Positions 1-32,556 of a stretch of 32,556 bases of DNA are shown piece by piece. The notes under the pieces are model-generated. The model did no database searches and had not been told where the DNA came from. It saw only the letters and a list, made by a program, of their open reading frames with translations. How positions within the stretch are numbered: the stretch's first letter is position 1; each line of letters starts with the position of its first letter. Source of the stretch: an uncultured Phycisphaera sp. (lineage in GTDB: Bacteria > Planctomycetota > Phycisphaerae > Phycisphaerales > SM1A02); NCBI GenBank assembly GCA_937919685.1, contig CALFOM010000239.1, positions 1 to 32,556 of the forward strand. Direction: 5' to 3'. The position numbers were made by a program, and so were the translations under genes.

Positions 1-71
1 CCACCGCTGGTACACGCGACGAGGAACGAGGCCAGCGAGAACAGAACGAGGAAGCGAAAAGAGTCTTTCAT
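1..71 (-). CDS. lipoprotein, N-terminal fragment (runs off left edge)
   Basis: On the minus strand an ATG at 71-69 opens a frame with no stop to the window edge, giving 23 complete codons. The residues form a typical lipoprotein signal: Lys/Arg near the start, a hydrophobic core, then the lipobox FLVAC with the acceptor Cys at residue 20, followed by TSGG. The product should be exported by Sec, lipidated and anchored in a membrane. No Shine-Dalgarno is obvious, the sequence before the ATG being GGTGTCAAA. The mature protein lies outside the window, so no function can be given. The gene is divergent from the epimerase at 577. Confidence 0.6.
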   Translation of the reverse strand, partial: MKDSFRFLVLFSLASFLVACTSG

Positions 72-576
72 TTTGACACCAATCCGAAGGGCGGTTCATG
101 AATGGCCAAGCCGGCCTCGACCGCCCGAGGCATGGGCTCTCGAATCGTGAAAACCGATCGATGAGCAACGGAGTTTCGGCGTCGGTCAGTCAACTCGTAC
201 GCCGAAGACCTCGAAAGCATCTCCGAATCGGCTCCTGAAGACGACGATCGCCTTCGGTACGGACTGCATCGCGGCAAGACTCTTGCGTTGCGCCGACGAG
301 CGTACGTTCCGCGAGGCATGCTTGCGAACCGCCGAACCCATCAAACACCTTTGACGCCCTCTCAGGGCCGATTCTGCGATCTTTGATCTGAAAAAAGTTC
401 TCATGGCCCTGCGGTCCGCGAAATCCGTGAGACTGCGAAAACGAGACCCGGCGTGAGTGTCGTTCGGTCTCTCTTGAAGCCGAGGAAACCCTCGAGTTGC
501 TCATCGGTAATCCTGCATGCACTTCGGCCAGCGTCGCCTCACGTTCTCATTTCAAGCACTCTTGAGAAGCACCTTC
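72..576. other. intergenic region between divergent genes
   Basis: About 500 bases separate the lipoprotein start from the epimerase start. Several open frames cross it, but their translations are Arg/Ser-rich and do not look like protein. No convincing promoter, tRNA, operator or riboswitch is visible. A small hairpin (CGAGG-AAAC-CCTCG, 481-494) lies upstream of the epimerase. Both flanking genes must draw their promoters from here. Confidence 0.4.
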
Positions 577-1650
577 ATGAAGATCCTCGTCCTTGGTGGT
601 ACTGGCTTTCTTGGCCCCCATGAAATCGACCAGTTCGAGGACCGCGACTGGGAGATCACCATCTTCAACCGCGGCCGGTCGAAGACCGACCTCTTCGACT
701 CCGATTTTGCCAAAGTCACCCGACTCACCGGTGATCGCGATCCCGACCAGGGAGACGGCCTTGCCGCGATCGAAGAGGCGATCAAGAGCGGAACCACCTG
801 GGATGCCGTGGTCGACAATTCCGCCTACGTTCCACGGATCGCCAAGGCCAGCGCCGAACTCCTCAAGGACGCGACACGCCAATACGTCTTCATCTCCACC
901 ATCTCCGTCTACGCGGAGAACGACACCGCTGGCGCCGACGAGTCATCGCCGGTCGGAACGATGGACGACCCAACCGACGAGAATGTTGGCGCGTACTACG
1001 GCCAACTCAAAGCCCTCTGTGAACAAGAAGTCCAGCGGGTCTTTGACGACCGAGCGACGATCATCAGGCCGGGATTGATCGTCGGCCCCGGCGATAAGAC
1101 CGATCGGTTCACCTACTGGCCCGTTCGCTGTCGCAGAGGCGGCGAGGTACTCGTTCCCGCGGAGAATCCCCGGACCCAGTTCATCGACGTCCGTGACCTC
1201 GCCGGATTCATTACCACGTGCGTCGAACAAGGCCACGGCGGTGTCTACAACGCCACCGGCCCCGAAGGTCCGCTGTACTTCCGCGAGATGGTCGATGGCT
1301 GCAAGGCCGTAGTGTCAAATCCCGTCGAATTCGTCCCGGTCCCGGAGTCCTTCCTGCAAGCCAACGAGGTCGGACCCTGGATGGGCCCGGACACGATGGC
1401 GATGTGGATTCCACTCGTTCCCGAGATGGCCGGGTTCGGCCAGCGGTCCAACCAGGCCGCGATCGAGCATGGCTGCACGTTCCGCCCGCTCGCGAACACC
1501 GCCAAAGCCACCCTCGATTGGTTCCTTGCCTCTGATCGCAAGGACGAGGCCCTGGGTCAGCGTGCGGGCCTGTCCCCCGCTCGAGAGAAAGAACTCATCG
1601 CCAAGTGGCGCGAAGAAACAACGCGCGACGAAACGGCGAAGGATGCGTGA
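577..1650 (+). CDS. NAD-dependent epimerase/dehydratase (extended SDR family)
   Basis: This 357-residue protein has the Rossmann nucleotide motif GGTGFLG within its first 15 residues and the catalytic YxxxK as YGQLK, in the usual order of extended short-chain dehydrogenases. Further SDR features are VVDNSAYVP after the fourth strand, FISTISVY with the active-site Ser region, and the loop RPGLIVGPGD. The family oxidises, epimerises or dehydrates nucleotide sugars or related substrates with NAD(P); the substrate cannot be read from sequence. An upstream in-frame ATG at 517 exists, but the ATG at 577 begins right at the Rossmann strand (MKILVLGG) and has a GAGAAG ribosome site 7 bases upstream, so it was chosen. 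The stop abuts the stop of the convergent ABC gene. Confidence 0.82.
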   Translation: MKILVLGGTGFLGPHEIDQFEDRDWEITIFNRGRSKTDLFDSDFAKVTRLTGDRDPDQGDGLAAIEEAIKSGTTWDAVVDNSAYVPRIAKASAELLKDATRQYVFISTISVYAENDTAGADESSPVGTMDDPTDENVGAYYGQLKALCEQEVQRVFDDRATIIRPGLIVGPGDKTDRFTYWPVRCRRGGEVLVPAENPRTQFIDVRDLAGFITTCVEQGHGGVYNATGPEGPLYFREMVDGCKAVVSNPVEFVPVPESFLQANEVGPWMGPDTMAMWIPLVPEMAGFGQRSNQAAIEHGCTFRPLANTAKATLDWFLASDRKDEALGQRAGLSPAREKELIAKWREETTRDETAKDA

Positions 1651-3576
1651 TCATGAGCCCGACTCGGTGACCAGTTCTCCGGTCTGCACCCGCCAGAGCT
1701 GGGCGTAGACACCGTTTTGGGTGACGAGCTCGTCGTGGGTTCCCTGTTCGACGACGCGGCCGGCATCAAGGACGTGAATGCAATCCGCATGGCGCACGGT
1801 CGAGAGACGATGGGCGATGACGATCGTCGTCCGGTCGCGGCAGATGGTCTGCAATGAACGCTGGATCGCGGCTTCCGTCTCGTTGTCGACGCTGGCGGTC
1901 GCTTCGTCGAGGATGAGAATCGGCGCGTCCTTGAGCACCGCCCGCGCCATCGCGACACGCTGTCGTTGCCCGCCGGAGAGTTTCTGGCCGCGTTCACCGA
2001 CCACGGTGTCGTAGCCGTCGGGGAGTTCCATGATGAACTCATGCGCTTCGGCACGCGTCGCGGCCTCGATGATCTTGGAGAACGGCGGCTCGGTCCAGGC
2101 GGCCGGATCGTCGGCTTCGCCCGGCCAGCCGTAGGCAATGTTCTCCCGAACCGTGCCGTCGAAGAGATACACATCCTGACTCACCAGCGACGCGGCACGG
2201 CGGAGGTCACGCAATCGCAACGAACGAACATCGTTCCCGTCGATCTCGAGCGCACCGGAGGGCGGCGATTCGCCGGTCATCTCCTCGACTTCCGGCGTCG
2301 CCGAACGGCGCTGCTTTTTTGAGGTCTTTCGAGGATCCACGTCGTAGAAGCGGAGAATCAACTTGATGAGCGTGCTCTTGCCGGCCCCGGTCGAGCCAAC
2401 GATCGCCGTGGTTCGGCCCGCCGGACACGTCAGATCGAGGCCCCGGAGGATCGGCAGTCCCTTCACGTAGGAGAAGCGGACCCCGTCGAACCGGACCTCG
2501 CCGCGGACCGAAGCGAGCGGGAGTCGATCGGGGCCATCGACGATCACCGGTGCGACGTCAAGGATGTCGAGTACCCGTCGCGTCGACGCCATCGCCCGCT
2601 GATAGAGATCAAGCACCGCGCCGACCCGGGTGAACGGCCACAGCAATCGCTGGGTCAGAAACACCAAAAGACTGAACGCCCCTACCGCCAGCGAACCCTG
2701 CAGGGTGATCCAACCGCCGTAAAGCAGGGTGACCATGAATCCCGCCATGATGACGATGCGGATCAACGGGCTAAAAAGCGCGCTGAGGACGATGGCGCGT
2801 CGATTGTGCTCGGCGTAGGCCTCGCTTTCCACCCGAAGGCGTCCCGCCTCGTGCGACTCCGCGGTAAAACTCTTGACCGTGGCGATGCCCCCAAGAGAGT
2901 TCGCGAGCCTGGCGTTCAAATCGCCGACCTTGGCACGGACCTCGGCGTACCGAGGCTCCAACCGCTTCTGGAACCACAAGGAACCGATGATCACGATCGG
3001 GACCGGGATCATCGCCAGCCAAGCGACCTCCGGCGAGATGATGAAGAACGCCGCGGTCACGGTGATCGCGGTCACCGCCAGTTGAATGATGTCGTTCGCA
3101 CCCCCGTCGAGGAATCGCTCGAGTTGGTTGACGTCGTCGGAGAGAATGGCGAGCAGACCACCCGTCGAACGATCTTCGAACCACCGAAGCTCGAGCCCCT
3201 GCACGTGCTGGTAGGCATCCATCCGAGTTTCGTGCTGGATCGACTGGGCCAGATTCCGCCAGGCCACGCCATAGAGCCACTCGAAGACCGATTCCAGCGA
3301 CCAGATAATCGCGGTCGCGACGGCGAGAAAGACCAGTTGGTGGAAGGGGTCGGGAAATCCCAGTTTCGCGATCACCGAATCCTGCTTCTGGACCACCACG
3401 TCGACCGCGGCGCCGATGATGAAGGGCGGTGCGAGATCAAAGACCTTGTTGAGGATCGAGAACGTCGTCGCCCACGCGATTCGTCGACGAAACGGACGGG
3501 CATACCGAAAGAGTCGAACCAGCGGATGAGTGCCAGCGGAATCACTCGGGAGATGCTCGACCTGATCAGAAGCCAT
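1651..3576 (-). CDS. ABC exporter, fused permease-ATPase (MsbA/lipid-multidrug type)
   Basis: This 641-residue half-transporter has an N-terminal six-helix exporter domain (about residues 30-330) and a C-terminal ATPase. The ATPase shows Walker A GSTGAGKS (about 394-401), Q-loop VSQD (about 465), signature LSGGQ (about 533), Walker B ILILDEA (about 552) and the H-loop His (about 589). Such proteins dimerise in the inner membrane and export lipids, peptides or drugs; the substrate here is unknown. Between Walker A and the Q-loop there is an extra charged stretch of about 25 residues (about 416-440, rich in Lys, Arg, Glu, Ser) where most homologues go straight to the DGxDIR strand. No clear Shine-Dalgarno precedes the ATG. 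It may be read through from ahcY, but two hairpins lie between them. Confidence 0.88.
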
Positions 3577-3633
3577 TCGAAGCTGAGTCTATCGGCAGCG
3601 ACCTCTGTGAGTTCGATCCGATCGGCGAAAGAA

Positions 3634-3663
3634 CGAGCGGCGGGCACGAATGCCCGCCGCTCG
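3634..3663 (-). terminator. hairpin terminator downstream of ahcY
   Basis: A perfect 13-bp stem (left arm 3634-3646, right arm 3651-3663) has a four-base loop that reads TTCG on the minus strand. In the direction of ahcY transcription the stem is followed by TTCTTT. It lies about 60 bases past the ahcY stop and ahead of the ABC exporter start, so it most likely ends ahcY transcripts. Confidence 0.7.
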
Positions 3664-3680
3664 AAGATTCACGCTGGTGG

Positions 3681-3710
3681 TCGCGGGCCCGCATACCGGG
3701 CCGATCGCGA
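3681..3710 (-). terminator. second hairpin just after the ahcY stop
   Basis: GGCCCG (3686-3691) pairs with CGGGCC (3697-3702), and an outer TCGCG/CGCGA pair (3681-3685 with 3706-3710) extends the stem across a 3-base bulge. It begins 10 bases after the ahcY stop codon. No U tract follows. With the stronger hairpin at 3634 it forms a tandem pair, and it may protect the mRNA end rather than terminate by itself. Confidence 0.45.
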
Positions 3711-3720
3711 GAGTCCGGAT

Positions 3721-5229
<1,509 letters not shown>

Positions 5230-5359
5230 GGGAGTCTCCTGGCAGATTTGGCCCCTTTGGACCGGGATTCATGGATGCACGGGCGGATCACTTCCGTCCT
5301 CAGGCTCCGAACGCGTTTCGACGCTTTCACGAGACCGATTCACCATGCGGGTATTTTCC

Positions 5360-5382
5360 ATCCATTAAGCGGATTAATGGAT
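5360..5382. promoter_or_regulatory. perfect 9-bp inverted repeat, candidate SahR-type operator
   Basis: ATCCATTAA (5360-5368) and TTAATGGAT (5374-5382) are exact reverse complements separated by five bases. On the minus strand the site begins about 8 bases past the candidate -10 box, so it covers the predicted ahcY start point. A bound repressor there would block transcription. ArsR-family dimers bind short palindromes of this kind, and an ArsR-HTH/methyltransferase fusion is encoded 1 kb away. The repeat was not seen elsewhere in the window, including upstream of the regulator. The link to the regulator is inference. Confidence 0.6.
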
Positions 5383-5389
5383 CAATGGT

Positions 5390-5419
5390 AGAATAGCCTT
5401 CTATAGATCTCTCGGTCAA
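5390..5419 (-). promoter_or_regulatory. candidate sigma70-type promoter of ahcY
   Basis: Reading the minus strand, TTGACC (5419-5414) and TATTCT (5395-5390) are spaced by 18 bases, close to the TTGACA/TATAAT consensus. The start point would fall near 5383, directly at the edge of the inverted repeat at 5360-5382. No better pair was seen in the ahcY upstream region. Confidence 0.5.
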
Positions 5420-5573
5420 TATCCAAACTCACTTTAGATCCGATCGAGCAGATCCACACCTTGGTGTCCCGAATCGACTATTCCACCGTTTCTCCACCTT
5501 CTGCCGCCCTAGGAAGGGGTTGCGGGTTAGGCTGCGCGATCGAAATCACTCACCACCTGCCAGGAGTTCAGTC

Positions 5574-6302
5574 ATGCGTGGAATCAAAATCATCTCCAGT
5601 CTCATCGGAGCGGCGGGTTTCATCGCCGTCGCTGCCGGCTTCACCGTCCCAACCGGCAACGGCTCGGAAGCTCCGAAGCAACAGGGCGCCCCCTACCTGC
5701 TCGACGTCTGCCCGATCAGTGGCCGACCCCTTCCCGAGGACGGCGGCGTCGTCGTCATTCTCGAGGGCGCGAGCGACTCCGCTCAGGCCGGTCGCGAAGT
5801 TCGAGTCTGCTGCGACGGCTGCAAAGGAAAAATTGAGAAGGATCCCGCGAAGTTTATCGGCAAGATCGATGAGTTGATCATCGCCGACCAGCTGGCGCGA
5901 TACCCGAAGTCGATGGGATGTCCGGTGATGGACTCCAAGGCGCTTCCCGATCCCACCGGTCCCGAGGCCAAGGAATGCACGCTCATCGTCTACAAGAACC
6001 GGCTCGTCCGGTTCTGTTGTGCCAAGTGCACCAAGGCTTTCTACAAGGATCCCGAGAAGTACATCGCCAAACTTGATGCGGCCGCAATCGCCGAACAGAA
6101 GACCACCTACCCGCTGACGACCTGCCTCTTCACCGGTGGAGGACTCAAGGAGTCGAGCCCTTGGTTCATCGTCGGCGACCGTGCAGTCAATGTCTGCTGT
6201 GGCGGCTGCAAGCCGAAGGCCATGAAGGACCCAAGAGGCGCGATCGCCAAACTTGATGCGGCCACCGCCAAGACTGCAACGCCGACCAAGACGTCCGGCT
6301 GA
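5574..6302 (+). CDS. exported protein with three tandem TRASH/YHS-like metal-binding repeats
   Basis: This 242-residue protein starts with a Sec-type signal or membrane anchor (about residues 1-25). Three repeats follow. Each has one Cys in C-P/L-x-x-(G/D) (Cys46, Cys116, Cys184), then 23-32 residues later a CCxxC cluster (79/80/83, 148/149/152, 208/209/212), then a basic KDPxxxIxK(L/I)D tail. Spaced Cys clusters of this kind resemble TRASH/YHS domains, which bind copper or other soft metals in sensing and trafficking proteins. The fold assignment is tentative, but the three-fold repeat is clear. Repeats two and three share a 21-base identical stretch (6063-6083 and 6243-6263). ATG 5574 was chosen over an upstream in-frame ATG at 5520 because AGGAG lies seven bases ahead of it and the signal peptide begins there. 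It is divergent from ahcY and may share its control region. Confidence 0.75.
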   Translation: MRGIKIISSLIGAAGFIAVAAGFTVPTGNGSEAPKQQGAPYLLDVCPISGRPLPEDGGVVVILEGASDSAQAGREVRVCCDGCKGKIEKDPAKFIGKIDELIIADQLARYPKSMGCPVMDSKALPDPTGPEAKECTLIVYKNRLVRFCCAKCTKAFYKDPEKYIAKLDAAAIAEQKTTYPLTTCLFTGGGLKESSPWFIVGDRAVNVCCGGCKPKAMKDPRGAIAKLDAATAKTATPTKTSG

Positions 6303-6314
6303 TCGACGCGGAAC

Positions 6315-6371
6315 CGTGAGAATCACATCCAGAGCGGCGCCGACCTTCGGCGTCGCTCTGTCGTTCTCACG
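6315..6371. terminator. bidirectional terminator between convergent genes
   Basis: An inner 13-bp stem (6331-6343 with 6347-6359, one G-U on the plus-strand RNA, three-base loop) is enclosed by an outer perfect 8-bp pair (CGTGAGAA 6315-6322 with TTCTCACG 6364-6371). It sits between the stop of the metal-binding protein (6302) and the stop of the SahR-like gene (6394), which point at each other. There is no long U tract on either side. Its position and symmetry suggest it serves both genes. Confidence 0.65.
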
Positions 6372-6393
6372 TACCGATACCCGAAGAGATCGA

Positions 6394-7356
6394 TTAGCGA
6401 CCTTTGAAAAACGCCGCGGCGAAGAGCCCCGGGCCTTTCCCAGTCGCTACCGGGCGAAGCCGGCGCCAGGTGATTCGATCGAAGCCCGCGTGCTTGCCCA
6501 TGGATCGCATCTCGGCTTCTTCGAACCCCAGATGCTCATGTCCCATGGTGTGCCGATAGGTCTCGCGATCGTGCGCCACCATGTCGACGACGAGAATGAC
6601 GCCTCCCGGCCGCAGTACTCTCGCCGCCTCTGAGAGGGCTCTTTCCGGTTCACGAAGGTGATGGAGTACGAGCATCATTGCCGCCGCATCGATGGACCTT
6701 GCTTCCAGAGGCAAATCCGTGACATCGCCCTGAAGGTAACGGATATTGCTGAATTCCTTCAACCTCTTCCGCGATGCATCAAGCATCGCCTCTTCTCGGT
6801 CGACCGCGACGACCTCCGCCACCACAGGTGCCAAGCGCTGGGCGGCATCGCCGGTTCCACAACCGAGATCGGCCACCACCCAGGACGGATCGAGGAATGC
6901 GAGCATCGCCTCGGCGCCAAAACCAGCGCCGAAGAGTTCATGTCGAAGTTCGTTCCACTCCCCACCGATTCGTCCGAAGAATGCTCGGGAATCGGTTCGA
7001 CGTGATGCGAGGACTTCCTTGAGACGGCTCGCGTCATCCGCGAAGACGGGGCTTGCGGCGAGCCGGTCTCGGGTGGTCTCCCAAAGGCGGCGGAAGTCGG
7101 GGTCGAGTGAATCCTCGTCCAACCGATAGAGACTCGCCGTACCCTCCGAACGCTTGATAATCCAACCGTGGTCGTGCAACGCCTTGAGGTGCCGACTGAC
7201 TGTCGATTGTGGAAGTTGCGCCGCGGTCGCGAGTTCTCCGACCCCGAGCTCCGTTCGTTCCACCAACCGGAGCAGTCTGACCCTTGCCAGCTCCCCCAGT
7301 TGGGTGAGATTGGCGAGCCATTCTTCGGGGCGGCTGGTGAACTTTTTCTCAGTCAC
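6394..7356 (-). CDS. ArsR-family HTH fused to a methyltransferase-fold domain (SahR-like regulator)
   Basis: This 320-residue protein joins a winged helix-turn-helix (about residues 18-80, recognition helix QSTVSRHLKAL) to a class I methyltransferase fold (about 140-318). The latter has motif I VADLGCGTGDA (about 161-171), the acidic end of strand 2 (VVAVDRE), DVTDLPLEARSID and the post-motif RVLRPGGVILVVD. SahR of Proteobacteria has this architecture: it represses ahcY and methionine-cycle genes and leaves DNA when its methyltransferase-like domain binds SAH. The location 1.2 kb from ahcY, next to a palindrome at the ahcY start, supports the same role here. The start is GTG, with GAGGA ten bases upstream lying in the end of the preceding TPR gene; the 13-base gap implies cotranscription. 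An ArsR-type regulator with true methyltransferase activity remains possible. Confidence 0.8.
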   Translation of the reverse strand: MTEKKFTSRPEEWLANLTQLGELARVRLLRLVERTELGVGELATAAQLPQSTVSRHLKALHDHGWIIKRSEGTASLYRLDEDSLDPDFRRLWETTRDRLAASPVFADDASRLKEVLASRRTDSRAFFGRIGGEWNELRHELFGAGFGAEAMLAFLDPSWVVADLGCGTGDAAQRLAPVVAEVVAVDREEAMLDASRKRLKEFSNIRYLQGDVTDLPLEARSIDAAAMMLVLHHLREPERALSEAARVLRPGGVILVVDMVAHDRETYRHTMGHEHLGFEEAEMRSMGKHAGFDRITWRRLRPVATGKGPGLFAAAFFKGR

Positions 7357-7369
7357 GACACTGGGATCC

Positions 7370-8086
7370 TCAGACGCCGGGCGGCAGGACGACGGTCGGC
7401 CCGGGAATCTCGCCGTACTCTCTCAGTCGATCCGCGATCACGCTGTTATCCACTTCGATCCCGTAGGCCTGGCGAAGCCTTCGAAGCGCGAGATCAGTAT
7501 CTCCCAGTCGCTCCGCGAGATCGGCGGCGGCAAGATAGGCCGCCGCAGATCCAGTTGGATCGAGTTTGATGGCTCGTTCGATGGCATCACGGGCGTTGTC
7601 GGGATCGTCGAGTTCAAGGGCGAAACCGGCAAGGAGAAGCCACGCTTCCGCATCCTGGTTGTCGATCGCCCAAGTCCTCACCAGTTGAAATGACCGGTCG
7701 TAGTCGCCGCTGGAAAACTCCGCACGAGCAAGGAGGAAGAGCAGCGAACGATCCCCCGGGCGATGCGCGGTACCCGTGAGGAACGCATCTGCAGCCTCAG
7801 CCGGCCGATCGAGTTCGAGCATGCAGCGACCATACATCTCGAGCGCCGCGGGATTGCCGGGCTCACGATCCAAAATCCGCTTGTAGAAGGCGGCGGCCGA
7901 TTCAAACCGCCCCCACTTGAATTCGTGATCGCCATCCTGTTGGAGTTTCACCGTCGGAGGCGTGGACAGGGTCTTCTTCGCCGACTCGCAGCCGATGAGC
8001 GTTCCTCCGAGTCCGAAGACTAGGAAGAGGGCCATCAGGACGAAAGGCGTGAACGGGCTGCCAGCGGGGCGTGTCGAAGGAATCAT
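7370..8086 (-). CDS. TPR-repeat lipoprotein
   Basis: This 238-residue protein has a hydrophobic signal with the lipobox TLIGC (acceptor Cys33), so it is predicted to be lipid-anchored. The rest is a helical array of TPR-like repeats (about residues 50-215), with patterns such as W-G-R-F-E-S-A-A-A-F-Y and A-L-E-M-Y-G-R-C-M-L-E-L-D-R-P-A-E-A. TPR arrays are protein-interaction scaffolds; the partner is unknown. The longer frame continues upstream to 8557, but ATG 8086 has AGGAG seven bases ahead and begins the signal peptide, while the upstream part does not look like protein. It is followed after 13 bases by the SahR-like regulator, probably in one transcript, and is divergent from the gene at 8222. 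Confidence 0.75.
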   Translation of the reverse strand: MIPSTRPAGSPFTPFVLMALFLVFGLGGTLIGCESAKKTLSTPPTVKLQQDGDHEFKWGRFESAAAFYKRILDREPGNPAALEMYGRCMLELDRPAEAADAFLTGTAHRPGDRSLLFLLARAEFSSGDYDRSFQLVRTWAIDNQDAEAWLLLAGFALELDDPDNARDAIERAIKLDPTGSAAAYLAAADLAERLGDTDLALRRLRQAYGIEVDNSVIADRLREYGEIPGPTVVLPPGV

Positions 8087-8221
8087 GCGGGCTCCTGCGC
8101 TTTTCGACGCCGCAACTTCGAATGACCGATCCGAGCGTCGCCTGCGTCTCTGTCGCATGATACGTTGATGGCAGGAGACTCGTGCTCCTCGCCCATTTCC
8201 CAGCCGCCCATCGGTCCGAAC

Positions 8222-8686
8222 ATGCTCCGAACCACCCTTCTCCGCCACGAACCCGATCCGAGCGGGCCTCCACCACATTTTGACTGGCTGCTCGAAGCGG
8301 CTCCCGGGACGCCACCTGAAAATCGAGCTGTCCCGACTTTTCGGTGCCGTCGACGGCCTGACCGACTGGCGATTGGCGAGACCATCCGACTCCAATTGGT
8401 CGATCCGCACCGTGGATGGTGGCTCACCCGCTCTATTCTCGAAGAGGTGGCACTGGATCATCCGCTGGGCACCGCTCGCGTGATCCAGTCGGGGAGCATC
8501 GACTCCGAACCGGCTTCGCTGGTCACCTCGATGGAATCCACCGTTTCCTGGTCCCAATCAAGAATCATCATGACGTATCGTCTTGAAAAGGTCGGTCCTC
8601 TCGAAGGACTGGCCACGAGGGTCGCCCCATTCTCGATGGACCGTGAACCTTCGCCTACCCCCGTGAACGGATTCTCGCTCCTGTGA
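8222..8686 (+). CDS. LigD 3'-phosphoesterase-like domain protein
   Basis: This 154-residue protein resembles the small stand-alone relatives of the 3'-phosphoesterase domain of bacterial DNA ligase D. The N-terminus reads LLRHE...PPPHFDWLLE, matching the family's H...HxD...LE metal-site pattern. A TFR segment, a later DPHR (family consensus DHR) and a C-terminal TYRLEK strand follow in the expected order. LigD domains of this type trim 3' ends during DNA repair; the function of short stand-alone versions is not established. No ligase or Ku gene is nearby. ATG 8222 begins directly at the conserved strand but has no clear ribosome site; TTG 8165 and ATG 8168 are in-frame alternatives. The stop overlaps the GTG start of the next gene by four bases, so the two are translationally coupled. 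Confidence 0.55.
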   Translation: MLRTTLLRHEPDPSGPPPHFDWLLEAAPGTPPENRAVPTFRCRRRPDRLAIGETIRLQLVDPHRGWWLTRSILEEVALDHPLGTARVIQSGSIDSEPASLVTSMESTVSWSQSRIIMTYRLEKVGPLEGLATRVAPFSMDREPSPTPVNGFSLL

Positions 8687-9213
8687 CCATACTCATCGGC
8701 ATCGTGTTCTCGATCATCGCCGCGGCTTTCGCCGCCCTTGCCGCCCTGGGTCTACCGGGAACCTGGCTCGTGATCATGCTCGCCGCGATCGTCGACCTGA
8801 TCGAGTACTTCTCCGGGAGTGGCGACGACCTAACCTTCGGCTGGATGGCGTTCGCCGTCGCGCTCGTGCTCGCCACGGTCGCGGAGATTATCGAATTCGT
8901 CGCGGGCGCCGCAGGCGCCAAAGCAGGCGGCGCCAGCCGCCGAGGTACCGTCGGCGCATTGATCGGCGGCTTCATCGGCGGGATCGTTGGGACATTCCTG
9001 CTTCCAATCCCGCTTCTCGGCACTCTCGCGGGCGCGGCTCTCGGTGCGGCCGGGGGAGCGTTGGTCGGCGAGTTAACCAAGGATGGCGCGAAGTTCCGCG
9101 ACACCCTGCGACCAGCGACCGGTGCCGCTGCGGGCCGGATCGCCGGCACCGTGATCAAGATCGGTTTCGCGGTGGCGATCTGGCTTCAAATGTCGATCGC
9201 CGCCTTTATCTGA
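8683..9213 (+). CDS. DUF456-family membrane protein
   Basis: This 176-residue protein is almost entirely hydrophobic, with about four to five membrane segments separated by Gly/Ala-rich turns (LGLPGTWLVIM near the N-terminus, then GALIGGFIGGIVGTFLLPIPLLGTL in two halves). The order LPGTW, then a central Glu-containing helix, then Gly-zipper helices is typical of DUF456, an uncharacterised bacterial inner-membrane family. GTG 8683 overlaps the stop of the phosphoesterase-like gene (GTGA), which indicates coupling. It is convergent with pilB, with 35 bases between the two stops and no clear terminator there. Confidence 0.75.
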   Translation: MTILIGIVFSIIAAAFAALAALGLPGTWLVIMLAAIVDLIEYFSGSGDDLTFGWMAFAVALVLATVAEIIEFVAGAAGAKAGGASRRGTVGALIGGFIGGIVGTFLLPIPLLGTLAGAALGAAGGALVGELTKDGAKFRDTLRPATGAAAGRIAGTVIKIGFAVAIWLQMSIAAFI

Positions 9214-9248
9214 TCGAACTCGTCGGCCCTATAGGACGCCTTGGGCAA

Positions 9249-11315
9249 TCAGATCGTGGCCTCGGTGACTCTCAATACTTCTTCCACCGTGGTCTGTCCG
9301 CTCGCGATCTTTGCGAAACCGTCCTCGCGGAGCGACACCATGCCACGCTCGCAACAGATTCGGCGGAATTCGGTGACATTCGGACTCGACGCGATGAGAT
9401 CCCGAAGGTGGTCGTCGAAGATGAGAAGCTCGTAGAGCCCGATTCGGCCCGAATAGCCAGTATTCCGACAGTCTTCGCATCCTCGCCCTTGGGGAAGCGT
9501 GGCTCGATCAAGGCCGTGAACCGCGAGGAATTCTCGCATCTCTTCCGGCACCTCAATCTCTCCCACACAGGAGGGACAGATCCGCCGCACGAGACGCTGG
9601 GCCAGAACCCCATTCAACGCGGCACCGACCAGAAAGGGCTCCACGCCGATGTTGATCAGCCGGGTGACCGAACTCGGGGCATCGTTCGTATGGAGGGTCG
9701 AGAGGACCAGGTGACCGGTCAACGCGGCCTGCACCGCGATGGAGGCGGTCTCGTGATCCCTGATCTCGCCCACCATGACCACGTCGGGATCCTGACGGAG
9801 CAGCGCCTTCAAGGCGCGAGCGAACGTCATGTCGATCAACGAATGGGTCTGGATCTGCGTCACGCCCGGCAGGTTGTATTCCACGGGGTCTTCAACGGTC
9901 GAGATGTTCAACCGCTTCATGTCCATCTGCCGCAGGGACGAATAGAGCGTCGTGGTCTTGCCCGAACCGGTGGGGCCGGTGACCAGAATGATGCCGTGCG
10001 GCCGATCGATCTGCTTCTTCCAAAGCATGAGCGTGTCATCACGGAATCCGAGTTCGTCGAGCGAGACCTGAATGGCCTGGTCGTCGAGAATCCGCATCAC
10101 CGTCTTTTCGCCATTCACGGTGGGCACCGTGGAAAGGCGCAGATCCAGACGACGATCCATGACCGTCGCTCGAATTCGACCGTCCTGCGGAAGCCGACGT
10201 TCCGCGATGTCGAGATTCGCCATGATTTTCAAGCGGCTAGTCAGCGCCGCGTGCATCTTCTTGGGCGGGTTCATCGACTCGTAGAGAATGCCGTCGATAC
10301 GCAAACGGACCTTGAGCGTCTTCTCTCCGGGCTCGATGTGGATGTCGGAAGCACCTTCCTGAAGCGCCGACTGGATGATGTGGTTTACGTAGCGGACGAC
10401 GGGTGAGCTTTCGGCTTCCGCCTCAAGATCGGTGTCGGTGATCTCTGCTTTCTCGAATCCGACATCATCTTCTTCGACATCAGCGAGAATAGACTCGATG
10501 TCCGCCGATGGCTGATTATCTTCGCCATTCAAGCCCCGGATTGCCGCTTCGACCTCACCGCTGCAGACCAGAACATGCTTGACCACCGAGACGCCGAGCC
10601 GTCGCTTCAGATCGTCGAGTAGAAAGACATCGTCGGGACTCGGTGTGCCGATGATCGTGCGCTTTCCCTCAGACTTCAGCGGAACAACACAGTGTTTGAG
10701 ACAGTATTCGATTCCGAGACGCTGCAGTTGTCCGGAATCAATCGCATCGCTCTCGACTTGAACGAATGGAATCCGAGCAAGCTCCGCCACACCTGACTGC
10801 ACCACCGATTCCTCGACGCCCATCTCCAGAAGCACCGCAGCGATCTTTCGATCGGGCGACTGCAGCTGAAGTCGACGCGCGGTCTCGACCGTTCCCGAAT
10901 CGATGACCTCCCGTTTTCTGAGCAGGTCGACGAGATCACCAGAGACCGATGCTGGCCCGTCTTCCGGAACGAAAAGGTCACGAAGTGCGTCATCGGGCCG
11001 AGTCGGTCGAAGTCGATGTCGATCGAGTGCAATGACCGGATCGATCTCCTCATCCAACCCTCTTCCGGTCTGGAAGTCCGGGGGGCGGGAGTCGAATTTC
11101 GCTGGTGCCGTGGTCGACGACTCAAGGCGAACCGTCTGGTCGACCCTCACGATGGGAGTCGGGGCGTGGGTATCGACGCTGACAGCGTCGTCGAGCACAG
11201 CGCTCGACGGATTGAGGTCGACGTTCGGACCTCCGGAGATCGATGGTTCCTTCGGCGCCATCGCGGAAGGTTCTCCGAGCTCTCGGAGGAGTCTTTCAAT
11301 ATCGAATCGGCCCAC
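9249..11315 (-). CDS. pilB: type IV pilus assembly / type II secretion ATPase (PilB/GspE family)
   Basis: This 688-residue hexameric motor ATPase powers pilus or pseudopilus extension from the cytoplasmic face. A low-complexity N-terminal extension (about 1-115) precedes a GspE-N-like domain (about 125-262) and the ATPase core. The core has Walker A GPTGSGKT (about 447-454), Asp box EDPVEY (about 475), Walker B DVVMVGEIRD (about 511-520) and His box HLVLSTLHTND (about 535-545). A four-Cys zinc motif (CPSC about 580-583, CEDC about 613-616) is characteristic of GspE/PilB extension motors and is absent from PilT. The N domain lacks the R-LG repeats of c-di-GMP-binding MshEN domains (here KIAAVLLEMG). 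The start is GTG with GGAG five bases upstream. It is the last gene of the pilMNO operon, 35 bases after the pilP-like gene. Confidence 0.92.
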   Translation of the reverse strand: MGRFDIERLLRELGEPSAMAPKEPSISGGPNVDLNPSSAVLDDAVSVDTHAPTPIVRVDQTVRLESSTTAPAKFDSRPPDFQTGRGLDEEIDPVIALDRHRLRPTRPDDALRDLFVPEDGPASVSGDLVDLLRKREVIDSGTVETARRLQLQSPDRKIAAVLLEMGVEESVVQSGVAELARIPFVQVESDAIDSGQLQRLGIEYCLKHCVVPLKSEGKRTIIGTPSPDDVFLLDDLKRRLGVSVVKHVLVCSGEVEAAIRGLNGEDNQPSADIESILADVEEDDVGFEKAEITDTDLEAEAESSPVVRYVNHIIQSALQEGASDIHIEPGEKTLKVRLRIDGILYESMNPPKKMHAALTSRLKIMANLDIAERRLPQDGRIRATVMDRRLDLRLSTVPTVNGEKTVMRILDDQAIQVSLDELGFRDDTLMLWKKQIDRPHGIILVTGPTGSGKTTTLYSSLRQMDMKRLNISTVEDPVEYNLPGVTQIQTHSLIDMTFARALKALLRQDPDVVMVGEIRDHETASIAVQAALTGHLVLSTLHTNDAPSSVTRLINIGVEPFLVGAALNGVLAQRLVRRICPSCVGEIEVPEEMREFLAVHGLDRATLPQGRGCEDCRNTGYSGRIGLYELLIFDDHLRDLIASSPNVTEFRRICCERGMVSLREDGFAKIASGQTTVEEVLRVTEATI

Positions 11316-11350
11316 GTTCGCTCCAATGCGCTTCGTCCCGGAAACCCGAC

Positions 11351-12094
11351 TCAGAACTTCCTTTTGACGCCCACTTCGATCCGTCGCGAATGCCGAGGCT
11401 CCGCGAGTTTCGAAACAAAGACGACACCGTCACGACCGATACGCTCGACCGCAAAGTTGTATTCCTCTCCTTCGTGGGGAACGTCGAACACGTCTCCAAC
11501 CATAATCCGGTGCCCGTTCAGCACCGCTTGTGCACGAGGCGAATCAGGGGCCAGGATCGCGGTCACCAACATGAGTTCCCCGATCCTGTCGATCGTCTCA
11601 TTGAAACGGTTCTTGAGCTGATCGATCGTGTTGACTGGACGCTCCTCGATCGGCGCCAACTCCACGACGGCCGCGTCGATCTCACCCCAATATCGAAAAG
11701 GCCGCTCCTTCTTCAGGCCCTCTGTCGTGACCTGCAAGTCGTTGAGACGGTCCTTGTCGAGTCGCTCCAACACTCTGAGATCATCGAGACCCAGCACTGC
11801 TCCCTGCTTCTCCGCATCGAGAATCCACTTTCCGACTTCGGCTCTTTCGTCGAGGTCCCCGTTGGAAGCCACGCCTCGACCAAGAAAACGCATTGACCAG
11901 AGCCCCGCCGTGGATGCGGCGAGCACTCCAATGAACAAAAGCGTGCTCCCATCGATCCGTCGACGCGACCCCCCCTTGACCGCTTCGGCGAATCCGTCAT
12001 CGACCGAAAAGTCGATGGTGCCACCGCGGATCATGGGATCGTCGATCGAGGAGTCGATGCTGTCTACTTGGTCGTTTCGGTTCTGTTCACTCAT
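11351..12094 (-). CDS. PilP/GspC-like inner-membrane pilus assembly protein (tentative)
   Basis: This 247-residue protein has a soluble acidic N-terminus, one membrane helix (about residues 50-68), a charged helical middle and a C-terminal beta-rich segment around AQAVLNGHRIMVGDVFDVPHEG. That segment resembles the small beta domain of PilP/GspC, which links the inner-membrane platform to the secretin. Homology is weak by eye, so the call rests mainly on topology and on its place directly after pilO. Its ATG overlaps the pilO stop by four bases (ATGA), and pilB follows after 35 bases. An alternative is a lineage-specific pilus subunit in the PilP position. Confidence 0.55.
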   Translation of the reverse strand: MSEQNRNDQVDSIDSSIDDPMIRGGTIDFSVDDGFAEAVKGGSRRRIDGSTLLFIGVLAASTAGLWSMRFLGRGVASNGDLDERAEVGKWILDAEKQGAVLGLDDLRVLERLDKDRLNDLQVTTEGLKKERPFRYWGEIDAAVVELAPIEERPVNTIDQLKNRFNETIDRIGELMLVTAILAPDSPRAQAVLNGHRIMVGDVFDVPHEGEEYNFAVERIGRDGVVFVSKLAEPRHSRRIEVGVKRKF

Positions 12095-12669
12095 GCGTCA
12101 CCTTCCTCTTCACCTTCGCAGTAGATGACGAGCGTCATCGATGCGTCGATCAGACCATGTACGATTTCTTCTTCGACCTTCCGCCCACGGGACTCGACCA
12201 TGTTTCGCTCGAGTTCGAGATTCTGGACACGGATGATCCTCGGAAGACGCTCGATGTCGATCAGGAATCGGTACAGGCCCTTGAAATCTCCTTCGATCTC
12301 CATGGAGAGCGGGATTTCTGCGTAACCCTGATCCTCGGTCTGCCTGAGCGCACGAATTGAAGTGATGCTCAGAGCATTCCGCTCACCGATCATGTGAATC
12401 TCCGCGAGCATGTCGTCGACTTCATCCGCGTCCGGAATGTTCTGCCGGAAATCCGCCAGGCGAACCTCGGCCGCGGAAATCGCTTCACGAACATCCCCGA
12501 CCTCATTGGTCAACTGATCGAGGCGAAGTAGGGTTCTCTCCATATTCGCGATCTCTTGTCGGGACTGTTCGATGTCCTGATTCCGAGGTTCGAAGACGAA
12601 GAACCACGCCGCAACGGGAATCGCGGCCAGTACCAGAAGAAACGCGACTTCACGAATTCCAAGTTTCAT
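12091..12669 (-). CDS. pilO: type IV pilus assembly protein PilO
   Basis: This 192-residue protein fits the family size of about 200. It has one N-terminal membrane helix (VAFLLVLAAIPVAAWFFVF, about residues 8-26), a long coiled coil (about 30-85), then a ferredoxin-like periplasmic domain containing ISITSIR- and IPLSMEIEGDFKGLYRFLIDIERLPRI-type segments; the GxYxxLYxFL-like pattern is characteristic of PilO. PilO pairs with PilN in the inner membrane and aligns the pilus machine. Start and stop each overlap the neighbours by four bases, so translation is coupled to pilN and the pilP-like gene. Confidence 0.88.
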   Translation of the reverse strand: MKLGIREVAFLLVLAAIPVAAWFFVFEPRNQDIEQSRQEIANMERTLLRLDQLTNEVGDVREAISAAEVRLADFRQNIPDADEVDDMLAEIHMIGERNALSITSIRALRQTEDQGYAEIPLSMEIEGDFKGLYRFLIDIERLPRIIRVQNLELERNMVESRGRKVEEEIVHGLIDASMTLVIYCEGEEEGDA

Positions 12670-13409
12670 ACTTCTTCCTCCATGTCGACCGATGCCATGT
12701 CGATCGGGTCTTCGTTCTCGCGAATATCCGCTTCAGGATCGATCTCGAAGAGGACGCGAAACTCCCGCATGGGGCGATCGTCGACCTCTTTCTCCTGCGT
12801 TTGATCGAGACGGACTCGACGGAAGATCGGAACCTTGACCAGGGCATCGATGAATCGGGAGACCTCGTCAAGGGACGGGGCAAGCCCATCCAACTGAACC
12901 TCGGACTTCCAACGTCGAGGCTCGGGACGAACGGTTTCAGCCTCTTCGAGTGAGGCGGCAGCTCCACCGCGGTTTCGCTTGCTCCCAAGCGTGGCGACCG
13001 CCTGGGGTCGGACCTTTGCTGCCTTGATTTCCGTGGTCTGGAGACTAAACCTGGTCAGACTCAGCTCAGTGGGCATCTGCAGTACGATCTCGGCGAGCAG
13101 GTTCGATCGGGGAACCGTATCGACGAGACCGACGGCAATGTGCGCCTTGTCGACCATCTGTTCGACTCGGAGCTCGTAGGCGTCCATCTCGGCAATCTGG
13201 TCGTTGGCCGCGATGAATCGCTGATTGACCACCGCCCGATCGGCGCGAACGCCGGACCAGTTTTTCTGCGTCACCATGAACGCCGTCGTGACGCCGAACA
13301 TCACAAGAATGAAGAGCGTGATGGCCATCACGTTCATCCGCCGTTCGGCTTTCTTCTCGACGTAATCGTCAGGGAGAAATCCGGAATTGAAATCATTCGA
13401 GTCGCGCAT
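12666..13409 (-). CDS. pilN: type IV pilus assembly protein PilN
   Basis: The 247-residue protein starts with a short cytoplasmic segment FLPDDYVEKKAERR, in the position of the PilN tail that docks into PilM (family consensus INLLP). A single membrane helix follows (about residues 26-48), then a coiled coil and a PilN-type periplasmic domain (LLAEIVLQMPTELSLTRF; SLDEVSRFIDALVKVPIF). A Gly/Ala/Glu-rich insertion (about 150-175) splits the periplasmic part. PilN partners PilO and links it to cytoplasmic PilM. The frame is open upstream to 13556, but ATG 13409 has GGAG five bases ahead and the extension overlaps pilM out of frame. It lies 19 bases after pilM and overlaps pilO by four bases. Confidence 0.85.
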   Translation of the reverse strand: MRDSNDFNSGFLPDDYVEKKAERRMNVMAITLFILVMFGVTTAFMVTQKNWSGVRADRAVVNQRFIAANDQIAEMDAYELRVEQMVDKAHIAVGLVDTVPRSNLLAEIVLQMPTELSLTRFSLQTTEIKAAKVRPQAVATLGSKRNRGGAAASLEEAETVRPEPRRWKSEVQLDGLAPSLDEVSRFIDALVKVPIFRRVRLDQTQEKEVDDRPMREFRVLFEIDPEADIRENEDPIDMASVDMEEEV

Positions 13410-13428
13410 TTCGTCTCCAGAACTCAGT

Positions 13429-14664
13429 TCAGGCTTTCGGGCCCATGGCGCACAAGCCGCAGGCGACCACCCACTCGGGATGTTCCCTGGAAGGATCGAG
13501 CGGTCCGATGCAGTCCGCGTTTCCGGCGAACAGACGCCGGATCGGATCCCCCACACTCGTCTTGATGCCCATGCGTCGGGCGAGATGCCCTGCGAATCGG
13601 CGGCTGTGAGACTCGCCGCCGAGCATCACGATCCGATCGATGGGACTTCCCAGAGATGCCTGGGCGTATCGAGCACACATTGAAAGTTCATCGGCGACCG
13701 TCTCGTGAACCTCGATGAAATCGGGTTGCGGACAGGCGGTGGAGACCGCGGCGAGCGAGGTGGACTCCTCAGCGATTCGACGGTCTTCGGCCAAGATCAT
13801 GCCGGACTCCGTTCTCGAGCGAGGGTTCTCCGACTCGGCACCAGCCTTGGACATACCTACCCGGAGCATCACAGATCCCAATTGACTGTGGTCAGTCGCT
13901 TCGGTTGATTGCATCGGCTTCGGCGAAGCCTGCGCCTCTTCTTCCTGAATCCGGCGAATTCTCGCCGCGGCGTTCGTACAACCCCAGGCCGCTGCCGAAA
14001 TCTCGTCGAACTGGCGTCCGCCGATCTGAATGATCCGGGCGAAGACCAGATCCGTGCCGCGAGCGACCGCGACCTTCACGGCCCCCCATCCGGCATCGAC
14101 GTACATCGTGCTGATCGATCGATCCTCGGAACGACGATGCAGATGATTAAAAGAGTGAAGCATCGGAATCTGATCGGGGTGCACGCCGACCAGATCGATT
14201 CGACATCGCTTGAAGAGATCGACATGACGCATCACGTCGTCGCGGGCGATGGCAAGAACCACCCGATCACGGTCGCTTCCTGGGGTCGGGAACGACCTTG
14301 CGACCACAGCCTTGGGAAGACAGTTCATTCGGCCGGCAACCTCGGCACTGACCTGGTCGTCGACAGACAAGGGACTCGACTCGTCGATACGCGTCTGCTG
14401 CACGATGAAGTGGGAACTTGCGGGTGAACATATCGCACGCTTGCCCTCGAAACCACCCTTCCGCAACGCTGCGGGGAGTTCTTCGGCAAGGAATGCGAAT
14501 CGTCGGTCGACGTTTCCTCTTGCTTCGTCGGGGATCTCAATCTTCGCAGCGGCGACGATGCTCGGCGTCTCTTCGTCGGTAAGCTGAAGCAGCTTCACCG
14601 ACGACGCGCCGAAGTCCGCCACTACGGGCGAGACCGTTTTTGAAAACATCCTCGGAATGCGCAT
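13429..14664 (-). CDS. pilM: type IV pilus assembly protein PilM (actin-like)
   Basis: PilM is a cytoplasmic actin-fold ATP-binding protein that recruits the PilN tail. The 411 residues show the phosphate-1 strand VVADFGASSVKLLQL, the phosphate-2 strand TMYVDAGWGAVKVAVARG, the adenosine segment DRIVMLGGESHSRRFAGHLA and a PilM-type SVDDQVSAEV. Between the conserved GGRQFDEISAA and VADELSMCARYA lies a polar low-complexity insertion of about 75 residues, which makes the protein longer than typical PilM (about 350). An ATG five codons upstream (14679) is in frame, but ATG 14664 has GGAGAAG nine bases ahead and was preferred. It is the first gene of the pilMNO-pilP-like-pilB operon. No convincing promoter was found in the 170 bases upstream. 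Confidence 0.87.
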   Translation of the reverse strand: MRIPRMFSKTVSPVVADFGASSVKLLQLTDEETPSIVAAAKIEIPDEARGNVDRRFAFLAEELPAALRKGGFEGKRAICSPASSHFIVQQTRIDESSPLSVDDQVSAEVAGRMNCLPKAVVARSFPTPGSDRDRVVLAIARDDVMRHVDLFKRCRIDLVGVHPDQIPMLHSFNHLHRRSEDRSISTMYVDAGWGAVKVAVARGTDLVFARIIQIGGRQFDEISAAAWGCTNAAARIRRIQEEEAQASPKPMQSTEATDHSQLGSVMLRVGMSKAGAESENPRSRTESGMILAEDRRIAEESTSLAAVSTACPQPDFIEVHETVADELSMCARYAQASLGSPIDRIVMLGGESHSRRFAGHLARRMGIKTSVGDPIRRLFAGNADCIGPLDPSREHPEWVVACGLCAMGPKA

Positions 14665-14832
14665 GCGAGTCTTCTCCATGCCGGATCGATGGAACGAATC
14701 CGTACATGTAGAGGCATCGACCGGACCGAGACCGCTGTTGAGTCCATGCCGGGGGGTTGACGCAAGACATCCAGCGGGATGATCTGAATGATTCGATGTG
14801 TGCCGGCAGGTCCGGGAATCAACCGCCTCTGG

Positions 14833-15480
14833 TCAGATCGACGATAGCACCGCGGCGGCTGTTTCAAGCGCGGCAAAGGCCTCGGGAAGCCGCCAGTCCT
14901 GACGATCACGATTGCCGGTGCGATTGGAGATCGAACGAAGTTCGACCGAACGGGCCCCGAGAAGTCGTGCGGCGTGCAGTACCGCCGCGCCTTCCATGGC
15001 CTCCGCGATTGCCCCGGTTCGGAGGGCGATCCCAGCGGCGAGTTCATCGGTGCCGGAACAGGTCGCCACTGTGGCGATCGGACCGGTCGCAGCCCCCGGA
15101 AACAGGCGTCGCAACGCTTCGAACAGTCCCGGGTCGGCGGGAATGGAATTGCCGTCGGCGAAGGTGGCGACCGGAAAACCCATCTCTGCGATCGACGTGA
15201 ATCCTTCGGAGGTCAGCAATCCCTCTTCCGCGTAGCAGGCAGCACTCCCGATCACCAGCGACCCGATTGCCGGTGTGTTCTCACCCCCCGTCAGTGACCC
15301 GGCGATACCCGCCGAGATCACCAGGGGTGGATTTTTCCGACCGACGACCGCGAGGGTCGTGGCGACCGCGGCGTTGGTTCGGCCGACTCCGGACACCATC
15401 ACGCTCAATCCAGCCCCTCGAAAACAGTCTGCTTCACGGTCGGTCGCGGCGATCACCAAAATTCGAGATCGCTCGATCAT
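14833..15480 (-). CDS. mqnB: futalosine hydrolase
   Basis: This 215-residue protein belongs to the purine/MTA nucleosidase fold. MqnB cleaves futalosine to hypoxanthine and dehypoxanthinyl futalosine in the alternative (futalosine) route to menaquinone. Visible features are the N-terminal ILVIAATDREAD, the glycine loop SGVGRTNAAVATT, the ISAGIAGSL strand, GSAACYAEEGL and the nucleosidase motif EAMEGAAVLHAA, followed by the late SNRTGNRD. The YAEEG segment and the short length favour futalosine hydrolase over MTA/SAH nucleosidase, which matters here because ahcY lies in the same window. The ATG overlaps the stop of the DUF1080 gene by four bases (TCAT on the plus strand). No other menaquinone gene is in the window. 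Confidence 0.8.
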   Translation of the reverse strand: MIERSRILVIAATDREADCFRGAGLSVMVSGVGRTNAAVATTLAVVGRKNPPLVISAGIAGSLTGGENTPAIGSLVIGSAACYAEEGLLTSEGFTSIAEMGFPVATFADGNSIPADPGLFEALRRLFPGAATGPIATVATCSGTDELAAGIALRTGAIAEAMEGAAVLHAARLLGARSVELRSISNRTGNRDRQDWRLPEAFAALETAAAVLSSI

Positions 15481-16295
15481 GACGGACGTATCCAGATGTT
15501 CCTGAAGTACACGGTCTCCTCGGATCCCTCGAGAATGATCGGGCCCTCCGCCGGCGGCGGGTCACCGTTCCAGCCTCCATTCGCGGGCTCGAGCACGACG
15601 TTGTTCTGGACGAGCACACCATTGACCATCATGGAGAGCCGCGCGGCCTCCAGAAGGACTCCCGATTCGATCCGGGGCGCCCGGAAGTAGATGTCCACGG
15701 CCTGCCATCCCGGCGCGGGGAGTACGGCGTTCACCACCGGTGCCACCATGCCGAGCACCGCGCCGGTGCTGGTGAATTTCGGCGGCCGGCCAAAGTCGTT
15801 GCGGAACTCAATGTCGTACCGATCGTGCACCCGGACTCCGGTGGAGGATGCATTGATTCCGATCCGTCCGGGCGTTCGTGGAAGGGAGTATTCGAAGTGC
15901 AACTGAAAATCCCGGTAGGGCGCGATCGTGGCCAGATCATGTCGGCCTGCACGAACGTTTCCCTTCTCGTCGACAGACCAGTCCTCGGCAGTCACCGCAT
16001 CGACGGCCGATTTCCAGTGCGTCAACGAGCGGCCCGGAACCACGAGCATCACCGACTTGCCATCGAATCCGGGAGGTAGCGCATCGAGCGTCGATAATGC
16101 CGCGGTGACCCCGGTTCGCGATGCGACTTGGGGCGGAGTCCGAACACCGTCGTTGGGGTCCGCGTCGTTGGCGTCGAACGCTGGCTGGGACACGAAATCG
16201 TCACTGGAAATCGCGTCGGGCGGATCGTTTCCGACGGCGGCATCGAACGACCAGAGCAGCGCGAGAACCGCCACAGTTGTAGCCCGACCGCTCAT
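15477..16295 (-). CDS. secreted DUF1080 / 3-keto-disaccharide hydrolase-like protein
   Basis: This 272-residue protein has a Sec signal (MSGRATTVAVLALLWSF, cleavage near AVG-ND) followed by a low-complexity Asp-rich linker. A LamG-like beta-sandwich of the DUF1080 family then begins near residue 95. Family features are W-KSAVDAVTAEDW, FQLHFEYSLPR, GINASSTGVRVHDRYDIEFRND, PGWQAVDIYFRAP, VNGVLVQNNVVLE, GPIILEGSEETVYFRNIWIRP. The family, abundant in planctomycetes, is named for 3-keto-disaccharide hydrolysis; most members are untested and some are probably carbohydrate-binding. The frame stays open upstream to 16811, but that part runs inside hisS in another frame and is Arg-rich. ATG 16295 has GAGGAG seven bases ahead and overlaps the hisS stop by four bases. 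Confidence 0.82.
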   Translation of the reverse strand: MSGRATTVAVLALLWSFDAAVGNDPPDAISSDDFVSQPAFDANDADPNDGVRTPPQVASRTGVTAALSTLDALPPGFDGKSVMLVVPGRSLTHWKSAVDAVTAEDWSVDEKGNVRAGRHDLATIAPYRDFQLHFEYSLPRTPGRIGINASSTGVRVHDRYDIEFRNDFGRPPKFTSTGAVLGMVAPVVNAVLPAPGWQAVDIYFRAPRIESGVLLEAARLSMMVNGVLVQNNVVLEPANGGWNGDPPPAEGPIILEGSEETVYFRNIWIRPS

Positions 16296-17608
16296 GAGTT
16301 TTCTCCTCGGAATCGCGAGACCACTTCGTCGATCGCGATCGTCTCCTGAGTCCCGCCTTGAAGGTCCTTGATCACGACGTTTCCTTCGGCCAGTTCCCGG
16401 CCGATGATCACGGCATACGGGGCCCCGCTGCGTCCGGCCTCCGAGAGGAGTTTCCCGACGTTTCGCGTACTTCGGTAACTGCGCCGCGCATGCACGCCGG
16501 CCATCCGAAGGGCTCCGAGGATCCGGTCGACCGGTCGGTCCGCCTCCTCGGCCGCCGCGATCACGAATACCGCCGGCTTGGGCGGCGCGATATCTTCGAG
16601 CAGGCCGCGATCCTTGAGTACGAGGCCCAGGACGACGTCTCCCATGCCGAATCCCACGGCGCTGGTGGGTGGCCCGCCCAGAAGCTCGACCAAACCGTCG
16701 TAGCGGCCACCACCGGCTATCGCACGTTCCGTTCCGCCGGTCTCGTGCACTTCGAAGACCGTGCCGGTGTAGTAGGCGAGCCCGCGGACGATTCCAAGAT
16801 CCCATTCGCACCAGTCCGCGATCCCCGCATCCTCGAGCGCGTCTCGAAGATCCGCCATGGGTGCGAAGGCCTCCATCGGAACGCCAGTCTCCGACGCAAG
16901 TTCCCGGAGGTCGGCGGACAGTGGCCGGCGAATCCGGGCGAGTCGATCGAAGGCGGCCAGACCGTCGGCGTCGAGCCCGAGCGCGGACGCCCGCTCGCCG
17001 AAAACTTCGGGAGGTAGTTTGTCGCGACGATCGAGCAACTGGAATGCCGCAGCCATCGAATCCTCTTGCACTCCCAGGGAGGCCAACGCCCGGCCGACCG
17101 TATCACGGTGGCTGACTCGAACCGTCGCGACGTCGGGCCGGAGACCAAGCGTCTCAATCGCTGACAGACCAGTCGCCAGCACCTCGGCATCGGCCGATGG
17201 CTCGTCGAGCCCGAGCATGTCAACGTTCCATTGAACAAATTCCCGCAACCGTCCGCGTTGGGGACGCTCGGCACGGAAGTGCGAGGGAATGGCAAACCAC
17301 TTCACGGGTCGCTGGAGACTTCCGCCTTTGGCCGCGACCATGCGAGCGAGGGTCGGCGTGAATTCCGGACGGAGCGCGTAGTCGTCGGTACCGCCAGCCC
17401 GCCGAAAGGAGAAGAGCTCATTGACAATGCCCTCTCCGCTCTTGACGGTGTAGAGATCGAGGCTTTCGAAGGTCGGCCCTTCGATCTCCTCGAATCCATG
17501 AAGCACCGAAGCGTCCCGCCACGCCGATTCGATCCGACGACGAACGGCCATGTCTTCGGGATAGAAGTCTCGAGTGCCCTTTGGGGCCTGGAAGGTTCGC
17601 GTGGTCAT
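16292..17608 (-). CDS. hisS: histidine--tRNA ligase
   Basis: HisRS charges tRNA-His with histidine in the cytoplasm. The 438 residues have the class II order: N-terminal APKGTRDFYP, the ATP-site segment RPEFTPTLAR, motif 2 FRAERPQRGRLREF (about 111-124), the histidine-specific VRGLAYYTGTVFEV, GGGRYDGLVELLGG, and a C-terminal anticodon domain (about 345-438, AVFVIAAAEEA...YAVIIGRELAEGNVVIKDL). In motif 3 the usual GLERL is replaced by GMGDVVL, so the motif-3 Arg is absent. The gene begins 69 bases after the zinc-ribbon gene and overlaps the DUF1080 gene at its stop. No strong ribosome site precedes the ATG. Confidence 0.95.
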   Translation of the reverse strand: MTTRTFQAPKGTRDFYPEDMAVRRRIESAWRDASVLHGFEEIEGPTFESLDLYTVKSGEGIVNELFSFRRAGGTDDYALRPEFTPTLARMVAAKGGSLQRPVKWFAIPSHFRAERPQRGRLREFVQWNVDMLGLDEPSADAEVLATGLSAIETLGLRPDVATVRVSHRDTVGRALASLGVQEDSMAAAFQLLDRRDKLPPEVFGERASALGLDADGLAAFDRLARIRRPLSADLRELASETGVPMEAFAPMADLRDALEDAGIADWCEWDLGIVRGLAYYTGTVFEVHETGGTERAIAGGGRYDGLVELLGGPPTSAVGFGMGDVVLGLVLKDRGLLEDIAPPKPAVFVIAAAEEADRPVDRILGALRMAGVHARRSYRSTRNVGKLLSEAGRSGAPYAVIIGRELAEGNVVIKDLQGGTQETIAIDEVVSRFRGENS

Positions 17609-17677
17609 GCATCGCTCGGAGAGGCGGTGAACCGAAGCGCGGCCGCCGGGTGAAGAGGACGCGACGATCGTCGCCGG

Positions 17678-18388
17678 TCAGGGTTCCCGGGTCAACATCG
17701 GCCGATCGGGATCATCCTGAACAGGATCCGAATGCTGGCCGACGCGACCACACTCCGAACACCGAGCGCCGACGCCGGGATAGCCGCAGGCGGGACATCT
17801 CCCTCGGATCCGACGTTCGATCCGACGCGCAAGAAGCCAGCCGACGGGACCGATCGCCACGAGAAGTCCCATCACGATGGAGTCGAGCAACAATCCCATC
17901 GGGCGTGGCCGCCACGGAACGATCCGAGAGCCTGAGGCGGTCCTGAACTGAAACGCATTCATCTCGAGGATGATCGGCGAGCCCGGTGGACTGCTGGCGG
18001 GCATCAGATACCAAGAAGAACCGGTGAGACAGGAAAATGGCCAACCGGCATCGACACGAGTTGCGGTCGCGGTCTCCGGCTGACCAGTTTCCAAGGAATA
18101 GGCGCCCGCCTTGTATTCGACGATCTCAAGACCCGGAAAAGTCGTCTGCCGTCGCCGACCTCGAAGCCGCCAGTCGATTCGATCCCCCGTTGGGACCTGC
18201 GACTTCCACCAGTCCCGATCAGCCGCATCCGTCGACTGCAAGCGAACGACGAGGTTTGAGTCGGCCGCGAAGATCGCGATTCCCATGGCCAGAACCACGG
18301 CGCCCACTGCGGAACCGGCAAGGTACCAAAGCACCATGGCGGCCAGTCTCGCACGACCGCCGCGGAATCGTGGCGTGTTGGTCATCAT
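17678..18388 (-). CDS. membrane protein with C-terminal zinc ribbon
   Basis: This 236-residue protein of no recognised family has one N-terminal membrane helix (about residues 18-42) and a periplasmic-looking beta-rich middle. A second helix (about 175-198) is followed by an Arg-rich stretch and a C-terminal ribbon CPACGYPGVGARCSECG, whose four cysteines are spaced to bind one zinc. Proteins with two helices, an extracytoplasmic domain and a CPxCG...CxECG tail recur in Phycisphaerae genomes, with unknown function. The ATG pair at 18388/18385 lies 17 bases after galM and no strong ribosome site is visible; the frame extends upstream to 18478 within galM but without protein-like sequence. It lies between galM and hisS in the same direction. 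Confidence 0.65.
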   Translation of the reverse strand: MMTNTPRFRGGRARLAAMVLWYLAGSAVGAVVLAMGIAIFAADSNLVVRLQSTDAADRDWWKSQVPTGDRIDWRLRGRRRQTTFPGLEIVEYKAGAYSLETGQPETATATRVDAGWPFSCLTGSSWYLMPASSPPGSPIILEMNAFQFRTASGSRIVPWRPRPMGLLLDSIVMGLLVAIGPVGWLLARRIERRIRGRCPACGYPGVGARCSECGRVGQHSDPVQDDPDRPMLTREP

Positions 18389-18405
18389 GCCTGGTTCGTC
18401 GATGC

Positions 18406-19551
18406 TCAATCGATGGAGAAACGATGAACCATCACATGGCGGTAGTCGGTTCCCGGCCGCAGAACAACATCGGACCATCCCGCTTCACCACGATGATTGA
18501 TCGAATCCGGGAACGCCTGCGTCTCCAGACACAAGCCGCCATTCTGTTCGTAGATGGCGCCCCCCTTGCCCATCATTCCGTTCAGGAAGTTCCCGGTGTA
18601 GAACTGAATTCCAGGTTGGTCGGTTGAAATCGTCATGACGATGCCCGTCTTCGAATCAGAGAGCCTCGCGACCTCGCGAACGGTTCCGACTTCGCCGTTC
18701 AGGCACAGGTTGTGATCAAAGCCACCGGGATCGTCCCCGTTCGCCGGAAATGCTCCAAAGTCCGAACCGATCGACTTCCCGGCTCGGAAATCCAGTGGCG
18801 TCCCGTCGACCAAGGCGAGCTCACCGGTCGGAAGCAGAGTCGCGTCGACGGGCGTGTATCGATCGGCGTCGATGATGAGCGTCTCGTCGAGAACGGTTCC
18901 CGATCCGTGTCCGCCGAGATTCCAGTACGTGTGGTGCACGATGTTGCAGGGCGTCCTGGCATCGGTCGTGGCGGACATCTCGATGACGAGTTCGTCGTTC
19001 TCGGTGAGAACGTAGACCGCCTCAGCCTCGAGCGTTCCGGGATACCCCTCTTCACCCGCCGGACTGGAGCGGCTGAAGCGAACCCCGGGCCCACGCGAGG
19101 TCAGGAGTTCGGTGGCGTTCCACACGTACTTATCGAAGCCTCGTTCCCCTCCATGCAGATGATTCGGGCCGTTGTTGATCGCCAGCGAGTAGGACTGACC
19201 GTCCAATTCGAAACTTCCTCCGGCAATCCGGTTCCCCACCCGGCCCACGGTGCATCCGAAGTACTGGCTCTTCTCGGGGTACTCCCCGATCGAATCGAAC
19301 CCGAGCACGACATCGACCGATCCACCATTTCGATCGGGGACCCGCACGCTGGTGACCATCGCCCCGTAGTCGCACAGATCGACCTCCATGCCGTTGCCGT
19401 TGCGAAGTGTGAAGCGCTGGACTCGAACGCCGCTCAGGTCACCCCAGACTCCACCCCCGACGCCTTGAGAACTCATCGAGCCATCGCCCTTGCAACCGAC
19501 GGATCCACCGGCGGCGAGGCAGAGAAGGACGAAAAGGATCGGGTGTCGCAT
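18406..19551 (-). CDS. galM: aldose 1-epimerase (mutarotase), lipoprotein form
   Basis: Mutarotase interconverts the alpha and beta anomers of aldoses such as galactose or glucose. The 381 residues include a lipoprotein signal with acceptor Cys20 (GSVGC), so this copy is predicted to act outside the cytoplasm. Family residues are present: GNRIAGG (Arg108), NHLHGG (about 130-135), the catalytic His in HHTYWNL (His207), FDHNLCL (Asp279) and the general base Glu343 in LETQAFPDS. GGAG lies eight bases ahead of the ATG. It follows the permease of a ribose/xylose/galactose-type importer by 52 bases and is probably in the same operon, preparing the correct anomer for binding or uptake. Confidence 0.9.
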   Translation of the reverse strand: MRHPILFVLLCLAAGGSVGCKGDGSMSSQGVGGGVWGDLSGVRVQRFTLRNGNGMEVDLCDYGAMVTSVRVPDRNGGSVDVVLGFDSIGEYPEKSQYFGCTVGRVGNRIAGGSFELDGQSYSLAINNGPNHLHGGERGFDKYVWNATELLTSRGPGVRFSRSSPAGEEGYPGTLEAEAVYVLTENDELVIEMSATTDARTPCNIVHHTYWNLGGHGSGTVLDETLIIDADRYTPVDATLLPTGELALVDGTPLDFRAGKSIGSDFGAFPANGDDPGGFDHNLCLNGEVGTVREVARLSDSKTGIVMTISTDQPGIQFYTGNFLNGMMGKGGAIYEQNGGLCLETQAFPDSINHRGEAGWSDVVLRPGTDYRHVMVHRFSID

Positions 19552-19603
19552 GCGGAAGACTCCATTCGAACTTGTTCCAGATTGGTACGAGCGAGCGAGA
19601 AGA

Positions 19604-20590
19604 TCAAGGCGACCTAAGCCGCCGACGAGAGACGATACGTCGAAACCCCTCGTCGGAGATGGCCCCGACGATGATCACTGCCCCGATCACCGCGTATTGG
19701 ATGTTGTCGGGGATCCAGTCGATCAGGGTGATTGCATTCTGAAGAACCTGCATCAGCGCAGCACCGATGATCACGCCAACCACGGAACCCTCTCCACCCC
19801 GGAGACTGCAGCCTCCGAGGACCGCGGCGGCGATCGCGAACAACTCATAGAAGTTACCGAAGTCCGCGGGCTGGGCGCTTCCCACATCCAGGATGAAGAG
19901 CAACCCCCCGAATCCGGCAAGTCCCGCGGAGATCACATAGGCCAGCACGACGTATCGATCGGTCCGGATGCCTCCATGCCGCGCGGCCGACTCGTTCCGG
20001 CCGGTCGCAAGCAGATGACGCCCCCAGACCGTGAATCGGAGGAAGACGATCGCAAGAATCGAGACGACCAGAAGAATGACGAACGTCGAAGGGATGGCAA
20101 AGTTGTCGAATCCCGGCATTGGAAAGCGAGTCTTCACGAGACTCCGAAGCCCCTTGAACTCATTCTGGAAGCCGACGGTCTGATCACCGGTGATACCGCG
20201 AGCGAGCCCGCGATAGATGAGCAAGCCGCAGAGGGTGACGATGAACGGTTGCAATCGAATTCGCTGGACGAGCAACCCATGGCAGAGGCCGAGCACCAGA
20301 CCGAGACCGAGCACCCCCGGCACCGCCATCCAGACCGAGACACCGTGCTCGACCAGAAGCCAAGGCAGCAGGCAGCCGACCAGTGCGACGACCGAGCCGA
20401 TCGAAAGGTCGATTCCGCCCACGATGATGACGAATGCGGCACCGATCGAGATGACACCAAAGAGCGAGGTTCTTCGGAGCAGATTCTCGAGGTTGTACGC
20501 CGTGAGAAAATATGGGCTCAACCCCGAGGTCGCGACACAGGTGACCAGCAGCAAACTGAACACGCCCAAGATCTTCTTTGCACCGTTCAT
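19604..20590 (-). CDS. rbsC: sugar ABC transporter permease (RbsC family)
   Basis: This 328-residue inner-membrane protein has about eight to ten hydrophobic segments and the signature GGIDLSIGSVVAL, followed by GVLGLGLVLGLCHGLLVQR and QPFIVTLCGLLIYRGLARG. RbsC-type permeases form the channel of carbohydrate uptake 2 (CUT2) importers for ribose, xylose, galactose and similar sugars. The substrate is not readable from sequence. Its ATG overlaps the stop of the ATPase gene by four bases, which indicates tight coupling. The gene symbol denotes the family, not proven ribose specificity. Confidence 0.9.
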   Translation of the reverse strand: MNGAKKILGVFSLLLVTCVATSGLSPYFLTAYNLENLLRRTSLFGVISIGAAFVIIVGGIDLSIGSVVALVGCLLPWLLVEHGVSVWMAVPGVLGLGLVLGLCHGLLVQRIRLQPFIVTLCGLLIYRGLARGITGDQTVGFQNEFKGLRSLVKTRFPMPGFDNFAIPSTFVILLVVSILAIVFLRFTVWGRHLLATGRNESAARHGGIRTDRYVVLAYVISAGLAGFGGLLFILDVGSAQPADFGNFYELFAIAAAVLGGCSLRGGEGSVVGVIIGAALMQVLQNAITLIDWIPDNIQYAVIGAVIIVGAISDEGFRRIVSRRRLRSP

Positions 20591-22107
20591 CGAGACGTTG
20601 CCCCTTCCCGGTCTCCGCCGGTCGCAAGCTGCATGATGGCAGCCTCGGACGCTTCGTGCCGAGCCAGATCACCGACGATTCGACCCTCATGCAGCACGAC
20701 GACCCGGTCAGAGACTGCAAGGAGTTCCTCCATCTCGCTGCTGGCAGCCAGAATCGCCGCGCCGTCTTGAGCGAGCCGATCGAGCAGGAGATGGATCTCG
20801 GCCTTTGCGGCCACGTCCACTCCTCGAGTGGGCTCGTCCAGCAGGAAGACGCGAGGTCCGCAACCGACCCATCGACCCACCGCGACCTTCTGCTGATTGC
20901 CGCCGCTCAATCCGCCGGCCATGAGGTCAGACTCCGCCGGCCGGACATCCATTCGATGGATGAGTTCCTTCGCCACCGCTCGCTCCCGGCCACGATGGCG
21001 GAGTATCCCGCCCGTCGCATACGAAGAAAGACTCGGGAGCGTCATGTTCTCGCCGATCGGTTCCTCGAGCAGCAGGCCATCGGCCTTCCGATCTTCCGGA
21101 ACGAAGGCGATCCCCGCTGCCGCGGCATCCGCCGGATGCCGGACTTGGACCTCTTCACCTTCGATGGAGATCGATCCGGCGACCGGCCGATCGATGCCAA
21201 AGATTGCTCGGAGGAGTTCGGTGCGCCCGGCACCGACCAGTCCGGCCATGGCCACGATCTCGCCGCGTCGGACGACCAGATCGATGGGGTATTCCGGATA
21301 CCGCGTCGTTCGAAGTCCCCGAACTTCAAGCATTGGCGCCTGCGTTTCGATCTTGACTTCGCCACGAAGGCCCTTCGTCCGATCCAGCCCTCGACCCACC
21401 ATTCGTTCCACGATGGCGTCCCTCGTGATCTCCGATCCGACCAGACTTCCGGCATGACTACCGTCTCGAAGCACTTCGACCCGATCAGCGAGTCGCTCGA
21501 TCTCTCCGAGTCGATGCGAGATGTAGATGATCGCCGTGCCTTGGTCACGAAGCCTCTCAATCGTCTCGAAGAGCCGATCCGCTTCTACTGCGGTGAGGCT
21601 GGACGTCGGCTCATCCATGATGAGCACACGAGCCTGCGTCGACAGGGCCTTGGCGATCTCCACCAACTGTCGTGATCCCATCCCGAGTTCCGCGATGGAG
21701 ACATCGGGATCGATGTCTAGGCCCGCCGCCCTCAAGGCCGCTTTCGCCTCGACCCGGGCCGCCTTTCGTCGCAGAAACGGGCCGGAGCGTGGCTCCCGTC
21801 CGAGCAGGATGTTCGCCCCGACGTCGAGGTTGTCGGCGAGGCTCAGTTCTTGGTGGATCAATGAGACGCCCGCAAGCATGGCATCTCGCGGCGAGCGAAG
21901 ACGAAGCAGCGATCCATCAAGTAGGAGCTCGCCCTCGTCCTGGCGGAGGTCGCCCGCCAGAATCTTCATGAGCGTGCTCTTGCCGGCTCCGTTCTCGCCC
22001 ACCACCGCCAGAATCTCACCAGCGGCGACATCGAGGTCGACCCCGGCAAGGGCGACCACGCCCGGAAATCGCTTGACGATGTTTCGAGCCTGAAGGATCA
22101 ATGGCAC
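20587..22107 (-). CDS. rbsA: sugar ABC transporter ATP-binding protein (RbsA family, two ATPase domains)
   Basis: The 506 residues contain two fused ABC domains, as expected for CUT2 importers. Domain 1 has Walker A GENGAGKS, signature LGMGSRQ and Walker B VLIMDEPTSSL. Domain 2 has the degenerate P-loop GLVGAGRTE usual for RbsA, signature LSGGNQQK and Walker B VFLLDEPTRGVD. It energises uptake through the RbsC-type permease. The start is GTG with GGAG five bases upstream. It lies 31 bases after the binding-protein gene and overlaps the permease gene by four bases. Confidence 0.93.
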   Translation of the reverse strand: MPLILQARNIVKRFPGVVALAGVDLDVAAGEILAVVGENGAGKSTLMKILAGDLRQDEGELLLDGSLLRLRSPRDAMLAGVSLIHQELSLADNLDVGANILLGREPRSGPFLRRKAARVEAKAALRAAGLDIDPDVSIAELGMGSRQLVEIAKALSTQARVLIMDEPTSSLTAVEADRLFETIERLRDQGTAIIYISHRLGEIERLADRVEVLRDGSHAGSLVGSEITRDAIVERMVGRGLDRTKGLRGEVKIETQAPMLEVRGLRTTRYPEYPIDLVVRRGEIVAMAGLVGAGRTELLRAIFGIDRPVAGSISIEGEEVQVRHPADAAAAGIAFVPEDRKADGLLLEEPIGENMTLPSLSSYATGGILRHRGRERAVAKELIHRMDVRPAESDLMAGGLSGGNQQKVAVGRWVGCGPRVFLLDEPTRGVDVAAKAEIHLLLDRLAQDGAAILAASSEMEELLAVSDRVVVLHEGRIVGDLARHEASEAAIMQLATGGDREGATSR

Positions 22108-22138
22108 TCCGACTCCGATTCGATCGCCGACCAGAGGT

Positions 22139-23164
22139 TCATTCCTTGCCGGTCTTCTTCTTGAGGTCGGCCCAGAATGCGATCACGTTATCCTTCCGGA
22201 TCGTCCGCGCGGGAATGGCGATCATCCCGTCTTCCGGAATCCCCGCGTCCTCTCCACGGGCGATCTTGGAAAGAACTTCGATTGACTTGTAACCGTACAT
22301 GTAGGGATTCTGAACCACAGTCCCCGCCACCGATCCATCGATGATCCCTTGAAGAGTCTCGTCATCTTCGTCAAAGGCGATCACCTGGATCTCGCCGATC
22401 TTTCCCGCCCCCTCGAGGGCTTCGAGAATGAGCGGCGGGTTGTAGGCGAAGAGCCCGACCAGACCGTCCACGCCAGGATGCCGGCTCAATACGTCCTCGA
22501 CGTTCGCTTTCGCCTTCGCCCGATCAAATTGGTCCGTGAGCGTCCCGAGAACGGTGTACTTGTCGCCGACGATCACGACTCCCGGCGGATCAAATCGATC
22601 GGCGTCCGCGGATCGATCAAGCAGTTCGTCGATCACGCCCTGCCGACGCCGACGGGCATTGTCCTGCTCGATCCGGCCGACGAAAATGTAGATTTCGCCA
22701 CCTTCCGGCAACGCTTCCTTGATCAACTTGCCGCACATGCGACCGGCGTCGTAATTGTCCATGCCGATGTAGCAGAGCCGCTTCGAGCCAGGAGCATCGG
22801 AATCGTGGGTGATCACCGGAGTCTGCGCCGCCGCGGCATCGATCACGTCGATCTGATTTCCCGGATCGATCGGGCTGATGGCGATTCCGTCGACCTGCCT
22901 GGTGATGAGGTCCTCGATCATCCGCTTCTGATCGGTGACCCCGCCGGTTGGCATCAGAACGTCGACAGACACGTCGAAGTCGCCACCTGCGGTATCGGCG
23001 CCGGCCTTCGCGATCGTCCAGAAGTCGGCGACCCCATTGGTGACATACGCGACCCTGAGATCGGCTTTCCCCGCGACGGCTGCTTCCTTCCCTGCATCGT
23101 CGCAGCCATTGAAGGCGAGCAGAGCGGCCAGCAGACTTGTACCGAGCAGAATGCGTTGAATCAT
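22139..23164 (-). CDS. rbsB: sugar ABC transporter substrate-binding lipoprotein (RbsB family)
   Basis: The 341 residues begin with a lipoprotein signal (MIQRILLGTSLLAALL, acceptor Cys21 in FNGC) and continue as a two-lobed periplasmic binding protein of the ribose type. Family features are LRVAYVTNGVADFWTIAKAG, the QVDGIAISPID segment, VITHDSDAPGSKRL, IGMDNYDAGRMCG, VDGLVGLFAYNPP and IAFDEDDETLQGI. It captures sugar outside the cell and delivers it to the permease. Upstream in-frame starts exist (to 23212), but ATG 23164 has GGAG six bases ahead and starts the signal. It is the first intact gene of the importer operon, preceded by an SDR pseudogene. Confidence 0.9.
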   Translation of the reverse strand: MIQRILLGTSLLAALLAFNGCDDAGKEAAVAGKADLRVAYVTNGVADFWTIAKAGADTAGGDFDVSVDVLMPTGGVTDQKRMIEDLITRQVDGIAISPIDPGNQIDVIDAAAAQTPVITHDSDAPGSKRLCYIGMDNYDAGRMCGKLIKEALPEGGEIYIFVGRIEQDNARRRRQGVIDELLDRSADADRFDPPGVVIVGDKYTVLGTLTDQFDRAKAKANVEDVLSRHPGVDGLVGLFAYNPPLILEALEGAGKIGEIQVIAFDEDDETLQGIIDGSVAGTVVQNPYMYGYKSIEVLSKIARGEDAGIPEDGMIAIPARTIRKDNVIAFWADLKKKTGKE

Positions 23165-23279
23165 CGGAGTCTCCATCGAAGTTTGGAAGGACGCCGGAGC
23201 GAGTTCCGACATCCTGATCGTCTCGTTCTTCCTTCACCGCTACCGCGATGATGTTCTTGAGTTTTCTGCCACCTCGCCA

Positions 23280-24117
23280 TCAGGCGACGGCGAATCCACC
23301 ATTCACCCGCAGATGCTGACCGGTGATCAAGCCTGCTGCATCGCTGACGTCGGCAGGGACGGCCCATCGGAACACCCGACCGATAGGCGTCTTTTTCCTC
23401 CTGCGGATCGGTCTCATGACGTTCCACCGCAATCCAACCGGGCGAGACCATGTTCACGGTGATGTTGAAAGGTGCCAGTTCGGTGGCCGTCAAGCGATTC
23501 CACCCGTTTTGACCACCCTTGGCCGCGACGTCGGCGTTGAAGTTCCCCTGGCCGAGCGTGACGGCTTCGCTATCGATGTGGATGATTCGTCCCCAGCGCT
23601 GCGCTGTCATGTGAGAAAGGACTGCACGCGCCAGCAGGAACGGGCTCTTGATGAAGACGTCGAGCGTGGACGGATAGAACGCCCATTCATCTTCCTTGAT
23701 GGGCATGTGTGGCTGGTTGGGGGTGGCATTGACTACCAAGATGTCGATTCTGCCGAGTCGCCGCTCGACCTCAGTCACGATCATCTCGATCATCTCGATC
23801 ATCACGATCATCTCGATCATCACGATGCGATTGATGCGATTGATGCGATTGATGCGATCGACGTCGGTCTCTTCCATCACCGACCCACCAACCAGATCGC
23901 CCTCATACCCCGCGGCGGCAGATTCGGCGAATGCCGTCTCCGCCCGAGTCTGATCGTTGGCATCGTTCAGAGCGACTCTCGCTCCTCCCGCCCCGAGGCT
24001 CATCGCCATCGCCTTGCCCAGCCCGGGAGAGGATTCGGTGGCCATCGCCGTCCGACCGGTTCGCGAGAACTGGTCGGTGACTGGAGGCCGCTCTTCACGT
24101 TCTTCGTGATTCCTCAT
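23280..24117 (-). pseudogene. decayed short-chain dehydrogenase/reductase
   Basis: Clear SDR homology runs from FSRTGRTAMATESSPGLGKAM through ERRLGRIDILVVNA and ELAPFNITVNMVSPGWI to PADVSDAAGLITG and RVNGGFAVA. The frame breaks after GVPMGR near 23355-23370: the rest of the SDR continues in the next frame to a stop at 23280, while the original frame runs on as Arg-rich nonsense to 23161. The cofactor motif TGxxxGxG has become TESSPGLG. The catalytic YxxxK has no Tyr (NADVAAK), and NAG reads NAT. A 9-bp tandem repeat (23779-23859) adds 27 residues of N-R-I and (E/V)-M-I in frame. It was probably a sugar or polyol dehydrogenase of the adjoining uptake operon. ATG 24117 is the likely original start. 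Confidence 0.75.
23779..23859. repeat. 9-bp minisatellite, nine tandem units
   Basis: Five units of GATCATCTC or GATCATCAC are followed by four units of GATGCGATT (the last ends in C), without spacers. All units are a multiple of three long, so the repeat is in frame in the SDR pseudogene, where the minus strand reads four N-R-I-like units then alternating V-M-I and E-M-I. It falls in the loop before SDR strand 4, where normal members have no such insertion. Slippage is the likely origin. Confidence 0.85.
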
Positions 24118-24221
24118 GAACCCTGAGCTCCCTGAGGGCCCAAGGCTACCACACCGAGGCCGGGACGCCATGGCACGGTCTTGACCCGAACCAAGGTGTG
24201 GCATCGCCTCATCCCGGAAGT

Positions 24222-24261
24222 CGAACGAGGCCGATCCGGTATTCCGGATCGGCCTCGTTCG
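24222..24261 (-). terminator. perfect 18-bp hairpin after the desaturase gene
   Basis: The arms 24222-24239 and 24244-24261 are exact reverse complements with a four-base loop. It starts about 20 bases past the desaturase stop (24283) and lies before the SDR pseudogene. It has no U tract, but its length and position make it the probable end of the desaturase transcript. Confidence 0.7.
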
Positions 24262-24282
24262 TCACGAAATCCAATGGTGTTC

Positions 24283-25320
24283 TCAGGCGGCGCCGCGGAT
24301 CGAATCATCGGTACCGGTGTGAGCCTGTGACGGCCTGCTTCGCAGCTTTGCGGCCTTTCGTTCGGCGGTCGGTACTCGGACGTTGTGAACGAGGCCGAGT
24401 CGTTCCATCGTTCGAATGACCAGCCAACTCGAATCGAACTGCCACCACTCGAGGCCGTGTCGCGCGGAAGTCGGGAACGCGTGATGATTGTTGTGCCAGC
24501 CTTCGCCAAGTGCGAACACGCCGACAAAGACGTTGTTTCGACTCTCGTCACCACTTCGATAGGGCTGCGTTCCCCAGATGTGGCAGACCGAATTCACGGC
24601 CCAGGTGATGTGATGGACGACCATGATCCGTACCAGACCACCCCAGATGAATCCGAGGAAGGCACCGACCCAGAAGGCTTCGCCGATCAGAAGATTGGCC
24701 AATCCACCGAGGATCGCGGGGATTACGAAGCCAAGCCCGACCCAAAGGGGAAACAAACTGCTGATGGCACGAATTCGTCGGTCTCGAATCAGGTCGGGCA
24801 CGTAACGATCAAGAGGCTCGCCGGGAGCATCGAAAATCCACCCGATGTGAGCGTGCCAGAAGCCGGACAGAATGCCTCGGATCCCGGGTCCATGATCGTG
24901 CAGGTGCGGTGAATGGGGATCGCCCGGCTGATCGCTGTGCTGGTGATGACTTCGGTGAGCCGCACACCATCGAAGGATCGATCCCTCCGTGGCCATTGAG
25001 CCCAGAATGCCGAGCGCCATCGTGACGATGGGACCGGCACTGAAGGACTTGTGCGTGAAGAGTCGGTGATAGCCGATCGTGATCCCGAAGCCGGTGATGA
25101 TGTACATCACGGTCATCAGAGCCAATTGGATCCAATTGACGCCGGTACCCCAGAAATACACGATCCCCACGACCAGTCCGACGACCGGCGTGAGAATGGC
25201 AACCAGATTGGCGATACGACTGCCAAGGGGGAGACCGACGTAGCCGTTGATCTCGTGGGATGATTCCGAGGGCAAGGTGGACTTGGCCGGAGTGCTCAGG
25301 GTGCTCAAATGTTGTTCCAC
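24283..25320 (-). CDS. acyl-CoA / fatty-acid desaturase (delta-9 type)
   Basis: This 345-residue membrane di-iron enzyme introduces a cis double bond into fatty acyl chains using oxygen. The three histidine boxes are present in the right order: HRLFTH (about 85-90), HRSHH (about 122-126) and HNNHH (about 275-279), with hydrophobic segments at about 35-58, 64-82, 98-112, 188-208 and 212-236. Additional metal-ligand neighbourhoods are WHAHIGW and HHITWAVNSVCH. The architecture is that of stearoyl/acyl-CoA delta-9 desaturases, which adjust membrane fluidity and imply an aerobic lifestyle. The GTG start has only a weak ribosome site. Hairpins isolate the gene on both sides, so it is probably transcribed alone. 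Confidence 0.92.
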   Translation of the reverse strand: MEQHLSTLSTPAKSTLPSESSHEINGYVGLPLGSRIANLVAILTPVVGLVVGIVYFWGTGVNWIQLALMTVMYIITGFGITIGYHRLFTHKSFSAGPIVTMALGILGSMATEGSILRWCAAHRSHHQHSDQPGDPHSPHLHDHGPGIRGILSGFWHAHIGWIFDAPGEPLDRYVPDLIRDRRIRAISSLFPLWVGLGFVIPAILGGLANLLIGEAFWVGAFLGFIWGGLVRIMVVHHITWAVNSVCHIWGTQPYRSGDESRNNVFVGVFALGEGWHNNHHAFPTSARHGLEWWQFDSSWLVIRTMERLGLVHNVRVPTAERKAAKLRSRPSQAHTGTDDSIRGAA

Positions 25321-25348
25321 TCTGTGGTGAGTTGATGGGAGATCGAAA

Positions 25349-25374
25349 GCGGGCGACGCCGAAGCGCCGCCCGC
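25349..25374 (-). terminator. hairpin terminator after the RRM protein gene
   Basis: GCGGGCGACGC (25349-25359) pairs with GCGCCGCCCGC (25364-25374), 10 of 11 positions, around a CGAA loop. An outer ATCGAA/TTCGAT pair extends it (25342-25347 and 25378-25383). On the minus strand it is followed by TTTCGAT. It lies 35 bases past the RRM gene stop. Confidence 0.6.
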
Positions 25375-25408
25375 ATCTTCGATTTACATCATATCGCAGA
25401 TGCGATAT

Positions 25409-25753
25409 TCAGCGCCAGCCGCCGCGACCACCGCCGCCGCCGCCACCACCGCCGCCGCCACCACCACGGTAGCCGCCGCCGCCGCCGCCGCCACCGGTAC
25501 GGGGGCGATCCTCACGGGGACGTGCTTCGTTGACGTTGATGGCACGACCGCCGAGATCGACGCCGTTGAGGGCCTCGATTGCTGCGTTGGCCTGGCCGGA
25601 GTCGGACATCTCAACGAAGGCAAAGCCTCGAGGACGGCCGGTTTCGCGGTCAGTGATGACCGCAACATCGGACACTTCGCCATGAGCCTCAAAGGCATCG
25701 CGAATGTCGTTTTCAGTAGCGCTGAACGGGAGGTTTCCAACAAAGAGCTTCAT
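25409..25753 (-). CDS. glycine-rich RRM RNA-binding protein
   Basis: This 114-residue protein has a single RNA recognition motif (residues 1-80) with RNP2 LFVGNL and RNP1 RGFAFVEM, followed by a tail of almost pure Gly interrupted by YR, R and WR. Bacterial and cyanobacterial proteins of this shape bind single-stranded RNA; several are cold-inducible. The frame is open upstream to 25882, but ATG 25753 begins exactly at the RRM strand and the extension is not protein-like. The tail is encoded by a CCG/CCA-rich triplet tract on the plus strand. The preceding 458-base gap and the following hairpin suggest a single-gene transcript. Confidence 0.93.
   Translation of the reverse strand: MKLFVGNLPFSATENDIRDAFEAHGEVSDVAVITDRETGRPRGFAFVEMSDSGQANAAIEALNGVDLGGRAINVNEARPREDRPRTGGGGGGGGYRGGGGGGGGGGGGGRGGWR
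25412..25500. repeat. GC-rich trinucleotide tract encoding the polyglycine tail
   Basis: Runs of CCG and CCA triplets (GGC/GGT codons on the minus strand) encode blocks of eight and thirteen glycines. Such tracts expand and contract by slippage, so tail length may vary between strains and the assembly may be unreliable here. Confidence 0.75.
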
Positions 25754-26211
25754 GAGCGTTTTCTCTGCCCTGCTAAGTGATTTCCGAAAGCGACCATCAG
25801 GGCGGATCTGCACTCGGATTTTTCGATGTATCCGGCCAACCGGACCAAGCATCGAATGGCGGATCTTACGCGAAATCCGCAACCCGCGGAAAATAATTCA
25901 TGTCAAATGCACCTTTGGAAGTGGTCGGTGGCTGAGGGCCGTCAGAAGGAACCAAAACCGACGAATAGCGCTCAAGAGGGGTATTTTTCGCTCCTCTGGT
26001 CATCTTTTTTGCCCCATCGAGACATGGCCTAAAACAACATTGCGACGGTTTTACCACCTGTGCAGAAACTCGGGTTTTTCGATTCGGATCGCCGGCGGCG
26101 ACCAAAAGTTTCCTCAAAATCGCTCCCGCGAGCGATGGAACCCCTCCAGAATCATGACCCGATTCTGAGTTCATCTGAACCCCGCGAACCCCGACTCCAC
26201 CTAATTCGGGT
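25754..26211. other. AT-richer intergenic region upstream of the RRM gene
   Basis: About 460 bases lie between the mutase stop and the RRM start. The middle (about 25880-26060) is clearly AT-richer than the genes. On the minus strand a TTGACA (25906-25901) and a TAAGAT (25868-25863) are possible promoter elements, but they are too far apart to form one promoter. A short stem AGAGG/CCTCT (near 25975-26000) with a T6 run nearby could end a transcript. A small TCCGC-AACCC-GCGGA hairpin lies near 25876-25890. No protein-like frame was seen. Confidence 0.35.
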
Positions 26212-27885
26212 TCACCATTCGGGGCCACCGGTATACCGACCGAAGATGTCTCCCAATGCCTGGACCATCTCTCCGAGCGTGCAACGAGCCAACGACGCTT
26301 CAACCAAGGAGTCCATCACGTTCTCGCCGGCTCGCGCCGCGGTCCGGATCGATTCGAGCGCCGTCTCGGCCGCCGACTCATCCCGATCGCGCCGATACGC
26401 GGCGAGCCGGTCGCACTGAACGGTCTCGACGGAATGCGGAATCTGGAGGATCTCGACCTGATGGCTCTCGTTTCCATCGGTATAGGCGTTGACCCCCACC
26501 ACGATCCGATCTCCGGCCTCCATCTCCTGGCCGGTGCGGTAGCTTGCTTCAGCGATCGCACGACGAAAATACCCCTTGTGAATACCGGAGACGACGCCCC
26601 CCATGTCGTCAATGGTGGCGATGATCTCATTCGCATCGGCTTCCATCTGATCAGTGAGTGCTTCGACGAACCAGGAGCCGCCAAGCGGATCGACGGTGCG
26701 ATGAACGCCGGTCTCATGGGCGAGGATCTGTTGGGTCCGAAGCGCGATTCGCACCGCGGTCTCCGTCGGGAGCCCAAGCGTCTCATCCATCGAATCCGTG
26801 TGAAGACTCTGGCAGCCGCCGAGAACACCGGCGAGAGCCTGGAACGCCACTCGAACGATGTTGTTCAACGGCTGCTGCTCGGTCAGCGAGCACCCGGCGG
26901 TCTGGACGTGGGTCCGCATCCACAGGGACCGTTCGTTCTTCGCACCGAATCGATCCTTCATGGTGGTCGCCCAGATTCTTCGAGCCGCCCGCAGTTTGCA
27001 GATCTCCTCGAAGAATTCATTGTGACTATTAAAGAAGAAGGAAAGTCGAGGGGCGAAGAGGTCAACATCAAGACCGCGTGCCATCGCGGCTTCGACGTAT
27101 TCCATGCCGTCCCGCAGCGTAAACGCGAGTTCCTGCGTCGCCGTCGACCCGGATTCACGGATGTGATATCCCGAGATCGAGATCGAGTTCCACTTGGGAA
27201 CATGGTTCATCGCGTACTCGATCGTGTCGACCACCAGTTTCACACTGGCTTCCGGCGGGTAGATGAACTCGTTCTGACTGTGAAACTCCTTGAGGATGTC
27301 GTTCTGGAGGGTCCCGCCAAGGTCCTTCCAGTCGATGCCACGCTCTCTGGCCATGCCGAGATACATCGCCCAGATCACACAGGCTGGCCCGTTGATCGTC
27401 TGGCTCACCGTCACCTGATCGACCGGAATATCCTTGTAGAGCCGGTGCATGTCGTCGATGGTGTCGATCGCGACACCGCATCGCCCGACCTCGCCGGACG
27501 ACAACGGATCATCCGAATCCCTGCCCATGAGCGTCGGAAGATCAAACGCGGTGGAGAGCCCGGTGTTCGCCTTGGTCCCCTTCGAATTCTCCAGCAGATA
27601 CTTGAACCGCGCATTGGTGTCGTCGGCAGAGCCGAAACCTGCAAACTGCCGCATGGTCCAGAGCCGCGACCGGTACATGGTTGGATGCACGCCGCGAGTG
27701 AAGGGGAACTCCCCCGGCTCGGCGATACGGGCATCCGATCTACCGACGTCCTTCGGATCGACCGTCGTGACTGATTGGGGTCCGTAGACGGCCTCGATCT
27801 CGTAGCCGGACAACGAAACCGTTTCGGGATCCGTACGTTCCGCCGCTGGTCGTTCGGGAGACTTGGAAGGTTGAATCGTGTTCAT
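26212..27885 (-). CDS. B12-dependent acyl-CoA mutase large subunit, isobutyryl-CoA mutase-like
   Basis: This 557-residue protein is the TIM-barrel substrate subunit of the methylmalonyl-CoA mutase superfamily. It shows PTMYRSRLWTMRQFAGF, GLSTAFDLPTLMG, VSQTINGPA, TLQNDILKEF, SGYHIRESG (the active-site His241) and HTDSMDE. The C-terminal cobalamin domain (DxHxxG) is missing and the length matches IcmA (about 560), so it must pair with a small B12-binding subunit not in this window. At the two best-known specificity sites it has Phe81 (Tyr89 in methylmalonyl-CoA mutase) and Gln204 (Arg207), the combination described for isobutyryl-CoA mutase. Isobutyryl-CoA/butyryl-CoA interconversion is therefore more likely than methylmalonyl-CoA. 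No strong ribosome site precedes the ATG. Confidence 0.85.
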   Translation of the reverse strand: MNTIQPSKSPERPAAERTDPETVSLSGYEIEAVYGPQSVTTVDPKDVGRSDARIAEPGEFPFTRGVHPTMYRSRLWTMRQFAGFGSADDTNARFKYLLENSKGTKANTGLSTAFDLPTLMGRDSDDPLSSGEVGRCGVAIDTIDDMHRLYKDIPVDQVTVSQTINGPACVIWAMYLGMARERGIDWKDLGGTLQNDILKEFHSQNEFIYPPEASVKLVVDTIEYAMNHVPKWNSISISGYHIRESGSTATQELAFTLRDGMEYVEAAMARGLDVDLFAPRLSFFFNSHNEFFEEICKLRAARRIWATTMKDRFGAKNERSLWMRTHVQTAGCSLTEQQPLNNIVRVAFQALAGVLGGCQSLHTDSMDETLGLPTETAVRIALRTQQILAHETGVHRTVDPLGGSWFVEALTDQMEADANEIIATIDDMGGVVSGIHKGYFRRAIAEASYRTGQEMEAGDRIVVGVNAYTDGNESHQVEILQIPHSVETVQCDRLAAYRRDRDESAAETALESIRTAARAGENVMDSLVEASLARCTLGEMVQALGDIFGRYTGGPEW

Positions 27886-28122
27886 GCGAAGGGAATATCC
27901 AGAGTGAATTGAGACTCAGATCCATGATATCCGCGGCGACGACGGCGATCACGTTTCCGCAGATCGGAAGTGGGTATTCACCCCGAAGCATGACCATCTC
28001 CGAGCGGAACCCACCCGCCGTGAGTCGTGATCGTGATGTTCGATGATGTTTTCGGACGGCGACAGGTCGAGAAAGGGCTCATCTGGGCTGAGGATCCACC
28101 GCGATTCTGAAGGAGCCAAGCC

Positions 28123-29649
28123 ATGACTCACCCTGTCCACGTCATCCGATCCACACGGTCCCGGACCATCCTGATGATGCTCGCATGCTTCGTGGCCTCG
28201 CCTGCGGCCGCAGGAGACATCTCACCAAGCCAGATCCTGACCGCCGCGACGCCGACCGCCGGTGCCACCTTCGGAAATCGGATCCACATCGACGGCGACT
28301 GGCTCGCCATCGGCGCCGACCAAGACGCGGAGGCATACGCACCTGGCACCGTGCACGTCTTCCGACGAAGCGATTCGGAATGGATTCTCCATCAGATCCT
28401 TGCCGCGCCAGACGGGATCCCGGGCGACCACTTCGGCCTGCCTGTGATCATCCGAGATGACACCATGATCATCGGATCACCCGGAGACGACGAACTTGGC
28501 TACTGGTCGGGTTCGGCCCACATCTATCGACTCATCGGCGATGCGTGGGAGCATGAGGCCAAGTTGGTCGTCCCGTTCGGCGAGAACCCCAATGCCTTGT
28601 TCGGACTCTCCGCCTGCTTCGGCCGGAACACGGACGAGGTCATGATTGGGGCGTTCTTAGAGTCGCTCGAGGACGAGGCCGAAGGCGGAGTCTGGGTCTT
28701 CCGACGCAATAGTCGTGACGAATGGACCGTCCACCAGAGACTCGGTCTGCCCGGCAACAATGTCTCCGCCTACTTCGGACGAAGTCTCGATGTCGAGAAC
28801 GATGTCCTCGTGGCATCCGCCTCCGGACTCGTCGGCGAGATCGGCTTCAGACACGGCGGCGTCGCCATCCATCGATTCATCGATGACCTGTGGGTTCTGG
28901 ACGCGATGCTGGTGCCCGTCGAGCCGGAGCAGTATCAGGTGTTCGGGGAGTGGATCGATCTGGAAGGCGACCGGCTCGCCGTCGGCGCACCCTTTGAGGA
29001 TGCCTTCGGTATCGACGTCGGGGCCGTTCACACCTATCGAATGACTGGCGCGACGCCCACGTTCGAAGCGCACTTCGGCCCCACGGATCCGGACAACGTC
29101 AAGGGCTTCGGCTTCCCCTGTATCTTCGATCCTGATGGATCCAGACTGCTGGTCGGTGGCTACCGCTCGACGCTCGATGGCGAGTACGAAGCCGGTGCGG
29201 GGTGGATCCATCAACGAGCGGGCGGGCTCTGGAATGCCACGATCCGACTCAAACCACAAGACCCCAACGAGCGTGACTACTTCGGCATCTCAGGGAGTTT
29301 CGACGGCGAACAGGTTCTCATGACGGCACCGAGAATGGACCTCGCCGACGGCAATATCGACGCGGGCGGAGTTCTGGTGTTTCCGCTTGATGATTGCGAT
29401 TCGAACGGCATGCTGGATGCCTGGGAGATCGCGGAAGGTCTGGTCGACGACTGGAATCTCGACGGCATTCCAGATTTCTGCGAGAACCCGACCCGCGATC
29501 TTGATGGCGACGGCCGCGTCGACGGACACGATCTCGGCCTTCTCATGGCGGTCTGGGGAACAGCCGGCCAATTCGGCGGAGACTTCGACGGCGACGGAAC
29601 GGTCGATGGGAGTGACCTCGCCATGCTCTTGGCCGACTGGGCAGCGTGA
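28123..29649 (+). CDS. secreted FG-GAP-like beta-propeller protein with dockerin-like C-terminus
   Basis: The 508 residues start with a Sec signal (cleavage near SPAAA-GD). Roughly seven repeats of about 50 residues follow, each of the form FG...I.DGD.LAIGAP.D......G.VHVFRR, as in FG-GAP/integrin-type propellers. After residue 425 come the planctomycete linker DCDSNGMLDAWE...DGIPDFCE and two calcium-loop repeats (DLDGDGRVDGHDLGLLMAVWG and DFDGDGTVDGSDLAMLLADW, both close to type I dockerin). The protein should be exported and surface-associated or anchored through the C-terminal domain. The ligand is unknown. AGGAG lies seven bases before the ATG. It is transcribed divergently from the mutase and convergently with the dehydrogenase. 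Confidence 0.8.
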   Translation: MTHPVHVIRSTRSRTILMMLACFVASPAAAGDISPSQILTAATPTAGATFGNRIHIDGDWLAIGADQDAEAYAPGTVHVFRRSDSEWILHQILAAPDGIPGDHFGLPVIIRDDTMIIGSPGDDELGYWSGSAHIYRLIGDAWEHEAKLVVPFGENPNALFGLSACFGRNTDEVMIGAFLESLEDEAEGGVWVFRRNSRDEWTVHQRLGLPGNNVSAYFGRSLDVENDVLVASASGLVGEIGFRHGGVAIHRFIDDLWVLDAMLVPVEPEQYQVFGEWIDLEGDRLAVGAPFEDAFGIDVGAVHTYRMTGATPTFEAHFGPTDPDNVKGFGFPCIFDPDGSRLLVGGYRSTLDGEYEAGAGWIHQRAGGLWNATIRLKPQDPNERDYFGISGSFDGEQVLMTAPRMDLADGNIDAGGVLVFPLDDCDSNGMLDAWEIAEGLVDDWNLDGIPDFCENPTRDLDGDGRVDGHDLGLLMAVWGTAGQFGGDFDGDGTVDGSDLAMLLADWAA

Positions 29650-29709
29650 TCACCCGCTCGCCCTTCGGCATGAAGTTCGCCTGTGATCGTCGTGTGAAAA
29701 CTGATCGAT

Positions 29710-30582
29710 TCAGCGAGCGTGGTCGTAGACGCCATGTCCGGACTTGTCCCCGAGTCGTCCTGCGGTCACCAGTTGCCGGAGCATCGGACAGGGGAAGAAC
29801 TTCTGGTCTCCGAGTTCGCGATAGAGGACCATCATGATGTCATGACAGACGTCGAGCCCGATAAAGTCGGCGAGGCGAAGCGGTCCCATAGGGAAGTTGC
29901 AGCCGAGTTTCATGATCTCGTCGATCGCCTCGGGCTCCGCGACGCCTTCCATCCAGACGTAGAATGCTTCGTTGATCAATGGCATGAGTACCCGATTCGA
30001 GACGAACCCGGCCCGATCGTTTGCGGGAATCGGCGTCTTGCCCATCCGCTCCGCGAGTGCCACCGTGCGTGCGACGGTCTCGGCGCTGGTCGCCAGACCT
30101 TTGATGACCTCGACCAGTTTCATCACGGGAACCGGGTTGAAGAAGTGCATTCCCACCACACGATCCGCGGCATCTCCGGTCGCCGTCGCGATCTGAGTGA
30201 TGGAGATCGAACTGGTATTGGTCGCGAGCACCGCGTGGTCCGGGAAGGTCGCCCGCATGGCCGCGAACAGTTTCGCTTTGATCTCTGGATTCTCGGTTGC
30301 CGCCTCGACGGCCCAGTCGGCAGACTTCGCCGCGTCCATGCTTTCGACGTAGGTGATCCTCGCGAGCGCGGCGACCTTCTGGTCCTCGGTCATCCGCTCC
30401 TTTTCGACGTTTCGAGTGAGAACCTTGGCGTGGTATCCCTTCGCCCTCTCCAACTGCTCCGCGGAGACGTCGACTTGGAAGACGTCGATCCCACTGGTGG
30501 CGGCGACGAGGGAGATGCCGGAACCCATGGTGCCGGCGCCGATGACGGCAATGCTGTTGACTTCGTGAGACACGTGAGACAT
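29710..30582 (-). CDS. hbd: 3-hydroxyacyl-CoA (3-hydroxybutyryl-CoA) dehydrogenase
   Basis: The 290 residues match the single-function dehydrogenase. The N-terminal NAD fold has IAVIGAGTMGSGI, then the segments AATENPEIKAKLF, LATNTSSISIT and the catalytic-His motif GMHFFNPVPVMKLVE. The C-terminal dimer domain has RAGFVSNRVLMPLINEAF and MGPLRLADFIGLDV. It oxidises (S)-3-hydroxyacyl-CoA to 3-ketoacyl-CoA with NAD in beta-oxidation or butyrate metabolism. GAGG lies five bases ahead of the ATG. The nearby mutase acts on C4 acyl-CoA if it is truly isobutyryl-type, which would fit one pathway, but the genes are separated by a plus-strand gene. Confidence 0.93.
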   Translation of the reverse strand: MSHVSHEVNSIAVIGAGTMGSGISLVAATSGIDVFQVDVSAEQLERAKGYHAKVLTRNVEKERMTEDQKVAALARITYVESMDAAKSADWAVEAATENPEIKAKLFAAMRATFPDHAVLATNTSSISITQIATATGDAADRVVGMHFFNPVPVMKLVEVIKGLATSAETVARTVALAERMGKTPIPANDRAGFVSNRVLMPLINEAFYVWMEGVAEPEAIDEIMKLGCNFPMGPLRLADFIGLDVCHDIMMVLYRELGDQKFFPCPMLRQLVTAGRLGDKSGHGVYDHAR

Positions 30583-30994
30583 AAGAACCTCGGAGAAACA
30601 ATTCTGTAATGGCGAAGACGGAGATCTTAGCGGGAGAGCGACGGGGCTTTTTAGGCTCTAGAAGCTCCTTCTGCCGATACAATCAAGGGAAATGAAAAAT
30701 TCCGCTTGATGGCTTGATCCGATCAATGGCTAATTTGACCGCACCTGGTGGGAAAGATCCTCGGCGAGGTTACTACACGCGCCCACACGGCGCCCAAGCG
30801 GTTCCCAAGCATCCTACTATCCCTGCCTCTTCCCCCCTGCCTCTTCCCCCCTCTGCCTCTTCTGCTCGATCCCGACAAGTCTGCTCTAAAGATGTTTTTT
30901 AGACGCTCTGCTTAAAAACCCCCTTTCTCATTTTTTTTTGAGTTCTTGAGAAGCGGAATCGTCCCCTCAATCCACTTTCCGGAGTTCGAAAGAC
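30583..30994. other. divergent intergenic region with polypyrimidine repeat and T9 run
   Basis: These 412 bases separate the dehydrogenase and protease starts. Notable elements are a near-palindrome TTGATC-C-GATCAA near 30713-30725, a C/T-only repeat at 30824-30862, and a T9 run (30931-30939) flanked by CTCA and GAG. No protein-like frame was found, and promoters could not be fixed with confidence. Confidence 0.4.
30824..30862. repeat. polypyrimidine direct repeat
   Basis: Two adjacent copies of TGCCTCTTCCCCCC (30824-30837, 30838-30851) are followed by a partial third copy TGCCTCTTC (30854-30862). Nearly all bases are pyrimidines on the plus strand. It lies in the upstream region of the protease gene; function unknown, slippage likely. 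Confidence 0.7.
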
Positions 30995-32556
30995 ATGCGA
31001 AACTCGATCACCCTTCTCGCCGCCATAGGCACCTGTACCGGCGCCTTGGCCACCGCGCCACCCCTCGCGGATGGACAACACCCCGATGTGCCGCGGTTCG
31101 ACCTGGCGCCGCCCATCGACGCCGATCTGGCCATGGTCGTCCCCGATGAACTGGTGATTGAGTTCCGAAAGGCGGGAACGGACGCCCTTCGTGACGCCCG
31201 GATGAATCAGACACCCCTGCGTGAAGCGTCACCCGAAACAAACGCCCTTCTCGATCTGATCGCGGCGGAGTCCATTCGCCCGCAGTTTCCCGGGGCGCCG
31301 ATCGCACCGAAGGATGGCCGACCCGACCTCTCCAATCATCATGTGGTGCGAATCGATCCCGCGGCCGCGCCGGGTGGCCTTGAAGGCGCCCTCGCGCTGG
31401 CCCTCGCCCATCCGCTGGTTCGCAATGCCGAGTTGAATGGCGTGCACCCCGTCTTCGCCACGGTGAACGACCCATACTTCTCCAATTGCTGGCACCTGAA
31501 TCAGTCGAACGACGCGGATGTCGATGCCCCCGAGGCATGGGACGTGCAGACCGGCGCCCCCTCGATCATCGTGGCTGTACTCGATACTGGAGTCCAGTGG
31601 TATCACGCGGACCTCGCCGGAAATGCGGCGACCGCCGGCAATCTCTTGTCAGCCGGTGGCAACATGTGGCAGAACACTGCGGAGGCCAACGGCACCCCTG
31701 GAGTCGATGATGACAACAACGGCTTCGTCGATGACATCGTCGGATACGACTTCATCACCAGTCCGCTCTATGGCTATTCGTGCTGGTCGGGAGAAGATTG
31801 CAACGGGGCCGACAACGACCCCCGTGACTTCAACGGACACGGGACCCATTGCGCCGGAATCGTCGGCGCTCTGAACAACAACGGAACCGGGGTCTCCAGC
31901 CCGGCGGGCGGATACGGCAATGGCTCGCCATCGACCACCGGAAACGGCGTTCGAGTCATGGCCTTGAGAATGGGGCATTCATCGAATTACAACGGTTCAG
32001 AAGCCGGATTCGTCGGCATGGCCGCCGCGGCGGAGTCTTTCTTCTACGCCGCTCAAAATGGCGCCAAGATCGCAAGTTGCAGTTGGGGCAGTTCTAACAG
32101 CGGCGGTCTCGCCGCAGCGATCGACTACTTCGTGGCCTCCGGCGGCTTGGTCTTCGTGGCGGCAGGGAACAGCAACAACACCAGCCAAGGCTACGTGAAC
32201 ACCCGAAGCGATTGCTACTCGGTGGGCGCTCTAGACACGGATGACACCAAGGCCTCATTCTCAAGTTACGGGAGTTGGGTCGACGTGAGCGCCCCCGGCG
32301 TCAGCATCCTCGCTACGTACCACGACAGTTCCTCACCGAACAACAATGGCTACGCGTATCTCAGTGGCACATCGATGGCGACCCCGCTGGTCGCCAGCGT
32401 GGCGGCACTCGCTTGGTCGCAAAACCCATCCGCAACCGCCAGTGAAGTCTGGGCCGCGGTTCGAGACAGCGCCGACCCCATCTCCTCGTATAGCGGGCAG
32501 ATGGGCTCTGGACGTGCCAATGCCGCCAATGCAGTGGCGGCCATTTCTGGTGGCGG
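30995..32556 (+). CDS. secreted subtilisin-like serine protease (S8), cut by the right edge
   Basis: An open frame from ATG 30995 runs without a stop to the edge, giving 520 complete residues. A Sec signal (about 1-25) and a propeptide-like segment (about 40-150) precede the S8 catalytic domain. The catalytic triad is visible: Asp197 in VAVLDTGV, His282 in GHGTHCAGI and Ser460 in SGTSMATPL, with the oxyanion Asn in AAGN (about 392). The enzyme is probably exported, matured by removal of the propeptide, and degrades extracellular protein. GGAG lies ten bases ahead of the ATG. Phycisphaerae relatives often end in a dockerin-like or sorting domain, but the C-terminus is outside the window. Confidence 0.92.
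   Translation, partial: MRNSITLLAAIGTCTGALATAPPLADGQHPDVPRFDLAPPIDADLAMVVPDELVIEFRKAGTDALRDARMNQTPLREASPETNALLDLIAAESIRPQFPGAPIAPKDGRPDLSNHHVVRIDPAAAPGGLEGALALALAHPLVRNAELNGVHPVFATVNDPYFSNCWHLNQSNDADVDAPEAWDVQTGAPSIIVAVLDTGVQWYHADLAGNAATAGNLLSAGGNMWQNTAEANGTPGVDDDNNGFVDDIVGYDFITSPLYGYSCWSGEDCNGADNDPRDFNGHGTHCAGIVGALNNNGTGVSSPAGGYGNGSPSTTGNGVRVMALRMGHSSNYNGSEAGFVGMAAAAESFFYAAQNGAKIASCSWGSSNSGGLAAAIDYFVASGGLVFVAAGNSNNTSQGYVNTRSDCYSVGALDTDDTKASFSSYGSWVDVSAPGVSILATYHDSSSPNNNGYAYLSGTSMATPLVASVAALAWSQNPSATASEVWAAVRDSADPISSYSGQMGSGRANAANAVAAISGG

What the first reader, a model, noticed from the sequence alone, without database searches (positions are those of the whole stretch)
5360..7356. SahR-like SAH-sensing regulation of ahcY in a planctomycete
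The sequence shows three linked items: ahcY; a perfect 9-bp inverted repeat (ATCCATTAA-N5-TTAATGGAT) at the predicted ahcY start point just downstream of TTGACC-N18-TATTCT; and an ArsR-HTH fused to a methyltransferase fold 1 kb away. SahR, described in Proteobacteria, has this architecture, represses ahcY and methionine-cycle genes and responds to SAH. Use of this circuit in Planctomycetota is, as far as I know, not described. The operator assignment and SAH response are inference.
Basis: partly seen in the sequence, partly recalled or inferred. Interest (0 to 1): 0.78.

Follow-up and report, generated by a model that had tools for sequence, protein, structure and literature searches.

The report
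SahR-like methyl-cycle regulon in planctomycetes
A planctomycete bacterium appears to control the genes of its methyl-donor (SAM) cycle with a repressor built from a DNA-binding part and a methyltransferase-like sensor part, a kind of switch so far described in Proteobacteria, and its predicted DNA target sites can be followed through related genomes and into other phyla.

Summary
The 9-bp dyad at 5360-5382 is unique in the window and directly follows a TTGACC-N18-TATTCT promoter of ahcY; an ArsR-type helix fused to a SAM-methyltransferase fold is encoded 1 kb away. A blind own-genome scan (<=3 mismatches) found two places: ahcY and, unpredicted, metK. Across the eight genus members 12 of 13 places are at ahcY or metK, and the 13th, at a contig end, shares metK's neighbour gene. 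Outside the genus the site becomes TTCATCCGGATGAACGGATGAA: 104 places in 54 of 61 genomes (reversed control 0), 97 just upstream of metH, ahcY, metK, metE or the regulator. The window's genome carries this form at metH. Of 80 further loci (Planctomycetota, Gemmatimonadota, Acidobacteriota, Myxococcota and others), 56 have the regulator directly followed by ahcY, and 48 of these 56 have ATC-N10-GAT near the regulator start, a spacing quoted for SahR/SamR. No riboswitch matched. This is a SahR-like regulon of a variant lineage: no site at the regulator itself or metF in the window's genome, and a shortened operator at ahcY and metK. SAH sensing is inferred, not shown. Side lead: operator-like sites precede CBASS cyclase genes in a few relatives.

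The parts
3721..5229 (-). ahcY, S-adenosylhomocysteine hydrolase (predicted target)
   Evidence: TIGR00936 ahcY equivalog, 608 bits over a cut-off of 497.6; PF05221 and PF00670
5360..5382 (.). 23-bp operator dyad ATCCATTAA-N5-TTAATGGAT, at the predicted start point of ahcY
   Evidence: unique in window, 0 in 100 shuffles; own genome: only ahcY and metK; conserved at ahcY and metK in the genus
5390..5395 (-). -10 element TATTCT of the predicted ahcY promoter
   Evidence: sequence; aligned in five genus members
5414..5419 (-). -35 element TTGACC of the predicted ahcY promoter (spacer 18)
   Evidence: sequence; invariant in five genus members
5574..6302 (+). divergent gene between operator and regulator; weak YHS-like match; not known to be a target
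   Evidence: PF04945 at 21.7 bits, under its cut-off of 30.3; homologues beside the site in some relatives (cluster 2)
6394..7356 (-). SahR-like regulator: ArsR winged helix (residues about 10-80) plus SAM-methyltransferase-fold sensor (about 148-317)
   Evidence: AlphaFold2 model, mean pLDDT 86.4, pTM 0.58; match at E<=1e-60 in 56 of 61 genomes, own included; best match of the S. meliloti homologue in this genome

Best explanation
The 320-aa protein is a SahR-like repressor. Its ArsR winged helix binds operators built on ATCC/GGAT half-sites in the promoters of ahcY (window 5360-5382), metK and metH and blocks transcription. When S-adenosylhomocysteine rises, SAH enters the C-terminal methyltransferase-type pocket, the protein leaves the DNA, and SAH removal, methionine synthesis and SAM synthesis are switched on together. 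Shown here by comparison: the operator, its conservation, its target genes, the co-occurrence with the regulator and the domain architecture. Inferred: physical binding by this protein, repression (from the operator's place just downstream of the -10) and SAH as the signal (from described SahR and the invariant residues of the SAM/SAH-binding motif).
For: Own genome: the blind <=3-mismatch scan gives ahcY and metK only; a third site lies upstream of metH; metK, metH and metF named by NCBIfam (the metH frame read is a fragment). Genus: 13 places in 8 genomes; 5 ahcY, 7 metK, and one at a contig end that shares the metK neighbour gene. 61 genomes: 22-mer in 54, reversed control 0; 104 distinct places = metH 41, ahcY 25, metK 16, regulator (heading regulator-ahcY) 13, metE 2, none 7; 13 of the 97 by coordinates alone; median distance 54 bp. 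Co-occurrence: 56 of 61 have the regulator at E<=1e-60, and 52 of those 56 have a 22-mer or genus-type site; of the 5 without it, 4 are at most 88% complete and keep sites, while G025 (98% complete, ahcY present) lacks the regulator and the 22-mer. Phylum sample of 246: 12 of 12 with the regulator at E<=1e-60 carry a site (all 12 already among the 61), against 8 of 184 with no match at 1e-30. Other phyla: 56 of 80 loci have the regulator directly followed by ahcY; 48 of these 56 have ATC-N10-GAT near the regulator start, other spacings 1-9 of 56, random windows 11% for N10. D163, G165, G167, G169 and D186 are invariant in 24 regulators; that they form the SAM/SAH-binding motif is recalled. Rfam: no match on the window, metK or metH loci.
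Against: No binding or ligand data. The window's ahcY dyad lacks the ATC-N10-GAT spacing found elsewhere (it has N9 and N17), so how one protein reads both forms is unexplained. There is no site upstream of the regulator in its own genome and none at metF, both core members of proteobacterial SahR regulons. Four regulator-bearing relatives (G009, G012, G029, G052) have no site at <=3 mismatches; G012 and G029 have weaker ones at ahcY (scores 12.7 and 17.5), G009 has none there, and the ahcY promoter of G052 was not fetched. In the phylum sample only 3 of 50 genomes with weaker homologues (E between 1e-60 and 1e-30) carry the site, and 8 of 184 without a match carry one, against 1 of 246 for the reversed pattern. 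The genus sites were gathered with a palindromic pattern, which favours complementary arms.
Confidence: 0.85

Rival explanations
1. The regulon is as described but the signal is SAM (or another nucleoside such as MTA), as was suggested for SamR of Xanthomonadales.
For: The sensor fold could bind SAM and SAH alike; the nearest solved folds include SAH- and SAM-bound methyltransferases. Leyn et al. leave the SamR effector open (PMC4239095, passages read).
Against: ahcY, the SAH-removing enzyme, is a main target here, whereas of the SAM-cycle genes only metK was found in SamR regulons (PMC4239095 passage).
Confidence: 0.15
2. A different protein binds the dyad, and the ArsR-methyltransferase gene is only a neighbour.
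For: In the window the regulator is 1 kb away, separated from ahcY by a divergent gene, and has no site of its own. In genomes with only weaker homologues the site is rare (3 of 50).
Against: In other phyla the regulator heads a regulator-ahcY unit with the site near its start. G025 lacks both the regulator and the 22-mer sites. The S. meliloti homologue finds this as the only match covering both the HTH and the methyltransferase part in the genome.
Confidence: 0.06
3. The dyad is a transcript element (riboswitch, hairpin or terminator) rather than a protein operator.
For: An inverted repeat at a start point would also lie in the 5' end of the transcript.
Against: No Rfam family matches on the window, L002 or L109. 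The element is short, lies at varied distances (-19 to 165 bp), is seen in both orientations before the regulator (mostly +, but - in L209, L214 and L227), and in the wider form contains direct as well as inverted copies of the half-site.
Confidence: 0.02
4. Chance palindrome.
For: Short inverted repeats occur by chance: the 23-mer has 13 places in nine genomes outside the genus, 11 examined and none near a target gene, and its reversed pattern has 5 places in four genomes.
Against: 0 in 100 shuffles of the window; two own-genome places, both SAM-cycle genes; 12 of 13 genus places at ahcY or metK; changes on both sides at pair 8/16.
Confidence: 0.01

Closest known systems
SahR of alpha- and deltaproteobacteria (ArsR family, SAH-responsive; Novichkov et al. 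2014, not held, recalled and cited in PMC4239095; Leyn et al. 2014, PMC4239095, passages read)
   Same: ArsR HTH plus methyltransferase fold (the latter recalled for SahR); targets ahcY, metH, metK, sometimes metE; ATC-N10-GAT spacing in the wider family and at the own-genome metH site; the S. meliloti homologue finds this protein first.
   Different: About 28-36% identity over 73-79% of the protein to alphaproteobacterial and Leptospira homologues; separate clade from them and from the Desulfobacter rows; different letters (ATCCG...CGGAT); up to four half-sites at 8-bp period; no site at the regulator or at metF in the window's genome.
SamR of Xanthomonadales (PMC4239095, passages read)
   Same: Distant SahR homologue with a 24-bp palindrome; shares ATC-10 nt-GAT; controls metH and metK.
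   Different: SamR regulons lack ahcY; here ahcY is a main target.
SAH riboswitch (Rfam)
   Same: Controls ahcY and other SAM-cycle genes in response to SAH (PMC4239095 passages).
   Different: RNA, not protein; no match here.
Rv2258c and similar winged-helix methyltransferases (PDB 5f8e, 5f8c)
   Same: Best Foldseek matches of the whole model; that Rv2258c has an N-terminal winged helix plus a Rossmann domain is recalled.
   Different: TM-score under 0.5 and 16-18% identity for the Rv2258c rows; deposited as a methyltransferase, not as a repressor.

Membership tests
SahR | ArsR-type HTH fused to a SAM-methyltransferase-type domain | tested here: met
SahR | Regulon core ahcY, metH, metK | tested here: met
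   own genome: ahcY, metK, metH sites (names); 61 genomes
SahR | metF in the core regulon | tested here: not met
   the only own-genome metF (L169): best PWM score -7.8 in its 3.9-kb stretch
SahR | Regulator gene itself in the regulon (autoregulation) | tested here: not met
   not met in the window's genome; of 38 regulator loci scanned (three genomes twice) 34 lack a site and 4 have one, scores 17.2-37.9; 11 further order members carry it by coordinates, as do 48 of 56 regulator-ahcY units elsewhere by spacing
SahR | Palindromic operator with ATC-N10-GAT | tested here: inconclusive
   met in 48 of 56 regulator-ahcY units and at own metH (L109); not met at the window's ahcY dyad, which has N9 and N17
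SahR | Orthology to proteobacterial SahR | tested here: inconclusive
   the S. meliloti homologue's best own-genome match is this protein, E 4.8e-33; the reverse search was made in plasmids only; the tree puts them in different clades
SahR | SAH dissociates the repressor from DNA | not testable with these tools
   needs binding assays; only invariant motif residues were seen
SamR | Regulon without ahcY | tested here: not met
   ahcY is a main target
SAH riboswitch | Rfam covariance-model match in the ahcY leader | tested here: not met
   0 matches on window, L002, L109 at gathering threshold

The most novel reading that the evidence does not exclude
In some Phycisphaerae the SAM-cycle regulator also controls an anti-phage system: its operator stands upstream of CBASS cyclase genes, so that the SAH level, which phage methyltransferases or SAM-destroying enzymes would disturb, tunes defence. 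In 61 genomes the cyclase clade PDLC00808 occurs at E<1e-50 in two, and both have an operator-like site about 250-320 bp upstream (PWM 29.0 and 25.8; training sites 26.5-40.6; no score of 25.8 or more in 659 million simulated positions). Three of the seven 22-mer places not near SAM-cycle genes are of this kind. Against: a second clade (PDLC00780, 4 strong loci) has only weak sites in two congeneric genomes (20.8 and 13.8, within chance) and none in the other two; one weak PDLC00808 match lacks it; the sites lie further from the gene than at SAM-cycle targets.
Probability: 0.25. Interest if true: 0.8.

Novelty: new variant of a known kind. Interest (0 to 1): 0.52.

Why it matters
It carries a metabolite-sensing repressor described in Proteobacteria into Planctomycetota and, by the same signature, Gemmatimonadota, Acidobacteriota and Myxococcota bins, with a predicted operator and target list that one gel-shift experiment can test. 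The genus-level change of the operator at ahcY and metK, but not at metH, is a natural experiment on how ArsR dimers read spacing. The CBASS lead, if true, would tie methylation state to phage defence.

Tried and rejected
Considered and rejected: chance palindrome; riboswitch; metF as a target in the own genome; the plain 23-mer as a family-wide motif (11 of its 13 places outside the genus were examined and none is near a target gene; G025:C127 and G060:C292 were not fetched). Tried without gain: PDB sequence search for a solved SahR (single-domain relatives and methyltransferases); Novichkov 2014 is not held, so its content is recalled or second-hand; the paper search on SahR with Planctomycetes listed 20 of 47 papers, which looked like author-name matches and were not opened. 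A p-value computation for the PWM was faulty (wrap-around, last lines); redid it with independent letters, but a short Markov simulation showed a higher background, so one search gives the figures to use. The palindrome listing served only to find the wider motif.

Left unexplained: of the seven places without a SAM-cycle gene, G017 lies at a contig end beside the metH neighbour gene (cluster 9), three lie upstream of CBASS cyclases, and two near-identical ones in G030 (L123, L124) and one in G014 (L133) have no explanation.
Full report
Observation. The dyad at 5360-5382 is exact and is the only match in the window at up to three mismatches; 100 shuffles gave none. On the minus strand it lies right after TTGACC-N18-TATTCT (5419-5390), so the predicted ahcY start point falls at its edge. 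ahcY is 3721-5229 minus. The regulator, 6394-7356 minus, joins an ArsR HTH to a methyltransferase fold; its AlphaFold2 model has a winged-helix pattern of elements followed by a Rossmann-type domain, mean pLDDT 86.4 and pTM 0.58. Foldseek ranks Rv2258c with SAH first, with modest TM-scores.

Own genome. Searching the whole genome (3.45 Mb, 254 contigs, 97% complete) for the dyad with up to three mismatches gave two places: ahcY, and C118:4856-4878, which is 33 bp upstream of metK (TIGR01034). Nothing in the query pointed to metK. In the metK leader the site again follows a TATTCT box. A third site, of the wider form described below, stands 92 bp upstream of metH (L109; the 526-residue fragment read matches TIGR02082 metH). 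The single metF has none. The regulator has none upstream.

Genus. In the eight genus members, own included, the scan gives 13 places: five at ahcY, seven at metK, and one (G007:C144) at a contig end whose neighbour gene is the one found beside metK elsewhere (cluster 4). ahcY is missing from three of these assemblies. The conserved columns are ATCC.T..A.CGG.T.AA.GGAT. At pair 8/16 both sides change together, A-T in two sites and C-G in eight, with three sites not complementary; pairs 5/19 and 7/17 each break in two sites. Because the sites were gathered with a palindromic pattern, this is weaker evidence than their positions. The ahcY promoter alignment of five genus members keeps TTGACC invariant, with the -10 and the operator largely conserved. 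Outside the genus the same pattern has 13 places in nine genomes; 11 were examined and none is near a target gene.

Wider family. Palindrome listing upstream of ahcY in other relatives showed a related motif, TTCATCCGGATGAACGGATGAA. A blind scan at up to three mismatches found it in 54 of 61 genomes (own plus 60); the reversed pattern was found in none. Merging overlaps gives 104 distinct places. By tblastn on fetched stretches (84) or by coordinates (13), 97 are upstream of metH (41), ahcY (25), metK (16), the regulator (13) or metE (2; NF003556), at a median of 54 bp, range -19 to 165. In 83 such sites, which were chosen for likeness to the 22-mer, information is highest in one ATCC and two GGAT half-sites, with a weaker fourth half-site 8 bp further out. 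Thus the operator is made of ATCC/GGAT half-sites at 8-bp period. In the window's genus the ahcY and metK sites are a one-base-shorter form (outer span 23, against 24 in the related genus of G013), while metH keeps the usual form. This change is not explained.

Co-occurrence. The regulator is found at E<=1e-60 in 56 of 61 genomes; 52 of these 56 carry a 22-mer or genus-type site. The other four are G009, G012, G029 and G052; weaker sites stand at ahcY in G012 and G029, none in G009, and G052's ahcY promoter was not fetched. Of the five genomes without the regulator, four are at most 88% complete and retain sites. The only one above 90%, G025 (98%), has ahcY but neither regulator nor 22-mer, and its ahcY stretch scores at most 2.1; its three 23-mer hits include two examined ones that are not near target genes. 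In a sample of 246 genomes of the phylum, 12 of 12 with the regulator at E<=1e-60 have the site (all 12 belong to the 61 already seen), 3 of 50 with weaker homologues (E between 1e-60 and 1e-30) have it, and 8 of 184 without a match at 1e-30 have it; the reversed control gave 1 of 246. By their coordinates the sites in G190 and G233 lie just upstream of one of the two weaker homologues.

Other phyla. A scan of named genomes returned 80 loci, the cap, from Phycisphaerae, other Planctomycetota, Gemmatimonadota, Acidobacteriota, Myxococcota, single Verrucomicrobia, Pontiellaceae and Sumerlaeia bins, three Desulfobacter-type bins and a few with other or no names. In 56 of 80 the regulator is directly followed by ahcY. 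In 48 of those 56 the stretch from 150 bp before to 40 bp after the regulator start holds ATC-N10-GAT; spacings of 6-9 and 11-14 were found in 1-9 of 56, and random windows of the same loci held ATC-N10-GAT in 11%. ATC-10 nt-GAT is the consensus that Leyn et al. give as common to SamR and gammaproteobacterial SahR sites (PMC4239095, passages read). A Leptospira homologue heads a regulator, ahcY, 4Fe-4S protein, metH row with the perfect palindrome GATATCAAGATATCTTGATATC; the S. meliloti homologue stands before metF. In the three Desulfobacter-type loci no ATC-N10-GAT was seen. Searching the window's genome with the S. meliloti protein returns this regulator first, E 4.8e-33, and the next match covers the methyltransferase part only. 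In a tree of 112 regulators, a well-supported group of 96 (100/99) holds the window's protein and its Planctomycetota-rich clade together with a Gemmatimonadota/Acidobacteriota/Myxococcota clade that also contains some planctomycetes; the alphaproteobacterial, Desulfobacter and Leptospira rows lie outside it, their deeper order being weak (67/64). Names of metagenome bins may be unreliable.

Mechanism. Operator just downstream of the -10 at ahcY and metK suggests repression by blocking the polymerase. Residues of the SAM/SAH-binding motif are invariant in 24 regulators. SAH release of SahR in Desulfovibrio is reported by Novichkov et al. 2014, which is not held here; I rely on citations of it in PMC4239095 and PMC8877191 (passages read) and on recall. 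SAH as the signal in planctomycetes is therefore inference. No riboswitch matched on the window, L002 or L109.

Comparison. It works like SahR and shares architecture, core targets and, in the wider family, operator spacing with it. It differs in lineage, operator letters, multiplicity of half-sites, lack of a metF site and lack of a site at the regulator in the window's genome. On the last point, of 38 regulator loci scanned (three genomes twice) 34 lack a site and 4, from one other family of the order, have one, and 11 further order members have one by coordinates. I therefore call it SahR-like and rate it a new variant of a known kind. Literature searches in the open-access library listed no paper that I recognised as a report of SahR in Planctomycetota; only listings, and passages of PMC4239095 and PMC8877191, were seen, and subscription papers were not searched.

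A side finding. Three of the seven unassigned places lie about 250-400 bp upstream of CBASS-type oligonucleotide cyclase genes. The cyclase clade PDLC00808 occurs in the 61 genomes strongly in two, both with the site (scores 29.0 and 25.8), plus one weak match (G039) without it. Of four strong PDLC00780 loci, two from congeneric genomes have weak sites (20.8 and 13.8) and two have none. In a phylum sample of 392 genomes one further PDLC00808 match (G120) lacks it. Four plasmid homologues (4 of 60 records found) lack it. In three simulations of 220 million positions each, no score of 25.8 or more occurred, but 0-7 of 20.8 or more did, so the weak sites are within chance. This deserves its own study.

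Noticed in passing
L139:1614-1635 (G054), L091:1501-1522 (G036); weaker: L143:1607-1628 (G050), L263:3074-3095 (G042): Operator-like sites about 250-420 bp upstream of CBASS oligonucleotide cyclase genes in regulator-bearing relatives; absent from four plasmid homologues and from three other cyclase loci of relatives.
   Followed up: partly
window 5574-6302 (+): Divergent protein with a weak YHS-like match between the operator and the regulator; homologues lie beside the site in several relatives, so the operator might also influence it.
   Followed up: no
L002:1490-1525 (metK leader of the own genome): ATCC units at 8-bp period (ATCCATTA ATCCATTC ATCG...) extend the metK site, hinting at more than one dimer.
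   Followed up: no
phylum sample, e.g. G210, G195, G237, G290: 50 of 246 sampled genomes carry more distant homologues of the regulator (E between 1e-60 and 1e-30), some of them two; 47 of these 50 lack the 22-mer; their targets are unknown.
   Followed up: no
G025 (L054): A 98% complete, 2.0 Mb relative that keeps ahcY but lacks both regulator and 22-mer operators, possibly a natural loss of the circuit.
   Followed up: partly
L123:1631-1660 and L124:1636-1665 (G030): Two near-identical operator-like sites in one genome, not near SAM-cycle genes.
   Followed up: no
window 9249-14679 (-): Reading frames that look, from their translations alone, like pilus or type II secretion assembly genes (PilB/GspE, PilO, PilN and PilM types); not tested.
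   Followed up: no
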